Source of the DNA: Lachnospiraceae bacterium 10-1
GTDB taxonomy: Bacteria; Bacillota; Clostridia; Lachnospirales; Lachnospiraceae
Length of the DNA: 64,000 bases
Direction: 5' to 3'
Assembly (NCBI GenBank): GCA_000403495.2
Contig: KE159818.1
Coordinates: 1-64,000, forward strand
A program made the translations under genes and the position numbers. Below the pieces are notes generated by a model. The model did no database searches. It saw only the letters and a list, made by a program, of their open reading frames with translations, and had not been told where the DNA came from. Shown one piece after another: positions 1-64,000 of the stretch (positions are counted from its first letter, which is position 1; every line of letters starts with the position of its first letter).

Positions 1-104
1 ATTTGATTCAGGATAATGGCGCACAGACCATCTATTGACTTGCGCATGTCAGTGTATCCGGTCACAATATAAATGTTGTCAGCAATAGAAATATCACCAA
101 GCAC
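1..104 (-). CDS. tnpB: IS66 family accessory protein TnpB (Orf2), N-terminal part
   Basis: Reading from a GTG at 104..102 gives VLGDISIADNIYIVTGYTDM then RKSIDGLCAIILNQ, the typical start of the IS66 Orf2/TnpB protein (GxTDMRKSIDGL motif). The rest lies outside the window. The start overlaps the end of tnpA by 11 bases, as expected for translationally coupled IS66 accessory genes. TnpB is needed for IS66 transposition, but its biochemical role is poorly known. The GTG start is inferred from family alignment. Confidence 0.85.
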   Translation of the reverse strand, partial: MLGDISIADNIYIVTGYTDMRKSIDGLCAIILNQ

Positions 105-501
105 GGCTGACACCTCCCAGGCACTGCATAGCACACCGGATCAGATTTTGATCTGCACCATTGAAGAAGCGGAGTGTAACATTACCTGCCACTAATTCTG
201 CCGCAACAGCAGGTTCCGTATTTAATGCCGGAGGGCGATTATTTTGCTCTACTACAGGACCAGGTACATTCCCGCTAACCAGATTTACTTTGACAACATC
301 CTGAACGGTCGCAGCACCTTCGGTTTTACTGTTGGAATCCGGAATAGTATAGCCACTTTTTCGGAGTTTGCTGACCCAGTTATAAAAAGTACCTGCATTG
401 ATGCCTTGCCTTTGGCACCACTGATAATCGGAAAGCCCGCTTTGCCGGCATTCCATGATGAGTTTCATCTGCTCATCTTTTCTGACAATTCGTTTTTGCA
501 T
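94..501 (-). CDS. tnpA: IS66 family accessory protein TnpA (Orf1)
   Basis: This 135-residue protein has an N-terminal helix-turn-helix of the IS66 Orf1 type: residues about 8-50 contain LIMECRQSGLSDYQWCQRQG and then INAGTFYNWVSKLRK. The C-terminal half is low-complexity and ends in a short hydrophobic segment, usual for this family. The start is supported by AAGGAG seven bases upstream. The frame is intact and overlaps tnpB. It probably binds the element ends or regulates transposition; this is family knowledge, not seen here. Confidence 0.9.
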   Translation of the reverse strand: MQKRIVRKDEQMKLIMECRQSGLSDYQWCQRQGINAGTFYNWVSKLRKSGYTIPDSNSKTEGAATVQDVVKVNLVSGNVPGPVVEQNNRPPALNTEPAVAAELVAGNVTLRFFNGADQNLIRCAMQCLGGVSRAW

Positions 502-600
502 AATGATTGACTCCTTCGATTAGAGTGAAACACTTACGTCTAGCCTTCCAAATGGAGTAAAACGCTTGCGTTTCCTGGCAATCATTATAAAGAATATGGT

Positions 601-619
601 GGGTAGATGAAATCTACCC
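601..619. other. Perfect hairpin just inside the IS66 end
   Basis: GGGTAGAT-GAA-ATCTACCC forms an 8-bp perfect stem with a 3-base loop, only 9 bases from the conserved GTAAGCGCC terminus. It lies between the element end and tnpA. It could limit read-through transcription into the transposase genes from outside, or serve as a transposase site. No U-run follows on either strand, so it is not a classic terminator. Confidence 0.5.
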
Positions 620-636
620 CGAAATTAGGCGCTTAC

Positions 637-1035
637 CTTATAAGTATCAATGAGAAAAGAAATCTGCTGAAATGTGTAAAAACTGATTCCAAGAGACAGC
701 ACGATCTGCATGATTTTAAAATCCATGTGAAATAGACTATTTACATTTTCCAGAAAGAAATTCATATATTTAAAACAAAACACCAATATTCAGTATTATT
801 CCCAACAAAATAATTGATTTTCCTAGACTAATCCCCCCCTGTTCAACAGCATAGCAGATCGATTTTTTAATAAATGTGCCAATGAAGCAATCGAATAATT
901 AGCTGCAATACTTCCTGCTATTACCAACAGATAAACCTGTGTCGCTTTATATTTTCTATTTGAATTCAAAAGAAAATATATTACCCATGTTACAGGTAAA
1001 AAGCACAGTATAAATATATATGAATTAAACAGCAT
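637..1035 (-). pseudogene. Broken MBOAT (AlgI/PatB/DltB-like) O-acyltransferase, N-terminal remnant
   Basis: The first 70 codons (1035 to 823) start MLFNSYIFILCFLPVTWVIY, the usual N-terminus of AlgI-type membrane-bound O-acyltransferases, then give YLLVIAGSIAANYSIASLA. The segment normally between these (FYGWWNPKYL-like) is missing. After a stop at 823 the similarity continues in other frames: LGKSIILLGIILNIGVLF, then KYMNFFLENVNSLF and LSLGISFYTFQQISFLIDTY, the best-known MBOAT motif. At least two frameshifts are needed; the first coincides with a run of seven G (833-839). The gene is then cut at 637 by the IS66 element. It followed the ABC transporter gene directly (its ATG overlaps that stop) and would have acetylated or acylated the exported glycan. 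Confidence 0.85.
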
Positions 1036-2813
1036 TAAACCAACTCCTCGTACTTCCTTTCAACTGCTTTTCCATTTGCAATTTCGTAAATTTTATCACA
1101 ATTTCTGATAGTAGTAAGCCTATGAGCAATAATAATCAATGTTTTATGCCCCTGAAGTGACTCAATTGCCTCCATTACAGAGGTTTCTGTCTCCGTATCC
1201 AGTGCAGAAGTTGCTTCATCCAAAACCAGAATTTCCGGATTATAGTAGAGTGCTCTTGCAATGGCAAATCTTTGTCTTTGTCCGCCTGAAAAACGAATCC
1301 CACGTTCTCCGATCTCTGTGTCAATCCCCTTCTCATATCCTTCTATAATATCTTTTAGCTGTGCCTGCTCTAAAGCATTCCACACCTTCTCATCATCTAT
1401 TTCCTCATCTTTAATACCAAAAGCCACATTTCTTCTAACTGTATCGTCCAATAAATTCACATTCTGGGGAACAAATCCTATTATCCTACTCCTTTTTTCA
1501 GGTATCTCTTCAATATTTGCTTCGTCAATTTTTACCGTGCCCTTCTGAGGCTTAAGCAGGCCAAGAATAATATCTGCTAAAGTTGTTTTTCCAGCCCCTG
1601 ATTTTCCTACAAAGGCAATCGATTCTCCCTTTTTTATCTCCATAGAAACATTTTCTAAAACATTATTGCTGGTATTGGGATATCTCCATGTAATATCATT
1701 TAATGACAACCTATCATCAAATGTTCCCAACTCACTATCTTTAATATTATTTGTTCTTTCCTGTTGAATTTCTTGATTATTTCTTGCTTCTTTAAAGTTC
1801 GTATACGTATCATTAATTCCAGGAATACAAAACATAAATTGGTTAAAATAATTTGACATTCTTCCCAACGATGGTAAAATACGAAAAGCAGCTACTGCAA
1901 AAGATGCCAATTGGGGAATTAAAACTGATGCATCCTCAACATTAATTGCTTTTATGCATACTGTAACTATAAGTCCTGCTACGCATATCGTCTCTATTAA
2001 ATATGTAGGGCTTTCCGATGCAACTGTCCTCCCTATAGTTCCTTTTTGTTGTTTTATAAAATTCTTTTGATATTCATTGACAAAATATTTTTGTCTCCTC
2101 ATCACCAAAACTTCTTTTATACCTTGAAATGTTTGAATTATTGTTTTGCCAATTAATGCCGAGTAAGTATAATATATTTCTCCGCACTTCTTAACTTTTT
2201 TCTGACATACCAACACAACAAACGTTAAGCAGACAATTGCTAATGTCCCTACACATAATGCCATAATAACATCAGTGGACATAATGTAAATACAAATAAA
2301 ACAGATTGTCATCATCTCCGCAAAAAGCATAAACACTTGATTAAGTGCAACATAAGTGTTAGTTATATTGCCCTGCATGCCACGTAAGAGCTCCCCAGTA
2401 TTCATATTAAGAAAAAATACATATCCACGCTTCATATACGAACTCATCATCTCAACAGACAATTCACGTTCTATCTTACAGGCATATTTAATGCGTACAT
2501 AAGACAGCATTAGCAAAAATACATTTTTGATAACATACACAATAATTACAGCCGCCCCCGTCATAAATATCAATTCTGTATCTGAATCCAGCCCCATAAC
2601 ATTTATAATAGATTCCATCACCATATTTTTTTTCAATTGTTGTGGATCTAACATGACCTGCGCCAGCGGCAAAATAATGGATACTCCCATCAATTCACAC
2701 ACTGCACCAATCAATGTCATTATTACCACAACAAGCCCCCATCTTTTCTGAGATGGAGTTAATATAAACATATACTTTTTTAATATATCTTTTAGGCTTC
2801 TTAACCTATGCAT
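1035..2813 (-). CDS. ABC transporter, fused permease/ATPase (PglK/MsbA-like glycolipid flippase)
   Basis: This 592-residue half-transporter has an N-terminal six-helix membrane domain (about residues 20-320) and a C-terminal ATPase. Visible motifs are Walker A GKSGAGKTT (about 413, counted roughly), signature FSGGQRQR (508-515), Walker B ILVLDE (528-533) and the switch histidine in IIAHRLTTI (H564). The family (PglK, MsbA, WlaB) flips lipid-linked oligosaccharides across the membrane as homodimers. A paralogue lies at 40792-42555 with the same motif spelling. No Wzx-type flippase is seen in the window, so these two may do that job. It is the last intact gene of the left unit before the broken MBOAT gene. 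Confidence 0.88.
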   Translation of the reverse strand: MHRLRSLKDILKKYMFILTPSQKRWGLVVVIMTLIGAVCELMGVSIILPLAQVMLDPQQLKKNMVMESIINVMGLDSDTELIFMTGAAVIIVYVIKNVFLLMLSYVRIKYACKIERELSVEMMSSYMKRGYVFFLNMNTGELLRGMQGNITNTYVALNQVFMLFAEMMTICFICIYIMSTDVIMALCVGTLAIVCLTFVVLVCQKKVKKCGEIYYTYSALIGKTIIQTFQGIKEVLVMRRQKYFVNEYQKNFIKQQKGTIGRTVASESPTYLIETICVAGLIVTVCIKAINVEDASVLIPQLASFAVAAFRILPSLGRMSNYFNQFMFCIPGINDTYTNFKEARNNQEIQQERTNNIKDSELGTFDDRLSLNDITWRYPNTSNNVLENVSMEIKKGESIAFVGKSGAGKTTLADIILGLLKPQKGTVKIDEANIEEIPEKRSRIIGFVPQNVNLLDDTVRRNVAFGIKDEEIDDEKVWNALEQAQLKDIIEGYEKGIDTEIGERGIRFSGGQRQRFAIARALYYNPEILVLDEATSALDTETETSVMEAIESLQGHKTLIIIAHRLTTIRNCDKIYEIANGKAVERKYEELV

Positions 2814-2833
2814 GATGATACGCTCCTATTAAT

Positions 2834-3682
2834 TTACTCAAAATAGCTCTTAAACATTTTTTCTTTTTTTCTAAAACAAAAGAGCCCCATCTGACTTGTC
2901 TCTGCTTCTCTATATTTTTTTAAACTACAATTTTCTATCAGCACAGGATCTTTGTTCAAATCTATTACTGAATATTCTTCCAACTCACATTCTGAAAACT
3001 CTTGAATTATTGTATAAGGATCAAAAACTCTATGAGCATTAAAGCACAATCTTTCTTTACCTATCGGAAGTGATAGATAAATATATCCACCCGATCTTAC
3101 CACCCTTTGAATTGCCTGAAATGCCTTATAGCAAGCCTCCGGATCAATCGCATCGCCATATCTTCCCAACCCGAAATGTTCTAATGAACATAATGCAGAT
3201 AAGCTTGAAATTGAATCATCCGCAATACCGGCAAGTTCTGTGGCATCTGCCTGTAAAAATTCAACTCCAGGAATTTTTTTATTCAAAGGCCTGATATCAA
3301 TCAATGTTACAGGCACTTTTAAAACCATCAAATGGGATATAAATCCATCAATTCTAGAGCCGATATCAAAATGCTTATCCGGCATTCTTTGAGATATCCT
3401 TATACCCCCCCACAAATCCTGCCAAAAGTATGATCCCGGGTAACCAGCTTGTCCACGCCATTCCCTAAAAATCGGATGTTCATAATCTTTCTTAAATTCA
3501 AAATTTTCTCGTTTATTCAACTTACAATACTCTTTTTTATCTCTAGTATATTTACTTTTGTCCTCCCAACGATATCTTATATTAGGCCGCTTTCCCCACA
3601 TCACATTTAATTTATATCTCAATCTTTTATTTTTAACTATTGGATCTAAAACTTTAATTAATATCTTTTCCAAGTTACCCAT
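2834..3682 (-). CDS. DUF268 family protein (SAM-methyltransferase-like)
   Basis: The protein carries the DUF268 landmarks: DIGSRIDGF (about 106-114 from this start), VTLIDIRPL, FLQADATEL, then SLEHFGLGRYGDAIDPEAC (about 168-186) and LSLPIGKERLCFNAHRVFDP. The fold resembles a class I methyltransferase, but activity is not established. I chose the ATG at 3682, preceded by AAAGGGA; a longer frame begins with TTG at 3754 and would overlap the upstream gene by 56 bases. The codons at 3405-3411 form a run of seven G encoding WGG. It sits directly after a GT2 gene and probably modifies a sugar or acts on a glycan. Confidence 0.8.
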   Translation of the reverse strand: MGNLEKILIKVLDPIVKNKRLRYKLNVMWGKRPNIRYRWEDKSKYTRDKKEYCKLNKRENFEFKKDYEHPIFREWRGQAGYPGSYFWQDLWGGIRISQRMPDKHFDIGSRIDGFISHLMVLKVPVTLIDIRPLNKKIPGVEFLQADATELAGIADDSISSLSALCSLEHFGLGRYGDAIDPEACYKAFQAIQRVVRSGGYIYLSLPIGKERLCFNAHRVFDPYTIIQEFSECELEEYSVIDLNKDPVLIENCSLKKYREAETSQMGLFCFRKKEKMFKSYFE

Positions 3683-3698
3683 ATAAGTTCCCTTTCCA

Positions 3699-4814
3699 CT
3701 AAATACTCGTATGATGAGCAATATAAGAACAAATGCACATATATAAATGTTCAATCTTTAAGCAACATTTTTTCTTTAATTTGTTTTCAAACATATCTTT
3801 ATCCCATTCACAGTATTCCTTCATCTGATCCATATTAATTTCCGTTCCATAATACCCATCTCGTTTGCCTGTACACTTCATAATGATTCTATATGCGGAG
3901 GCTCTATCCCAAAACTTGTGTGTAAAAGAATGGAATTTTTTATTTAAATACTTATACCAATAGTATTCTGCCATATATCCTTTCAACCATACTGATTCCC
4001 CTTTGGCACTGGCCTGCCCTTCCCACTGCCTATAACGATACAAGCTATTGAAAGACACGCACTGATATGCCCCCCATTTATTCATAAACTTCCCCTGCAT
4101 AATAAAGTCTCCAATTCCAGTATCAATTTGCGGCATTCCTCCAATCGCAATGTATTTTTCCCGATCAATCAAAGCCCCCAACCAACCTGGAGCATAACCA
4201 GTACATAGATATTTACGTGAATATTTAATAACTGAATAACTTCCCTCTACCGGTTGAACAAGCTTTTCATATTCACTCTCATTAATCTCATTATAAAATA
4301 CTTTTGCCGGACATCCCAAGAAAAAAATGCCATGGTGGGACTCAACAATATCAGTCATAACTGCTAAATGATTTTTAACTAAGAGATCATCATCATGTAA
4401 AAAGCATACCCACTTTGAGCGGGCGTAACTAATTGCTGTATCCATCCTATAATACGCTGGAATGCAATTTCTATAATAAATTACGTGATTATTTTCCCGA
4501 TAACCTTTCATTAAAATAGAAGTTTCCGTTTCCTGCTCCAACGCCGCTTCTTCATTGTCCACTACTAAAATCTGATAATCCGTAAAATTTTCCTGCCCAA
4601 GTGCACTCTCCAATGCCTGCTTAAGCAATTTAGGGCGCCTACAGGTTGGAATTATAACTGTAATCATAGGTTCATTTGTCCAATGTTCTCCATAAACTAA
4701 ATTAGATTTTGTGACTCTGCCATCATAAAAATCTTCTTTTCCCTCCTTAAAAAAATCATATTTTTTTATTTCTTCTTTAAATTTTTTTAGTTCTTTAACT
4801 TCTTCTAATTCCAC
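3699..4814 (-). CDS. Glycosyltransferase family 2
   Basis: The 371-residue protein has a GT-A fold: MITVIIPTCRRPKLLKQALE near residues 50-70, a nucleotide-binding VDNEE, and the metal-binding LHDDDLL at about 140-146. The C-terminal part GGMPQIDTGIGDFIMQGKF resembles the acceptor-side GG..D motif of inverting GT2 enzymes. A charged N-terminal extension of about 45 residues precedes the domain. The start is a GTG with GGGG upstream and overlaps the preceding methyltransferase gene by 20 bases. It probably adds one sugar of the repeat unit in the cytoplasm; donor and linkage cannot be read. Confidence 0.85.
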   Translation of the reverse strand: MELEEVKELKKFKEEIKKYDFFKEGKEDFYDGRVTKSNLVYGEHWTNEPMITVIIPTCRRPKLLKQALESALGQENFTDYQILVVDNEEAALEQETETSILMKGYRENNHVIYYRNCIPAYYRMDTAISYARSKWVCFLHDDDLLVKNHLAVMTDIVESHHGIFFLGCPAKVFYNEINESEYEKLVQPVEGSYSVIKYSRKYLCTGYAPGWLGALIDREKYIAIGGMPQIDTGIGDFIMQGKFMNKWGAYQCVSFNSLYRYRQWEGQASAKGESVWLKGYMAEYYWYKYLNKKFHSFTHKFWDRASAYRIIMKCTGKRDGYYGTEINMDQMKEYCEWDKDMFENKLKKKCCLKIEHLYMCICSYIAHHTSI

Positions 4815-5514
4815 TATCTATATCCCCTTTTAGAGTTATATATGAAACCTGTCTTCCATTATAAAAAATGCTTGACTGGATATTCGTCATGTCATCTAAT
4901 TCAGATTCTACAGTATTATTTAGTCTGCCCAAATACTTTTTTAACTTTAAACCTGTTATCTCTCCATCCCATGAAAGAAACGTCATAATTTCTAAATCAT
5001 CTGTTCTTTTTGTTGTATAAAACTTTGGTTCATTATAATAAGTCAGCACCAAACGTAATTCCTTACAATGTTTCAGCATTTTATCTAAAAATAATTCAAG
5101 CCTCTGATCTACATCTGGAAAAATATCATTTGCTATAATAATATCGTATTCTCCTATTTCCGCATCATACCAATCCTTCTGCATCCATTGAATTTTATAC
5201 TCTTGAGAGACTGATTTCAAATAATCATCGCCGCCATGTGCCATAAAATCCAATAAAGTATATTCACAGTTTTTAGCAAGCACTTTCGTAAGGGACGTAT
5301 AAGCCCCCCCAATGTCCAGCACTCGCATATTTTTTTCATTTAATAAAATGTCTCCATACACATCTGCATATATCATCCTTTTATTGTCCATTTCCTGGAG
5401 CCATTTGTTTGTTCTTATCACTGTCTCTTCCTGAACTGTTTTTTCTCTTAGCATTTTCAATATCCAATCATTTTGATTATATTTTGCCAAATCTGCCTTT
5501 GTATATGTTTTCAT
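4795..5514 (-). CDS. SAM-dependent class I methyltransferase-like protein
   Basis: The central part shows motif I, MRVLDIGGAYTSLTKVLA, followed by CEYTLLDFMAHGG, WMQKDWYD and YDIIIANDIFPDV (motif IV-like with IIAND), the order expected for a Rossmann methyltransferase. The 239-residue length fits. A strong AGGAGG lies seven bases before the ATG. The GG of motif I is encoded by a run of seven G at 5304-5310, so a slip there would end the protein before the cofactor site is complete. Substrate unknown; its place between a radical SAM gene and a GT2 gene suggests sugar or glycan methylation. Confidence 0.75.
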   Translation of the reverse strand: MKTYTKADLAKYNQNDWILKMLREKTVQEETVIRTNKWLQEMDNKRMIYADVYGDILLNEKNMRVLDIGGAYTSLTKVLAKNCEYTLLDFMAHGGDDYLKSVSQEYKIQWMQKDWYDAEIGEYDIIIANDIFPDVDQRLELFLDKMLKHCKELRLVLTYYNEPKFYTTKRTDDLEIMTFLSWDGEITGLKLKKYLGRLNNTVESELDDMTNIQSSIFYNGRQVSYITLKGDIDSGIRRS

Positions 5515-5523
5515 TCTTTCCTC

Positions 5524-6729
5524 CTACTTTACCTGTTTTGCAACTTCCACGCGACATGAGTTTGCCTCTTCTGAGCACCCTCCACATACCCCGCAAAAAG
5601 TCGTATGCCCTAATGTGGAATATCCTAACTCAAATTCTAAAAGTTCCTTTTTACTGAACTGTCTGTTAAAGTCAAAGTAGTCATTATCATTATCAGGAAA
5701 TAAACCTGCTGCAACTGCTGCGAAGTTACTACAGCAGAAATATAGCTTTCCTTTTGCAAACTGTCTGCAAAACATTGCACACTTTTGAAAGTGCACCTTA
5801 ATCTGCTCTTCACCTTCAAACTCAGGTATATTATCAGGAAATCCCATATCAAGCCATTGTTCACCTGTACGCTTAATATCAACTGCCACTCCATTTTCCA
5901 AACAGTAATTTTTCACCTCTTCAAGTTTACACTTATCCGGCACGGCAATCCTGTAATCACTGATGTCTATTGTAACATGATTCCTTTTACACATTTCCAT
6001 AATCTCTGTTTTGGGAAAAATAGTTCCATTCGTGCCAATTCGAATCGTACCAATCTTTCCACCATAATTATCATATACATAATCTATATATTCTATTAAA
6101 TGTGGATATAAAAATCCTTCTCCTCCAAGAAGCTTTAATTTGTATATATAATCCACATTTTTAAACAAAATATCTGCATCTGATTTTAGTTGTTCCAATG
6201 ATGTATGATGCGTATTTTTAAAGTATGGAATATATGAAATACATTTTTCACAATTCAGCGTGCAACACGACGTTAAAAAAACTTCCACACGATCAATTCT
6301 AATTATGTCTCTGACATATACATCATAAATCATCGAAAAAATTTCACCCTGAAAAAAAGTTTGATTTTCTATAAACCCTTTTTCTTCAAAGATATTTTTC
6401 AAATTTTCATATTCTTTCCTCTCTCTTGCAGTACATATAATTACTGCCTGCTTATCAGCATAAATTATAGCTTCCTCCACTATAGGGACATCTAAAAATA
6501 CCGAATCACCCCCCCTACTCTGCTTTTGAACATCTTTGTTCAAAAAACCTAAAAGGCAATACTCATCCTCTTTAAGAAATCTTCCTGTCCTATTATAAAA
6601 ACTGTTAAACTCATTTTCACTTCCTATAACGTAAAAGTGATTCTGCTTTCTTAACATAAAATCTGCATATTTATCAAGTTCATGTCCTGCATTATTTTTT
6701 ATTGTTTTTCTTATCGAATAGTTTCTCAT
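5524..6729 (-). CDS. Radical SAM protein with N-terminal Rossmann-like module
   Basis: Cys156, Cys160 and Cys163 in CCTLNCEKC form the C-x3-C-x2-C motif that holds the SAM-cleaving Fe4S4 cluster, followed by KLLGGEGFLYP (GGE-like) and IRIGTNGT. Near the C-terminus are further cysteines (KCAMFC, FCCSNF, FCGVCGGC, NSC), suggesting an auxiliary cluster of SPASM type. Residues about 28-125 look like a diverged form of the nucleotide-binding module also seen in neighbouring proteins. A run of seven G (6509-6515) encodes part of SRGGDS. The substrate is unknown; a role in modifying a sugar or a carrier-bound group is inference. Confidence 0.82.
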   Translation of the reverse strand: MRNYSIRKTIKNNAGHELDKYADFMLRKQNHFYVIGSENEFNSFYNRTGRFLKEDEYCLLGFLNKDVQKQSRGGDSVFLDVPIVEEAIIYADKQAVIICTARERKEYENLKNIFEEKGFIENQTFFQGEIFSMIYDVYVRDIIRIDRVEVFLTSCCTLNCEKCISYIPYFKNTHHTSLEQLKSDADILFKNVDYIYKLKLLGGEGFLYPHLIEYIDYVYDNYGGKIGTIRIGTNGTIFPKTEIMEMCKRNHVTIDISDYRIAVPDKCKLEEVKNYCLENGVAVDIKRTGEQWLDMGFPDNIPEFEGEEQIKVHFQKCAMFCRQFAKGKLYFCCSNFAAVAAGLFPDNDNDYFDFNRQFSKKELLEFELGYSTLGHTTFCGVCGGCSEEANSCRVEVAKQVK

Positions 6730-6745
6730 TTTTCAATCATTTCTC

Positions 6746-8617
6746 CTATATATTATTAACTATTGCTTGTGCCATACAAATCACTCTCTCATCCATTCGA
6801 TGCAAATCACCAAATTTCAGCCTTTTTTCCTCTATCCAATATTCTTCTTTATGATCATCATCTCCCCATAGCACCAATTTCCCATTAAAATCAAGATTTT
6901 CAGAAGCGTATGCCAGTATCATATCTGACATATCATACAGATATTCTAATTCTTCTTTTGGAGTTTTTCTTCCTGCTCTGGTCTCTGCGTCTCTGACATC
7001 AGAATAATCAGGAAATATATATTTAATTTTTTTATTTTTCGCTCTCTGTCCGCAAAAATCCCCATCTCTTGTAATTACAATCAATTCATCTTCTGTCTGC
7101 TCCATTAAAAAATTATCAAATCCCTGATCCTTTATCTCTTGTTTTAAATATTGAAAGCATCCAGAACCAATGCCATGTCTGTCTGTCAGAATTTTATTCT
7201 TTTGAATATAATATTGCTCACTCTCATCTATTGGCTCAAATATAAATGAAACATTATGTCCCATATGATACAACACTATTCCCAATTCTATTAATCCGTA
7301 TTTTTTACTTGAAGCAAAAGATTTCACTTTTGGCACTATAATAAAATGCTTTTCGCTTTTCTCCCATTTTAATTCTAGTTCGGCTTCTTTATCAGCTCCT
7401 ATTCCCTTTAATGCCTTTACCAAACTTTTTCTATATAACAAATCATCAACATATATCTCATATATTGGGTATGCTGCCATCAGTGCATCATGATACTTTT
7501 CCAACCTTGTTAAAGCAATAAATTTACAGTATAGTAGCTTTTTTTCATCTTCTGTTGACGCTCCATACATATTTAAACATACTTCGCTGATTTCATTTAG
7601 AATTTCTTTATCCTTCCCGTTAGTTAAAGTAATATTATTAATAATTTGATCAACTTTCTTTCTCCAATTGAGAATGTTTTCTCTATTGTTACATTCATAT
7701 AATGGTGCAAATTTTTGAATATCCCATTTGTCTAACTGCCTTTTGTTTCCCCTTTCCATAAACATTTTTTTAATATGGTACCACCAAAATGTTTTTGATT
7801 CCATAATTCCCTGATAAAATGTATATCTCTCTTTCCCTCCATTTAATTCATCAGCAAGTCTGCCAAAAGTTGAACTATTTGAAAGTATTCTATGGCTGCA
7901 CAGTGACAAGCAGATAAACTCTGCAATATCAGCATCATCATAACCCAGAAAATGAATATAATATATTGAATCGTCCTTCCCTAATAAATTCTTTACATAA
8001 TTTAAATCGTCTGAAAAGACACAAAAAATACAATCACCAAAATATTTTCTGCAATATGCTATTGCCGCTTTATAGTAATCTCCTTCCATTTTTTCGGCCC
8101 AATCCGCCAGCAGCATATCTCCACGTCTAATATGTACTCCTACAGAGATTTTATTTTTTATCAACTCCTTAAATCTTTGAACCTCTTTTATTTCTATACG
8201 CAGAGAAAAATTTTTTCTTATAGTTTCCCAATATTTTTCATAATACCATGAACGATTAAAAAAATACCCACACATATAAATATCAGATTTTCTTTCAAGT
8301 TCAGGAATTATATCTAATCCTTTATATTCCTTTGTTCCACTCTGTCCCTCTGCTGTAAAAATGGTTACTTTCTTCTTTAATGCTTCAGGTATCCCATTTA
8401 TATTTACATGTCCTGCTTGCTCTGCATCTACTAAAAAATATGAAATCTTTTTAGTATCTGGAATATCAAAAAAATCAATTAAATATCCCCAGGAAGAATT
8501 TTTACATTCCGCTATATCCAAAACCAACTCTTGCTCCAATTCTTCCGCTAGTGCATAAGAAGCTGCATATTCCATCATTTGATTAGCAAGCCCTGGGCTC
8601 AAACGTGCAATTACCAT
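6746..8617 (-). CDS. GT11 (alpha-1,2-fucosyltransferase-like) with long C-terminal extension
   Basis: The first 290 residues are GT11: LSPGLANQMMEYAASYALA at the start, VHIRRGDM at about 161-168 (canonical HxRRGDY with Y replaced by M), CVFSDD and SNSSTFGRLADEL. The remaining 330 residues are not part of GT11; they hold a helical stretch and then a segment starting HFIIVPKVKSFASSKKYG which resembles the N-terminal half of a GT-B transferase. I prefer the ATG at 8617, with GGAGAG just upstream; a GTG at 8629 is possible. The enzyme probably transfers fucose or a related GDP-sugar. The fusion is unusual. Confidence 0.78.
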   Translation of the reverse strand: MVIARLSPGLANQMMEYAASYALAEELEQELVLDIAECKNSSWGYLIDFFDIPDTKKISYFLVDAEQAGHVNINGIPEALKKKVTIFTAEGQSGTKEYKGLDIIPELERKSDIYMCGYFFNRSWYYEKYWETIRKNFSLRIEIKEVQRFKELIKNKISVGVHIRRGDMLLADWAEKMEGDYYKAAIAYCRKYFGDCIFCVFSDDLNYVKNLLGKDDSIYYIHFLGYDDADIAEFICLSLCSHRILSNSSTFGRLADELNGGKERYTFYQGIMESKTFWWYHIKKMFMERGNKRQLDKWDIQKFAPLYECNNRENILNWRKKVDQIINNITLTNGKDKEILNEISEVCLNMYGASTEDEKKLLYCKFIALTRLEKYHDALMAAYPIYEIYVDDLLYRKSLVKALKGIGADKEAELELKWEKSEKHFIIVPKVKSFASSKKYGLIELGIVLYHMGHNVSFIFEPIDESEQYYIQKNKILTDRHGIGSGCFQYLKQEIKDQGFDNFLMEQTEDELIVITRDGDFCGQRAKNKKIKYIFPDYSDVRDAETRAGRKTPKEELEYLYDMSDMILAYASENLDFNGKLVLWGDDDHKEEYWIEEKRLKFGDLHRMDERVICMAQAIVNNI

Positions 8618-8628
8618 TTCTCTCTCCA

Positions 8629-9714
8629 CTACCTTTCATAATATTTTGAAACACATTCACAAGTATATAAAATCTGTTCATCCGCAAGCTTACAGGAGGA
8701 AGGAAGCCATAAACCTTTCTCTGCTACCATTTCTGTTACTGGAAAGCTCATATCATAATTATATGCAGGTTCTGCATGAAGTGCCGGATAAAAAGGTCTT
8801 GTTCCTATGCCTTTTTCTTTTAAATACGCCATTAACCCTTCCCTGTCTTCACACAAAATATCAAAAAACCAAGGTGCATTTTGTTCGTAGTCAGTTGGTA
8901 TCAGCTCAATGCCATTAATCCCTTCCAATTTCTTTTGGTAAAGTATGCCCATCTCTTTCTTTCTGGCAACCCTGTCTGAAAGTTTTTTCATTTGTTCAAT
9001 GCCAATAACTGCCTGAACATCCGTAAATTTAAAATTCCATCCCTTAGTTAAATAGTGGTCACTTCCTCCGCCAGCTCTACCAAAATCTCTTATATATTTT
9101 ATTTTTTCATATAAATCTTTATTGTTGGTAATTAATGCGCCTCCCTGCCCCGTCGTTATTATTTTGGGTGCGCTAAAAGAAAAGCTACCAATGTCGCCGT
9201 ATGTCCCTATATGTTTTCCATTATATGTACTTCCTAAAGACTGTGCGGCATCTTCGATTAAATAAATACCCTTTTCTTTACAGAATTTCACAAATTCATG
9301 TATATTTTCAGGGCATCTCCCATTGATACTTACAAGCATTACCGCACGTGTTTTATCTGTAATTGTCTCACGCATGCAATCAAAGTCCATGCACAAATTA
9401 TCCTTGGAAATATCTACAAAAACCGCCTTAGCACCTATCAGTTCTGCAGCATTAGGCGTTGCCACCATCGTATAGTCAGGAACAATAACTTCATCTCCAA
9501 CGGTCACTCCACATGCCATAAGCGCTACTGCTAATGATATGGTTCCATTACACACCACTGAGCAAAACTCCGCCCCAGTGTATTTTGCTATCATCTGCTC
9601 AAATTCTCTTGTTTTTTTAAACTCTGTTACCCAGCCGCCAGAATTCATATATTCATATAGTGCATCTCTTTCCTTTTCATCAAAAAAAGGTTCCATTTGA
9701 TTTATAAAGTCCAT
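8629..9714 (-). CDS. DegT/DnrJ/EryC1/StrS sugar aminotransferase
   Basis: A PLP-dependent NDP-keto-sugar aminotransferase of 361 residues. Seen are NGTISLAVALMACGV, VIVPDYTMVATPNA, LIEDAAQSLGSTYNGK (Asp155 pairs with the PLP ring nitrogen) and SFSAPKIITTGQGGAL with the Schiff-base Lys184. It resembles perosamine synthetase-type enzymes making 4-amino sugars. No matching 4,6-dehydratase is found nearby, so the keto substrate must come from elsewhere. AAAGGAG precedes the ATG, and the gene overlaps the upstream 769-codon gene by 13 bases. Confidence 0.88.
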   Translation of the reverse strand: MDFINQMEPFFDEKERDALYEYMNSGGWVTEFKKTREFEQMIAKYTGAEFCSVVCNGTISLAVALMACGVTVGDEVIVPDYTMVATPNAAELIGAKAVFVDISKDNLCMDFDCMRETITDKTRAVMLVSINGRCPENIHEFVKFCKEKGIYLIEDAAQSLGSTYNGKHIGTYGDIGSFSFSAPKIITTGQGGALITNNKDLYEKIKYIRDFGRAGGGSDHYLTKGWNFKFTDVQAVIGIEQMKKLSDRVARKKEMGILYQKKLEGINGIELIPTDYEQNAPWFFDILCEDREGLMAYLKEKGIGTRPFYPALHAEPAYNYDMSFPVTEMVAEKGLWLPSSCKLADEQILYTCECVSKYYER

Positions 9715-12011
9715 AGTTTTGCTCCTTTCAGCAATGTAAATTCCTCTCCAGGTTTTTCTTTTAAATACTCAAGCAATATTTGCGGGTGCATAAATTTCAG
9801 ATCACTAAACACGAAGTGATAATCCATATTTTCTATGATATCATCATCTATAATATCATACTCATCTTTTTTATGCATCTCCACAACATCTGAAACAATT
9901 ACCAGGCCAGTGCCATATATATTGCGCAAATCACTTGTCATAATAATATCTATATCATCAAATTCTTTTGATTTTCGCAATCCCAATACCTGTAAAACTG
10001 CTCCGCTTACAATGCATACCTTTTCCCTTGGAATATTATTCCTTAATAAAGCTTTTTTCAAATTATTCAAATTATCTAAAAATTTCTCATCTTCAATATG
10101 TACATTAAGTTTCTGGTATTCCGCCGTATTCCTTGATAAATATTCACAAGCAGGAAGTTTCTCTAACTTTTCTTTTGGTATATCTTCTTTAAGGGGATAA
10201 ATCCGATCCGGCTCAATAGGAACAATAATCTGCTCTTCTTTTACACCCATTTCACATAGCTGCCTTTTTATGATTTCAGCCGCTTTAAAAACTCCTATTG
10301 CAATATAATCAAAATTTTCACATAAAATTTTGTTTGGCTGTATAATTTTCTTTCCCTTGCAATAATTCCCCCATTTGTCACTGCTATTGTCAGCAAACGC
10401 AATCACTTCATTTCCTTCTCCTATAAACTTTTGCATTGCCTTAATTCCAACACCACCACATCCAAATATTATTATACTCTTCGCCAGTTTTTCCCTTATA
10501 TAAACCTGAACCATTTTGCTCCTGTCTCTGCAATAGATCTTACTCAAAGTATTTACACATGTATAACCAAACTCTTCCAAAAAATTTAAGATTTCTTTCT
10601 TTGCGTCAATGCAGATAATACTTTTTATTCTACTTTTTTCAATTAATTTTTTATTCTGAAAACTATGATCAAGTATCAATACATTATAATTTTGAAAGCT
10701 CTGACCATCTGTTTCTTTCACATTCTGATAAAACAACTTGTCCAGCAAAATAGTAAATTTATTGCCTTCCCGTTCTACTCTGCTTACATTAAATCCACAC
10801 GCACTCAAATATCTGCTGCATGCTCCTTCATCTTCCAAATCGCACAAAATAAAATCGTGTTCCCTAGCCTGTTTCAATATTTCCCGATCTGTAAGATTAT
10901 ATCTATTTACACTTCTTTTTGCTTGAGAAAAAGCATTATATATCAAATACTCCGAAATTGGAAAAAGCACCAATTGATTATAATCCACATTTTCTGCTAC
11001 AATGTCTTTAAAATATGGATGGGGAACTGGTGCAGTCGTCTTTATCACATGTTCTTTTTCCATATAATCTTTAATCAATGAAAAAATCTCTTTATTGATC
11101 CAATGTTCGTAATCCTCCACTTGTAGCCTAACTGGAATATGTCTATATCCTTTCGCTACTAAAAATACTACTCTATTCCGCCCACTTTGCACCATATAGA
11201 ATTTACTTTTATCACCAGCTTCTACCAAAGGTGCATTTCGCAAAAAAAAATCAAAATCATAATCCGAAATTTCCTGCATATGAGCAAAGGCTTCCCACCT
11301 CGATTCAACCCAACTAGCCTTTAACTCTTCTGTAATCTCTATCTGATTTGAATATGCCCATTCTGATGCATATCTATAAAAATCATCCAGAACATCTCTT
11401 TCTTTTCTGTTTACATTCCCAAGAAACAACCTATATAAATTAACCAACGGGAAAAAAGCTGCCATGCTCAAGTCTTCATACACATCCGCTTTTTTATAAT
11501 TAAATATTAATTCCAATGGCATCCAAGTAAGCACTTCATTCTCTGCATTCTGTGAAATTATAAGACTATCTTTATATTGCATCTTATAATTTAAGTTAAC
11601 CTTTGCCAACACTTGTTTTTTGGGAAAATCTATATCTACTAAAAAAACATCATGAGCCATGCTGATTTTTTCCAATTCATTATCCGAATACCCTTTTAAA
11701 ATAGGCAATGGCTTGTATATGCATTGATCAAACCCCATTGCTGCAAGTTCATGCGCAATATCCGTATGTTCAAATACGTTTTTAGTAGTTAATATAATAA
11801 CAATATTTTCCGCTTCCGGTAATAGTTCCTTTAACGTATTTAAATCCCATACTTTTTCCCCACGGACATCGCCTAGCGCAGCAGCTCTTTTATCTATAAA
11901 ACCTTTTAAACAACCTTTCTCCTTTAATACCTTAATGAGTTTTAGTCCGCCACCGCCAGCACCATAAATTAAATATTTTTTTTCTTTATTAAGCCAAAAA
12001 CCTTTTTTCAT
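9702..12011 (-). CDS. Multidomain protein: two Rossmann modules, ParB-like motif, nucleotidyltransferase-like C-terminus
   Basis: I do not recognise this 769-residue architecture. Residues about 11-100 form a Rossmann module (KKYLIYGAGGGGLKLIKVLK, then FIDKR). About 255-305 show SGRNRVVFLVAKGYRHIPV and DYEHW, followed by PVPHPYF near 328-334; this ParB/sulfiredoxin-like block is shared with the next gene (12035-13492). About 385-420 is faintly methyltransferase-like. About 511-605 is a second Rossmann module (SIIIFGCGGVGIKAM, FADNSSDKWG). The last 130 residues contain VSGAVLQVLGLRKSKEFDDI and DIIM, suggesting a nucleotidyltransferase fold. Function is unknown; it probably prepares an unusual nucleotide-linked or carrier-linked building block. 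Confidence 0.6.
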   Translation of the reverse strand: MKKGFWLNKEKKYLIYGAGGGGLKLIKVLKEKGCLKGFIDKRAAALGDVRGEKVWDLNTLKELLPEAENIVIILTTKNVFEHTDIAHELAAMGFDQCIYKPLPILKGYSDNELEKISMAHDVFLVDIDFPKKQVLAKVNLNYKMQYKDSLIISQNAENEVLTWMPLELIFNYKKADVYEDLSMAAFFPLVNLYRLFLGNVNRKERDVLDDFYRYASEWAYSNQIEITEELKASWVESRWEAFAHMQEISDYDFDFFLRNAPLVEAGDKSKFYMVQSGRNRVVFLVAKGYRHIPVRLQVEDYEHWINKEIFSLIKDYMEKEHVIKTTAPVPHPYFKDIVAENVDYNQLVLFPISEYLIYNAFSQAKRSVNRYNLTDREILKQAREHDFILCDLEDEGACSRYLSACGFNVSRVEREGNKFTILLDKLFYQNVKETDGQSFQNYNVLILDHSFQNKKLIEKSRIKSIICIDAKKEILNFLEEFGYTCVNTLSKIYCRDRSKMVQVYIREKLAKSIIIFGCGGVGIKAMQKFIGEGNEVIAFADNSSDKWGNYCKGKKIIQPNKILCENFDYIAIGVFKAAEIIKRQLCEMGVKEEQIIVPIEPDRIYPLKEDIPKEKLEKLPACEYLSRNTAEYQKLNVHIEDEKFLDNLNNLKKALLRNNIPREKVCIVSGAVLQVLGLRKSKEFDDIDIIMTSDLRNIYGTGLVIVSDVVEMHKKDEYDIIDDDIIENMDYHFVFSDLKFMHPQILLEYLKEKPGEEFTLLKGAKLWTL

Positions 12012-12034
12012 TTCCCCTGCCTATCAACTTTAAT

Positions 12035-13492
12035 TTATACTTCAAAAACACCAACTTCCAACATTTTTCCTTGAAACACCTTTCTTTGTAAAACCGTATA
12101 TTGACTCATTTTTGTATTCTTTAATATCTTTTCCACAAAAGTCTCATTTTCTACCCAAAACTCAGAAAACAGTTTTCCAGTAAATCTCTCCAAACAGTTT
12201 GCTTCCAGCAAAGTTAGCGTATTCAACATTCCAAATACAATATCTGCCTTTTCACAAGCTCCTCTTAAAACAGCTGTTTCATCTATTATTTCTATATCTT
12301 GTATATGTAGCAAGCTAAATATTTTTTCTGCTAAGCCAAGCGTTACTCTCTCGTCACTATAAAATTTAACACTTTCTGCACACATTCTTTTAACCACACG
12401 TGCAAAATATCCTTCATACTGACTTGCATCAACTACATTCATGTTTTCCAGCCTAACAGGACCTAAATATTTTAAAATATAACCTAAAACCGTATTTCCC
12501 CATTCTTCACGCAAATATGGAAAATTTATGAAATTAGGATGCGGAACCGGCACATAAGTATTTTTAATTTCATTCTCATTAATATACCTTATCGTATCAA
12601 TTAGGCAGTCCTTGTTTTCCCATGTCCTATAATCCTCTTCACTTACTTTTACAGGATATGAAACATAACCTTGATGCTGTAAAAAAATTGTACGATGATT
12701 ACCACCTACGATATTAAAATATCCCTTTTCATTCCACATGATTTCAGGCGCTGCTTCCAGAAAATATTCAAGTCCATTCATCAGCTCCTTCTTTAATATT
12801 GAAAACAGCTTTTCTCTATCTTCGATTATCGATAAAGCCTTTTTTGAATTCGGCTCTATCCCAAATACCGAAAAATAAGCATCACATTCGTCTCTTGTTC
12901 CATCTAAATAGTCAAACAAATTGTGATACCAATAATAACTGTTTAAATTTACATCAACCCCTGCATTTATTGTATTAACCTTAGAAATATTTCCCTGCCA
13001 TCGTCCTTTATCTTCTGAATACAATATTTCCTGACCAATCCACACCAGTTTTTTTTCTTCTTCCTGACGAATTACTACATTATCATCCCATTCATTTTTT
13101 CTATAGAAATAATAATCTTTAACTTCATTACCAACATCTAGTCCACATAAAGCTCTATTATATAAATTAGTCAATCTAATCTTTTCTGAATGAGCTATTA
13201 CATGCCTCATAGGCAAAAAAATTATCCTTTTGAAACCTAATGAATATAATTCTTCTGCGACCTCATAATGCTCCATACCTGCATTTAAGCATACTATAAC
13301 AAAGGATTCTGTTTTGCATGTTTTAGTTAATTGGATAGAATCAGGAAAAAGTATCGGAATACCTTCCCAGCTTTCTCCATCCTTAGCTCGTTTATCCAAA
13401 ATTGCAACAACACTTATATTATTTATTTTTAAACGAGAAAATACATTTTTCCCCAACTCTCCAGCGCCATACAAAATATAATTATTACTCAC
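12035..13492 (-). CDS. Rossmann/ParB-like domain protein, paralogue of the preceding large protein
   Basis: This 485-residue protein begins with NYILYGAGELGKNVFSRL, a Rossmann module with ILDKR and a trailing GFKRIIFLP. At 261-290 it has IVGGNHRTIFLQHQGY and YPVKVSEEDYRTW, matching the ParB/sulfiredoxin-like block of the 9702-12011 protein, with the same downstream VPVPHPNF (about 314-321). Residues about 351-365 (MNVVDASQYEGYFARVV) look like a degenerate methyltransferase motif I. The start is GTG with AGGGAG upstream. The gene lies between the free carrier protein gene and its larger paralogue, so a role in processing the carrier-bound group is plausible but unproven. Confidence 0.6.
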   Translation of the reverse strand: MSNNYILYGAGELGKNVFSRLKINNISVVAILDKRAKDGESWEGIPILFPDSIQLTKTCKTESFVIVCLNAGMEHYEVAEELYSLGFKRIIFLPMRHVIAHSEKIRLTNLYNRALCGLDVGNEVKDYYFYRKNEWDDNVVIRQEEEKKLVWIGQEILYSEDKGRWQGNISKVNTINAGVDVNLNSYYWYHNLFDYLDGTRDECDAYFSVFGIEPNSKKALSIIEDREKLFSILKKELMNGLEYFLEAAPEIMWNEKGYFNIVGGNHRTIFLQHQGYVSYPVKVSEEDYRTWENKDCLIDTIRYINENEIKNTYVPVPHPNFINFPYLREEWGNTVLGYILKYLGPVRLENMNVVDASQYEGYFARVVKRMCAESVKFYSDERVTLGLAEKIFSLLHIQDIEIIDETAVLRGACEKADIVFGMLNTLTLLEANCLERFTGKLFSEFWVENETFVEKILKNTKMSQYTVLQRKVFQGKMLEVGVFEV

Positions 13493-13527
13493 TATATATA
13501 CTCCCTATAGTCCTCACCTTAATAACT

Positions 13528-13764
13528 TCATTTTTCAGAATCACATTTTTGTAGCATTTCGTTAATAAACATTATTGTCTTAAAGTTCTCTGGTAAAACC
13601 AATTTCTCATCTACATAGATTCCAAATCTATCCTCTAATTGGGTGACTATATAAATAATTGAAAGAGAATCCAATATTTCAGACTCAATTAATTCCGTAT
13701 TTTCATCTATTTCAATGTAAGGATTAATTTCTTTTAATATTTCTATAATTTCTTTAATATACAT
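13528..13764 (-). CDS. Stand-alone acyl/aminoacyl carrier protein
   Basis: A 78-residue acidic helical protein with the phosphopantetheine attachment motif LDSLSI; Ser33 in D-S-L is the expected site, and EDRFGI follows as in DltC and ACP proteins. The start at 13764 is set by CAAGGAG before the ATG; a longer in-frame reading to 13797 is less likely. An adenylation enzyme gene lies two genes upstream and is its probable loading partner. Together they resemble the DltA/DltC pair, but the amino acid or acyl group is unknown. Confidence 0.88.
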   Translation of the reverse strand: MYIKEIIEILKEINPYIEIDENTELIESEILDSLSIIYIVTQLEDRFGIYVDEKLVLPENFKTIMFINEMLQKCDSEK

Positions 13765-13786
13765 TTTTTCTCCTTGCTTTTCATAT

Positions 13787-14950
13787 TTAAATAGCATACA
13801 TTATTGTTTTTGAATCTCCAAATATATCTTTTTGTCTCAAATAAAATGAATAATCAGTGCGGACAGTATTCAAAAAAAATATAACTTCTATCATGTTTTC
13901 TGGTTTTACTCCATGTTCCATAATAATTACAGGCTTATATTTTTCAATTATTTTTTTGCTTCCCTTTATTATCTGGAAATCAGCAGCTAAAGCGTTGATT
14001 TTCATAATGGTTGGATTATTTCCGGCCAGCAAATTATCAAGTGCTTCTACTTGTATCTGCTCTTCCCCATATGTCTTTCCCTTCTTCTCCATAACCAGCT
14101 TCGTACAATTATCTATGGCATTATCTATATTTCTGAATAAATTAGGGCTATCATAATTAATTTCACTATTATCTGTGATAGAGTAAAAAGTCAATTTACT
14201 CTTTTCTGACCACAATGCCTGATTAAAAAGTGTAACATCATTTATACGTCCATATTTTATAAAATTACATAAAGAAACATAATTTCCTTTATCTGCTTCA
14301 AAGCCATATATATGTTTATATTTTCCTCCACAATATTCTAAAAATTTTAATATTGTATCACCAGTATAGGCTCCTACATCAACATAAACTGCATCTGTTT
14401 GATCTCCAATAACAACTTCGTCAAAAAATGTATTCCCACTAGTCATCTTATATAAATCAAGCATGTCTCCCGTAATTTTATAATTCAAATTCAATACAAA
14501 TAACTTTCGTGATATGTCGTCAGCAAGTTTATTGTAAACAATTTGATAATTATTAAAATCATTATCTATATTTTTTGATTGTAACAGCAGATTATCTACT
14601 TTAAAAGGATTACAAAACTGAAAAATATTATTTTTTTCTCCTTTATCGCACATCTGTTGATATGTTTCTGTCGCATTGTGAATTGACATTGTTAATAAAA
14701 TAGTATATTCTTCCAACTCCGTTTTCACTTTTTCATAACTGACAATCTCAAACGATTCTCCATTAAATTCCGTCGTTTTTCCCCAAAGTTCCGGATTATT
14801 ATCGCAAATCACAGTTGGCCTAATATCTATGTTATTTAGAAGTACAAGTGCCTGCCGGAGTTTTGCGCCCGCACCAAAACATATAATATTTTTGCATTTT
14901 CTTATATTATCAAAATATTCTTCTGAATTAATATATTCAAATTGCGGCAT
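13787..14950 (-). CDS. FkbM family methyltransferase with N-terminal Rossmann module
   Basis: The N-terminal 110 residues hold KNIICFGAGAKLRQAL, VICDNNPELWGK, the nucleotide-binding module repeated in this region. From about residue 175 comes an FkbM-type O-methyltransferase: AVYVDVGAYTGDTILKFLEY (motif I), IYGFEADKGNYVSLC, VTLFNQALWSEKSKL, VEALDNLL and IIMEHGVKPENMIEV. The normal MKIDVEGAE motif reads MKINALAAD, so the usual Asp and Glu of this motif are lost and activity is uncertain. The ATG at 14950 overlaps the TGA of the adenylation gene (TGATG), implying coupled translation; a GTG one codon earlier also exists. Confidence 0.82.
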   Translation of the reverse strand: MPQFEYINSEEYFDNIRKCKNIICFGAGAKLRQALVLLNNIDIRPTVICDNNPELWGKTTEFNGESFEIVSYEKVKTELEEYTILLTMSIHNATETYQQMCDKGEKNNIFQFCNPFKVDNLLLQSKNIDNDFNNYQIVYNKLADDISRKLFVLNLNYKITGDMLDLYKMTSGNTFFDEVVIGDQTDAVYVDVGAYTGDTILKFLEYCGGKYKHIYGFEADKGNYVSLCNFIKYGRINDVTLFNQALWSEKSKLTFYSITDNSEINYDSPNLFRNIDNAIDNCTKLVMEKKGKTYGEEQIQVEALDNLLAGNNPTIMKINALAADFQIIKGSKKIIEKYKPVIIMEHGVKPENMIEVIFFLNTVRTDYSFYLRQKDIFGDSKTIMYAI

Positions 14951-16452
14951 CACATCAGCTCCTTTAATTTTACTCTGTCAATTTTCCCATTAATGTTTAA
15001 TGGAAATTTTTCCATTCTATGTATCACTCCAGGCATCATATATTTAGGTACTTTCTTCATCATCTGCGTATAAATCTCTTTTTCTGTTAAATTCTCACCT
15101 CCAACATAGAATAAAACTATTTTCTTCTGTAAGTCATCATACAATGCACAGCATTGATAAACCTCATCTATAGAAGACGCTGCAGTTTCTATTTCACCTA
15201 ATTCTATTCTGTGCCCCTGATGCTTAATTTGAAAATCTTTTCTGCATACATAAATTAATTCGCCTAATTCATTGTACCTAACCAAATCACCTGTTTTATA
15301 AATTGTGTCATAAAAGCACTTATTTAATGGATTTTGAACAAAAACATTATCCGTTTTTTCAAAATCCTTATAGTACCCCAAAGACAAACAGCTTCCACGT
15401 ACACATAACTCACCAATCTCTCCCTCTTTTACTAATGCATTTTCTTCATTTAAAACAAGTATCTGAGTGTTTTTACATGCTTTGCCAATAGGTAGCGGTT
15501 CGTCATCCTCAAATTCTCGATTCACAATATAATATGCACAAACATCAGTAATTTCAGTAGGTCCGTATAGATTAGCATACAATAAATTTGGATAAAATTT
15601 TCTCCAAATATTAAGCTGTTTATTTGGCATTACCTCTCCACAAAACAATACTTTCTCTAAATATAACAGTTTTTCCCTTTCTAATACTCCTGAATTAGCA
15701 ACACCTATTAATGCAGAGGGTACCCAAAAAATCGTATTAATTTTATATTCATTAAGAAATATACATAGTTTATTTGGAAATGCAAAAAATTTTTCCGGAA
15801 TGATAACCATCGTAGATGCATTTTTTAAGGTAGAATAGATATCTAAAATAGAATTGTCAAAGTAAAATGGGGCTTGCTCCCCAAAAATCGTTTTATCATC
15901 AAACTCAAACTTGCCATACAGCCATTCTATATAATCGATAATACTCCTATGATTAATTGCTACTCCTTTGGGAATCCCTGTAGAGCCTGATGTAAACAAA
16001 ACATACACAGGATCTACATCCAATACTTTATTTAGACGCTGTATTAATTCCTTTTCGTTAAAAACTCTCTCTTTGCTATCTTCATAATTAATATTTTTCC
16101 ATCTTTCCAAGTCATTAATATGTTCACCTTGATTAATTATTACAATTGGTTCTAGTACATCTAAAATTCTTTCAATTCTTTCTTTTGGAGATTTTTTATC
16201 AATTGGAACATAAAAATTGCCACTATATAAAATCGCCATAAAAGCTATAATACTATCAACACTTTTATCCATGTATACAGCTATTGGCTTATTATATGCC
16301 TCACCACATTCTTCTAGTATGCAGCTTGCTAATTGCATTGCACGCACATTAATTTCCATAAATGTCATACTTTTGTTCTCATCAATAAATGCCGCTTTAT
16401 CCGGATGCTCACTTGCTGATTTTCTTAAATATTCCAACACATTCGTTATCAT
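14950..16452 (-). CDS. AMP-forming adenylation enzyme (DltA/NRPS A-domain-like)
   Basis: A free-standing 500-residue adenylation protein. Core motifs are VYVLFTSGSTGIPKG (A3, about 149-163), NLYGPTEITD (A5), GELCVRGSCLSLGYY and YKTGDLVRY (A7), FQIKHQGHRIELGEIE (A8) and NINGKIDRVKL with the catalytic lysine near 492 (A10). It should activate an amino or carboxylic acid as an adenylate and load it on the carrier protein encoded at 13528-13764. CAGGAG precedes the ATG. The length and lack of condensation domains match DltA-type enzymes rather than modular peptide synthetases. The substrate cannot be read with confidence. Confidence 0.9.
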   Translation of the reverse strand: MITNVLEYLRKSASEHPDKAAFIDENKSMTFMEINVRAMQLASCILEECGEAYNKPIAVYMDKSVDSIIAFMAILYSGNFYVPIDKKSPKERIERILDVLEPIVIINQGEHINDLERWKNINYEDSKERVFNEKELIQRLNKVLDVDPVYVLFTSGSTGIPKGVAINHRSIIDYIEWLYGKFEFDDKTIFGEQAPFYFDNSILDIYSTLKNASTMVIIPEKFFAFPNKLCIFLNEYKINTIFWVPSALIGVANSGVLEREKLLYLEKVLFCGEVMPNKQLNIWRKFYPNLLYANLYGPTEITDVCAYYIVNREFEDDEPLPIGKACKNTQILVLNEENALVKEGEIGELCVRGSCLSLGYYKDFEKTDNVFVQNPLNKCFYDTIYKTGDLVRYNELGELIYVCRKDFQIKHQGHRIELGEIETAASSIDEVYQCCALYDDLQKKIVLFYVGGENLTEKEIYTQMMKKVPKYMMPGVIHRMEKFPLNINGKIDRVKLKELM

Positions 16453-16457
16453 TTCTA

Positions 16458-17663
16458 CTATCTCCTGTTTAACTCTTCAATTAGTTTTTCAACAACTAAT
16501 TTTCTGCCTTCGTAATTCGCTGTTTCATCAATCGTATGTAAATCTGCAAATTGATAATCTTTCAAAATATAACTTAAATCTAATATCGATACACCATATT
16601 CTTCTGCAATTTCTTTTAAATAAGCGACATTTTTATCATACGCTTCAGAAAATTTTTCTCCAAACAAACTTACCGCATACATATAATTTGCCGGAGGAAT
16701 GAATACAATTGGTTTTACACTTCTCTCTTTACACAGTTTTAACAGTTTTTCCAAATATACTATGCCTTCATTATCTCTTTTTAATGTATACATATAATTC
16801 ATTTTTATAACAATTCTATCATTTCGTTCTTTAGCCCCTGTATTAAAATTTGAATCAGATGACATGAAATAATCCATTTTAAAATTTGAAAACCGCTCAT
16901 TAGTTACATAAACATATTCCAACAGTTCTTCTTCCCTATTTCCAACCGCATCACTAATTAATTGAATTAATTTGGCATGTTGCGAACGCGGTAATAAGTG
17001 CTGCTTACCTGTAAATGTTTCAAAATTAGCCATTATCAAAAGCTTTTCAGGGGTGCTTACATTATTAATATGGGCTTTAAATATATTATAAAATGCCCTC
17101 ATACCCATTGCATGTATGGCAAGTACTTTTATGTGTTCTTTGCCCACCTTCTCTTCCAACATTTCTCCTATATTCATGTAATTTTCATCTTTAATAGAAA
17201 TATCTGTTAATCCACAATCTCCCATTGCAATCACATTAAAATTTCCTTTTTGAGAAAAAGTCTTGATATATTCTTCATTTAAATGATTCTCTATAAAAAA
17301 ATAATTTTCATTTTTAATAAATCCGCTTTTTTCTAACTGCTCCATCAAACTGTAGCCATTTTCAACTGAAATAATTACATTAATTTCCTCTTTCATTCTT
17401 TCAACATCTTTATACGAAATAATAGGAAATTCATTTATATAGCCACCAACTTTAGCATCATTATTATCTGTAAATACAATATCTTTATATCCCTTCTCAG
17501 ACAGCCAAATAGAAAATGAAGTGCCTCGAATACCTGCACCAAAAATAACAATCTTTCCCCTTTTTAATTTTTCCTTATTTTCTTCTATACATTTACAAAG
17601 AGCATTATAATCATATTTTCCTACCGTTGTAACCGGCCATGCAAAATTGTTTACTTCATTCAT
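16458..17663 (-). CDS. Rossmann module plus SGNH-hydrolase-like protein (GDC in place of GDS)
   Basis: Residues about 34-125 are the shared nucleotide-binding module (GKIVIFGAGIRGTSFSI, FTDNNDAKVGG). The C-terminal two thirds start with NVIAMGDCGLTD (about 143-154) and end with FADLHTIDETANYEGRKL. A GDx block I and a DxxH block V are the hallmarks of SGNH/GDSL hydrolases; here the expected serine is cysteine 150. No signal peptide or membrane segment is visible, so it is cytoplasmic. The ATG at 17663 follows AAGGAGG; an earlier in-frame ATG is ignored. It may release or transfer the acyl group made by the adjacent adenylation enzyme (inference). Confidence 0.65.
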   Translation of the reverse strand: MNEVNNFAWPVTTVGKYDYNALCKCIEENKEKLKRGKIVIFGAGIRGTSFSIWLSEKGYKDIVFTDNNDAKVGGYINEFPIISYKDVERMKEEINVIISVENGYSLMEQLEKSGFIKNENYFFIENHLNEEYIKTFSQKGNFNVIAMGDCGLTDISIKDENYMNIGEMLEEKVGKEHIKVLAIHAMGMRAFYNIFKAHINNVSTPEKLLIMANFETFTGKQHLLPRSQHAKLIQLISDAVGNREEELLEYVYVTNERFSNFKMDYFMSSDSNFNTGAKERNDRIVIKMNYMYTLKRDNEGIVYLEKLLKLCKERSVKPIVFIPPANYMYAVSLFGEKFSEAYDKNVAYLKEIAEEYGVSILDLSYILKDYQFADLHTIDETANYEGRKLVVEKLIEELNRR

Positions 17664-17728
17664 ATTAATCCTCCTTGATAGGTCCATCCCATTATAATGC
17701 TCTATAACTCATGCTCAAATAAAATATT

Positions 17729-18400
17729 CTATTTCTTGGTTGCACATATTGCATACCAGACTTCATTAACATCTAATTTTTTACTTTTCCATTCCTCATT
17801 TGAAGATAAATTTTTCCAATCCATAGCATATGTTCGGCTAAACTTTTCAAAATAGTCAATAGCCAATCCACACTCCGAAATGGCATCTACCATTTCATCT
17901 TGAGAATAAAAGACATATCCTGGTGCATCATATAAAGGATTGTCTATTACTCCGCTTCCCCCCCCACGTTTAACACCTGATGTTTTCCATGAGTCTTCAT
18001 CACTCTTTAGGCTCATAATTACTTTTCCACCGCCTTTTAACATTGTGACAATCTTTTTTAGCCTGTCTGTACAATCTTCTGGCTTATCATTATAGGCATA
18101 TAGAAAATTCCAAGCAACTATTAAGTCGTAAGCATTTGTTTCATTCATGTTCAAAAAATCAGCACACTCTACCTGCAATTTCTTATTTAAATATTCATTC
18201 AACAACATTTTTGTATCAACAATATTTTGTTCCTCAATATCAACCGCTTTTACATGCATTCCCATCTCCAAACATACTTTTGCATGTCTTCCACAGCCGC
18301 ATCCAATATCCAAAGCCTGCATTTTTTCATTTTCCTTCTCGTTGGAGAAATATCTCATTATTCCTCTTACCACTTGATCATCTGCATACCTTTTAAACAT
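17729..18400 (-). CDS. SAM-dependent methyltransferase (class I)
   Basis: Motif I is ALDIGCGCGRHAKVCLEMG, followed by VKAVDIEEQNI (acidic loop), CADFLNMN, YDLIVAWNFLYAY (motif IV) and LKGGGKVIMSLKS. This is a complete small methyltransferase of 223 residues. CGGAGG lies seven bases before the ATG at 18400; an upstream ATG at 18418 overlaps that ribosome binding site and is unlikely. The codons at 17958-17965 form a run of eight G (RGGG), the longest in the window. The substrate is unknown; carrier-bound or sugar substrates are plausible given the neighbours. Confidence 0.85.
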   Translation of the reverse strand: MFKRYADDQVVRGIMRYFSNEKENEKMQALDIGCGCGRHAKVCLEMGMHVKAVDIEEQNIVDTKMLLNEYLNKKLQVECADFLNMNETNAYDLIVAWNFLYAYNDKPEDCTDRLKKIVTMLKGGGKVIMSLKSDEDSWKTSGVKRGGGSGVIDNPLYDAPGYVFYSQDEMVDAISECGLAIDYFEKFSRTYAMDWKNLSSNEEWKSKKLDVNEVWYAICATKK

Positions 18401-18434
18401 AATATACCTCCGTTCCATTGCTTCTCATCTACCT

Positions 18435-18817
18435 TTAATTACAAGCATAGATTACTGTTTCTGTTTGATTGTCACTGTAATGCTTTAGAAATAACTCATA
18501 ATTCTCATTAAATTGTAATATTAACTTTGGGATTTTGTCAATACTGTTTCCCAAGTGTAATTATATAAATATATGTGGTCTGACACTCGTCTAATAAATG
18601 CTTAACACTTATAACCTGTAAACCAGCTATTTCATGTCCAATTTATCTCCATTATACCACAGAAGGCTTCCGGAAAAATCCCATATCCTCTTAATTGATC
18701 CACAATAAACTGGCTTGTACATCCAGCGCCAAATAAAATTAATGGGCAATCTAACTTTTTCAGTTTCTCAATTTCCTCTTTCCACTCTTCGCTAAGTAAT
18801 TCAATTTTATCTAGCAT
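18435..18817 (-). pseudogene. Remnant of an FkbM-type methyltransferase gene (ends retained, centre deleted)
   Basis: From 18817 a 61-codon frame gives CPLILFGAGCTSQFIVDQL and PEAFC, the start of the Rossmann module found on the FkbM protein at 13787-14950, then stops at 18632. In another frame, ending at 18435, the text reads KIPKLILQFNENYELFLKHY then SDNQTETVIYACN, the typical FkbM C-terminus. The middle (about 250 codons, including the SAM site) is gone. The remnant starts inside the upstream radical SAM gene by 11 bases, so it was once part of the operon. Confidence 0.75.
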
Positions 18818-19832
18818 TGTGTATCTTTCCTCCTTCTTCTGTTTTCAACCTTAAAAATATTTCTCTTCTATAGTCATCAATCATATCTTCGTCAGAATAG
18901 ATAGAATTTTGCTTTATATAGCAATCATCGCATATTTGGGGATTATTCAATTCACACTGACGTTTTAAGAGTTCCATTCTTTGACTTCCATTCCATATTT
19001 CCCTCAAACTTTTTTCATTTATATTTCCTAATATTTCTTCTCTTAACAGTTGTGTGCAGGGGTAAACATCACCATTCGTTGCAATTACAATCGTATGAAA
19101 GATAAGGGGACAGCACTGCTGCATGGCAAAAGTGTCTCCATACTTATTTGATATAGAATTAGTATCTTTCTCTTCCCCTTTCCAAATCGGAACTTCCTGC
19201 TCAACAAATGCCCGATCACAAATTGGCGTAAACAAATTATAAAACTTCTCCTCTTCCCCATCATCTAACGCACAATTCATAATTTTCACATAAACCTGCG
19301 TATGCTTTTTTCTTTTATACAGCTTTGACAAATTAGCATATAACTGCTCAAAGTCAACAGCTGCCCTGCAAATTTTTGCATACTTTTCCGTCGATAGACC
19401 TTGCAATGAAACTACTATTCTGTCAATGTCTGCTTCTGCCAGTTCCGTTATATAATCCTCGTCCAGCAATGAGGCATTTGTATGAATTGAAATTCTGCTT
19501 TTAATTCCATTCTCTTTTATATATCGTACCATTTGGGGTATTTTTCTATTACATAAAGGCTCTCCGTGATTTGATAATGAAATCTGCCTTACTTCCTCAG
19601 GAAATTCCTTAATTTGTGCCACTGCCTTCTCAAAAATTTCCCAAGTTATTAAATCATTTCTTTTTGCATATCCCCAATTCTCTTTGTTCTTTGTATTACT
19701 TCTATAACAATATGAACATTGAAAATTGCACCTTTCACTTGCATCTATAATTACAGTAAATGGTGTGCTTAATGGCAAAATCTCCCCAAGCTTCTGCCTA
19801 TTTTTATCAAATGATGGCATTACTTTTTCCAT
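18807..19832 (-). CDS. Radical SAM/SPASM protein
   Basis: CNFQCSYC near residues 34-41 is the C-x3-C-x2-C cluster motif, followed by ISLSNHGEPLCN (GGE-like region), RISIHTNASLLD and RIVVSLQG. The C-terminus holds ATNGDVYPCTQLL, LGNINEKSLREIWNG and QICDDC, the signature of a SPASM domain that binds auxiliary Fe-S clusters. The 341-residue size fits SPASM maturases and dehydrogenases. No small peptide substrate gene was found next to it, so a sugar or carrier-bound substrate is more likely here. It is followed by the FkbM remnant. Confidence 0.88.
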   Translation of the reverse strand: MEKVMPSFDKNRQKLGEILPLSTPFTVIIDASERCNFQCSYCYRSNTKNKENWGYAKRNDLITWEIFEKAVAQIKEFPEEVRQISLSNHGEPLCNRKIPQMVRYIKENGIKSRISIHTNASLLDEDYITELAEADIDRIVVSLQGLSTEKYAKICRAAVDFEQLYANLSKLYKRKKHTQVYVKIMNCALDDGEEEKFYNLFTPICDRAFVEQEVPIWKGEEKDTNSISNKYGDTFAMQQCCPLIFHTIVIATNGDVYPCTQLLREEILGNINEKSLREIWNGSQRMELLKRQCELNNPQICDDCYIKQNSIYSDEDMIDDYRREIFLRLKTEEGGKIHNAR

Positions 19833-19866
19833 ATCAATTATTATCCTCTTTCATAAACCTTTCATA

Positions 19867-20841
19867 CTACGCAGTTACTATTTTTTTTAACTTTTCTTTT
19901 TCATCTTGCTTTAAGTATATACTACTTATCAATTCATCCTTGTTGTTTTTTAAATCCCAAAGCATTTCATCAAGTTCTCTTTCACAATCAGACAAAGAAT
20001 TGGTAATGATTTTATCGCACATTGACAATTTAAAAGATAACTCTGTATATCTGAAAAAAGCTTCATGCTCTGGAAATTTATCTATCAAATAACAAGTTCT
20101 TTCCTTGTACAATTGCAGATATTCATTTAACAAATCTTGTGTCCATTTACTAAAATCACTTGTAAAACTTGAATTATTCTCATTATGTCGGCGAATATGA
20201 TAATTGGGCAATCCATGTATAATTACCTTTTTCGCACTTGCAAAATATTTATATGCTGTATGCGCATCTTCTGACTTACAATCTTCAACAAAGGGATAAT
20301 TTAGTAATATATCTTTTCGAAATAGCTTTGTGGGCATGCCTGCCCGGATCTTTTTCCTTTCAAGAAGTAACAAAACAGCTTCCTCGCCTGTTAATTCCAG
20401 CCTCTCATTAAATACACATTGCGGCGAGATAACATCTCCCCGAAATTCATCACAGCCACACATTGCAATATCTGCATCTGTGTCTGTAATAAGTTTATAC
20501 AAAAATTCAAGATAATTCTTTTCAATTCTATCATCATCATCTACATACGTAACAAATTCTCCATTGGCATACCTTAATCCAATGTTCCTTCCTTTGCCTA
20601 TAGATGCAGCTTGTCTAAGTGTTACAATTTTAATTCTATTATCTAGCTGTGCATATTTGCTTAGTATCAAGTCAGTCCCATCTGCACTTCCATTATTGAC
20701 AATTATATATTCAAAGTTTGTATAGCTTTGGTTTAACACATCTTCTATCATTTGCTCAACGAAATACTTACGGTTATGTGTTAACATAATCATTGAGATC
20801 AAGATTTTTCCCCCTTTGTTAAATTCTATCATTGCCATCAA
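19867..20841 (-). CDS. Glycosyltransferase family 2
   Basis: A GT-A transferase of about 320 residues: ISMIMLTHNRKYFVEQMIED at the N-terminus, YIIVNNGSADGTDLIL, GKGRNIGLRYANGEFVTYVD and DDDRIEKNYLEF (DDD metal site), then MPTKLFRKDILLNYPFVED. The start is uncertain: TTG, ATG and another ATG lie within four codons near 20841, and none has an ideal ribosome binding site. It probably adds a sugar to the growing lipid-linked glycan in the cytoplasm. Confidence 0.87.
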   Translation of the reverse strand: MMAMIEFNKGGKILISMIMLTHNRKYFVEQMIEDVLNQSYTNFEYIIVNNGSADGTDLILSKYAQLDNRIKIVTLRQAASIGKGRNIGLRYANGEFVTYVDDDDRIEKNYLEFLYKLITDTDADIAMCGCDEFRGDVISPQCVFNERLELTGEEAVLLLLERKKIRAGMPTKLFRKDILLNYPFVEDCKSEDAHTAYKYFASAKKVIIHGLPNYHIRRHNENNSSFTSDFSKWTQDLLNEYLQLYKERTCYLIDKFPEHEAFFRYTELSFKLSMCDKIITNSLSDCERELDEMLWDLKNNKDELISSIYLKQDEKEKLKKIVTA

Positions 20842-20891
20842 ATCTCAATCTTGGCTTTTGAAGTGTGATATCCTTGTAAAATCAAATTAGT

Positions 20892-21890
20892 TTATTCACG
20901 ATTATCCTCCATAAAAATAATCCGGCTGCCTTCATTTTCAAAATTAAATTCCACTTTTTTATAATCTTTCATTTCTTCTTCTACCGAATCTCTTTTCCCA
21001 GTTGGTACATATAACAATAAAAAGCCACCACCGCCTGCCCCTAATATTTTCCCGCCTGATGCGCCTGCCCGTTTTGCTTTTTCGTACATTTCATTAATCT
21101 CTGTATTTGTTATTTTCGTGGCAAGACTTTTTTTCTTTTCCCATGCCTCATTTAGCAATTCTCCCCACTTTTCAATTTCGCCACACTGTAATGCCTGTAC
21201 TGATATATCTACCATTTCAAGCATTTGGTTTAAAACAGATTCTTTATCCACAATTTTCTCTTTCTGCTCAGAAAGTATTTCAGAAGAAATTCTTGTCAAT
21301 CCAGTGTAGTACAGCATTAAATGATCTTTTAAATTTCTGATATTCTCTAATGGAACTCCCAACGGAGTTGCCGTAACTTTTCCATCTGCCCAAAATTTAT
21401 AGACACGAATGCCTCCATAGGAACATGCATATTGGTCTTGAATTCCGATAGGATTTCCCAAGCGGTTAATTTCTATTTCACAGGCCATTCTGGCCAATTT
21501 CTCTGGTGATGCATATTCACCTTTATAGGCATATAATGCATTAAGTACACCTACTGCCAAGGCACTTGAGGACGCTAGTCCCACACCAGCGGAGCTTAAT
21601 GGAATATCTGCTGAATAGACAATATCTATCCCGTTTTCGATTCCTGTTATTTTCAATGCTTCCCTGATAATATTATGTTTTATTTCATCCACTGAATTTA
21701 CAAACTCATTCTTCGTATAGCAAACACGTATCTTACTGTCAAAGCGCTTACACACCATAATATAAACATACATATTCAATGCGGTACTTATCACAGAGCC
21801 ATACCCATATTTACTATTTTCATAATAATCTTTAAAATCTGTGCCTCCTCCAAAAAAAGAAGCTCTAAGCGGTGTTTTCGAAATAATCAT
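20892..21890 (-). CDS. hddA: D-glycero-alpha-D-manno-heptose-7-phosphate kinase
   Basis: A GHMP-family kinase of 332 residues: KTPLRASFFGGGTDFKDYY at the start, PLSSAGVGLASSSALAVGVL (ATP loop, about 108-127), GIQDQYACSYGGI and KILGAGGGGFLLLY near the C-terminus. The pattern matches HddA, which phosphorylates D-glycero-D-manno-heptose 7-phosphate at C1. The ATG overlaps the stop of the preceding gene (ATGA), and that gene and gmhA encode the other pathway steps. The three genes should produce GDP-D-glycero-alpha-D-manno-heptose. Confidence 0.9.
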   Translation of the reverse strand: MIISKTPLRASFFGGGTDFKDYYENSKYGYGSVISTALNMYVYIMVCKRFDSKIRVCYTKNEFVNSVDEIKHNIIREALKITGIENGIDIVYSADIPLSSAGVGLASSSALAVGVLNALYAYKGEYASPEKLARMACEIEINRLGNPIGIQDQYACSYGGIRVYKFWADGKVTATPLGVPLENIRNLKDHLMLYYTGLTRISSEILSEQKEKIVDKESVLNQMLEMVDISVQALQCGEIEKWGELLNEAWEKKKSLATKITNTEINEMYEKAKRAGASGGKILGAGGGGFLLLYVPTGKRDSVEEEMKDYKKVEFNFENEGSRIIFMEDNRE

Positions 21891-23083
21891 TCTTTTTTAA
21901 CCAGTTCCTTTACAATTTCCAATATGCTTCTATCTTCTGTTACCATATAGGTTATGCAGCCTGCTGCTTCCCCAGCTTCTATATCTCTTTCATCATCTCC
22001 TATCAAAATGCACTTCGTAAGATTTAAATTGTATTCTTTTTGGGCCTGATACAGCATTCCGGGTTTGGGCTTACGGCACTCACATCCTTCATCCCAATTA
22101 TGAGGGCAAAAATAGATTTTATCAATGTGAGCACCTTCCTCCTCTAATTCCCGTTCCATTTTATCATGAATTTTATTAAGTTTTTCTAACGACAATTTTC
22201 CACGTGCAATTCCAGGCTGGTTCGTTACCATAAGTACCCGGTAACCATTTTTATTTAATAATCCAATCGCTTCTTTAGCCCCCTTCAGCCAAACAAACTG
22301 TTGTTCATTTTCAACATAACATGCTTTAGGCGGTCTTTCATTGATTGTTCCATCTCTGTCAATGAATACCGTAGGTATATCCTCAAAAAATTTCTTTGTT
22401 AACTCAATCCTTTCCCATGAGCCAACAGAATAATAACGATGTTTTGTCACTGTTGCAAACATTTGGTTTTGTCTCAATGCATAAGGATAAGCAACGCTTT
22501 CAAAATTTTGATTTTCACATGTAACCATATCCAGTATTTTCTTTTTTATAATTGCATATCCAATATCAACTCCCTGCAGCCTAGGCATAGCTCTTTTTTT
22601 GTCATAAGCTAATACTTTACCGTTTTCCTCCAGCAACATATTATTTTTTGTGTAATTGTCTTTATTGTCATATACGCTTACTTGTATCAGGGCATTGTTG
22701 TTATAAAAATCATCTTCCAATTTCCTATAATCTATCGGACAATAATTATCACAGTACATTAACAGAAAATCATCATTCAGCCTTTCTTTTGCATGAAAAA
22801 TTCTATCTCCTGTATTAAATTCTACTGGGGTTATGTCATAAGAAATAGAAACACCATAATCTTTTCCATTTTTTAAATATTCAGTTATCTTTTCCGGCAT
22901 GTAGCCCAATAACAGTAAAATATTATCTATGCCAAATTGTTTTACCTGTTCTATCAGATATCCTATAAATGGTTTTCCATTTACAGGATACATTGGCTTG
23001 GGATTGTTATCCGTAAAAGGCTGCAATCGTTTTCCCAATCCACCTGCCAATATCACAGCCTGTTTTATTTTATCTCTGTTCAT
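21887..23083 (-). CDS. Fusion: heptose-1-phosphate guanylyltransferase (HddC-like) and heptose-bisphosphate phosphatase (GmhB-like)
   Basis: Residues 1-230 are a sugar-phosphate nucleotidyltransferase: QAVILAGGLGKRLQPFTDN (8-26), MYPVNGKPFIGYLIEQ, FLLMYCDNYCPID and GVDIGYAII. Residues 235-398 are a HAD phosphatase: VFIDRDGTINERP (D242, D244), VTNQPGIARG, CPHNWDEGCECRKPKPGML with the zinc-binding Cys/His cluster of GmhB, and IGDDERDIEAG. One protein thus covers two steps, removal of the C7 phosphate and GMP transfer. GAGGGATGGG precedes the start. Assignment of GDP rather than ADP rests on the hddA neighbour. Confidence 0.88.
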   Translation of the reverse strand: MNRDKIKQAVILAGGLGKRLQPFTDNNPKPMYPVNGKPFIGYLIEQVKQFGIDNILLLLGYMPEKITEYLKNGKDYGVSISYDITPVEFNTGDRIFHAKERLNDDFLLMYCDNYCPIDYRKLEDDFYNNNALIQVSVYDNKDNYTKNNMLLEENGKVLAYDKKRAMPRLQGVDIGYAIIKKKILDMVTCENQNFESVAYPYALRQNQMFATVTKHRYYSVGSWERIELTKKFFEDIPTVFIDRDGTINERPPKACYVENEQQFVWLKGAKEAIGLLNKNGYRVLMVTNQPGIARGKLSLEKLNKIHDKMERELEEEGAHIDKIYFCPHNWDEGCECRKPKPGMLYQAQKEYNLNLTKCILIGDDERDIEAGEAAGCITYMVTEDRSILEIVKELVKKE

Positions 23084-23098
23084 TTCCCATCCCTCATT

Positions 23099-23677
23099 TT
23101 ATAACTTTGTGGCCACTCCATCCTCTTCAACAATATGATCCACAATTTGTTGCAGGATAATGGTGTGAATTGATTCTACAATGCCATAATGCTTCTTTGG
23201 CACATATATATTAATATCTCCCATTTTCCGAATACGGTTATTTTCGTCGAATCCAGTTAAGGTTATTACTTTCCCGTTGATTTTTCGAATCGCTTCAATC
23301 CCTTTGACAATATTCTCAGACTCACCAGAACTGCTTATTGCCACCAGCAATTCCCCTTCCTTCGCCATAAGCTCCAATTGTTTCGAAAAAACATACTCAT
23401 ATGATAAATCATTTGATATGCAGGTTAGTGTAGCCTGTTCATATAGACTGTGTGTCAGAATACCCCCGTTTTTAAAAAAATCTGCTGTCATATGCTGAGA
23501 AATTCCTGCGCTTCCGCCATTACCACAAAAGTACACATTTTTCTTGCTTTTTTTGTATTCTGCAAATACTTGGACAAGCTTACAAATGCCTTCTGTGTAG
23601 CCCAAATTTACTGCATTGGAAGTAATTATTTCTACATGATCAAGTGCTCTTTTTAATTCTTCAATATATAAGTTCAT
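23099..23677 (-). CDS. gmhA: Sedoheptulose-7-phosphate isomerase
   Basis: A 192-residue SIS-domain protein with VYFCGNGGSAGISQHMTADF (about 48-67), LVAISSSGESENIVKGI and VITLTGFDENNRI. GmhA converts sedoheptulose 7-phosphate to D-glycero-D-manno-heptose 7-phosphate, the first committed step of NDP-heptose synthesis. The next two genes encode the remaining steps, so the assignment is firm. AAAGGC lies before the ATG. Confidence 0.92.
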   Translation of the reverse strand: MNLYIEELKRALDHVEIITSNAVNLGYTEGICKLVQVFAEYKKSKKNVYFCGNGGSAGISQHMTADFFKNGGILTHSLYEQATLTCISNDLSYEYVFSKQLELMAKEGELLVAISSSGESENIVKGIEAIRKINGKVITLTGFDENNRIRKMGDINIYVPKKHYGIVESIHTIILQQIVDHIVEEDGVATKL

Positions 23678-23862
23678 AGCTACTTTTTGCCTTTCATAAA
23701 ATGATATTTTTTATCTTTAAGTAACCATACATTTGTCAACAATGCCCTAAAAATCCGCATAAATTGGAATACTCACATTAACTCATCATAACGCCTTAGC
23801 ATAACAAAATCAATACCCCGATTTGTCACCTGGACTCCAAATGATTAATATAATCCACATTT
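23678..23862. other. Intergenic stretch with a short coding-like relic
   Basis: This 185-base gap between the GT2 gene and gmhA holds no intact gene. On the minus strand at about 23774-23836 a frame without start reads GVQVTNRGIDFVMLRRYDEL before a stop. It may be the tail of a decayed gene; the similarity is too short to name. No clear promoter or terminator was found. Confidence 0.35.
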
Positions 23863-24855
23863 TCAATTACGTATAATTTTATGATATATTCTGACACATA
23901 TATTTAACAGGTACTGAACAGGCTTAAATGCATTCAGCATTACAGCTTGAAGTAAAATATATTCTCCCCAATAGATGTACGGATTTTTTAAATACCATCT
24001 ATAATTTTTCCTTATTATCTTTTTAATATATCTTTCTTCTCCTAAAAATTCCTTCCTGTTATCAGCTTCACATATTGATTTCAGTCCGCCAATCAGCCAC
24101 ATAACTTGATAGGCATATGCTTGTTTCATTATATTGGGATAATTCATATGAATAAATTGCATCATTTCTTCGGAAGTGTAAATAACATCCATTCTTCTCT
24201 TATTAAACACACTGGTTGTTATACTATTTTCACGATGTACATAATAGTACTTAGCGACATCAATACAAACCACCGTCTTAACCTTGTCCAAAATTCTATA
24301 TAGCAATTCTAAATCTTCACTCTGAATTCCAACCTTATATCTAATATTACCAAAAATATTTTTCCTGAATAATTTATTTACACTAGTACAGCCTAATATT
24401 GCCCCTCTTGAAAATAATGCTTCATACGTTTTTACCCTGTCAAGTACTACTGTTTCTTTAGCACAGCACATAGTATATGTCTTATCATTAAACACTTCGT
24501 AATAACCACATGAAGCTATATCCGCTGCATTAGTAACAATCGCCTTATATAAACTTTCATACATATCGGAATCTATATAATCATCGCCATCTACAAAAGC
24601 AATATATTTTCCTCGTGCCCTTTCCAACCCAAAATTTCTTGCATCTGATAGTCCTCCATTTGATTTATGGAATACCTCTATTCTTATATCACTGGCTGCC
24701 ATTTCATCACATATTTTTCCCGATTCATCTGTAGAGCCATCATCAACTAAAATTATCTGTAGATTGGTAAAAGTTTGATTAACAATAGATTCTACACATC
24801 TTTTGATATAGTTTTGAATATTATATATAGGAACTATAACTGAAATTATATCCAT
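23863..24855 (-). CDS. Glycosyltransferase family 2
   Basis: Classic GT2 N-terminus: ISVIVPIYNIQNYIKRCVES, then IILVDDGSTDESGKICDEMA, GLSDARNFGLERARGKYIAF and VDGDDYIDSDMYESLY (metal-binding D-G-D-D). The C-terminal part NKLFRKNIF, EDLELLYRI and a hydrophobic, aromatic tail are typical of capsule GT2 proteins that act at the membrane face. 330 residues, full length. It lies eight bases after the asparagine-synthetase-like gene and just before the heptose genes, so it could be the heptosyltransferase, but that is only position. Confidence 0.9.
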   Translation of the reverse strand: MDIISVIVPIYNIQNYIKRCVESIVNQTFTNLQIILVDDGSTDESGKICDEMAASDIRIEVFHKSNGGLSDARNFGLERARGKYIAFVDGDDYIDSDMYESLYKAIVTNAADIASCGYYEVFNDKTYTMCCAKETVVLDRVKTYEALFSRGAILGCTSVNKLFRKNIFGNIRYKVGIQSEDLELLYRILDKVKTVVCIDVAKYYYVHRENSITTSVFNKRRMDVIYTSEEMMQFIHMNYPNIMKQAYAYQVMWLIGGLKSICEADNRKEFLGEERYIKKIIRKNYRWYLKNPYIYWGEYILLQAVMLNAFKPVQYLLNICVRIYHKIIRN

Positions 24856-24862
24856 TTAATTT

Positions 24863-26551
24863 TTATCCTCCGAAATACAATTTAGCCATCCCCAAAACTG
24901 TTAATACTTGTGTTTTTTCACCTGCTGTTCCTTTCTGAAACAAATTAGATATATCACTCCTTAATTCGTCGCTGAAACACTTTGCATTAATATTGTCATT
25001 AAAGTACTCTTCAAAAAAAGCCTGTGCCTGCTTATCATCTGCATACCAGTAATTAATAGGATTCATATTATCACTGATTTCGTGCCCCATAAGTTTCCTG
25101 AAAATCCGCTTTAATTTACGTAACGCAAATGCGCCATCTCTAACAATAGCCAATTCTTTTTTTGGTTTTACACCAGCCCATTTTTCCCAACCATAATTTG
25201 CTGCTTCTTTATAATATTTATTTATCCATTTCAAATATATATTATGATTAGCTCTAAGTTTAACAGGTATCTTAAAACAGGTTTCCACAAAATCCACATC
25301 TAAAAATGGTGATGAAACCTCAAAATAGTTTTGCCTTATTGCGTAAGTTGACATTGCTCCTAAAAATCCTCTAGTGTAAATATCAAAAGTTTCCTGATTT
25401 TCATATTTGTCTAAAATCTCATTTGAAAATTTATAGTTAAGCATATTAGAGTATTGATTTGTTCCAAATCTGGGCTTTGCATATGCGCTAATCTCATCTT
25501 TTGCAAAGCACGAAATAATCACATCCCCTATCATCCCCGTATGTTCCATTCCAAATTTCTTTCTATTAAAATTAGAAAGAAATTCTTTTCCTCCTGTAAT
25601 TCCACTATACAATGCCGCTCCATTATTTAACTTCAGAATATCTTCTATTGCATAAATCCACTGAAAATCATCTAGGGATTTAAAATAATATTCATGCTTT
25701 AAATCCTTAGCTATACTGGAAGAAATTTTATAATCCAAATACCCTGCTTTACAATATGAAAAATTAGTCTGTCTATCATATCCCAAATCATGTGCAACCC
25801 ACGTAACCATTCGGCTGTCTAACCCACCAGATAAATCTACCAAATGTTTATAATTATATTCCCTATCTTTTTCGAATTCTCTTTCGACAGCTTTTCTAAA
25901 CGCTGTATCAATCATTTTGATTGCTTCATTTTCAGATACGTTTACTGTTTGTTTATTTGTAAAAGTATAATATTGCTCAATAAATAATTTATTTTTAGTA
26001 AAAACAATCTTTCTTCCCGGCAGAACACGCTTAACTTCTGAAATAAATGTTGAATCATCCAACATAAATCCATAGCTTAACATATATTTTGCTGCCTGCT
26101 CATTATAATGATACTTTACTTTATTATGCAAAAGCACCTTTGCTATCCACTCCAGCTTCGTTGATACAATAAATTTGTCCTTATTCCAATAGTAATACAG
26201 TGACTTGCTTCCCACATGATCAGAAAAGAAACATCTACTTCCATCCTTATTTATAGAGAATCCACAAAAGCTGCCTCTTAATTCTAAGGGAAAGGAATCT
26301 TCAAAAGTTAATTTTTTATAAGCATATCGCCATTCATCCACTTTGACAGCTTCCATCAATTCCTTTTTGTTTACAATGTAGCCTTCAAGAAAATATCCGT
26401 CAAGAATTTTAATCGTATCATTATAAAACTTATTATCTAAATTGCTATATAGCAGACAATCTCCTATTCTCTCTAGTTTTCCGTCACCATCTTTTAATAC
26501 TGTGCAATCCAGATTTTCACAACACAACCACCCCTGCATATCTGTCCTCAT
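24863..26551 (-). CDS. Asparagine synthetase-like amidotransferase/ligase without the N-terminal catalytic cysteine
   Basis: The 562-residue protein has a diverged class II glutamine amidotransferase domain (to about 150; ELRGSFCGFSINKDG and HVGSKSLYYYW are recognisable) and a synthetase domain with the PP-loop HLVDLSGGLDSRMVTWVAHD (SGGLDS at 241-246). The usual Cys2 nucleophile is absent: the protein begins MRTDMQGW. It may therefore use free ammonia or another amine, as beta-lactam synthetase-like enzymes do. Next to genes for a diacetamido-uronic acid, a role in turning a uronate into an amide is plausible, as proposed for WbpS-type proteins. Confidence 0.78.
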   Translation of the reverse strand: MRTDMQGWLCCENLDCTVLKDGDGKLERIGDCLLYSNLDNKFYNDTIKILDGYFLEGYIVNKKELMEAVKVDEWRYAYKKLTFEDSFPLELRGSFCGFSINKDGSRCFFSDHVGSKSLYYYWNKDKFIVSTKLEWIAKVLLHNKVKYHYNEQAAKYMLSYGFMLDDSTFISEVKRVLPGRKIVFTKNKLFIEQYYTFTNKQTVNVSENEAIKMIDTAFRKAVEREFEKDREYNYKHLVDLSGGLDSRMVTWVAHDLGYDRQTNFSYCKAGYLDYKISSSIAKDLKHEYYFKSLDDFQWIYAIEDILKLNNGAALYSGITGGKEFLSNFNRKKFGMEHTGMIGDVIISCFAKDEISAYAKPRFGTNQYSNMLNYKFSNEILDKYENQETFDIYTRGFLGAMSTYAIRQNYFEVSSPFLDVDFVETCFKIPVKLRANHNIYLKWINKYYKEAANYGWEKWAGVKPKKELAIVRDGAFALRKLKRIFRKLMGHEISDNMNPINYWYADDKQAQAFFEEYFNDNINAKCFSDELRSDISNLFQKGTAGEKTQVLTVLGMAKLYFGG

Positions 26552-26568
26552 TCTCTTCCTGCATCACT

Positions 26569-27843
26569 CTACATACTTTTTAACATTTCAACAAAAACCT
26601 TGCTATTCACCTCTGCATTATATCTTTCATTCCAAATCCTATAAGAATTTTCTCTCCAGCCTTGATATAAATCTTGATCCATGTATATCATTTTTTTAAT
26701 TGCACTTGCTACTTCATTTGGAGTTGGATCACCACTCAAAAGAATACCATTATCTTTAAACAGTTCAGAAACCCCTCCAACATTAGTGGCTATAATTGGT
26801 ATTCCAAAGGCCATTGCCTCCTGAATTGATACTGGAAGTCCTTCTGTAGACGACGTAGAGATAAAACAATTAATACAATTCAACTTATAGTATTCTAGGA
26901 CTTCTTGATTTGGCGTAAATCCTTTTAATTTGTATGATATATTTTTTTTCTCTCTTAACAATTCGTTTGCTAAATTTTGAATATATTCAGATTCAGTACC
27001 GCTTCCGAAATGAATCCATTCAATATTTTCATCTAAAAGGCTCAATGATTTTATCAATAGATCCACTCTTTTTAGTGGAATTAGTGATGAGCAACTGACT
27101 AGCCTAAAACTCTTATCATAACCTTTTTTCTCATTTTCAAAAGAAAAATCAACTGTTCGAGTTCCCAGCCGATTAACACTATATTTAAATCCATCTGTCA
27201 GATTGTATTTCCGCAGATAATAATTTCTCCCCTGCTCAGAAATAAAAGCAATTCTGTCAATACATGGCTCCATGATATTTTTTAAAGGCTGTCTATTGCC
27301 AGTATATCTCTCGTCATATAAATCAAACCCATGCGTTCTTGTCACTATCTTTACTTTAGGAAATTTATTTTTGTATTTCGTCATACTGTAAGTATAATAG
27401 TAGTACCAATAGGAATAGTATATAAACTCCCCATTTGGGGGAAGTATCTTTCTTTCCATCATCATTCTATAATTTTGCACTGCTAATGCATAAAAACCAG
27501 CTGATTGATATATTCTGCTAAATACACTTTTCTTTTCTTTAAGTATCAGTCCTATTTCTTTCCTACCATCTGCATCTAACAAAAACCTGATAAAATATTT
27601 AATCCTGTCAAACCAATTAAGCTTAATACTAATATTAAATGCTTTTATTGCTATTTTTTCATTCCCTTGTGCTTTTTCATACTTATCGTCATGCACATGG
27701 GAAATAAAAGTAACCTCATAATTTTTTAACAGTTCTTCCAGCTCAGGCTCAATAAAGGGAGCTTCAAAATCAACATACGGGTATCCCTCTGTACTAATAA
27801 ACATTAAAGGGCGTTTATTCATGCTATCTATTTTTGCTTCCAT
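26569..27843 (-). CDS. Glycosyltransferase family 4
   Basis: A GT-B transferase of 424 residues. The C-terminal half has FRLVSCSSLIPLKRVDLLIK (donor-side motif), IEWIHFGSGTE, YKLKGFTPNQEVLEYY, and the acidic donor loop STSSTEGLPVSIQEAMAFGI with PIIATNVGGVSE, where the E-x7-E pattern binds the nucleotide sugar. The N-terminus contains WYYYYTYSMTKYKNKFPKVK and VTRTHGFDLYDERYTG. It most likely adds a sugar with retention of configuration in the cytoplasm. Confidence 0.9.
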   Translation of the reverse strand: MEAKIDSMNKRPLMFISTEGYPYVDFEAPFIEPELEELLKNYEVTFISHVHDDKYEKAQGNEKIAIKAFNISIKLNWFDRIKYFIRFLLDADGRKEIGLILKEKKSVFSRIYQSAGFYALAVQNYRMMMERKILPPNGEFIYYSYWYYYYTYSMTKYKNKFPKVKIVTRTHGFDLYDERYTGNRQPLKNIMEPCIDRIAFISEQGRNYYLRKYNLTDGFKYSVNRLGTRTVDFSFENEKKGYDKSFRLVSCSSLIPLKRVDLLIKSLSLLDENIEWIHFGSGTESEYIQNLANELLREKKNISYKLKGFTPNQEVLEYYKLNCINCFISTSSTEGLPVSIQEAMAFGIPIIATNVGGVSELFKDNGILLSGDPTPNEVASAIKKMIYMDQDLYQGWRENSYRIWNERYNAEVNSKVFVEMLKSM

Positions 27844-27888
27844 CTGTTTCTTTCAACCTTTTCTCCCACATACAATAAATCAATTTGC

Positions 27889-29016
27889 TTATACATAATA
27901 ATTCTTTATTGCTTTAATAATTTTATAAACCTCTGCTTTCTGCATATAGGGATGCATAGGTAGTGACAACACCTTATTACATAATTCTACTGTATTGTTT
28001 AAACTAACATACTGATTAGTAGATTCTTTAAAAGCCTTTTGAAAATGCAATGGCTTTGAGTAATATACCATACTTGGTATGCCATTTTCATTAAAAAAAA
28101 TTTGAATCTTATCTCTGTTTTCTTTATCTTTTACTTTTATTGTATATTGAGCCCAACTAGACAAGAACCCTTCTTTAATTATCGGAACATCTACAAAATT
28201 TACTAAACATTCCGAATATTTTTTTGCAACACTGTTCACTGCATCTATTTCTTCATTCACAAAACAGTCAAATTTAGCCAACAGCACTGCCGCCTGTAAA
28301 GTATCCAATCTGGAATTTAATCCAATCCTCACATTATCGTATTTATCCATACCTTTCCCATGCACTTTATAAGACCGGATTAACTCTGCCCACTCATCAT
28401 TATCCGTAAAGACTGCGCCACCATCTCCATAACATCCTAATGGTTTAGCAGGAAAAAAAGAAGTCGTCGATATATCACCAAAACTGCATGCCTTTTTTTC
28501 TCCAATTCTTCCACCAAACCCCTGGGCACCATCCTCGAGCAGAAGTAAATTATATTTCTGTGTAATTTTCCTGATTTCCGGATAATCTGCCGGTTGTCCA
28601 AAAAGATCAACTGCAATTACTACTTTGGGAACAAGTTTTCCTTCTCGGATTACATTTTGAATCGCTTCTTCCAAAGATTCCGGTGACAAATTAAAAGTAT
28701 CCTTATCTACATCAACAAATACGGGTGTTGCCTGAACCCAGGGCACCACCTCTCCTGTAGAAAAAAAGGTGAAATCCGGAACAAATACTGCGTCGCCTTC
28801 CCCTATTTCCCAGGCCATTAATGCCAACTGCAGGGCATCTGTCCCATTGGCACAGGTAATACAATGTTTCACCCCTACATAATCAGCCAGTTTTTCTTCC
28901 AACTGACTTACTGGTTCTCCTCCAATAAAATGACTGCTTAACAGTACATTTTGAATAGCAGAATCAATGGCTGTCTTATTTTTTAAGTATTGGTTTTTTA
29001 AATCACGGAATTCCAT
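27889..29016 (-). CDS. DegT/DnrJ/EryC1/StrS aminotransferase (WbpE-like, UDP-3-keto-uronate transaminase)
   Basis: Full-length sugar aminotransferase: ANGTDALQLALMAWEIGEGD, VFVPDFTFFSTGEVV, LLLLEDGAQGFGGRIGEK and TSFFPAKPLGCYGDGGAVFT containing the PLP lysine, with KVHGKGMDKYDNVRIGLNSR. This close spelling is that of WbpE/WlbC enzymes, which aminate C3 of UDP-2-acetamido-3-keto-glucuronate. The downstream partners WbpD-like and WbpB-like genes are adjacent. GAGGA precedes the ATG, and it begins one base after the acetyltransferase stop. Confidence 0.88.
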   Translation of the reverse strand: MEFRDLKNQYLKNKTAIDSAIQNVLLSSHFIGGEPVSQLEEKLADYVGVKHCITCANGTDALQLALMAWEIGEGDAVFVPDFTFFSTGEVVPWVQATPVFVDVDKDTFNLSPESLEEAIQNVIREGKLVPKVVIAVDLFGQPADYPEIRKITQKYNLLLLEDGAQGFGGRIGEKKACSFGDISTTSFFPAKPLGCYGDGGAVFTDNDEWAELIRSYKVHGKGMDKYDNVRIGLNSRLDTLQAAVLLAKFDCFVNEEIDAVNSVAKKYSECLVNFVDVPIIKEGFLSSWAQYTIKVKDKENRDKIQIFFNENGIPSMVYYSKPLHFQKAFKESTNQYVSLNNTVELCNKVLSLPMHPYMQKAEVYKIIKAIKNYYV

Positions 29017-29017
29017 T

Positions 29018-29524
29018 TTAATCCTCGAATTTTTCTACAATATTGCCTTTTTCGTCCACTTTCCCAATAACCCTTGCAGGCACCCCTGCCATCAATGCAT
29101 AGTCAGGAACATCTTTGGTTACTACTGCCCCTGCCGCTACCATAGCGTATTTGCCCACTGTATGACCACATACAATAGTTGCATTGGCTCCGATACTGGC
29201 CCCTTCTCTGACAAGAGTCTTTTTATAATTCTCATGCCCTTTAGGGTATCTTGCGCGCGGTGTCAAATCGTTGGTAAAAACACAAGATGGACCTAAAAAT
29301 ACTCCATCTTCCACCTCTACACCTTCGTAAATTGATACATTATTCTGTATCTTCACCTCATTGCCAATGATTACATTATTAGAAATATTTACATTTTGCC
29401 CTAAAGTACATCTTTCTCCAATCACTGCTCCTGACTGGATATGGCAGAAATGCCATATCTTTGTATTGTCACCAATCCTTACTTTATCATCAATATAACT
29501 GGATTCATGTACAAAATAATTCAT
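29018..29524 (-). CDS. Left-handed beta-helix N-acetyltransferase (WbpD-like)
   Basis: Hexapeptide repeats run through the whole 168 residues (KVRIGDNTKIWHFCHIQSGA, VIGERCTLGQNVNISNNVII, VFLGPSCVFTNDLTPR, ATIVCGHTVGKYAMVAAGAV). The NxxxPR segment with TNDLTPRARYPK is characteristic of WbpD/WlbB enzymes that acetylate the C3 amino group of UDP-2-acetamido-3-amino-glucuronate. It acts after the WbpE-like transaminase encoded just downstream and uses acetyl-CoA. It probably forms a trimer, as the family does. Confidence 0.9.
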   Translation of the reverse strand: MNYFVHESSYIDDKVRIGDNTKIWHFCHIQSGAVIGERCTLGQNVNISNNVIIGNEVKIQNNVSIYEGVEVEDGVFLGPSCVFTNDLTPRARYPKGHENYKKTLVREGASIGANATIVCGHTVGKYAMVAAGAVVTKDVPDYALMAGVPARVIGKVDEKGNIVEKFED

Positions 29525-29536
29525 AAAGACCTCACA

Positions 29537-30610
29537 TTATTCAAATTTTCCTTTAAAATCTGTAGTAGTACAATTTTCTAAAGGAAATTTAACTATACTC
29601 TTTTCAGAAGAAGATTTATAAATTGCTAAAACAAGTTCTAATGCCCTTTTTCCTGCTTCTGCATCCACATAAGGTTTTCTGTCATTTTTAATTGCATCTA
29701 TGACATCTGCATATAATGGTGTATGTCCATATCCATATACATTAGGGGGATTTTCATGAAATTGTCGTTTGATTTCCTCCGGGTCATCCAACATATCTGA
29801 AAAACGCCATTCTTCAATCACATTTACAGACTGCCCCCCTGCTTTGACTGTACCCTTTTCACCAAACAAATAAAGTGTTTCTTCCAGGTTTTTAGGATAT
29901 ACATTCGTAGTTCCTTCCACTATCCCATAAGAACCATTTTTGAACTTAATAAGCGCAATGCCTAAATCTTCTGCCTCAATATAATCATGATGGAGCCGGT
30001 CAGTCATTCCAACCACCTCCTCTACTTCATCTCCCATCATCCATCTAAGCAAATCAATATTATGAATACATTGATTCATCAATGCACCGCCATCCTGCTC
30101 CCATGTTCCGCGCCAATTTGCTCTGTCATAATATTCATGATCTCTGCACCATCTTACATGCGCAGTTCCATAAAACATTCTTCCAAACCTGTTTTTCTCC
30201 ACTGCTTCACGTATCTTTTTAATTGATTTATTAAATCGATTTTGATGGCAGGCACATACTTTAAGATGAAGCCTGTCCGCCTTTTCAATTATTTGATCAG
30301 CATCCTCTATAGAAAGAGCTATAGGTTTTTCTATAATCAGATTACAGCCATAGTCCATGCAATCAAGCGCTATTTTTGCATGTTTTCCACTCTCAGTTGC
30401 AATTGCTACTAATTCAGGTTTTTCCTTTTGCAGCATTTCAAAATAATCTGTATACTGATGAACAGATTCTCCTAACTCAAATTTAAGCTCTTTGTCCCGC
30501 ATATTTCTTTTATCCAAATCACATACAGCCACAATTTCAAGCTGATTTGCCTGTGCTGCCGCAATGTGATTAGGTGATATTCTTCCACATCCTATTAATG
30601 CATACCTCAT
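29537..30610 (-). CDS. Gfo/Idh/MocA oxidoreductase (WbpB-like UDP-GlcNAcA 3-dehydrogenase)
   Basis: The N-terminus RYALIGCGRISPNHIAAAQA is a Rossmann NAD-binding site; LVAIATESGKHAKIALDCMD, NLIIEKPIALSIEDADQIIE (EKP motif) and GGALMNQCIHNIDLLRWMMG (catalytic His region) follow. This is the WbpB/WlbA spelling; the family oxidises C3 of UDP-GlcNAcA to give the substrate of the WbpE-like enzyme. The ATG at 30610 is preceded by AAAAGGA; an in-frame ATG at 30637 is less likely. The UDP-GlcNAc 6-dehydrogenase (WbpA) needed to start the route is not in this window. Confidence 0.88.
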   Translation of the reverse strand: MRYALIGCGRISPNHIAAAQANQLEIVAVCDLDKRNMRDKELKFELGESVHQYTDYFEMLQKEKPELVAIATESGKHAKIALDCMDYGCNLIIEKPIALSIEDADQIIEKADRLHLKVCACHQNRFNKSIKKIREAVEKNRFGRMFYGTAHVRWCRDHEYYDRANWRGTWEQDGGALMNQCIHNIDLLRWMMGDEVEEVVGMTDRLHHDYIEAEDLGIALIKFKNGSYGIVEGTTNVYPKNLEETLYLFGEKGTVKAGGQSVNVIEEWRFSDMLDDPEEIKRQFHENPPNVYGYGHTPLYADVIDAIKNDRKPYVDAEAGKRALELVLAIYKSSSEKSIVKFPLENCTTTDFKGKFE

Positions 30611-30664
30611 AATTTTCCTTTTACTTCCCCTTTTCATCTGGTAATGATTTGAAAATTTTTCAAT

Positions 30665-31780
30665 TTATTCCAAATAATTGAACACTGGCCTCATAACTGC
30701 CTCTATATCGATATAATTTTGAGCCATTCTCCGTATATTTTTTGCGACTGTCCGATGACTTTCCTTATATACTTCATCATAAAATTCGATTATTTTATTT
30801 ATGTTAATTGTAGATCCGTCATTAGGAAATTGTAGAAGACTTTTTTTATCAATCAAACTGAAAATATCAACTTCTATTCCTGAAATAATTGGAATTCCTT
30901 TCGCCAGATATTCCCTTGCCTTCAGTTCACTGGACCAATAAATCCCTTTCTTATAACATCCAAGGCTACAGATACCTATATCTGCTCTATTATAGATCTC
31001 ATCTAGTTCTTTCCCGCCTTTCATACCATAAAAGTGAACATGCTCTTCCAAATTGCAGGCTTTCACTATTTCTTCATATAATATTCTCTCTGGACCATCA
31101 CCTACAAAATGACAGAATATCTTTCTTAAACCGCCTTCATCATAATATTGTTTAAGCCCATACAATAGTCTTTCATAACCATGATGTGGCTGCATCAATG
31201 CTACCATTAATAAATTAATTGTGTCGGTATTTTTTACATTTATTACAGGTTTTACCGAGTTTACATCAATGCCATTCATTACATGAATCGTCGGAATTCC
31301 AAATATCTCATCATCTTGAGAATAGGTAACAATTCTTTCTGTTATATTTTTTAAATACTTAATATATTTCCTGTCCCACCAAAACATAAATTGATATAAA
31401 ATTCCTTTGGGTTTTTCTCCTGCATAAGGATAAGTAGGTATTTCAATCAATATTCTTGCACCATTTTTATACAGTTTTTTCAATACCCGGTAATAAAATG
31501 GATCCAGCATACCATATCGGTTATAAATCCAATCATATTTTTTATGCTTTAAACTCTTATATAATTTGATATAAGCAGGCGTTTTTTTTATATTTCCCAC
31601 TTTGCCTGCTATTTTTTGTTTCCCATTATCCCTATAAACTATTTTTCCATCTTTAATATAAATAAAATCCACATCATATCCTTTTTTTTTAAAAACATCA
31701 ATCTGTGAATATATTTTTTTACAAACTCCATCAGATTCTTCATTCGTAAAATCCCATGTGGATAAATACAATATTTTCAT
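30665..31780 (-). CDS. Glycosyltransferase family 4
   Basis: Starts ILYLSTWDFTNEESDGVCKK, with a glycine-poor variant of the acceptor loop, and has INLLMVALMQPHHGYERLLY, IFCHFVGDGPERILYEEI, HVHFYGMKGGKELDEIYNRA and LKAREYLAKGIPIISG in the donor half. The 371-residue length and order fit GT4. It is the first gene of the left minus-strand unit, 46 bases after the predicted start of transcription from the promoter at 31833-31861. Donor and linkage are unknown. Confidence 0.85.
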   Translation of the reverse strand: MKILYLSTWDFTNEESDGVCKKIYSQIDVFKKKGYDVDFIYIKDGKIVYRDNGKQKIAGKVGNIKKTPAYIKLYKSLKHKKYDWIYNRYGMLDPFYYRVLKKLYKNGARILIEIPTYPYAGEKPKGILYQFMFWWDRKYIKYLKNITERIVTYSQDDEIFGIPTIHVMNGIDVNSVKPVINVKNTDTINLLMVALMQPHHGYERLLYGLKQYYDEGGLRKIFCHFVGDGPERILYEEIVKACNLEEHVHFYGMKGGKELDEIYNRADIGICSLGCYKKGIYWSSELKAREYLAKGIPIISGIEVDIFSLIDKKSLLQFPNDGSTININKIIEFYDEVYKESHRTVAKNIRRMAQNYIDIEAVMRPVFNYLE

Positions 31781-31832
31781 TTTTACCTTTTCTTTCTATT
31801 ACGTTTAGGCTACAATAAATATGCATTATTTA

Positions 31833-31861
31833 TTTATACCACACTTTCAGCAAATTTACAA
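31833..31861 (-). promoter_or_regulatory. Sigma-70/SigA-type promoter for the left minus-strand unit
   Basis: On the minus strand TTGTAA (31861-31856) and TATAAA (31838-31833) are separated by exactly 17 bases, matching four and five of six consensus positions. It faces the GT4 gene at 31780 and the long run of minus-strand genes behind it. The spacer and downstream DNA are AT-rich and include an imperfect palindrome around ATGCAT (31815-31835) that could bind a regulator. Activity is predicted, not shown. Confidence 0.6.
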
Positions 31862-31877
31862 CAAAACGGGAGAATCC

Positions 31878-33116
31878 ATGAAAATAGTTCAGATTAATAC
31901 CGTCTGCAGCACAGGCAGTACCGGAAAAATTGCAGCAGATTTATATTATATTGCCCAAAAGGCAGGTAATACGCCTTTTATTGCCTATGGACGCGGGACT
32001 TCGCCAAAAGAAATCAATAGCTTTAAAATTGGAAACTCTTTAGATTTTGTTCAGCATGTATTGATCAATTTTTTTCTTGGAAAAAGCGGTTTTGGTTCTA
32101 AGGCTGTTACCAGGCGTTTTCTAAAATGGCTGGACGAAATAAAACCGGATGTTTTACATCTGCATAACCTTCACGGTTTTTATATTCACGTGGAAATGTT
32201 GTTTGAATATATTAAAATCCACCACATTCCTGCTGTGTGGACGCTTCACGACTGCTGGCCCTTAACCGGCCAGTGCGCTCACTTTGATTACGCAGGCTGC
32301 GCCAAATGGCAGTCTGCCTGCCAGAAGTGTCCCATTTATAGAAGCAGCTATCCCTATTCTTTGTTTCGAGATAACAGCCGGCAAAATTATGAATTAAAAA
32401 AATCTGCTTTTACAGGCGTTGAAAATATGACTATCGTAACTCCAAGTAATTGGTTAGCTGATATCGTTAGAAAATCCTTTCTAAAAGAATATCCTGTAAC
32501 TATTATACCTAATGGAATTAACCTGGACATTTTTAAGCCTGCTGCCCCCCAATTTGCCAATACTGTTTTTGATATAGCAAACTCAACGTTCGTCACAGTT
32601 CCTAAAATTATTCTTGGTGTGGCAAACGTATGGACTTCCAGAAAAGGGTTAGATTTCTTTCTTAGATTAAGCGGACTTTTGGACTCTTCTTATCACATTG
32701 TATTAATTGGTGTCAGTCAAAAGCAGCAGAAAAAGCTTCAAAAAGAATATAGTGGTCGTATTACACTTCTAACCCGAACTGCCAATCAACATGAACTGGC
32801 AGAATGGTATCGTCGTGCCCATGTATATATGAATCCAACTTTAGAAGATAACTTCCCTACTACCAATCTGGAGGCAATGGCCTGCGGAACACCTGTCATA
32901 ACCTTCAATACAGGCGGCAGTCCGGAAAGTATAACAGAAAAATGCGGCATTATAGTTGAAAAAGGAAATATGAATCAATTAAAGGAAGCTATTCTGTCCT
33001 TAGATAAAAAAACAGAAATAACTTCCCTGGCTTGTCGTGAACGTGCTATGGAATTTAACAGAGAAATTCGTTTTAAAGAATATCTTAAGTTATATAATAA
33101 CAGTCTCAAAAGTTAA
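31878..33116 (+). CDS. Glycosyltransferase family 4
   Basis: One of two plus-strand genes. KIVQINTVCSTGSTGKIAAD is the acceptor-domain start with the glycine-rich loop; then LHLHNLHGFYIHVEM, WTLHDCWPLTGQCAHFDYAG with a cysteine-rich insert (CAKWQSACQKCPIY), ILGVANVWTSRKGLDFFL, and NPTLEDNFPTTNLEAMACGT with the E-x7-E donor motif. This subtype is common in capsule loci. The ATG at 31878 has GGGAGA upstream; the longer frame from 31821 would begin inside the opposite promoter. 413 residues. Confidence 0.9.
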   Translation: MKIVQINTVCSTGSTGKIAADLYYIAQKAGNTPFIAYGRGTSPKEINSFKIGNSLDFVQHVLINFFLGKSGFGSKAVTRRFLKWLDEIKPDVLHLHNLHGFYIHVEMLFEYIKIHHIPAVWTLHDCWPLTGQCAHFDYAGCAKWQSACQKCPIYRSSYPYSLFRDNSRQNYELKKSAFTGVENMTIVTPSNWLADIVRKSFLKEYPVTIIPNGINLDIFKPAAPQFANTVFDIANSTFVTVPKIILGVANVWTSRKGLDFFLRLSGLLDSSYHIVLIGVSQKQQKKLQKEYSGRITLLTRTANQHELAEWYRRAHVYMNPTLEDNFPTTNLEAMACGTPVITFNTGGSPESITEKCGIIVEKGNMNQLKEAILSLDKKTEITSLACRERAMEFNREIRFKEYLKLYNNSLKS

Positions 33117-33131
33117 TAAAATCTGTAAGTT

Positions 33132-33515
33132 TTATATACTTTTTTCTTGATTAGCTTTTCTTTTCAGCTCTTCGATCTGCCGCTCCAGTTCTTTGCATCG
33201 CAGTGCCATTTCTGCAGCCATAGTCACATACTTGTCCTGCATTTGGGAATGCATGATGGACATGGTCAGAAGTTTTTCAAATAATAAGCATATCATAATA
33301 AAAAACACCAAATTTGCTGGAGAAATAACCCCCAGTATTGATGACAGCCAATAGGATACCCCGGGAAATAATCCAAGTAGCAGCAAAACGACCGACATTA
33401 CCATCCAAAAAAAAGTATCTTCCAGTCTCACTTTGGCCTTTCGGATTCTGGTAATGATCCACCCAATACTGAATGTCGCCGCAAACAATAAAACAACTCT
33501 AAGCTCAATAGACAT
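33132..33515 (-). CDS. DUF2304 family membrane protein
   Basis: A 127-residue protein with three hydrophobic segments (about 5-22, 35-55, 65-85) and a C-terminal charged coiled coil (MAAEMALRCKELERQIEELK). DUF2304 proteins are regularly encoded beside a dolichol-phosphate-mannose-synthase-like GT2, as here: this gene starts three bases after that gene's stop. It is thought to anchor or assist the transferase in making polyprenyl-phosphate sugars; this is family inference. AAAGGAG supports the start. Its end converges with the plus-strand GT4 gene. Confidence 0.85.
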   Translation of the reverse strand: MSIELRVVLLFAATFSIGWIITRIRKAKVRLEDTFFWMVMSVVLLLLGLFPGVSYWLSSILGVISPANLVFFIMICLLFEKLLTMSIMHSQMQDKYVTMAAEMALRCKELERQIEELKRKANQEKSI

Positions 33516-33517
33516 AC

Positions 33518-34213
33518 TTATCTCTCCTTTTTTCTAAACCATTGAAAAATCAATATTCCATACAGCATATGAACCATATAACTGATTGACCGGCCCATGG
33601 TCAAATAGCTGGTTCCGGCTTCCCGTTCGCTCATAGTTACCTGAACTTCTTCTACTTTAACACCGCAATTAAGCAAAAATGCAAGTGTATCAGGTTCCGG
33701 CCCATAATTCATCTTATATCCAAATCTTTTAATCATACGTTTGTTAAAAAGACGCATACCGCTTGTAACATCCTGAATTTTCTTTCCGGTTGTAATAAAA
33801 ATTGCCAAGCTGATCAGATTGCTTCCCAACATGCGCATATTAAAAGGTTTTTTCTGAGTCACAAATCTGGAACCAATTACAATATCCGTATCATTCTTCC
33901 GCATGGAATCCATCATATCCGCAATATATTCGGGATTATGCTGACCGTCTCCATCTATCTGCACCGCATATTCATACTGATAATAATTTGCATATTTAAT
34001 ACCGCTCTTAATTGCTCCCCCCAGTCCCAAATTAATGGGAAGATCCAGAAGATTATACCTTCTGGCCTTGCAGATTTTGCGAGTAGCATCCGTAGAGCCA
34101 TCATTTACTATCACATAATCATATTGTGGGAAATTGTCTATGATATTGTCAACTACTTTTTCAATATTCTCCGCTTCATTGTAAGCCGGTATTATAATTA
34201 GTACTTTATTCAT
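33518..34213 (-). CDS. GT2, polyprenyl-phosphate sugar synthase-like (DPM1 type)
   Basis: A compact 231-residue GT2: VLIIIPAYNEAENIEKVVDN, YVIVNDGSTDATRKICKAR, NLGLGGAIKSGIKYA, AVQIDGDGQHNPEYIADMM (DGD metal site), DIVIGSRFV and SGMRLFNKRMIKRFGYKMNY. This is the pattern of dolichol-phosphate mannose or undecaprenyl-phosphate glucose synthases. The product, a lipid-linked monosaccharide, would feed GT-C membrane transferases such as the DUF6020 or YfhO proteins of the window (inference). Followed by DUF2304. Confidence 0.9.
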   Translation of the reverse strand: MNKVLIIIPAYNEAENIEKVVDNIIDNFPQYDYVIVNDGSTDATRKICKARRYNLLDLPINLGLGGAIKSGIKYANYYQYEYAVQIDGDGQHNPEYIADMMDSMRKNDTDIVIGSRFVTQKKPFNMRMLGSNLISLAIFITTGKKIQDVTSGMRLFNKRMIKRFGYKMNYGPEPDTLAFLLNCGVKVEEVQVTMSEREAGTSYLTMGRSISYMVHMLYGILIFQWFRKKER

Positions 34214-34262
34214 AAGTATTACCTATAATTTGTTTGTTTCCCTTCCTGTAAAAAAACATTTG

Positions 34263-34271
34263 TGGTATAAT
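34263..34271 (+). promoter_or_regulatory. Extended -10 promoter for the DUF6020 gene
   Basis: TGGTATAAT is a perfect extended -10 element; no good -35 is found at the usual distance (TTCCTG at 17 bases). A start of transcription near 34278 would leave a leader of about 36 bases, with AAGGAG placed correctly before the ATG at 34314. It lies in the divergent gap between the GT2 gene and the membrane protein gene. Confidence 0.6.
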
Positions 34272-34313
34272 TGGAATGCAATTAAAAGTCTTCATCTTTA
34301 AGGAGAATAGCAT

Positions 34314-36389
34314 ATGTTACAAAAATTGATCCATGTCTCTTACCTTTTCTTTTTCGTTTGTACCTATTTGGGATTTAATTTAATGATTGGCGGGCATTTC
34401 ATGCCCGAAACTCTTCTACCATATATTTTTCTTATTCTTCTTTGGGGTCTTATTCCTTTATGGAAAGATGCAATGCAAAAACTATACCATAAACAGAATA
34501 TACCTATTTTTTTCATATGTTTTCTTTTTACTTCTGCTTTCTATTTTTTACAATTATGTCTCCGCGAAAATGGATGGTTCTACCTTTTTAAAACAATAAT
34601 TAAATGTGGATTTATTGGTTTTTCTTCAGGCATCCTTATACTTATCTTCAAAAAGAAGATAAAATACTTAACAAGACTATCCCTTTGTCACTATGTTTCA
34701 TCAGCTTGTATTCTCATATACTTTTATTTATGTGGTGAAAGCAATCTCATCTCTGCTTTCCCTTTTATACTACTTCTTTTACTATTCTTAAATTCTACAA
34801 ATCCCCCTAATAATACTTCTTTTCAAAAAGTTACTTTATGCATTGCATCCGTTATTTTTGCACTGTTTCAATTAGCCGGAGATTTGCCGGATTATAAAGA
34901 AGATGGACTGCTTCCTCTTTTAACACTTATTATATTTCTCACTGGAATGATTGCCTGGTACAATATTTTTAAAATAACTTTTACTCTGCTTTTCAAATTT
35001 ATTGATAATGTGATTATTCATACAGCAATGCAAAAAAAAATTACAACATCTGCTCACCTGTCTTTTGTAACGCTGTCTTTACTTATTTTAACGCGAATTC
35101 CTTTTTACTGCAATTGGTTTCCCGGATTGATCAGCAAAGATACCCTTGAACAAATCCGTGAATTTATTGGAGAAGTTCCTCCCAGTAACCACCAGCCTTG
35201 GCTGCATACTCTTTTTATTGGTTTTTTTCTTAAGTTGGGAGAATTATTCCACTTGAATTATCAATTAAGTATTGCCATGTTTTCCATGTTTTCTTTAGTT
35301 TCCACAGCTTTAATACTTTTTGTGGTTTTAAACTATTGCAAGAAACGGCTGACAACTACTTCATGGCTAATAATTGCCTTTCTCTATATTTTTGATCCTA
35401 TTCATTGCATCTATGCACTTAATGTTGGAAAGGATTCCGCCTTTGCATATGCTGCTGTCTGCTTTTCCTTTGTTCTGGCAAAAGTTTACCATGAATACTC
35501 TTACGAGAAAAGGATAGGCATAACCAATTTATTTTTACTGGTATTGACCGGAACTTTATTTTCACTCCTGCGCTCTAACGGATTGTATGCCTTTATATTT
35601 ACAATTCCATTTCTCCTCTATTATTTAAGAAAAAATATAAAACCAATAGCTGGTGCTCTGTGCCTGACTGGTATTCTTATATTTCTCTTTAAAGGTGTTG
35701 TATTACCCCATAGTAATGTAGCGGAACCAGACTTCGTCGAATCTCTGTCTATGCCTTTACAGCAAATTTCTTATACTGTTAAAAATGATGGTAATCTTTC
35801 TGATGAAGATTACACTTTTATGAACAACATTATTGATGTAGATACTCTTGGCGAAGTTTATGATCCCCATATTTCAGACTGGACTAAAAATCTTGTTAGA
35901 GAAGAGGGAGATCCAGACTATTTGGAAAATCACAAAATCGAATTTATTCAAACATATCTTTCCATTGGTATTAAAAACCCTTACTGCTACTTAATTGCTT
36001 TTTTCAACCAGTCGAAAGGATATTGGCACCATAAAATGAGTAATTATATCTATTTCGATGGTGTTCATCGATTTGCACTTCCACTTGGTTTAAAACGCTC
36101 TCCTCTGCTGCCTGAATCAATCAGCACATTATTTGACAAACTTATGAATTCTTTCATAAACTTATGGCATCTTATCTGGAGTCTTGATTTGAATACATAT
36201 GTTCTGTTATCTTTGCTTACATATGCTGTTATTAAGAAACGCTGCTACATACATTTTATTCCTATTTTAGGGGTATTCCTCACTTTAGTAATCGCTACTC
36301 CTGTAAATGACGAATTCCGTTACGCATATGCAATTTACCTCGCATTACCTTTCCTATTTGCTGATACTTTGTGTCAAAATGGCAAATGA
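34314..36389 (+). CDS. DUF6020-like polytopic membrane protein (probable GT-C type)
   Basis: A 691-residue protein with about 13-15 hydrophobic segments. A conserved block at about 258-305, TRIPFYCNWFPGLISKDTLE followed by SNHQPWLHTLFIG, and later NVGKDSAFAYAAV and RSNGLYAFIF, matches DUF6020 proteins. The acidic and His residues in the first outer loop resemble GT-C transferases that use lipid-linked sugars outside the cell. Plus strand, with its own promoter. Its 3-prime end overlaps the convergent GT8 gene by 16 bases. A catalytic role is inferred, not established. Confidence 0.75.
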   Translation: MLQKLIHVSYLFFFVCTYLGFNLMIGGHFMPETLLPYIFLILLWGLIPLWKDAMQKLYHKQNIPIFFICFLFTSAFYFLQLCLRENGWFYLFKTIIKCGFIGFSSGILILIFKKKIKYLTRLSLCHYVSSACILIYFYLCGESNLISAFPFILLLLLFLNSTNPPNNTSFQKVTLCIASVIFALFQLAGDLPDYKEDGLLPLLTLIIFLTGMIAWYNIFKITFTLLFKFIDNVIIHTAMQKKITTSAHLSFVTLSLLILTRIPFYCNWFPGLISKDTLEQIREFIGEVPPSNHQPWLHTLFIGFFLKLGELFHLNYQLSIAMFSMFSLVSTALILFVVLNYCKKRLTTTSWLIIAFLYIFDPIHCIYALNVGKDSAFAYAAVCFSFVLAKVYHEYSYEKRIGITNLFLLVLTGTLFSLLRSNGLYAFIFTIPFLLYYLRKNIKPIAGALCLTGILIFLFKGVVLPHSNVAEPDFVESLSMPLQQISYTVKNDGNLSDEDYTFMNNIIDVDTLGEVYDPHISDWTKNLVREEGDPDYLENHKIEFIQTYLSIGIKNPYCYLIAFFNQSKGYWHHKMSNYIYFDGVHRFALPLGLKRSPLLPESISTLFDKLMNSFINLWHLIWSLDLNTYVLLSLLTYAVIKKRCYIHFIPILGVFLTLVIATPVNDEFRYAYAIYLALPFLFADTLCQNGK

Positions 36390-37297
36390 CGGTTAATCTT
36401 TCCTATAAGTCCTGTGGTTTTTCGGTTTGGAGTTCCAGCTTTATCAAACAACCTTTTTAAGTCTTCCTGGGACTCCACATATTGCCACCATATTTTTCCT
36501 TTATTTACTCCCCGGTTATTCCAGGGCTTTGGGCCTGTATAATGCAGAATAGCCGGATTTTCCCATGCTTGCTCGCACTGCTCTTTTCCATATAATCCTT
36601 CCCTGTTAAAATCCAGAAAGTCTTTCTTTTCCAGATGTGCCTGCACATTAAAACGTATATCAAGATATTTAATTCTGTCCCTGCACGTAATATTTAGAAT
36701 ATCCTGATCCTGATAATGATATCCCATCTGCGCCATCTTTATCCATTTCTCATCCGGATTCCAATCCCGTATTGCTTTAAGATTCATCAGAAGAATTCCC
36801 GCATTAATATAATTTCTCTGAAGCCCATCAAGCTCGCTGTAGTAGCTGCTGCTTCTCCGCACAGACCATGATGATTCAAAATTATTCGCCCCTTTCACCC
36901 CTGCCAATAAATAATCAGAAATATCTATCTTCCATACTTCCTGTAATGAATCTTGAAACAATACATCCGCATCTGCATAAAGAACTTTTTCCTTATCCGT
37001 AAGTATCCGGTGCAGGCAAAGACGTAAATAGGTGCTTGCCGTGATATCTCTAATTTCATATGCATCATCAAACTGTGATGGTGCCTGGTAAAATAAAACT
37101 TTACTATCTGAATCCCTCTCATTCACTACTTGTCTGATTAATTTTTTTTGTTCATCAATGCCTGGAGGGCAGATACACGAAATATTATAATGTATTTCAT
37201 CATCTTTTTTAAAATCCAGAAGACTTGCAATTGCTACACAAGCTGGATATACCATATTCTTATCAAAACAAAAAGCAATTTCTATTGTTGCATTCAT
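36374..37297 (-). CDS. Glycosyltransferase family 8
   Basis: NATIEIAFCFDKNMVYPACVA starts the domain, with STYLRLCLHRIL, KVLYADADVLFQDSL (D-x-D metal site), YINAGILLMNLKAIRDW and PAILHYTGPKPWNN (HYTG-x-KPW). This is a standard LPS-type GT8 retaining galactosyl/glucosyltransferase of 307 residues. Its ATG overlaps the stop of the upstream GT2 gene (ATGA), so the two are translated together. The end overlaps the convergent DUF6020 gene. Confidence 0.92.
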   Translation of the reverse strand: MNATIEIAFCFDKNMVYPACVAIASLLDFKKDDEIHYNISCICPPGIDEQKKLIRQVVNERDSDSKVLFYQAPSQFDDAYEIRDITASTYLRLCLHRILTDKEKVLYADADVLFQDSLQEVWKIDISDYLLAGVKGANNFESSWSVRRSSSYYSELDGLQRNYINAGILLMNLKAIRDWNPDEKWIKMAQMGYHYQDQDILNITCRDRIKYLDIRFNVQAHLEKKDFLDFNREGLYGKEQCEQAWENPAILHYTGPKPWNNRGVNKGKIWWQYVESQEDLKRLFDKAGTPNRKTTGLIGKINRHLPF

Positions 37298-38268
37298 ATC
37301 TTTAACCCTATTAATATCAGTTTATTTTTCTTCCCATGTATTTCAGCTAATTTTATTTTCTTTATGCTGTCTCTCTCAATACTGTCCGATATTAAAAATG
37401 TATATTCTTTTTTTATCTTCCATAAGCTCCTCGTCTCAAGCAGTTCGGCTACTGCCTGCAATGTCTGGTATACCACATAATGTCTGATCTGATCCTGTAA
37501 AAACGAATATTGCATAAAATTTCTCTGATAACACTGAAACAGCAAATGGTTCTCCACCAGCCTTTTGTCATCTGTAATCCTGCACATGGAAACTTCCCTG
37601 CTTCGATAATTATAAAAACAGCTATTAAGAATATACACTCTTTCAGCCTCTAAAAAACATGCAAAAGTAAGCAACCCATCTTCCCCGCTTTTAACCCTTT
37701 TTTCAATATTTGGCAAAAATTTCTCTACCAGTGATCTTTTAAAAATTTTGTTCCACATATTAGGTGCAATTCCAAACCGATAATACCCTCCCGCATAAAT
37801 CATTCTGGGATAAATTTCGATTTCAAGTGCTTTTTTGTCATATATGCCTTCTCTGAAAAAAGGAACTTCATCCCGGTGAATTCCATTCCTTACAGAACGG
37901 TAATTACACTGTACGATATCAGCATTTTCCTTTACTGCTTTTTCCATCATCAGCAAAAACATGCCTTCATCAATCCAATCATCGCTATCAATAAATATAA
38001 CGTACTCTCCACATGATCTATGGAAACCATTTTGTCTGGCAGCTGTATGTCCCTGATTTTCCTGATGTATTACTTTAACCCGGCTATCGCATCTGGCATA
38101 TTCATCACAGATATTTCCACTTTGATCTGTAGAGCCATCATCAACCAGAATCAATTCCACCAGTTCATAATCTTGCTGTAAAATACTATCTACACATTGC
38201 TTCAAGTATTCTTCAACATTGTAAACCGGTACAATAACACTAAGCATTTGATTCAATCCTGCTCCCAT
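37294..38268 (-). CDS. Glycosyltransferase family 2
   Basis: LSVIVPVYNVEEYLKQCVDS, LILVDDGSTDQSGNICDEYA, NQGHTAARQNGFHRSCGEYV and FIDSDDWIDEGMFLLM (D-S-D-D) are textbook GT2. NMWNKIFKRSLVEKF and SGEDGLLTFACFLEAE follow. 324 residues. The start is either ATG 38268 or the one seven codons later (MLSVIVPVYN); neither has a clear ribosome binding site. Paired with the following GT8 gene by a four-base overlap. Confidence 0.9.
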   Translation of the reverse strand: MGAGLNQMLSVIVPVYNVEEYLKQCVDSILQQDYELVELILVDDGSTDQSGNICDEYARCDSRVKVIHQENQGHTAARQNGFHRSCGEYVIFIDSDDWIDEGMFLLMMEKAVKENADIVQCNYRSVRNGIHRDEVPFFREGIYDKKALEIEIYPRMIYAGGYYRFGIAPNMWNKIFKRSLVEKFLPNIEKRVKSGEDGLLTFACFLEAERVYILNSCFYNYRSREVSMCRITDDKRLVENHLLFQCYQRNFMQYSFLQDQIRHYVVYQTLQAVAELLETRSLWKIKKEYTFLISDSIERDSIKKIKLAEIHGKKNKLILIGLKI

Positions 38269-38288
38269 CTGCCCACTTTAACAGGCAC

Positions 38289-40808
38289 TCAATTCAAATT
38301 TTTATATGCAATTCTTCTTAAATGCACTTTTTCATTTTCACCTGATTCAACTTTATAAAATGCTCCACTGACTATCTCTTCTTTATCTGAAAATAATTCA
38401 GCATAATTATCTTCAAAGTAATCGTCCACGTATCTTAAATATACATATGTGTATTGTTCTGCCAGTAACTGTCCCCATTCCTCTGCTGTATACCTCACTG
38501 TATAATTAAGATATGGGGATTCGTCAGTGGCAATTGGTTTCCAACCCCCTCCTATTCCCTGCGTTAAATTAGGAACTACGGAATTAGCAAATGTTAAATA
38601 ATTATATTGTGGTATCAAATCACTGTTAGAATATTCCACATAATATACTTTTTCGTCTTTATCTGCAAAACTTCTAAACACTTCTCCTATATTTTGATGG
38701 TTCTGCCACGTTACATACCAGCCATCATGATTTGTTTCAGCAATATAATATGGATGTTCATCCGGTACACATAGTAAAATAAACAATGCTATAATCCAGA
38801 CTACCGGTCGCTTCCAATTTTTCTTCTCCTCTATTATGTTCGCTTTTACAATCATAATGCCTGATATGGTAATCAAAAACAAAAGTAGATAAGAACCCAT
38901 ATATCTTCTCGCTGCAGGTATTGCAGATGCTTCTTTGAAAAGAAAAATGTAACAGATTACCAAAAATATTGTATATAGGCCTGTACCTGTCAGTAAACTG
39001 ATAATGATCTGCTTCATTGGAATCTTTTGTTCCCGATAAAAACCTGCAATTCCCAATATACTGCATAATAATACCACAATTAACGTCAGTTCAAAATAGC
39101 TGCCGCCAATAAAAGTCTTCTCTGTAAAAAGCCATTTTATCATTTCCATTATAGTTTCTCCCGGTGTTGCATTAGAAACTACATTTGGTGAATCCAATAT
39201 CTGTTCCGCCGCTCTTTGTAATGCATGGGTATCGGCCACCGAGGCCAGTAAAATATCATCCACACTTTCCATATTCGTTTTTGCAAGGCCAAACATTTTC
39301 AAAATATTGGTAGAGTCTCCATTTAATCCATATTTTCCTCCGACAATTATGATATATAGCTGCCACGTAATAAAAGAACCAAGTGCCAGACAACCCGAAA
39401 GGAAATATGCCTTTGTATTCCTACTCTTTATAAATTGCTTTATTCCCGAATTTTTTATAAATATATCAGCAAAGATAATCAAATAAATAATCCCGGCAAT
39501 TGCCAATCCCATTTCCTTAGTCATAATAAGCAGAACAGACGCAAATGTGATTCTAAATACATTAAACAGGCTATGTTCTTCCGTAAAATAACAAATAAGG
39601 ATATAAGCGCCTATCATTCCCAAATACGCATCTACATACATAATTCCATAATGACTTTGGTATACCAAAAGTGGAAAACCTGCAATCAACACCGTAAGTG
39701 GGATTACTTTATGACATTGTCTCCAGCCTATCTTTGAATAGAGAACGCTGAGCATGGCAAATCCAATAACGTGGCACCCTAATAAAGCAATTCCTTCTCT
39801 ATAAGCCCCATACAAATATAAAAATAAATACTCAATTGTTGCAAATCCTGGCGTATATCTAATTGCTATTAAAGTAGATCCCGGATGAAATGGATAAGAA
39901 TCAAAATACCACATATCGCGTACTGCTAACTGCCAGTGGTTTAAATCATCTGCCTTTCCTGCAACCATATTTCGATCAAATACAAAATAAGCCAAAAACA
40001 AAATCCAAAAAGCAATCATTCCGGGACTGACCATATCCGAAATTTTGCGTCCTTTATACAATGCAAAAACTGGTGTGCCAACTGCCAAAATCATCGCAAT
40101 CACATACAGTGATCTGGCCCCAAATTCAAGCTGCTCAAAAATACCAAAAATGTACAAATATGCAAAAATCACTCCAAACGTCAATGCAAAAACTTCTTCA
40201 TATCTGCGCTTAAATATAATCATTAAGAAAAAAGTAATTCCACTAAAAAGTAAAAACACCCGCACAAGCCACGCCAGATTTCCGGAAAGTTGATACAATA
40301 CCGTGCCTGCAATTGCTCCATTTTCTTCTTTCTGCGATACCCAAAGCCCTCCATAATTGCTGTTAATACAAACCCCAACAGATGTCTCCTGATCCGCATC
40401 CAGCAATTCTATCTGCAGATAGTATCTTTTTCCAAGTTCTAAATTTGTTTTTGGCAGTAAAAAAATATACTCTCCATTATCCGAAATCCGGGATATGTCT
40501 GTTTCCCCCTCGCAAAGAAAATTTTCATCTGACATTTGTTCTTTGACTCTTAGCCTTAACCTTCCAGTAAATTCCTCATTTTGCCCCGGCACAGTCTGTA
40601 GAACAAATCCATTGATATTTCTACTGTTTGCCTGCCAGGATTGTATTAATTCATTCTGCTGCCCTTGCAGTTTGATCACCGCATCCGAGCCTGATGCGAT
40701 AGACTCCTGCCCACTGCTCTTATGAAAAGAAGCAAAACATACAGTAAAGAAAATCCCTATAGTAAGAATACCTGTAACGAAAGCTTCCCTCTTATTCATT
40801 ATCTTCAT
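38289..40808 (-). CDS. Large polytopic membrane protein (GT-C-like), function unknown
   Basis: One N-terminal membrane segment is followed by an outer beta-rich domain of about 150 residues (GFVLQTVPGQ, ENFLCEGETDISRI, YYLQIELLDADQ) and then about 11-12 membrane segments. A loop after the fourth or fifth holds GKADDLNHWQLAVRDMWYF, with the paired acids expected for GT-C transferases. The C-terminal 120 residues are again outside. I do not recognise the exact family. The ATG at 40808 has TGGAG upstream and overlaps the ABC gene by 17 bases; an ATG at 40850 is less likely. It may transfer a sugar from a lipid donor to the exported glycan. Confidence 0.65.
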   Translation of the reverse strand: MKIMNKREAFVTGILTIGIFFTVCFASFHKSSGQESIASGSDAVIKLQGQQNELIQSWQANSRNINGFVLQTVPGQNEEFTGRLRLRVKEQMSDENFLCEGETDISRISDNGEYIFLLPKTNLELGKRYYLQIELLDADQETSVGVCINSNYGGLWVSQKEENGAIAGTVLYQLSGNLAWLVRVFLLFSGITFFLMIIFKRRYEEVFALTFGVIFAYLYIFGIFEQLEFGARSLYVIAMILAVGTPVFALYKGRKISDMVSPGMIAFWILFLAYFVFDRNMVAGKADDLNHWQLAVRDMWYFDSYPFHPGSTLIAIRYTPGFATIEYLFLYLYGAYREGIALLGCHVIGFAMLSVLYSKIGWRQCHKVIPLTVLIAGFPLLVYQSHYGIMYVDAYLGMIGAYILICYFTEEHSLFNVFRITFASVLLIMTKEMGLAIAGIIYLIIFADIFIKNSGIKQFIKSRNTKAYFLSGCLALGSFITWQLYIIIVGGKYGLNGDSTNILKMFGLAKTNMESVDDILLASVADTHALQRAAEQILDSPNVVSNATPGETIMEMIKWLFTEKTFIGGSYFELTLIVVLLCSILGIAGFYREQKIPMKQIIISLLTGTGLYTIFLVICYIFLFKEASAIPAARRYMGSYLLLFLITISGIMIVKANIIEEKKNWKRPVVWIIALFILLCVPDEHPYYIAETNHDGWYVTWQNHQNIGEVFRSFADKDEKVYYVEYSNSDLIPQYNYLTFANSVVPNLTQGIGGGWKPIATDESPYLNYTVRYTAEEWGQLLAEQYTYVYLRYVDDYFEDNYAELFSDKEEIVSGAFYKVESGENEKVHLRRIAYKNLN

Positions 40809-42555
40809 CTTTATCTCCAAAAATTTCCTGCTTTTGCCTGTTTGCCACATGCCCGTCAGCTACTTCATAAATAAAATCTGCATTCCGTATCGTTGTCAGT
40901 CTATGGGCAATAATGATCATTGTCTTCATCCCCTGTAAACTGTCAATTGACTCCATAACTGCTGTTTCTGTTTCATTATCAAGGGCAGAAGTTGCTTCAT
41001 CCAATACCAGTATTTCCGGATCGTGGTAAAGCGCTCTTGCAATTCCAATACGCTGCCTTTGGCCTCCCGACAGTCTTACCCCCCGGTCTCCTACATAAGT
41101 ATGGTTTCCCTGTGGCAGCGTATTTACAAATTCATCCAGTTGCGCCTGCTTAAGCGCTCTATTTACCGCTTCATCATCAATTTCATCTTCAAAAACTCCA
41201 AAAGCAATATTGGCACGTATCGTATCATCTGCCAGATAAATTGCCTGTGGAATATAACCAATCTGCCTGTGCCATTTATTTAAATTCTTATGCACGTCCA
41301 TCCCATCGGCAAAAATTGTTCCTTTGGTAGGATTCAATAAACCTAAAATAATATCAACCATTGTGGTTTTCCCAGCACCTGAGGGACCAATAAATGCAAC
41401 TGTTTTCCCCTTGGGTATTCTGAAATCTACATTATGAACAATGTCCTCAGCTCCATCCGGATATCTGAAAGTCACATAGTTAACATGTATTTCATTGGAA
41501 AACTCAAATGTCCCTTCTTTCTCATATCCTTTTTCTTCCTGATAGGTTTCTACTTCTCTTAAATCATGATATACCAGATCCACGCTTGGCATATAAGAAA
41601 TCATTTGCGTTAAATAACCATTTATTCTTCCCACAGAAGGCAGTAGGCGAAAAGCAGCTGTTGCAAATACCGTAAGCTGAGGAATAAAATGAATCATATC
41701 TGCTTCCCCAAACAGAATCTTGATTATAATTGCTAAAACAAGACCTGTCATGCATACAGCTTCTACAATATATTTGGGAATCATTGCGATTAATCTTAAT
41801 ATCTGTAAAGCTCTTGTATATTTCCCATAATAATCATTATATGAACTCAAGAAATAATCTTCTCTTGCAAGAATTTTTACTTCTTTAATTCCTCCTAATG
41901 ACTGATTAATCCATTGGTAAATTTTAGCTTTATAGTTCTGACAATCCTTTCCCAGTCCTGTAGAAAGCTTTTTCGTTGCACTGGCAAATCCTAATACACA
42001 TATCACTAAAAGGCCAACTACAACCACCGTAATCGTCTTACTCACAGTAATCAGATAAATACCCAATAATCCGCAAACTCCCAATTCTGCAATCAGTTCC
42101 ATTGCCTGCATAACAAAACCGGAAAAATTTGCAACATCCTCTTGCAATGCTCTTTGTAATTCTGCAACATTCTTGCGCAAATGAAAGGTATATGGTTGTT
42201 TCATATAAGAATTTAAAAGCTTTGTAGCTAATTCCTTCTGAATACGAAATGAGAACTTATAGGTTACATTTTTCTGCCAGACTAAATATAAGTTTTTGAC
42301 AATATAAATTCCTATAATTACAAAGCAAAGAAAAATTTCAAATCCCTTAATTGATGTAAAACCGCCTTTTACATAAACCCAATTTAAAAACCAGTTTCTT
42401 TCCACATAATTTGGGTACATAATAACGTTAACAAAAGGTAAAAATATCGTCACTCCCAACAGTTCAAGCACACTGCCAATTACTGTCATAACAAGCAGTA
42501 AAGCAATCACCCTTTTATCGTGCTTTGTAAAAATGTAGCCAAACTTTTCTTTCAC
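40792..42555 (-). CDS. ABC transporter, fused permease/ATPase (PglK/MsbA-like), second copy
   Basis: 587 residues: a six-helix membrane domain then an ATPase with GPSGAGKTTMVDIILGLLNP, VRLSGGQRQRIGIARALYHD, EILVLDEATSALDNETETAV and MKTMIIIAHRLTTI. It shares long identical stretches with the 1035-2813 protein (RIGIARAL versus RFAIARAL, LDEATSALD). A GTG start overlaps the stop of the GT-D gene (GTGA). It probably flips lipid-linked glycan across the membrane. Two such proteins in one locus suggest two glycan products or a recombined locus. Confidence 0.88.
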   Translation of the reverse strand: MKEKFGYIFTKHDKRVIALLLVMTVIGSVLELLGVTIFLPFVNVIMYPNYVERNWFLNWVYVKGGFTSIKGFEIFLCFVIIGIYIVKNLYLVWQKNVTYKFSFRIQKELATKLLNSYMKQPYTFHLRKNVAELQRALQEDVANFSGFVMQAMELIAELGVCGLLGIYLITVSKTITVVVVGLLVICVLGFASATKKLSTGLGKDCQNYKAKIYQWINQSLGGIKEVKILAREDYFLSSYNDYYGKYTRALQILRLIAMIPKYIVEAVCMTGLVLAIIIKILFGEADMIHFIPQLTVFATAAFRLLPSVGRINGYLTQMISYMPSVDLVYHDLREVETYQEEKGYEKEGTFEFSNEIHVNYVTFRYPDGAEDIVHNVDFRIPKGKTVAFIGPSGAGKTTMVDIILGLLNPTKGTIFADGMDVHKNLNKWHRQIGYIPQAIYLADDTIRANIAFGVFEDEIDDEAVNRALKQAQLDEFVNTLPQGNHTYVGDRGVRLSGGQRQRIGIARALYHDPEILVLDEATSALDNETETAVMESIDSLQGMKTMIIIAHRLTTIRNADFIYEVADGHVANRQKQEIFGDKDEDNE

Positions 42556-43430
42556 TCTTTTTCTCCTCGTATCATAACCGCTATCTGATCCAGGTACTCA
42601 CAGTATCCTGCCTTTTCATTTTCTTTTCTCCCGATTACTTCATGTTTTTTTAACGCCATTTTCCCCGGTGATTTGCATAAATACCATTCATATTCCATAT
42701 CAAGATTTCCAATATCTATAACTCTGTATCCTTCCCTGAACAAATCATATGCTAACGGCTTGGCTGCCGCTCCGATGGATAAAAGAAACAGACTCTGCCG
42801 GTCAAAGGTTAAACAGACTTTCAGTATCTGCTCATACACCCCATAGGCATTTTGAGAAGGACATATAATTCTCTGAATAGTATGTGTCTTAAAAAACAGG
42901 TCATTTCCTACACCATTATGTGTCTGCTCCCCTTCAACAATCACAATATCCTTATCTTTCCATATCTCTTTTATTTTGTCAAACCATTGTGTGCATTGCC
43001 CTCGGTCTTTCATAGAATAATAACATCTTGACATAAACGTATTATAATAAAGTTTATTTGCTATGCAGTACCGCTCATAGTCTTTTCGAAATTTTAGCAA
43101 ATGCTTTTTCCAAAAGTTCTGACTATTTTTATGAAGATGTTCCATCCCTTCAAATACACCATAAACAGCCACCAACAATTTATCTTCGTCACTTTCAAGT
43201 ACCTGAACCAGCCGCTTTGCCAGCTCACTGCTTCCCTGCTGAGTTGCGCTGGCAATTCCTGAAATCAGTGTAATTTCTCCGTCCCCAAACCTGACCAGGC
43301 TGTTGTCTGTACCAATCAAAGCATCAATAGTTTCATCAATGGAAGCTACATGAATGTGATTTTTCAGAATCCCTTTTTCATATAACGCATACACAATTGA
43401 TGCTATAAATTCTTTCATCTTTTCTTTCAA
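42552..43430 (-). CDS. GT-D fold glycosyltransferase (DUF1792, SP_1767 family)
   Basis: The family hallmark NSLVRFGDGEITLI sits at about 43-56, followed by a helical domain, DKDIVIVEGEQTHNGVGNDL and IICPSQNAYGVYEQILKV. This is the GT-D family first described for streptococcal serine-rich-repeat adhesin glycosylation, where it adds glucose. 292 residues, full length. The start is TTG at 43430 with AGAGG at good distance, or ATG at 43418. Placed just before the ABC flippase gene. Confidence 0.85.
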   Translation of the reverse strand: MKEKMKEFIASIVYALYEKGILKNHIHVASIDETIDALIGTDNSLVRFGDGEITLISGIASATQQGSSELAKRLVQVLESDEDKLLVAVYGVFEGMEHLHKNSQNFWKKHLLKFRKDYERYCIANKLYYNTFMSRCYYSMKDRGQCTQWFDKIKEIWKDKDIVIVEGEQTHNGVGNDLFFKTHTIQRIICPSQNAYGVYEQILKVCLTFDRQSLFLLSIGAAAKPLAYDLFREGYRVIDIGNLDMEYEWYLCKSPGKMALKKHEVIGRKENEKAGYCEYLDQIAVMIRGEKE

Positions 43431-43449
43431 CGAATAACCTCTTTTTCTT

Positions 43450-44028
43450 TCACTCTTCTTTTTTAATTATTCTAAAAGGATTGCCCACTGCCGTACAATT
43501 GTCTGGCACATCTTTATTTACAACCGCCCCAGCACCAATACGTACATTATTTCCTATTGTAATACAGCCAAATACCACTGCATTTGTGCTGATTGATACA
43601 TTATCACCAATAACAGGGTAGGCCCTTCCTTCTACCGGATCACTTCCCTTTCCAATTGTCACTCCATGTCCAACCAGCAAATTTTTTCCTGCTTTTTCAG
43701 GATGAATCACTGCATAATTATGTGCTATATAGAATCCCTCTCCTATTTCTCCCTCTATTTCAATAGTTGCCAATGGGCGAATAAATAGTTTACTAATATT
43801 TCTAAGTATAACTGATTTTCTTGTTCTATAGTAAAAAATATTTCGAAAAGCTTTTGTATAAATTAAAAGATAATTTAAAGCTTTTACTGACACCCGTTTA
43901 TAAGGTGTTCCGTTAAGATATCTTTCTATATCCTTATCAATAATGTGTTTCATCGTTTTGGAGAAAAAATAAGTCAGATCCGCTGGAATTAAAAAAATAA
44001 TCAAAATCCATTGAACTATTTTCTTCAT
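43450..44028 (-). CDS. Serine acetyltransferase-like hexapeptide O-acetyltransferase
   Basis: An N-terminal hydrophobic segment (QWILIIFLIPADLTYFF) is followed, from about residue 90, by left-handed beta-helix repeats: EIEGEIGEGFYIAHNYAVIH, LLVGHGVTIGKGSDPVEGRA, VSISTNAVVFGCITIGNNVR and VVNKDVPDNCTAVGNPFRII. This is the CysE-like acetyltransferase type used to O-acetylate capsule sugars. The H of IAHNYAVIHP and GHG would be the catalytic region. ATG 44028 follows AAAGGTG; the longer frame from 44064 overlaps the upstream gene. Confidence 0.85.
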   Translation of the reverse strand: MKKIVQWILIIFLIPADLTYFFSKTMKHIIDKDIERYLNGTPYKRVSVKALNYLLIYTKAFRNIFYYRTRKSVILRNISKLFIRPLATIEIEGEIGEGFYIAHNYAVIHPEKAGKNLLVGHGVTIGKGSDPVEGRAYPVIGDNVSISTNAVVFGCITIGNNVRIGAGAVVNKDVPDNCTAVGNPFRIIKKEE

Positions 44029-44035
44029 ACTCAAT

Positions 44036-45181
44036 TCACCTTTTTTCATTATCCATATCGTCAAGTATCTTTTGAATGCCTTTATAGTAATTTTTAAAAG
44101 TATAGCTATTTAAAACAGATTCATATGCTACTTTACCCATTTGTACAATTCTTTTTCTGTCCGCTAAAAGCATTTCCAGCTTTTCTTTTAAGTCTTCTTT
44201 GTCGCAGTCCTTGAAAATATAACCTGTTTCCCCGTTTTTCACATAACAGGACGTACCATTTGTATCACTGCAGACGACCGGAATAGAAAAACTCATTGCC
44301 TCCAATTGGGAAACAGAAGCCATTTCCTTTGTGCTTGGTATTACAAACACATCTGTTTCATTATAATATTTATTTGTGATATTTCTAGGTACATTAATTT
44401 GTATTGTTACAAAATTTTCATAATGGTATTTTTTAATAAACTGCTTAACTTCCTCAAGAAATTGTTTTTGATATCGGTTCGTGGCTTCACCAATTATTAT
44501 AAGCTCGAACTGCTCTCCCGTTTCTCGCCTGATTTTGTCTATTGCTTCCATCAGCATCATATGATTTTTTCTTGGTTCAAATTTACCGATGCAAAGAATG
44601 TGCACCTTATTATCCTTAAAATACCTCTTTTTATCCGGCGGACACTGAGGTTCAACTATTAGTGGAATATAGTATGAATAATGATTAATCATCTTACCTG
44701 TTTCTTTTTTGCCTAATACCGGCGTCATCCTATACTTAGGAGTTAACTTGTTAACAATTTTATGCCCTAAATCTTTTTTCGGTTCATTTTCCCACAAAGG
44801 ATTTTGATTATATAAAATACATTTACTTTTTCTTCCCAATAAATAGGATGCGATTGAATATAATGTTTTATCTCTCATTATAATAACATCTGGTTTCCAC
44901 TTCTTTATTATTTTTTTTAATTTAAATACAGGTGGAAATCCATGCTTTATCTTGAATGTAATTGCAGATAATTCTTTTCTATGAATTACATCCACATAAA
45001 CTTTGTCAATTAATTTATAAATTGGAGAAAACCCCAAAACCACAGGTGTAATACAAGAGTAATCTTCGATAATAGCTGTATAATAACTTATAAACAGCAC
45101 TTCATCTCCTCTTTCAATCCATCCCTTCACCACCGCGCTTTGATTGGTGTGAAATCTGGGCGCTATATACATTATTTTCAT
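44036..45181 (-). CDS. Glycosyltransferase family 4
   Basis: KIMYIAPRFHTNQSAVVKGW begins a GT-B protein; the donor half shows VHILCIGKFEPRKNHMMLME, FELIIIGEATNRYQK, and VIPSTKEMASVSQLEAMSFS with IPVVCSDTNGTSCYVKNGE. The acidic motif is E-x7-E-like. The ATG at 45181 has GGAGAAG upstream and overlaps the stop of the YfhO gene by four bases; an earlier ATG at 45223 lies deep inside that gene and is rejected. 381 residues. Confidence 0.87.
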   Translation of the reverse strand: MKIMYIAPRFHTNQSAVVKGWIERGDEVLFISYYTAIIEDYSCITPVVLGFSPIYKLIDKVYVDVIHRKELSAITFKIKHGFPPVFKLKKIIKKWKPDVIIMRDKTLYSIASYLLGRKSKCILYNQNPLWENEPKKDLGHKIVNKLTPKYRMTPVLGKKETGKMINHYSYYIPLIVEPQCPPDKKRYFKDNKVHILCIGKFEPRKNHMMLMEAIDKIRRETGEQFELIIIGEATNRYQKQFLEEVKQFIKKYHYENFVTIQINVPRNITNKYYNETDVFVIPSTKEMASVSQLEAMSFSIPVVCSDTNGTSCYVKNGETGYIFKDCDKEDLKEKLEMLLADRKRIVQMGKVAYESVLNSYTFKNYYKGIQKILDDMDNEKR

Positions 45182-47850
45182 GATTTTCTTCTCCAATAAA
45201 TTACTATACCTGCAAAACTGCAAATTCCGGCTGCAAATAGAAACAGACCTGCAGACAGCCCCGGCGTTCTATATTTTAAAATAATTTCATGTTCCCCTGG
45301 TGCAACTAAAAGTCCATTGTACACACCATTCACGCATTTTACCTCTGTCTGCACTCCATCTACATAAGCCTTCCAGCCTTTGCTGTACGGAACTGCAATA
45401 CACAGGATTTTATCATCTGAAACAGTAAGCCTGCCACAAATTTTGTTCGTATCTGTTACGATATTTTGGAGGGACTCTTCCGCCAGTGCATTTGTCTGCT
45501 CATCTACCTGTTCCATGCTTTGACCAACCACTTGAAGCTCACCCAGATTATAGATGCCAGGTTTGGAAAATTGGATGTAAGCCACTAATTCCTCTGCCTG
45601 ATCTGAGCAGCCCAAATTAATCATATAGTCATCCCGTCCATGATAAAAAGGGTGTTCAGGGGAATATAAAATCTGTTTTTTAGTGCAGTTATCCCTCATA
45701 TAAGTAATTTCACTCTGTTCTGCATCAGGGTTTCCTGTATTTTCATATACAATGCCTGTCAGTAAGAGATAAATTTCACTGTCTTTATGTGCATCAATTT
45801 GTACTTTTATTTTTGCATTCGTATCAGCTACCTGAATCTGGTCATCAAGCAGCTGTATCCCCTCTTCCGCTTCTAAAGTAAATGCAAGAGCTTCTTCTGA
45901 ATAAACAGGTTCTGCTTTTGTAAGTTTAGTATCTGCTCCATCAATATCAAGCACCGCACACTGCATAAGTGCCTGCTGCTTTCTCACTGCCGGAAGTTTC
46001 TCATATTCTTCCCTTGTCATATAGGAATCATAAGTGTATCCGATCGGAAGAGCATTTTCGTTTTCAAAAATAACAAATTGATCCCTGTTCACAATTTCCT
46101 TATCATAGCCATATGGTACAAATGCCAGCGATTCCCTCCCTGCAATACAATATTTGACACCTGCCAGCCGCTCCAGCATTGTTCTTTCATCCACACCTTT
46201 ATACCTATGTTCCATCTCCACATTGACATTCAAATCGTCAAAGTATCGCGTAATCGTACCATCCGCCAGACTAAAATAAAAATTTGTACTGTTCAGTCCA
46301 TGATTCATGGCAGTATTGTACATAGGCTCAAGTTCTCCAATAGAATCATATCTTACTACCATGCTGTCCGGCATATTTTCCAACTCTCTGCTGGGTAAAT
46401 TATCATGTACTAAATTCCATGCATTTCCGCTTTCCACAAATCCTGCAACATAATTGCTTCCAAACCACGAAAACCTTAAAATTCCATTTGCCATTAGCCC
46501 TAAGCAAACACATCCAAACAGCAAATACTTCCATAATTTCTTATACTGCCCTAAATAATCCCCTGAAAGAATTGTCAATACTCCAATCAGCAAAATAACC
46601 GTCATAACCATTAACTGCGTTGTTCGATACTCTGTTCGCAGCATACATAATATCACATAGCAGATATCCAGCAAAATAACCAATAATTTTTCTTTATTGT
46701 TAAGAGTAGAAAATTCCGGCCAAATTTTAACAAAAATGTAAGCCACCAGCATGGAAAAAGCCCACACCCAGCGGTTAACAACGTATGATCCTGCATTCAT
46801 CAAAGATCCTATAAATGGAATCATTAAAAACAAAACACACATAATAAATGAAATTTTGTATGGAAGATATTTTCTGTCCTTTTTAAGAAACAAAACGATA
46901 ACTCCGGTAAGGCAGATAGGTGCAAACCCCAGGTGCGTCCATGCTTCCATAGATTCTGTGGAGATAAAACGAACCAGCAGTTTCCAATAATAGTCAAAGG
47001 AGTACAGCAGCGGCACATAATCCTGATTCGCAAAGCGCTCCGAACCAAGCAGCTGCATAACAATAGGCACAAGCAGTACTGCTGCCATCGAAACTCCCAC
47101 AAAATAATAGCCAATACATTTTATAATCCATCCGCCAATCCGGAAAAGTTTAAGTCCATCCTTTTTAAACAGCATAAAGTAACGATAAACACCATAAATA
47201 AATACCCATATGCTCAGCATAAAGAAATAGTAAAAATTAGTTATCCCGGCAAGAGCTGTCACCAAAATAAAAAGATGTGGCTTTTCCCTTTTAAATATTT
47301 TATCCACACCAATAAAAAACAACGGCAGATAGACCATAGGGCTCATAAAATAAACATCCCTCACACCTGCAAACAGTGCAAATCCACAAAAAGCATAAAT
47401 AAAACTTCCTCCTAGTACCGGAAGCTTTTCATTTTTTTGATATAGCCCATACATGGAAAAAGTAAGCCCTGCCAAATAAAGCCTGAATATGGCAAGAAAT
47501 CCATATAAATATTCCGTTTGATCTGCTGAAAAGAAAACTGCCAGCAGATTTAAAGGATCTCCCAGAGTCATCCAGTTAAAGGTAGCTATAATATCAGCGC
47601 CATACCCCACGCTCATATCCCACATGGGAATCACGAACCGGTGCTCATTGATTAATGTCAGTACAATCTCCCGAAGCCATCTGCCATAATAAACCAATGA
47701 GTTAAAGCAAATATGCCCATCCCCATACAAAGCATAAACAAAAGATTTATTATTTCTGATAAATACGGAATAGATAACACCTGACAGCAGCAAAAAAAGG
47801 ACAGAATATGCCAGATAATATTTCAAATTGTTTTTCTTTTCCTTCTGCAT
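45178..47850 (-). CDS. YfhO family membrane glycosyltransferase
   Basis: About 890 residues. One membrane segment, then YALYGDGHICFNSLVYYGRW in the first outer loop (D-x-D-like GDGH), about 12 further segments, and an outer C-terminal domain of some 350 residues with ERLAGVKYCIAGRES and the typical ending ILCIAVPYSKGWKAYVDGVQ, GLLVAPGEHEIILKYRTPGL plus one last segment. YfhO proteins are GT-C transferases that attach sugars from undecaprenyl-phosphate donors to lipoteichoic acid or other surface glycans. The ATG at 47850 follows AAGGAGA. Confidence 0.9.
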   Translation of the reverse strand: MQKEKKNNLKYYLAYSVLFLLLSGVIYSVFIRNNKSFVYALYGDGHICFNSLVYYGRWLREIVLTLINEHRFVIPMWDMSVGYGADIIATFNWMTLGDPLNLLAVFFSADQTEYLYGFLAIFRLYLAGLTFSMYGLYQKNEKLPVLGGSFIYAFCGFALFAGVRDVYFMSPMVYLPLFFIGVDKIFKREKPHLFILVTALAGITNFYYFFMLSIWVFIYGVYRYFMLFKKDGLKLFRIGGWIIKCIGYYFVGVSMAAVLLVPIVMQLLGSERFANQDYVPLLYSFDYYWKLLVRFISTESMEAWTHLGFAPICLTGVIVLFLKKDRKYLPYKISFIMCVLFLMIPFIGSLMNAGSYVVNRWVWAFSMLVAYIFVKIWPEFSTLNNKEKLLVILLDICYVILCMLRTEYRTTQLMVMTVILLIGVLTILSGDYLGQYKKLWKYLLFGCVCLGLMANGILRFSWFGSNYVAGFVESGNAWNLVHDNLPSRELENMPDSMVVRYDSIGELEPMYNTAMNHGLNSTNFYFSLADGTITRYFDDLNVNVEMEHRYKGVDERTMLERLAGVKYCIAGRESLAFVPYGYDKEIVNRDQFVIFENENALPIGYTYDSYMTREEYEKLPAVRKQQALMQCAVLDIDGADTKLTKAEPVYSEEALAFTLEAEEGIQLLDDQIQVADTNAKIKVQIDAHKDSEIYLLLTGIVYENTGNPDAEQSEITYMRDNCTKKQILYSPEHPFYHGRDDYMINLGCSDQAEELVAYIQFSKPGIYNLGELQVVGQSMEQVDEQTNALAEESLQNIVTDTNKICGRLTVSDDKILCIAVPYSKGWKAYVDGVQTEVKCVNGVYNGLLVAPGEHEIILKYRTPGLSAGLFLFAAGICSFAGIVIYWRRKS

Positions 47851-47880
47851 ACTCTGTCTCCTTATATAAATCAATTCATT

Positions 47881-49026
47881 TTATTTCATATTTGCCGGCT
47901 TCTTATATAATTTTAACGTCTCATCAATTACGTTATCCCAATTATATTTGTTGGTAATAAAGCCAGAGGCATTTTGTTTAAAAGCCTCCACCTTTGCTTT
48001 GTCTTCAAGAAGTCCTGACAGTTTTTCTTTCAAATCCTGCACATCTCCTTTTCGGAATGACAAAGCCATATCTTCTACCACCTCAATATTTTCATTAATG
48101 TCGCTTACCAGACAACAGTTGCCATAACTCATTGCTTCAAGTAAGCTGATGGACATGCCTTCAATGTCGCTGGGCAGTACAAACAAATAGGCATTGGAAA
48201 GAAGCTCTGCCAAAATCTCTCCCTGCACAAAGTCCGTCATAAGAATGTTCTCATTTTCCGAAGCTTTCCTGCGGATTTTTTCCATGTATTCCATTGCATT
48301 GCTGCTCCCGCCTGCAATTACCAGTTTTTTATCTGTATGGAGCTGTTCATAGGCATCTATCAAATAGTGAAGTCCCTTTTCCGGTACAATACGTGCTAAA
48401 AACAAGATATAACTGTCTTTTTCAAGCCCCCACTTATCCTTAATTTGTTTTGCTTCCCTTAAAACCGGATTTTCTATTCCATTTGGAATATAATGGGTAT
48501 TCCGTCCGTAGGTGGTTTTAAAATACTCCTGCACATTTTGGGAAAGAACAATTATCTCATCCGCATATTTTGCAGCAACCTTTTCTCCCGTCTTCAGCAC
48601 TTTCGATGCAAAATTCCCCCATTTTGCCCGCTGCCAGTCCAGTCCGTGGATTGTGGCAATTACACGTATTCCAAAGAGTTTAGGGAGCCAGAGCATAATG
48701 CAGGGTCCTTCCGCATGATAATGAATTACATCATATCCTCCAAAAAGCGCCCTGATGGTACCCAGTATTGTATACACAATTGCATTTAACTTGCCATTTC
48801 GAAATGTAGGGATTTTCAATGTTCTGATTTCCGGATATGTAATACCAGATTCATCTGTAAAGGAACGTCCCGAAACATGATATCCCCATCTATTATATAA
48901 ATCCAAATGGTATCCGCGTTTGGCCATACGAACAGAAAGCTGTGTTACCACAACCTCCACACCGCCTTCTCTGGAAGGAGAACGCTTCTGCCCTATCATT
49001 GCTATCTTTCTAACTTCATCTGTCAT
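47881..49026 (-). CDS. Glycosyltransferase family 4 (DUF1972-type N-terminus)
   Basis: KIAMIGQKRSPSREGGVEVV is the start of the capsular GT4 group whose acceptor domain is DUF1972-like; then VIHYHAEGPCIMLWLPKLFG, VIATIHGLDWQRAKWGNFAS, YILFLARIVPEKGLHYLIDA and FVLPSDIEGMSISLLEAMSY with the E-x7-E motif. 381 residues. AAAGGAA precedes the ATG. Members transfer rhamnose, glucose or galactose in capsule synthesis; the sugar here is unknown. Confidence 0.9.
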   Translation of the reverse strand: MTDEVRKIAMIGQKRSPSREGGVEVVVTQLSVRMAKRGYHLDLYNRWGYHVSGRSFTDESGITYPEIRTLKIPTFRNGKLNAIVYTILGTIRALFGGYDVIHYHAEGPCIMLWLPKLFGIRVIATIHGLDWQRAKWGNFASKVLKTGEKVAAKYADEIIVLSQNVQEYFKTTYGRNTHYIPNGIENPVLREAKQIKDKWGLEKDSYILFLARIVPEKGLHYLIDAYEQLHTDKKLVIAGGSSNAMEYMEKIRRKASENENILMTDFVQGEILAELLSNAYLFVLPSDIEGMSISLLEAMSYGNCCLVSDINENIEVVEDMALSFRKGDVQDLKEKLSGLLEDKAKVEAFKQNASGFITNKYNWDNVIDETLKLYKKPANMK

Positions 49027-49060
49027 TGTGTAAATTCCTTTTTATCCTCTTTCCATCATA

Positions 49061-50059
49061 TCATATAAACTTGTTTTCTTTAAGACTGTATTTCCCGCCT
49101 TTTAAGAATTTGTGCCTGATCACCCACCATCCGGGCACCCAGATATATTTATGCATAGCCGGAGATGCACTTCCGATCATCCAACAGTTGCGGTCGCAGT
49201 TTTTGGTGCAGGTGCGCACATTTTTCGCCTGCTGGGAATTCCAAAGCTGGTCCCATGATTGTTCATTTAAATTTCCCATAACTGCCTTTTTTTCCATACC
49301 GTTACAAGGAATCACATCTCCAAAAGGATCAATAAAAAAAGCATTTTTAGACATATCACATGGCAAAAGCCGCTTATTTCCGTAAATATAGTTAATAAGC
49401 CCATGATTAAAATAAGCACGGAACCACTTTTTAGGGGATTTGCTGGAAAGCAGCTCATTGATCAGCTTCTCAAAGTTCTGAGCTACTTTTAACTTATCAT
49501 CAATTTTATTATCTGTCTTTCTAAAATAAAAGGAGTTATGAAGTGTTGCGGTAGCAAACTCCATTCCCATATCATTTGCAATATTATAAAGAGGTACGAG
49601 ATCTTCGCAGTTCATATCCTGAACCGTCATGCCAAACCCCACGTCAGGATGTTTCATTTCAACTAACGTTTTTAATGTATTATATCCTCTATTAAAGCCG
49701 TCGGGAATTCCTCTGATCTTATCGTTAGTCTCCTGCAGCCCTTCTATGCTTATTCGGATTCCCACTTTGGGAAATTCCCTGCAAAGCGCAATAATTCTAT
49801 CTGTAAAATACCCGTTAGTGGAAATCACCACACGGTCTGATTTCTTATATAACTCCCTTACAATATCTGGAAGATCCTTGCGGATAAATGGCTCCCCTCC
49901 GGTAATATTAGTAAAAGCCATCTCAGGAAGCTTTTTTATTGTATCTAATGTAATTTCCTCTTCCGGTCTGGTAGGATCTTTAAAACAGTCACACATATTA
50001 CAATGGGCATTACACCTGTATGTTACAATAACAGTTCCGTATAGAGTTCTTCTGCTCAT
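49061..50059 (-). CDS. Radical SAM protein with C-terminal Fe-S (SPASM-like) region
   Basis: TYRCNAHCNMCDCFKDPTRP holds the C-x3-C-x2-C motif at about 16-23; FTNITGGEPFIRKDLPDIVR (GGEPF), VVISTNGYFTDRI and GIRISIEGLQETNDKIRG follow. The C-terminus has DPFGDVIPCNGMEKKAVMGN, LNEQSWDQLWNSQQA and CTKNCDRNCWM, a SPASM-like cluster site. GGAGGAAG precedes the ATG. It lies between two GT4 genes. The substrate is unknown; no precursor peptide gene is adjacent. Confidence 0.87.
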   Translation of the reverse strand: MSRRTLYGTVIVTYRCNAHCNMCDCFKDPTRPEEEITLDTIKKLPEMAFTNITGGEPFIRKDLPDIVRELYKKSDRVVISTNGYFTDRIIALCREFPKVGIRISIEGLQETNDKIRGIPDGFNRGYNTLKTLVEMKHPDVGFGMTVQDMNCEDLVPLYNIANDMGMEFATATLHNSFYFRKTDNKIDDKLKVAQNFEKLINELLSSKSPKKWFRAYFNHGLINYIYGNKRLLPCDMSKNAFFIDPFGDVIPCNGMEKKAVMGNLNEQSWDQLWNSQQAKNVRTCTKNCDRNCWMIGSASPAMHKYIWVPGWWVIRHKFLKGGKYSLKENKFI

Positions 50060-50088
50060 GCTCTTCCTCCATGCTGCTTTATGGCATT

Positions 50089-51300
50089 TTAAAGTAATTG
50101 CTTCATTTTGCTTAACAGTATATCACAATACTGATCCACTGTATAGAAAGATACTTTCTTACAATTATCTGCATATTCCTGTAATTTATGTTTATCCTCC
50201 CATAAATTTCGAATTGTTCTAATCCACAAATCCACATCTCCTGCCGGAAGAAGTTCTCCCGTTTTTCCTTCATCAATCAATTCCGGTATGCCTCCTAGGC
50301 GGCTTCCCAAAACCGGCGTTCCATAAACTTGGGCTTCCATCACGCTAAAAGGGCAGTTTTCATTACACTGGGAGGGAAACAAAACTAAACTGGCTCCTTT
50401 AATCACCTTAAAAAGCTCATTTCCTGAAAGAAATCCTTTTTCCTGTATATTTTTTACTTTCGCAATTTCTTCTTTAAAAGTCCCGCTGCCTGCAAAAACA
50501 AAAGGAATATCCGGCAATTGCTTACAAATTTTCAATAAAGTTTCAATCCCTTTTTCTTTGGAATAGCGTCCAAAATACAAAATATAATCTTCCTTTTCAC
50601 CGGAAGCTTCTCCCTTAGAAGGCGCCTCCACGAAATTGTGCAGAGTAATCACTCTGTCTGCAAGAATTGGATTGGTGGCAATTTTGCCTTTTAAAAAATC
50701 ACTTGGGCACACAATCAGATCAATCAGCCGGTAAGTTTTTAATTTCTTATACAGCCATCCTTCTAAAGCTGCCAAAAGGCTTTTGACTTTTGAATTATGA
50801 ATGCATCTGTTTCTTGTACAATTGACATATTTTCCTCCTTCACAGGCAAAGCAAATTTCGCCGCTGGAGGGAATGGTCATTAAATGGTTGGGGCATACCA
50901 GCTGACTGTCGTGGGCTGTCATAACAACAGGAAGCTTCCTCCCCCTCCTTTTTGAATATCTTTTTATTGCATATAAAATAGAGGGCGTCAATTGAAAATT
51001 AATATTGTTTATATGCACCACATCCGGATCAAATTGCTGCATCACATATGTGATCTTCTTATAGGCTTCCCTTGAATATATAATTTTAAAAGGATATGCC
51101 AGTTTTGCTAATTTACTGGTGTGAAAATCCATATTAGAGGTATAGCAGTCCCAGTCATTTTCAAGGATTCTGTCAGGATGCTCCATTCCAAAGTACTGAA
51201 CCTCATGCCCCTGCTTTTTAAGCTGCTGTCCTACTTTCATAATATAAGTTTCAGAGCCGCCATTCATATACAAAAACTTGTTTACAATAAGAATCTTCAT
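50089..51300 (-). CDS. Glycosyltransferase family 4
   Basis: KILIVNKFLYMNGGSETYIM is the canonical glycine-rich acceptor loop; VVMTAHDSQLVCPNHLMTIP, a cysteine-rich insert (ICFACEGGKYVNCTRNRC), DYILYFGRYSKEKGIETLLK and LVLFPSQCNENCPFSVMEAQ (E-x7-E variant) follow, with GTPVLGSRLGGIPELI. 403 residues. Its ATG overlaps the stop of the next gene upstream by four bases. It is the last of three consecutively overlapping GT4 genes, suggesting joint assembly of one oligosaccharide. Confidence 0.92.
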   Translation of the reverse strand: MKILIVNKFLYMNGGSETYIMKVGQQLKKQGHEVQYFGMEHPDRILENDWDCYTSNMDFHTSKLAKLAYPFKIIYSREAYKKITYVMQQFDPDVVHINNINFQLTPSILYAIKRYSKRRGRKLPVVMTAHDSQLVCPNHLMTIPSSGEICFACEGGKYVNCTRNRCIHNSKVKSLLAALEGWLYKKLKTYRLIDLIVCPSDFLKGKIATNPILADRVITLHNFVEAPSKGEASGEKEDYILYFGRYSKEKGIETLLKICKQLPDIPFVFAGSGTFKEEIAKVKNIQEKGFLSGNELFKVIKGASLVLFPSQCNENCPFSVMEAQVYGTPVLGSRLGGIPELIDEGKTGELLPAGDVDLWIRTIRNLWEDKHKLQEYADNCKKVSFYTVDQYCDILLSKMKQLL

Positions 51301-52352
51301 TGTATTATTCCTGCTTCTTCTAAAAATCTGTCTGCAATTTTCTTAAGCTTATAATTTTCTTTTATTTTTACCCCATTTGACGATAACTGTTCTGACAGAT
51401 TCGGATCTTCTGCTACCCTTTTCATTGCCGTGCTTAAGGCCTTCACATCTCCCACAGGCGTTAAAATCCCATTTACGCCATTTTGAATATAGGTTTTTGA
51501 CCCCCCTGCCGGGCAGTCTGTTGCAATGACCGGAACCCCCATAGCAAGAGCTTCTATCATAGAATTAGATATGCCTTCATAATCTGAAGAAAGTACAAAC
51601 ATAGCACTATCCCGGATTTCTTCTTTTACATTGGCCGAAAAGCCTCTGAACATCACCCTATCTTCTATCTGAAGTTGTTTTGCCTGTCTGCGCAGTTCCT
51701 CTTCCAATTCACCAATGCCAAATAAGTGCAGCTCATACTCTGAATATTCTTTTACAAATTCAGCAAAAGCTTTAAGCAGCAATTTATGATTTTTCTGCGG
51801 CTGAAGCCGGGCTACGGACACCACTCTTTTTTTTCTCTCTCCTTTAAAAGGTTCCGGCATACCATCCGCAACAGGATTAGGAATAACAACTACCTTCTTT
51901 TGCAGATTTTCAGGAAAACATTCTTTCATATCCGGTGTCTGCAGAACCAGTTTTTCTGCTTTTCTATATGCCCAGTTGCGGATTTTCCACTGGGGAAATT
52001 TAGTTGGATCATTCCGCTCCGAAACCAACATTCGATGCGGTATGCCAAATGCTGAAAAAACAGAAAATACCGCCCCCATAACACTAAATGCAAAAATATA
52101 GCAGCCCTTATTCTCTTTATAAAATTTGCGCATATGATAAATACGTTTTAAGCGTACCAGAAAGCTTCCCCCCGATGCCTGTCCAGCTACGTGGACTTCT
52201 ACCTTAGGATCTAAGGGATAGGCGGTCTGATTTCCGGCAAACAGTAAAATTGCTGTTTGATATCCTCTTTTTACATATTCATTGGCAAGCAGCGCAACTA
52301 CCCGTTCCGTTCCGCCTCCCGGCATGTCCGGTAATACAAAAATTATCTTCAT
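51297..52352 (-). CDS. Glycosyltransferase family 4
   Basis: KIIFVLPDMPGGGTERVVAL starts a GT-B protein; KRVVSVARLQPQKNHKLLLK, YELHLFGIGELEEELRRQAK, MFRGFSANVKEEIRDSAMFV and LSSDYEGISNSMIEALAMGV (E-x7-E) make the donor half. 351 residues, complete. Overlaps both neighbours by four bases (ATGA), so translation is coupled with the flanking GT4 genes. This spelling is common among capsule galactosyl and N-acetylgalactosaminyl transferases. Confidence 0.92.
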   Translation of the reverse strand: MKIIFVLPDMPGGGTERVVALLANEYVKRGYQTAILLFAGNQTAYPLDPKVEVHVAGQASGGSFLVRLKRIYHMRKFYKENKGCYIFAFSVMGAVFSVFSAFGIPHRMLVSERNDPTKFPQWKIRNWAYRKAEKLVLQTPDMKECFPENLQKKVVVIPNPVADGMPEPFKGERKKRVVSVARLQPQKNHKLLLKAFAEFVKEYSEYELHLFGIGELEEELRRQAKQLQIEDRVMFRGFSANVKEEIRDSAMFVLSSDYEGISNSMIEALAMGVPVIATDCPAGGSKTYIQNGVNGILTPVGDVKALSTAMKRVAEDPNLSEQLSSNGVKIKENYKLKKIADRFLEEAGIIQ

Positions 52353-53452
52353 ATGCTTCCCAAGGTCCTTCCTATCTGGTCAAATTGTTTTGCACAATAA
52401 ACATTACTTAGTTTTTCCCTGTACATAATACAGTTTTCCACATAATACCCATTTCCTGCACAAATTTCAGCAAGTTCTGCCGCACCCCATCCATCCTTCA
52501 CAATTCCTAATGCGCATTTTTCAATATAAGAAGCGTTAAACGGAACGCTGGTAGTAAGAACCGGAGTCCCTGCTGCAATACTTTCCACAATGGATACCAT
52601 ACTGTTGTCCTTACTGGTGTTAACCAAAAACGCCTTTGCTTTTGCAAGGACAGGCATCAACTGCTCGTGATTTAGTTTTCCCGTAAAGGTAACATTACTT
52701 TCTATTTTTAACTTTTTTGTGTAATTTTCAAGCTGATCTCTGAGAATTCCATCACCTATGATCTTCAACTCATATTCTTTGTTTTCCGCCTTAAGAAATG
52801 CTGCAAAATGATCTAAAATTCCATCTATGTGCTTTCTTTCAATCAACTGGGAAGCCACTACAAAATAGTTTTTCTTTTCTCTGCTGAAATTAATTTTGGC
52901 AAGGTCTGCTCCGTGGTCAATTGTTGTTGTTAAAACCCGGTTACTGTATTTTTCAATAAAATTTCTTGCATTTTGCGACCTGGGAATCACAGGAATATTT
53001 TGCAAAAACAGCCTGGCCACAATATTGTACCAGAATTTTGACGGAATTTTTTTTAAAATATTGTTATGGGCGCCCAGTTCATGCCAGATCATCAGCTTAT
53101 TTTTCGCATGAAGTGCACCGCACAAAGTAAGCAGAGAAAACACTTCGCTTGAAATAATATAATCAAATTCATTTCTATGCTTTCTTATATAACCGGACAA
53201 CCCTTTAAGCCAGGGCAGGCATCTGGGCTTGCAGATCAGCGGTACCCTGCAGGGCAGCCATATAATTGGAAATGGGTACTGCTCAACGCATACAGGTTTA
53301 TATACATCTGCTGCTGCAAGCACCGGCTCGTCTCCATTTTCCAGAAACCCCATGCACAATGCATAAATCATGGTATCTTTAATTGATTCCACTTTAGGTA
53401 TCTGATCTGTTTCCGACGTATATAAGATCGGATTCATGATAAACACTTTCAT
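52349..53452 (-). CDS. Glycosyltransferase family 4
   Basis: The acceptor half is diverged (KVFIMNPILYTSETDQIPKV). The donor half is clear: NYFVVASQLIERKHIDGILD, YELKIIGDGILRDQLENYTK, VTFTGKLNHEQLMPVLAKAK and VNTSKDNSMVSIVESIAAGT with E-S-I-A-A-G-T-P-V. The C-terminal region is rich in cysteine. 367 residues. It overlaps the polymerase gene upstream in a TAATG arrangement. Confidence 0.85.
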   Translation of the reverse strand: MKVFIMNPILYTSETDQIPKVESIKDTMIYALCMGFLENGDEPVLAAADVYKPVCVEQYPFPIIWLPCRVPLICKPRCLPWLKGLSGYIRKHRNEFDYIISSEVFSLLTLCGALHAKNKLMIWHELGAHNNILKKIPSKFWYNIVARLFLQNIPVIPRSQNARNFIEKYSNRVLTTTIDHGADLAKINFSREKKNYFVVASQLIERKHIDGILDHFAAFLKAENKEYELKIIGDGILRDQLENYTKKLKIESNVTFTGKLNHEQLMPVLAKAKAFLVNTSKDNSMVSIVESIAAGTPVLTTSVPFNASYIEKCALGIVKDGWGAAELAEICAGNGYYVENCIMYREKLSNVYCAKQFDQIGRTLGSI

Positions 53453-54636
53453 TATTTGTCCTCATTCTTCTTTTCTAAAACCTTTCCCTGCAGCAGAAAG
53501 CTCCAATAAGCTCCTATCAGGAAAAATACATAGTTCCTCGCCAAATACGCAGAAACTCCATGGGCCTCAATCACCGTATAGATTGCAAAGGAAGTAATCA
53601 GCATAATTGCCATATAATGTTTTTTAAAATAACAGTACAGCATAACCAACAGCATAGCAGCAACGAAAATACATGCTGGAATGATCCCATACCAATAAAA
53701 CAGCCGCACCCATCCAAGGTCAAAAAACCGGTTGTTTTCCGGTCTGGAAAATAAGCTCCAAGTTTGTATCGTTCCTTCAAAGGTATCATTTTCCACCAGT
53801 ATTCGTATTCTTCCATTCAGCGCATCATTTAGTTTGGTAAAAAACATGGTAACCGGAGATCTGTCGCCACGCCATACATAGCAGTATACCCTGTATGCGT
53901 TTCCCGCAATTACTACCGAACCTAAAACGCTCATAGCTGTAAAAAAAACTCCTGCTGCTGCACTGAATCGTGAAAGCTTTTCAAATTTTTTATTTACCAG
54001 CAGGAAGCATAACATCAATGCAAAAACAGTTACCAGCAGACTTGTTCTGGAATCTGTCAGCAAAAAGAATCCCACATTAACCAGCAGTACGATCACATAA
54101 TGATACACTTTCATTTTTTCTCCATAGAGATAAAGCAAAAGAGACGTCAGTGCCCAAACCATGCAGTGGAGGGCATTGGGATGCCCCATTCCTAAAGTAT
54201 ATCTGGTTTCCACACTGCCCCGCCCATAATCCTGAGTAAGCGAAACTGTCCCGTAAATTCCGGTCACTGATAAAAGAATAATTAAAATGCATCCACACAT
54301 GGTAAGGTAAAACACCAGCTTCAAACACCGCTTCATATCAATATTTTTGCAGGCAGCAATGAACATGATAACCCGAATTACTTCATTTCTGCCGGTTGCA
54401 AAATAAGAGACTGATCCCAAAACACAAAATAGGAAAATTGCTGCATATTCCTTTCTTGTATACCGCGTCAGGCCCACTTTAATTAAAAACAGCAAAAAAG
54501 TGATCTGAAAAAGTCTCCCCTCTATCGGATTCGTATACGCACTTTTGTCCACTAACACAATAAGTACTTCAATAATGACTCCCAGATAAAAACAGCTATA
54601 TGCAATTTTTGAAAATATACTCTGTTTTTCCTCCAT
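53452..54636 (-). CDS. Wzy-like O-antigen/capsule polymerase
   Basis: A 394-residue protein with about ten membrane segments and a large loop at about 255-300 (YRVYCYVWRGDRSPVTMFFT). The segment RYTLGMGHPNALHCMVWALT matches the H-P-N motif region typical of Wzy/WaaL-type proteins, and the distribution of hydrophobic stretches fits. It would link lipid-borne repeat units into a polymer outside the membrane. Family members share little sequence, so the call rests on topology, motif and neighbours. Confidence 0.8.
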   Translation of the reverse strand: MEEKQSIFSKIAYSCFYLGVIIEVLIVLVDKSAYTNPIEGRLFQITFLLFLIKVGLTRYTRKEYAAIFLFCVLGSVSYFATGRNEVIRVIMFIAACKNIDMKRCLKLVFYLTMCGCILIILLSVTGIYGTVSLTQDYGRGSVETRYTLGMGHPNALHCMVWALTSLLLYLYGEKMKVYHYVIVLLVNVGFFLLTDSRTSLLVTVFALMLCFLLVNKKFEKLSRFSAAAGVFFTAMSVLGSVVIAGNAYRVYCYVWRGDRSPVTMFFTKLNDALNGRIRILVENDTFEGTIQTWSLFSRPENNRFFDLGWVRLFYWYGIIPACIFVAAMLLVMLYCYFKKHYMAIMLITSFAIYTVIEAHGVSAYLARNYVFFLIGAYWSFLLQGKVLEKKNEDK

Positions 54637-54678
54637 TGTGTTCCCCGCTTCTTCTCTGTTTGAAATGATGCCGCCTGT

Positions 54679-55578
54679 TTACTTTATCCCGCCATCCGGT
54701 GATATAAACTTCCATCCCGGCCATAATTGTTCCATTTCCTCTTTTACAAAAACCTGGCTGTTTTTGTGTATGGTGGGACGTATCATGATCTTATTATCAT
54801 TTGAATTTAACCTTGCTCCCCAAAAACTAAAAGTGGAATTTGCGCAAATATTATGCCTGCACCTGCTCATAAGCCACATATCAAAAAAACTGTCTCTGCC
54901 ATGATTAATATCCACCACCGTATATTCTTCCCCTGTAAACCGCTGCCTTACATAAGGTATGTCATCAGAAAAAATATAAAAATGAGGCTTGCTGCAAAGG
55001 GTTTTCATATATTCTATCGCCTTGCAGTAGTAAGCATCCGTACAAATATTTCCAAACATGGCGGTATTTTTTTCATCCAGATAATCTCCACGTCTCAGAT
55101 GCACACTTACAGACTCTCTCTCCTGCATTTCCTGCGCCATTTTTATATTTTTCGGATGATCATTTACAGGAAACTGTATTTTTTCCCGTAAATCATATAA
55201 AATATCGGCATAGTACTTTTCACAGGCAAAATAACCGCTTAAATACATGTTCTCCATCTGCAAAAGCTCAGGATGATAGATTTTGCTTTCATGAAACCAT
55301 CTTATCCTTCCAGGCAAAAACTTTCTTTTTAATTTTCCTGCCACCCCCTCCGAGCCAATTAGCTGTTCCTTTTCTTCAGGCGTACATGTTTCATAAATAA
55401 GGCGGTCAAAATAATCAAGCTCCAGTTCCCTTTCCGCCAGCACCTCTCCCCGTTTCTCTTTATCCAAAAACCATGATATATCCAGCCTTGCCTCTTTTCC
55501 CATTCTTACAAATTTTCTATATAATGCATACTGCTGGAGTTGGTTGCCTAAGCCTCCCATAACCTGAATGATTATCAT
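54679..55578 (-). CDS. Alpha-1,2-fucosyltransferase-like protein, GT11
   Basis: IIIQVMGGLGNQLQQYALYR at the start, SVSVHLRRGDYLDEKN (HxRRGDY at 160-166), YIFSDDIPYVRQRF and ANSTFSFWGARLNSNDNKIM give all three GT11 motifs. 299 residues, the usual length. It should transfer fucose (or a similar sugar) from GDP-fucose to a galactose. AAGAGG precedes the ATG. A second, extended GT11 protein is encoded at 6746-8617. No GDP-fucose synthesis genes are in the window. Confidence 0.93.
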   Translation of the reverse strand: MIIIQVMGGLGNQLQQYALYRKFVRMGKEARLDISWFLDKEKRGEVLAERELELDYFDRLIYETCTPEEKEQLIGSEGVAGKLKRKFLPGRIRWFHESKIYHPELLQMENMYLSGYFACEKYYADILYDLREKIQFPVNDHPKNIKMAQEMQERESVSVHLRRGDYLDEKNTAMFGNICTDAYYCKAIEYMKTLCSKPHFYIFSDDIPYVRQRFTGEEYTVVDINHGRDSFFDMWLMSRCRHNICANSTFSFWGARLNSNDNKIMIRPTIHKNSQVFVKEEMEQLWPGWKFISPDGGIK

Positions 55579-55590
55579 ATGCCACCTCTT

Positions 55591-56640
55591 TTACGCTTCC
55601 TGCTCCTTTGTCATCACAAATAACGACAACGCCGGCCCCAAAGACCAGGGATAAGCCCCGTAAACCTGGGGATACATACTAAATCCATGACACTCAGCAA
55701 GACAGCCATAGATTTTTCCCTCCTTAACACAGTTCCACAGAGCTTCCCTTCCACGCATCATTCTCGACTTGTGAATGCCAATCAATACCTTGGTATCCAA
55801 AGATCTGGCAATGGCATATAAGATCATGGCTGTTGCAGAAGTATCAGCAGGTCCTTCTTTCGCCCCTAACTGCCAGCTGTATAATCCACCTTCTAATTGA
55901 TAGGCCTCCACTTTATCCACAATACGTCTGTAGGCCTGCTTGATCACTTCATAGCTGGGATTTGACTGTTCCATATATGCAAGGCTTTCTGCCATACCTA
56001 TCATCAGCCAGCCCACTGCCCTCCCCCATCCAATAATTCCATATTTAACACCGCTTTCATAATGGTAACCATGATAAGGAAGTCCTGTTTTTTCATCCAT
56101 TCCCTTACTGATAAAATTCTGTATCTGCGTCACTGCAAGATTAAGTGCGTTGATATCCTGATATGTACTGCCATATTTGCAAAGAAATGGACATACCAGT
56201 CCTATCCCATCTGCAAAAATATAATCCGTTTTCTGTTTCGGCCTGTATGGAAAGCTCCCTGCTCTGTCAGTTTCATGCTCCATCAGATAATGAAACATAG
56301 CGTCAGCCGCCTTCTTATACTTTTCCTCACCGGTAATGGCATGCAGGTCAATCAATGCCATTCCGCTGAATGCATCATCCAGATAATGCATCTTACAACC
56401 CTTTTTTATCCATCTGTCATAGTATTTTTGCAGACATTTTATAATAATTCTGGCTTCTTCCGAATTTTTATTCTGCATATAGTAATCCACAAGGCTTTTG
56501 GCAAGCAACCCATTGGGCCAGTTAATTTTATCCGCCGGTTCCTGTTTTCTTCCGGCCAGCGTCTTCATTCCTCTTTTCAGCTTACTGCGCTTGGGATAAT
56601 GAAGCAATTCATATTCAGCTTCTTTTACCATTTCTAACAT
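55591..56640 (-). CDS. GH88/GH105-like unsaturated uronyl hydrolase-type protein
   Basis: The 349-residue protein reads as an (alpha/alpha)6 barrel: INWPNGLLAKSLVDYYMQ, HYLDDAFSGMALIDLHAITG, YIFADGIGLVCPFLCKYGST (D region), GIIGWGRAVGWLMIGMAESL (WGR-x-x-GW motif) and EGPADTSATAMILYAIARSL (D-T-S-A-x-A). These are GH105/GH88 marks; such enzymes hydrate unsaturated uronic acid ends made by lyases. No signal peptide is visible. Finding it within a synthesis operon is odd; it may trim or recycle a product, or have lost activity. ATG 56640 follows GGAGG; a GTG at 56679 is also in frame. Confidence 0.8.
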   Translation of the reverse strand: MLEMVKEAEYELLHYPKRSKLKRGMKTLAGRKQEPADKINWPNGLLAKSLVDYYMQNKNSEEARIIIKCLQKYYDRWIKKGCKMHYLDDAFSGMALIDLHAITGEEKYKKAADAMFHYLMEHETDRAGSFPYRPKQKTDYIFADGIGLVCPFLCKYGSTYQDINALNLAVTQIQNFISKGMDEKTGLPYHGYHYESGVKYGIIGWGRAVGWLMIGMAESLAYMEQSNPSYEVIKQAYRRIVDKVEAYQLEGGLYSWQLGAKEGPADTSATAMILYAIARSLDTKVLIGIHKSRMMRGREALWNCVKEGKIYGCLAECHGFSMYPQVYGAYPWSLGPALSLFVMTKEQEA

Positions 56641-56699
56641 AACCCCATACCTCCATTCCTTTTTCGTTTGTATTTTCACTTCGCACTTTGTTTTTTAAT

Positions 56700-57701
56700 C
56701 TATCTGCTTTTCCAAAAATGATACATTTTCAAATAAATCCACGGACAGTGGATGAAAAGCATTGTCTTTATCCCATATCCTGCCGGCAGGTTTTTCCTTG
56801 CTCCCTGCATCTTCAATGCATCTTTTACCGTTTTCCGGCACTCCTGCACATAATTATCATATTTTTTTCTTTCCTGACCTGAAAGCACCGCTATTTTTCC
56901 TGCTACCAAAATTCCTGATACTGCCAAAATGCTCTCCACCTGCGGCTGACACTTTGGATAATCTCTCCTGATTATTTCTGCTGCCAGTTTCCAGCTTTTT
57001 ATTTCATCCATGTAAGCAGGAACAAAAGGCCGCAGTGTAACTCCTGCTTCGTTAATCCGGTAATAGTACCCCTTATAATCCGTTATACTGACTTTGGACA
57101 GCCTTGGCAAAAGGTCTGCCAAAAACATCATATCTTCTCCGATGGTTAAGTCTTCCCTGAACCGGACATTTCCAATCACAGATCTTTTATACAAAACACC
57201 CCAGCAATGGGTGTACCGGCAGAGAAAATAGTCAGATACGTAGTCTTGTTTGCTGACTGTTCTTACATTTTCTTTTCTGTCACACTCCACAATATTCTTT
57301 GAAGCAGTCCAGCTATAATATCCACAGGATACCATATCGCTGTCTTCCTCTTTCAAACACCGGATCAGCCTCTCCAGCATGCGGCCATCCAACTTGTCAT
57401 CTGCATCCAGAAATGTAATGTACTCACCGTCACTTTGTTCAATTCCCTGGTTCCGCGCCGCTGAAACGCCCTTCCCATTTCTCAGGATCAGTTGTATTCT
57501 CTGATCTTTTTGGGACATTTCCTGAATAATCCGGGTGGTGCCGTCAGTGGAATGGTCATCTAAAACAAGCACCTCAAAGCTGTCCCAGGTCTGGGAAAGC
57601 ACGCTTTCCATGCATTCCCTGATCCATGCCGCACCATTATATACAGGTATGATTACACTGACCTTGCCTTCTGTTATTTTTCTGTTCATATCTTCATCCA
57701 T
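56700..57701 (-). CDS. Glycosyltransferase family 2
   Basis: VSVIIPVYNGAAWIRECMES, VLVLDDHSTDGTTRIIQEMS, GVSAARNQGIEQSDGEYITF and LDADDKLDGRMLERLI (D-A-D-D) are standard GT2. VLYKRSVIGNVRF and IGEDMMFLADLLPRL follow. 333 residues. The ATG shares a base with the stop of the pyruvyltransferase gene (TAATG). Probably adds one sugar of the repeat unit. Confidence 0.9.
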   Translation of the reverse strand: MDEDMNRKITEGKVSVIIPVYNGAAWIRECMESVLSQTWDSFEVLVLDDHSTDGTTRIIQEMSQKDQRIQLILRNGKGVSAARNQGIEQSDGEYITFLDADDKLDGRMLERLIRCLKEEDSDMVSCGYYSWTASKNIVECDRKENVRTVSKQDYVSDYFLCRYTHCWGVLYKRSVIGNVRFREDLTIGEDMMFLADLLPRLSKVSITDYKGYYYRINEAGVTLRPFVPAYMDEIKSWKLAAEIIRRDYPKCQPQVESILAVSGILVAGKIAVLSGQERKKYDNYVQECRKTVKDALKMQGARKNLPAGYGIKTMLFIHCPWIYLKMYHFWKSR

Positions 57702-58876
57702 TATTTTTCTGCAATTTTTGCAAGCAGTGTTCCCCCTGCCGCTGCCTGTTTTTTATAATCCGGCATAAGTTTTTTCAAATCGCACCTTATTTCTTCTTCC
57801 CTGCTCTTAAGCCACTCAAAGCCTGCAAGCAGCTCTTCTTTCTTTTGAAGGCTTTGCACAGGCAGTACGTAATTTTTATCTGTGCCAAACAAGTCCTTGG
57901 CAATTCCCCTTGCTTTTACGGAATAGCCAACCACCAGCGTAGGTACGCAGGTGGAATACGCTGCAATGGTAGCATGAGTTCTGGCTCCGATGAACATCCG
58001 GCACCGGCTGATATATCCCTTTAATACAGGCGCAGATGCATCCCCGATCTGCAGAATGCGCCCCGTATGGGAAAATGCTTCATACAATTCCTTCATAGGA
58101 TTCCGATCATCACCGCCTGCCCACACCACGTGGGGAATCAGTGCAACACTAAAATCCGTGGTCTCTAAAATATGCGCAATTAATGCTTTGTAATTTTCCT
58201 TCGTAATGCCGGATTTCTTTTCATTTTCTACAATCATTGGACTCACGTTCAGTCCCACCATTCTTCCATCCATCCAGCCTGAAGGAAGTTTCAGACACTC
58301 TGTTTCCAAAAGAAACGCCGGATCAGGATGGAGAAAAACATTCTCCCAAATGCCTGCCCTCTTAAGGGCCTCATAGGTGATGCTTTCTCTTGCTACGATT
58401 AGATCATAACGCTTCATATCCTCTACGATTTCTTTTTTACTTAATGCTTCCGGCTCAATAGAGCAGCCATACAAAACGGTTTTCCCGCCGCCTCTGTGAA
58501 ACATCCGGTTGCTCATAATCAGTCTTTCCAGCATATTTTCATAGCAGTAATTGTCACCGCCAATGGAAATATTAAGCCCGTACATGTTCTTTCCACAGAC
58601 CGCCCCATAGCGGTAACGCATAAAGCATTCCGGATCATGAAAAATCTTTCGCCAAAAATAATACCATGTGTGAATGAATAGATTCTTTTCAATATATTTT
58701 TCCTGAATAATCTGGCTGCAAAGTCCCTGCAGGGAATATTTCTCGTCCTCTGCCTTTCTGCTGGAAATCAAAACCGCCGGCTTGGGCAGCATCTTAATCA
58801 GCGTGTTGGCAATGGCCTCACAGCCATGATTATCGCTGCCTGCATGCATATATAATACGATTTTATCGTTTTTCAT
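57701..58876 (-). CDS. Polysaccharide pyruvyltransferase family protein (CsaB-like)
   Basis: VLYMHAGSDNHGCEAIANTL opens the domain (G-x-x-N-x-G-x-x-A), and ISIGGDNYCYENM, YGCSIEPEALSK, IVARESITYEALKRAGIWEN, HPDPAFLL, RMFIGARTHATIAAYSTCVP and LVVGYSVKARGIAKDLFG follow; R-T-H is the conserved signature. The family adds ketal pyruvate from phosphoenolpyruvate to surface sugars, giving negative charge. 391 residues. AAAGGAG precedes the ATG. The upstream gap has a long inverted repeat. Confidence 0.88.
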   Translation of the reverse strand: MKNDKIVLYMHAGSDNHGCEAIANTLIKMLPKPAVLISSRKAEDEKYSLQGLCSQIIQEKYIEKNLFIHTWYYFWRKIFHDPECFMRYRYGAVCGKNMYGLNISIGGDNYCYENMLERLIMSNRMFHRGGGKTVLYGCSIEPEALSKKEIVEDMKRYDLIVARESITYEALKRAGIWENVFLHPDPAFLLETECLKLPSGWMDGRMVGLNVSPMIVENEKKSGITKENYKALIAHILETTDFSVALIPHVVWAGGDDRNPMKELYEAFSHTGRILQIGDASAPVLKGYISRCRMFIGARTHATIAAYSTCVPTLVVGYSVKARGIAKDLFGTDKNYVLPVQSLQKKEELLAGFEWLKSREEEIRCDLKKLMPDYKKQAAAGGTLLAKIAEK

Positions 58877-58932
58877 TTCCGGCTCCTTTCGGCTTTATGG
58901 GCAGTTAAGTAATTTTTAAAGAAAAGTAGTGG

Positions 58933-59090
58933 GAATATTCAGACAATATTTTCTGTTCAAATCCTGTTGCACCGAGCATTTCATCAAGCCAAATAGGGCA
59001 GAAGTCAGTCGGGAAATGTCCCTACTGCCTTCTATTGTCTTGCCTTCATGGTGCATAAGGCTTTTTACAGAAGATGTTGTCTGAATATTC
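58933..59090. repeat. Long imperfect inverted repeat (MITE-like or large hairpin)
   Basis: The first arm begins GAATATTCAGACAA and the complement of the end reads the same; the 41 outer bases of the two arms differ at only about nine places. Arms continue inwards and close at AGAAGTCAGTCGGG-AAATGT-CCCTACTGCCTTCT, a 14-bp stem with two mismatches. Weak pairing extends outside to about 58906 and 59116. It fills the 245-base gap between the pyruvyltransferase and GT2 genes. It has no coding frame and could be a miniature inverted-repeat element or a structured RNA that tunes expression of the downstream genes. Confidence 0.75.
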
Positions 59091-59121
59091 ATTTATTTTC
59101 ATAATTACTAATTATGTCCCA

Positions 59122-60150
59122 TTACGCGTAGTATAAAATCATTGCCAGCCTCAATAGGCTAATCATGAAATGGTTTGGATGCTTTAACACTGCGTATAGT
59201 AATTTATTAGAAGCTTCTTTAACCATAACTGGATTTTCTTTCACTGCCTGTCTTGTCTGGGGCAGTTTGCAGATTTGTCTGATGTTTTTCCGATAGCTGG
59301 AAGGGTTTCCTCTTGCTTCGTTTTTCAGCACCAGAAGGAGCATGTGGATATATTCCTGCTCTACCTTCCTTTTCATTATTTCCTTTTCTTCCGGCAGGTA
59401 TTTTTCCTCCACGATTCTTGCGGTAGCTGCCTTAAGAAGCTGCATGTTATGAAACATTTCTCTGTCGTATCCATGAACGATAGAAGTTTCCACATAACGA
59501 TAATGGTAATAGGCTTTGTGATCCAGCACCACAATCCTTTCACAGTCCAACACTGCCGGAATCACCATAAGGGAGTCATCCCCCATTCTGACATCTCTGT
59601 CACAAAATTGCAGGTTATTGACTACCAATTCTCTGGAATACAGTTTCATGCAACGGGAGAAGGTAATGCACCTGTTTTCCTCCCCCAAAATATGATACCG
59701 TACTTTTTCTTTTAACTGCTCTCCGGTATATTCCCCCGGCGCAAGTCCCTGCCAGGAATATTTTTTCCCTTTTTCCTCTTTTTCTATCACATAATCACAG
59801 GTGATAATTTCCCTGCATGTTCCGGTCAGTTTCGCCTGCATTTCCTCAATCATGCATGGCTCCACCCAGTCGTCACTGTCCATAAAATTAAGATATTCTC
59901 CGGTTGCTTCCAGCGCGCCTTTCGTCCAGGTGGAAGTAACTCCTTCATTTTCCTTATGAATCACCCGTATTCTACTATCCTGCGTGGCCAGCTTGTCGCA
60001 GATACGACCGCTTTCATCCTTTGATCCGTCATTTACCAGTATGATTTCCAGATTTTGGTACGTTTGATTCAATAAACTTCCAATGCTTTTTTCCAGATAA
60101 GCTTCTGCGTTGTATACCGGTACCACGATACTTATTTTACACTTTTCCAT
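59122..60150 (-). CDS. Glycosyltransferase family 2
   Basis: ISIVVPVYNAEAYLEKSIGS, IILVNDGSKDESGRICDKLA, GVTSTWTKGALEATGEYLNF and MDSDDWVEPCMIEEM (D-S-D-D) define the GT-A domain. RCMKLYSRELVVNNL and MGDDSLMVIPAVL follow. 342 residues with a hydrophobic, basic C-terminus typical of membrane-associated capsule transferases. AAAGGATGAG precedes the ATG, six bases after the GT4 gene. Confidence 0.92.
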   Translation of the reverse strand: MEKCKISIVVPVYNAEAYLEKSIGSLLNQTYQNLEIILVNDGSKDESGRICDKLATQDSRIRVIHKENEGVTSTWTKGALEATGEYLNFMDSDDWVEPCMIEEMQAKLTGTCREIITCDYVIEKEEKGKKYSWQGLAPGEYTGEQLKEKVRYHILGEENRCITFSRCMKLYSRELVVNNLQFCDRDVRMGDDSLMVIPAVLDCERIVVLDHKAYYHYRYVETSIVHGYDREMFHNMQLLKAATARIVEEKYLPEEKEIMKRKVEQEYIHMLLLVLKNEARGNPSSYRKNIRQICKLPQTRQAVKENPVMVKEASNKLLYAVLKHPNHFMISLLRLAMILYYA

Positions 60151-60155
60151 TCAGC

Positions 60156-61226
60156 TCATCCTTTCAGCGTTTCATAATACCTGACAAGCGCTTTTACATT
60201 GCTGCTGATATCATACTGTTCCACCATACGACTGCGTGCCTGCTCTCCCAGTCCTTTACGGGTTTCCTCCTCATTAAGAAGCCAGGTTAAGGTATCAGCA
60301 AGGGCTTTTGTATCTTTGGGAGGCAGCAGAATGCCTGTCTGCCCCTTTTCTTCCCCCATAATCTGCGGAATGCCTCCTACTTTGGTAGTAACCACACACA
60401 TTCCGGCAGCCATTGCCTCCAGCAGGGAAACAGGCTGACCTTCAAACCATGTAGGCAGTACGAAAATACTGCATTCCTCTATCAGCCTTTCTCTTTCCTC
60501 AGGCGATACCCAGCCTGGAAGCTCCACTACATCTGAAAGGCTTTCTGCTTTCTTTTTCAGCTCCTCATTTCCTGCCTCCCACAGGCCTCCAAGAATAAAC
60601 TTGACATCTGGAATCTGTTTTTGTATGACTGGTACAGTCTCAAGCAGCTCGCCAATTCCTTTTTCCCTGCAAAGCCGCCCCAAAAAAAGAATTTTCCGGC
60701 TGCTGTAATTCTTCTTTCCCTTTTTGGGAATCAAAATTCTGTTTTGGAGCACATGGATTTTTTCTTTATCCACAATTTTACCAAAAAAGTCCTTCCAGCT
60801 GTCGGACAGTACCAAAAATACATCTGCCCGATTCATGCTCTTTTTAATACTGGCGCGCTGCTTTTCACTGCATCGCTTAAAATAAAAGCTTTCAAAATCC
60901 CCGCCATGCTCATGAATCAGTATTTTCTTCTTAAAAAAATCTGCTGTGTCAATAAAAATCTTCTTTCGATAACAACTGGCATCCGCCGCCATATTTATAT
61001 GCAAAATCTGGTAAAATGGGAGTGCTGCAAGGAATCCAACATAGGCAATGCCTGCCTGCAATAACTTACGAGCTTTACTTCCATCTACCATAGTTGCAAT
61101 ATATTTTAATTGAACCTGCCTTGAAAGTCCTGCTTCATACAGATTGTTAACCACAGCAGACACCCCGCCGTGAACGCTTCTGGCAGGCCCAATCATCAAC
61201 ACTTTACTTTTACCCTTTTTTTTCAT
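60156..61226 (-). CDS. Glycosyltransferase family 4
   Basis: KVLMIGPARSVHGGVSAVVN (glycine loop), ILIHEHGGDFESFYFKRC, KILFLGRLCREKGIGELLET, VKFILGGLWEAGNEELKK, and FVLPTWFEGQPVSLLEAMAA (E-x7-E) with GMCVVTTKVGGIPQIM. 356 residues. As the first GT4 after the initiating phosphotransferase gene it may add the second sugar of the repeat (inference from position). Start supported by AGGAAGG. Confidence 0.92.
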   Translation of the reverse strand: MKKKGKSKVLMIGPARSVHGGVSAVVNNLYEAGLSRQVQLKYIATMVDGSKARKLLQAGIAYVGFLAALPFYQILHINMAADASCYRKKIFIDTADFFKKKILIHEHGGDFESFYFKRCSEKQRASIKKSMNRADVFLVLSDSWKDFFGKIVDKEKIHVLQNRILIPKKGKKNYSSRKILFLGRLCREKGIGELLETVPVIQKQIPDVKFILGGLWEAGNEELKKKAESLSDVVELPGWVSPEERERLIEECSIFVLPTWFEGQPVSLLEAMAAGMCVVTTKVGGIPQIMGEEKGQTGILLPPKDTKALADTLTWLLNEEETRKGLGEQARSRMVEQYDISSNVKALVRYYETLKG

Positions 61227-61247
61227 AAAGGAACGCCTTCCTGCCGC

Positions 61248-62669
61248 CTATTTAGAACCTCTGCCTGCAATGACCACCCACACCGTACGAAACAGAATTT
61301 TAACATCCAGTGTAAGCGACCATCCATCAATGTATTTCAAATCATATTTTACCACATCATCAAAATCTTCTATATCGCTCCGCCCGCTGACCTGCCATAA
61401 ACCGGTAAGCCCCGGCGTCATGCTGATCCGTCTGCGGTAATACTGATTATATTTTTCAAACTCATCCTCAGTGGGAGGCCTTGTTCCCACCAGACTCATA
61501 TCCCCCTTTACCACATTATAAAATTGAGGTAATTCATCAATACTGGTTTTCCTGATAATCTTTCCCACTTTGGTAATTCGGGGATCATTTTCTATCTTAA
61601 ACATAAGTCCCTGAATTTCATTTTGCTCCTCCAGCTCTTTTTTCCGTTCCTCCGCATCCATATACATGGACCGGAACTTATAAATTTTAAACCGTCGCCC
61701 ATTTCTTCCTATCCTGACCTGGGAAAACAAAACCGGCCCCGGCGAATCCAGCTTAATTGCAATTGCAACAAAGGGGAAGAAAATCAGAGTAATCAGCATT
61801 CCAATCAGTCCGCCAACAATATCCATAACCCTTTTTATCAAAAGACGCTTATAGCTGCTCCTGAATCTGGTATAAGTAAGCACCGAATATCCGCCGAAAT
61901 CATCCACTTTACTCCGCTCCGCGTTCATTCCCGGAAGCTCCATGCAATAATGAGTATCTACTCCCATCACATCAAACCCATTGATCATCATTTGAATCTG
62001 CGACTGTTTTAATTCCGGTGCATAGATAAACACTTCATCTAACGTCATCAATGTCACATTTTCCATAAATTTATCGTCTATATACATGACAGGAATGTCA
62101 TTTGCATGATTGAAGTCCACCTGCTCCGTACAGGCAATGCCAATAATCTGATAATGAATCCCAAGATGCTCCTTTAAGTGTTTAAGCACATCTTCCAGCA
62201 TTGCTTTTTGCGTGATCACCAGCACTTTAATTTTCGACAGCTCGGAGCTGTAGTGAATGTGCATTCCCTTTTTCACCAGCAGATGGATGAAAAGAGTTAA
62301 AAAAACATTTATGACAGCAAAATACACCGTAACAATACGTGAAAAAACATCTGCCCATTTTAAAAAGGTCATGACCGTCTGCACTACAAGAATCATGATG
62401 ACGTTATATTTAAAAATTTCATAGGTTTCCCTTTTAATGCTTCTTTTAATAAAATTTCTGTTCCAGTCAATAAAAAAAGTATAAATAGTACAACACAGCA
62501 GATAAACCAGACACACTTGAAAATGTACTGCTTTATCTCCCATATCCCTGAAATTTCCAAACCGAATGTAAGTTGCCAGAATAAAGGACACAACGATTGT
62601 CACCAGATCAGCAAACCACAGTCCGTATACTTCTACAATTTTATTTTTCTGGTTCATCTTTTTATCCAT
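61248..62669 (-). CDS. Polyprenyl-phosphate sugar-1-phosphate transferase, initiating enzyme (WbaP/WcaJ type)
   Basis: Residues about 10-135 hold four membrane segments, about 145-245 a cytoplasmic CoA-binding-like domain, and the C-terminal 200 residues the catalytic domain after one more hydrophobic segment: VMDIVGGLIGMLITLIFFPF, GPVLFSQVRIGRNGRRFKIY, KFRSMYMDAEERK, TSIDELPQFYNVVKGDMSLV, GTRPP and MTPGLTGLWQVSGRSDIEDF. It moves a hexose-1-phosphate from UDP-sugar to undecaprenyl phosphate, the first step of repeat-unit synthesis. 473 residues. AAAGGAG sits very close to the first ATG; the next ATG (codon 5) is also possible. Confidence 0.95.
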   Translation of the reverse strand: MDKKMNQKNKIVEVYGLWFADLVTIVVSFILATYIRFGNFRDMGDKAVHFQVCLVYLLCCTIYTFFIDWNRNFIKRSIKRETYEIFKYNVIMILVVQTVMTFLKWADVFSRIVTVYFAVINVFLTLFIHLLVKKGMHIHYSSELSKIKVLVITQKAMLEDVLKHLKEHLGIHYQIIGIACTEQVDFNHANDIPVMYIDDKFMENVTLMTLDEVFIYAPELKQSQIQMMINGFDVMGVDTHYCMELPGMNAERSKVDDFGGYSVLTYTRFRSSYKRLLIKRVMDIVGGLIGMLITLIFFPFVAIAIKLDSPGPVLFSQVRIGRNGRRFKIYKFRSMYMDAEERKKELEEQNEIQGLMFKIENDPRITKVGKIIRKTSIDELPQFYNVVKGDMSLVGTRPPTEDEFEKYNQYYRRRISMTPGLTGLWQVSGRSDIEDFDDVVKYDLKYIDGWSLTLDVKILFRTVWVVIAGRGSK

Positions 62670-62727
62670 ACTCCTTTCAAAGCCGGAGGACTTTGTGCGC
62701 AGTGCAGTCTGCGTTTTCCAGCATCTT

Positions 62728-63672
62728 TTACCGGCCTCTAAAAAAAATACGCTTTATCTTTCTCACCGCTTTTCGCACAAATCGCTTTATCTTCATGGCT
62801 ATCCTGGTGTAAAGCTGTTTTCCCCATGAAACTGGAGGCATAATTAAATACCTGTATTCTTCTATATGAGAAAGCAGATATTCCGGATAGCTCTCATCAA
62901 CTTCCACCCGTTTAAACCTTGCATCTCTTCCAAAAATATCCTGGCCTAAAATCAGCTTGTCCATTGCTTCCGCTAAGGTATCCGCATTGTTATATTCCTG
63001 ATGTGCCGCCGCAACCACCTTGGTTCCGATTCTTTTACCCACATCCCTTTCCTGTCTGCTGCCCATATAGCCAAAATGCCAGCCTCCGTCCTCAACTCTT
63101 ACCGCACCAGGCGCGGTGGTGGATGCCTCCCGCATTTCAATAATTCCGGCTTTGGGAATGCTCCTTTTTCCAAACACCTTGGTTCCAAGCCACATTTTCT
63201 TCTCTGCCCCGGGAAATTCTCCTGTTATGGAAAGCAGGCTGCCTGAGATCTCTTCCATGTTAATAAAGCAGTAAAACATTCTTTGAGCCAGATGATATAC
63301 TTTATCCGGATTAAACTCTGCAATTATCTTCTTAAGTACCTTGGGGTTGGGAATCTCATCCACATCGCTTAAAATAATTACATCCTCATCTGTAGCATCC
63401 TTAAGCCCCTTTATAAGGGCGTTTTTTTGAAATTTATCTCTTTCGTGGGTAGTTGCCTGTATAGGAGAATCATCCACTACCAAATAAGTAATTTTAGGCA
63501 GAAACTCCTGAAACATTGCCTTGTTTTTCTCGAAACAAAGCTCCTTTTTTTCTCCGGAAAAGGTTACTGTAGCCTCTTCAATTACAAACTGGTCCACAAT
63601 CGGATCTAATATATGAAGCCGAAGCTTTAAAATATCTAGTTCGTTAAAAAACGGAATACAATCATAAACCAT
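62728..63672 (-). CDS. Glycosyltransferase family 17 protein
   Basis: VYDCIPFFNELDILKLRLHI and then VDQFVIEEATVTFSGEKKEL, KDATDEDVIILSDVDEIPNP (D-V-D-E-I metal site) and DKVYHLAQRMFYCFINM match GT17, the family of beta-1,4-mannosyl-glycoprotein N-acetylglucosaminyltransferases; bacterial members occur in capsule loci. 314 residues, complete. VEDGGWHFGYMGS is the conserved G-W-H-F block. The donor in bacteria is not known. GAGG precedes the ATG. Confidence 0.88.
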   Translation of the reverse strand: MVYDCIPFFNELDILKLRLHILDPIVDQFVIEEATVTFSGEKKELCFEKNKAMFQEFLPKITYLVVDDSPIQATTHERDKFQKNALIKGLKDATDEDVIILSDVDEIPNPKVLKKIIAEFNPDKVYHLAQRMFYCFINMEEISGSLLSITGEFPGAEKKMWLGTKVFGKRSIPKAGIIEMREASTTAPGAVRVEDGGWHFGYMGSRQERDVGKRIGTKVVAAAHQEYNNADTLAEAMDKLILGQDIFGRDARFKRVEVDESYPEYLLSHIEEYRYLIMPPVSWGKQLYTRIAMKIKRFVRKAVRKIKRIFFRGR

Positions 63673-63682
63673 ATTTGCAACC

Positions 63683-64000
63683 TCATTTTTTCAAGTGTCT
63701 CCAAAACAAAAGCGGTCTTACCATGCTTTTAAATTTAAGCCATCCCCTGGTTAAGGGATTTTGAAATGCCGGATACCTGCTGTTTCTTCCCCACCACTTA
63801 TGAAACACAAAGGGAGCGTCCACCTCCATCACCTCCGGCACCGGATGTTCATGTCCGAACTGTGCCGCTACCTCTACAGGTGCATATTTCATTCCGGCCT
63901 CTTCAAATTTATGCTTATTCATGCAGCAAAGGAAAATATCTTCATTATAAAACCCTTCCTCATCCTTTTCCCACTTAAGGCCTGCCTGTTTTGGAAAATC
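63683..64000 (-). CDS. DUF5672 family protein (probable glycosyltransferase), C-terminal part
   Basis: The frame is open to the window edge. It reads GFYNEDIFLCCMNKHKFEEA, GMKYAPVEVAAQFGHEHPVP and PFVFHKWWGRN, which matches the end of DUF5672 proteins (N-E-D-x-F, A-P-x-E-x-A, F-x-x-E, P-F-x-F-H). Such proteins look like GT-A transferases and accompany capsule genes. The N-terminal part lies beyond 64000. An internal ATG at 63922 is not the true start because similarity continues upstream of it. Confidence 0.8.
   Translation of the reverse strand, partial: DFPKQAGLKWEKDEEGFYNEDIFLCCMNKHKFEEAGMKYAPVEVAAQFGHEHPVPEVMEVDAPFVFHKWWGRNSRYPAFQNPLTRGWLKFKSMVRPLLFWRHLKK

Follow-up and report, generated by a model that had tools for sequence, protein, structure and literature searches.

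A recurring carrier-protein gene set with a cysteine-for-serine SGNH-fold protein, a candidate pathway for the amino-acid decoration of bacterial glycans

The first 64,000 nucleotides of contig KE159818.1 of Lachnospiraceae bacterium 10-1 (assembly GCA_000403495.2; this whole stretch is hereafter the window) contain a glycan locus in which a free adenylation enzyme and a free carrier protein are encoded beside an SGNH-like protein with cysteine in the position of the nucleophilic serine. Whether these genes form a functional unit, and what such a unit could do, is the question that the locus raises. An earlier note placed the unit at 11990-17670 and described a tight run of genes for the adenylation enzyme, the carrier, the GDC-SGNH protein, an FkbM protein and a ParB-like protein. 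The coordinates agree with this description, as the five minus-strand genes, taken from SGNH to ParB-like, are separated by a 5 nt gap, a 4 nt overlap, an 11 nt overlap and a 35 nt gap. The gene unit is real, but its boundaries had been misplaced, for two members of its core, a GT2 glycosyltransferase and a radical SAM/SPASM protein, are encoded outside that interval. The features of the locus are as follows.

9702..12011, minus strand: second, longer ParB-like homologue, accessory; extra Rossmann domain, C-terminal part nucleotidyltransferase-like by eye
12035..13492, minus strand: Rossmann plus ParB/Srx-like protein, 485 aa, accessory (N-domain profile matches to 3nkl, Rex and PglD; SbnI at E 0.018)
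13528..13797, minus strand: free carrier protein, 89 aa, carrier Ser44 in DSL
13787..14953, minus strand: Rossmann plus FkbM-type methyltransferase with K[IL]NA..AD, 388 aa
14950..16452, minus strand: free-standing amino-acid adenylation enzyme, 500 aa
16458..17687, minus strand: SGNH-fold protein with N-terminal Rossmann domain, 409 aa, GDC for GDS; proposed cytoplasmic aminoacyltransferase
17729..18418, minus strand: class I SAM-dependent methyltransferase between core genes, accessory (Pfam Methyltransf_25, E 4.4e-10)
18632..18817, minus strand: 61-codon ORF, probably the N-terminal relic of a Rossmann-FkbM gene (reading frames; matched by the N-termini of FkbM-type proteins)
18807..19832, minus strand: radical SAM/SPASM protein, core member (Pfam Radical_SAM, E 3.9e-20; SPASM, E 1.7e-12)
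19867..20841, minus strand: GT2 glycosyltransferase, core member (Pfam Glycos_transf_2, E 2.6e-29)
20892..23677, minus strand: sugar-nucleotide genes resembling those of GDP-D-glycero-D-manno-heptose synthesis, namely HddA, HddC fused to GmhB, and GmhA

Searches with the SGNH protein located nine complete loci besides the window, giving 10 module loci in total, so that the recurrence of the carrier-protein set in other genomes, on which the earlier note had made its proposal depend, was borne out. The nine loci come from Schwartzia and a second genus (both Selenomonadaceae), Lachnospiraceae, Vallitalea, Marinisporobacter and another Clostridia genome; the two Vallitalea loci (L054 and L056) are not independent of one another, nor are the three loci L138-L140. 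Each of the nine shares with the window a core of GT2 (37-46% identical to the window protein), radical SAM/SPASM, GDC-SGNH, adenylation enzyme and carrier. A Spirochaetaceae contig (L058) additionally carries the radical SAM and SGNH genes up to the contig end. The radical SAM proteins of L052-L058 are 41-59% identical to that of the window, and those of L138-L140 are 50-51% identical to that of L058. For comparison, we took 20 loci around related adenylation enzymes (the best 19 after the window's own and one lower-scoring, from 79 matched genomes in 391). Within 10-20 kb each, 16 of these encode an MBOAT and a carrier in a Dlt-like arrangement, one a carrier only and three neither, and homologues of the SGNH, radical SAM, FkbM and GT2 proteins were found in none of the 20. 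The presence of the gene set in 9/9 further complete loci as against 0/20 comparison loci indicates an association beyond chance. A recurring set of five to six genes is present in distant bacteria; among the plasmids searched with the SGNH protein there was no match at E 1e-15.

The ordered set first proposed (adenylation, FkbM, carrier, ParB-like) holds for the adenylation enzyme and the carrier, which are fixed, and not for the other two. A module-type FkbM gene occurs in 6/10 loci, one copy being split over two reading frames. The window protein scores 53 bits against TIGR01444 (cut-off 37.7), and the changed motif already noticed in it, K[IL]NA..AD, is common to all six module-type FkbMs; at the same site, K[LM]D[LI]EG.E is found in the second FkbM protein of L052 and the upstream one of L054. 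In L054, L055 and L138-L140, the radical SAM gene is directly preceded by a longer FkbM-type gene. The ParB-like protein has a homologue in 2/10 loci only, the window and Schwartzia (L052), and two 20 kb loci (L018 and L019) encode it but lack both the adenylation enzyme and the carrier; we therefore rejected it as a core member and regard it as accessory. Its label is itself weak: the SbnI match (a ParB/Srx-type serine kinase) was reached with a four-row profile, over its positions 245-306, no Pfam match appeared up to E 0.1, and the structure model is poor (pLDDT 50.7), with fold matches of Rossmann and dehydrogenase types. The longer homologue at 9702-12011 corresponds to two separate genes in L052 (31% and 48% identity). 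For the methyltransferase at 17729-18418, no homologue was found at E 1e-5 in the nine further complete loci.

The evidence on the adenylation enzyme favours an amino acid as the activated group. The adenylation enzyme (Pfam AMP-binding, E 1.9e-63) scores 336.2 bits against the NCBIfam amino-acid adenylation model TIGR01733 (cut-off 317.4) and falls short of both DltA models (323.9 bits vs 476; 305.1 vs 559.85). Its predicted substrate code, DNLSLCLDVK, is identical in 8/10 module enzymes, the remaining two having DNLSMCMDVK and DNSSLCFYAK; a solved DltA reads DLMSLCTV at the eight visible code positions, and the module code differs at four of them. The Asp of the code, which we take to be the residue of the pocket that binds the amino group, is retained in all ten. 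The earlier note had left the choice between acyl and aminoacyl; the adenylation model and the kept Asp favour aminoacyl over plain acyl. The enzyme is 37-52% identical to its clostridial relatives, and monophyly of the module enzymes is unsupported: of 200 bootstrap trees, 16% set them apart from the rest by a single branch. The carrier narrowly passes Pfam PP-binding (21.5 bits vs a cut-off of 20.8; 29.2 bits for the L138 homologue), and a genome-wide search with that model listed four other places and missed 13528-13797. Its carrier Ser is conserved in 10/10 module carriers, and it lies below both DltC models (21.3 bits vs 68; 16.2 vs 52.35). Judging from shorter homologues, its translation may in fact begin at an internal Met, residue 12.

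The SGNH protein is the most unusual member of the set. Its AlphaFold2 model (pLDDT 84.2, pTM 0.84) has an SGNH fold, with GDC in place of GDS at residues 156-158, in agreement with the first reading of the sequence; the cytoplasmic location given in that reading is suggested by a hydropathy scan, in which no 19-residue stretch of the window protein is strongly hydrophobic (maximum 1.1). Foldseek matched the model to sialate O-acetylesterase, DltD, TesA, PAF acetylhydrolase, VioB and Rex, and six PDB chains reached E 0.001 or better (three of sialic acid esterase, two of DltD and one of CgnD, whose fold is unchecked). DltD sequence models stay below threshold (16.9 bits vs 22.7 in Pfam; 15.4 vs 150). 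Cys158, which replaces the nucleophilic Ser in every sequence, and His237 are invariant in 13/13 SGNH sequences, and Asp387 and Glu388 are strictly conserved in the 12 full-length ones. In these same 12, the position of the block-V His (placed by eye five residues before G394) is occupied by Thr, Cys or Ala; the window protein alone has a nearby His, at 384. Without this His, the protein may be catalytically dead or something other than a transferase. Its N-domain has a weak resemblance to PglD_N (15.7 bits vs a Pfam cut-off of 23.4), and the model matches the fold of VioB, a nucleotide-amino-sugar N-acetyltransferase, at E 4e-3. A resemblance of this domain to Rex and further NAD-binding folds counts against treating sugar-nucleotide binding as established. 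PglD, NeuD and VioB are similar to the SGNH and ParB-like proteins in their Rossmann N-domains. In those sugar N-acyltransferases, however, the catalytic part is a left-handed beta helix that uses acetyl-CoA, whereas in the module it is an SGNH fold.

Sugar-nucleotide genes adjoin the module in the window and in L052-L057. They are of heptose type in the window (the best equivalog-type NCBIfam matches of 20892-23677 are every one below cut-off) and in Schwartzia, which carries a 58-63% identical block, and a glucose-1-phosphate cytidylyltransferase gene lies near the module in L054 and L055. Since the neighbouring sugar genes differ among loci, no single acceptor sugar can be named. Flagellar position was examined by profile for L056, L054 and the window genome. 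Both Vallitalea loci adjoin flagellar genes: L056 lies between FliW/flagellin and FliD, and L054 upstream of FliD. The window module is not beside flagellin, and the flagellin matches of its genome are on other contigs. There, the flagellin-FliD locus has an N-acetylneuraminate-synthase-type gene and no module match among its listed ORFs, and the flagellar link is for this reason not general.

On these grounds, we consider it probable that the module decorates a glycan with an amino acid inside the cell, as a cytoplasmic analogue of Dlt that works without an MBOAT. We infer the catalytic steps and their order, the amino acid and the acceptor as follows. One amino acid would be activated with ATP by the adenylation enzyme and linked to the carrier through a thioester with its phosphopantetheine. 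Tailoring, either of this bound amino acid or of the sugar, would fall to the radical SAM/SPASM protein and, where present, to FkbM. Cys158 of the GDC-SGNH protein could then accept the aminoacyl group from the carrier, for transfer to a hydroxyl or amino function on a nucleotide sugar or on a sugar residue that GT2 had added before. A bolder version, which we put forward tentatively and regard as possible rather than probable, is a new class of intracellular glycan aminoacyltransferase, in which an SGNH enzyme exchanged Ser for Cys, lost the standard His and recruited His237 or His230; the amino acid would first be modified by the radical SAM protein on the carrier and then delivered to a nucleotide sugar, the whole being a mobile cassette for flagella or other surface glycans.

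The altered catalytic site could also mean that the SGNH protein is not a transferase. It might act as a hydrolase in the release or editing of the amino acid, or serve as a catalytically silent scaffold, and transfer of the aminoacyl group to a glycan or another small molecule would then fall to a different gene product of the locus. The Ser-to-Cys exchange in all 13 sequences and the Thr, Cys or Ala at the block-V position agree with this, but a decaying site would not be expected to keep Cys158, His237, Asp387 and Glu388 so strictly, and we consider it unlikely. The product might instead leave the carrier as a free unusual amino acid, or be attached to a protein rather than a sugar, once modified by the radical SAM enzyme. 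That enzyme is indeed present in 9/9 further complete loci, and many of the SPASM-family models that it weakly resembles are by name peptide maturases, although all of these matches are far below cut-off. With GT2 in the same nine loci, sugar-nucleotide genes adjoining in the window and in L052-L057, and two loci in flagellar position, this seems quite improbable.

The locus could also belong to an ordinary Dlt pathway that draws its membrane acyltransferase from another part of the genome; in favour of this, the adenylation enzyme and the carrier have relatives in clostridial A-carrier-MBOAT clusters. The window itself contains, as the earlier note had it, no intact MBOAT, only one broken at 637-1035, and no other match to the seven MBOATs of the same genome; these sit elsewhere, one of them beside another carrier-like gene. 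However, no homologue of the seven was found in the nine further complete loci, the curated cut-offs for DltA, DltC and DltD are all missed, the substrate code differs at 4/8 visible positions, and the SGNH protein has an N-terminal Rossmann domain and no hydrophobic anchor. We accordingly rejected this explanation as very improbable; by the curated cut-offs, the set is not Dlt. Plain fatty-acyl decoration has a precedent in the flagellin islands of Aeromonas and Enterobacteriaceae, for which carrier and ligase genes are described (PMC7874193, PMC4875605). Against it stand the match to the amino-acid adenylation model and the Asp retained in 10/10 enzymes, and neither a fatty-acid reductase nor a ketosynthase is among the Pfam names of the window genes; we give it hardly any weight.

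Read as intracellular aminoacylation, the module has counterparts that each share part of its make-up. Dlt (DltA, DltC, DltB, DltD) and the clostridial A-carrier-MBOAT clusters likewise combine a free adenylation enzyme, a free carrier and an SGNH-fold protein, whereas the module has no MBOAT, a different substrate code, radical SAM and GT2 as fixed partners, and an unanchored SGNH protein with Cys and without the block-V His. In PatA/PatB-type MBOAT-SGNH systems, an SGNH protein is again the final acyltransferase to a glycan, but, as described in PMC12148441, the substrates are extracellular polymers, an MBOAT is the partner, and OatA-type SGNH domains have a Ser-His-Asp triad. OctT, a mycobacterial SGNH-family sugar octanoyltransferase, acylates its sugar from a thioester donor too, although its account describes retained Ser, His and Asp and acyl-CoA donors (PMC4555173). 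The flagellin islands mentioned above also place a carrier and an activating enzyme in a flagellin glycan locus; they are of fatty-acid type with acyl reductases, and the relevant passages name no SGNH or radical SAM partner (PMC7874193, PMC4875605). A similar chemistry is known from C. difficile type B, where taurine, alanine and glycine cap the flagellin glycan (PMC5207245, PMC5207246), so that amino acids are carried on the terminal sugar of a clostridial flagellin glycan (PMC5207245). The genes proposed there encode an acyltransferase, an ATP-grasp ligase and a dehydrogenase/cyclodeaminase (PMC5207245, PMC5207246), and the terms acyl carrier and radical SAM are absent from PMC5207246.

No description of the gene set was found in the open-access literature by title and abstract start, subscription papers and preprints being outside the scope of that search. 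If our reading is true, the module would represent a new mode of amino-acid decoration of bacterial surfaces, in which activation in the non-ribosomal style is coupled to glycan modification, the membrane transfer step of Dlt is dispensed with, and the candidate enzyme has an altered catalytic site. It would provide a testable route for placing amino acids on surface sugars, a chemistry known from flagellin glycans such as that of C. difficile type B, where the sections considered name no carrier route, and a carrier-bound amino acid would possibly be a new substrate of radical SAM/SPASM enzymes.

The clostridial Dlt-like clusters also encode exported GDC-SGNH proteins, which retain a His after the conserved Asp. 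We rejected these as close kin of the window protein, since profile comparison gave a probability of 30 over only 37 columns and since they have that His; the Cys common to both may thus be convergent. The GDCFTY-type proteins of the same clusters appear by eye to be transglutaminase-like and were rejected as SGNH proteins. In a viral structure library, phage SGNH or GDSL-type proteins were among the best named matches.

In the window the genes of the set follow one another in this order:

20841-19867, minus strand, GT2 glycosyltransferase, first in reading order
19832-18807, minus strand, radical SAM/SPASM protein
18817-18632, minus strand, probable relic of an FkbM-type gene (61 codons, Rossmann-FkbM) between the radical SAM and methyltransferase genes
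18418-17729, minus strand, class I methyltransferase
17687-16458, minus strand, SGNH-fold protein
16452-14950, minus strand, free adenylation enzyme
14953-13787, minus strand, FkbM-type protein
13797-13528, minus strand, free carrier protein
13492-12035, minus strand, ParB-like protein
12011-9702, minus strand, longer homologue of the ParB-like protein

The five genes named in the earlier note (adenylation enzyme, carrier, SGNH-like protein with a GDC motif, FkbM and ParB-like protein) were correctly described, ParB being the weakest label (SbnI profile match, E 0.018); PMC12704722 deals with ParB-fold proteins that serve other roles than partition, SerK and SbnI among them. The carrier matched Pfam narrowly and was missed when the same model was run over the whole genome; it is supported by a serine and a gene place that are kept in other loci, and by a clear score for its homologue in locus L138. 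The 9702-12011 protein combines a ParB-like part with two Rossmann-like ones and an end that, by eye, resembles a nucleotidyltransferase, and it is represented by two genes in Schwartzia. A ParB-like pair is also present without the module in locus L018.

Further loci were sought by a pattern-and-tblastn scan with the SGNH alignment in a GTDB-based collection (one genome per species, 84,980 species). Seven were found: L052 from Schwartzia succinivorans (Selenomonadaceae, Negativicutes), L053 from a Lachnospiraceae bacterium, L054 and L056 from two Vallitalea (the same contigs as L050 and L051), L055 from Marinisporobacter, L057 from Clostridia RGIG9151, and L058, a Spirochaetaceae contig ending inside the SGNH gene. 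This count is a lower bound, since the scan missed three loci (L138-L140) that genome searches added; these come from three members of a single further genus in the same family as G759, which is taken as Schwartzia. Homologues of the GT2, radical SAM, SGNH, adenylation and carrier proteins occurred in all nine further complete loci (L052-L057 and L138-L140), which amount to fewer than nine independent lines because the two Vallitalea loci are mutually related, as are L138-L140. Among the same nine, an MBOAT homologue and a homologue of the window's class I methyltransferase were each found in none, and the ParB-like protein in one (L052). Left out of the nine are the incomplete L058 and L086, the latter from a genome of the same genus, with GT2, radical SAM, an SGNH gene in pieces and, beyond it, another SGNH gene that the contig end truncates. 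Six loci carry FkbM with the altered motif K[IL]NA..AD, namely the window, L053, L054, L055, L057 and L052, where the gene is split over two frames; none is among the L056 matches listed. L138-L140 carry one FkbM-type protein of the other kind, a second GT2 and a protein of 291-293 aa without a Pfam match above cut-off (Pfam and NCBIfam run for L138 only).

Matches covering the SGNH part were found in 3 of 392 genomes drawn evenly from the order (the window's own, G205 and G228); at E 0.001, 34 of the 392 matched, all but three over short N- or C-terminal stretches. Covering matches numbered 2/37 in the genus (the window's own and a broken copy in G033; 8/37 at E 1e-10), 2/398 in the phylum draw (the window's own and G759; 4/398 at E 1e-10), 4/189 in the order of G759 and 2/22 in the family of G228. 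The plasmids searched gave no match.

A comparison sample was selected by adenylation enzyme, independently of the SGNH protein. Of 391 genomes of the class, 79 encode related free adenylation enzymes (E 1e-90 or better), and 20 of these neighbourhoods were fetched: the 19 top-ranked places below the window's own, plus one further down the ranking. An MBOAT and a carrier were present in 16, a carrier without MBOAT in one (L125) and neither in three (L114, L117, L123); homologues of the SGNH, radical SAM, FkbM and GT2 proteins were found in none of the 20 (E 1e-4, fetched 10-20 kb). The adenylation-carrier pair thus has relatives in clostridial Dlt-like clusters, and in the module it is combined with different partners. 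In the adenylation tree, from which L138-L140 were left out, the first seven module enzymes group with both enzymes of comparison locus L116 (96/96); the module forms one clade in 16% of 200 bootstrap trees.

Ten substrate-code positions, those of the gramicidin synthetase phenylalanine domain, were read from alignments. The code is DNLSLCLDVK in eight of ten module enzymes, DNLSMCMDVK in Marinisporobacter and DNSSLCFYAK in one Vallitalea, whereas in a solved DltA the eight visible positions are DLMSLCTV, four of which differ. Among 21 comparison enzymes, five have DAKPAGLGMK or a near form with P, four have S or T there, others vary, and one L116 enzyme has DNFTVCLDVK. The first Asp of the code, the residue that holds an amino acid by its amino group, is kept in 10/10 module enzymes. 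The simplest reading is that these enzymes would share one conserved substrate other than that of DltA.

The predicted model of the SGNH protein (pLDDT 84.2, pTM 0.84) matches sialic acid esterase, DltD, CgnD, PAF acetylhydrolase and TesA, and also VioB and Rex, over shorter alignments, all with modest E-values (3e-4 to 4e-3); N-domain profiles weakly match MccB, 3nkl, Rex and VioB. Cys158 replaces Ser in 13/13 sequences. His237 (13/13) and His230 (12/13) lie within a conserved loop, residues 229-233 of which are modelled at low confidence; at the usual position of the block-V His, as judged by eye, 12/12 have Thr, Cys or Ala. Asp387 and Glu388 are kept in 12/12 and Asp382 in 9/12. A hydropathy scan of the 13 sequences found no strongly hydrophobic stretch (top 19-residue mean 1.89, window 1.1), whereas the values for the exported GDC proteins in Dlt-like clusters rise to 1.8 to 2.6 at residues 6-10; as the ranges touch, the scan is weak evidence on location. 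In each Vallitalea locus two GDC-SGNH paralogues stand in tandem (L054:4821-7239, L056:9992-12422), and the second copies share 35-36% identity with the window protein; the pair may serve two transfer steps or form a heterodimer.

The module is best read as aminoacylating a glycan sugar inside the cell, a route in which the Cys-SGNH protein would move the aminoacyl group from the carrier thioester to the sugar, with the radical SAM and FkbM proteins acting as putative tailoring steps. Such a route would resemble Dlt, the known D-alanylation system, up to the loaded carrier but differ afterwards. Among known systems, OctT is an SGNH-family sugar acyltransferase with a thioester donor (PMC4555173), MBOAT-SGNH pairs act on extracellular polymers (PMC12148441), and flagellin glycans of C. 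difficile type B bear amino acids, although attached there via genes other than the module's (PMC5207245, PMC5207246). Flagellin islands with carrier and ligase genes are described for fatty-acid-type sets (PMC7874193, PMC4875605). No description of the present gene set was found in the open-access literature searched.

The module of L056 has FliW-flagellin on one side and FliD on the other, and after that of L054 comes the start of FliD. The window's copy sits inside a long glycan locus that also encodes an initiating sugar transferase, many glycosyltransferases and two ABC transporters; the flagellin-FliD locus of the window's genome is on another contig, with an N-acetylneuraminate-synthase-type gene. 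Sugar-activation neighbours are heptose-type in the window (below cut-offs) and a glucose-1-phosphate cytidylyltransferase in L054 and L055 (above cut-off). The window and Schwartzia have a longer block in common (heptose-type sugar genes, both ParB-like genes, a GT11 protein and two further genes), which suggests that it passed between classes. A broken MBOAT fragment (637-1035) lies close to a transposase-like ORF (94-501) in the window, and elsewhere in its genome (L128:9309-11560) a small carrier-like ORF lies close to an MBOAT gene, in a region without an adenylation enzyme related to the window's.

At L125:8777-11172 an adenylation enzyme and carrier without MBOAT lie in a sugar locus, adjoining a hexapeptide protein with a Pfam PglD_N match, a DegT-type aminotransferase and a sugar-transferase-like protein. 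This may be another route by which an aminoacyl group passes from carrier to sugar. In seven clostridial A-carrier-MBOAT loci (L111, L113, L118, L119, L120, L122, L124) the DltD-like partner has GDC (GDCEVY) rather than GDS, and a hydrophobic N-terminus; the His after the conserved Asp is kept in 6/6 aligned, and Dlt-like systems may thus have a second variant, with an exported Cys-SGNH.
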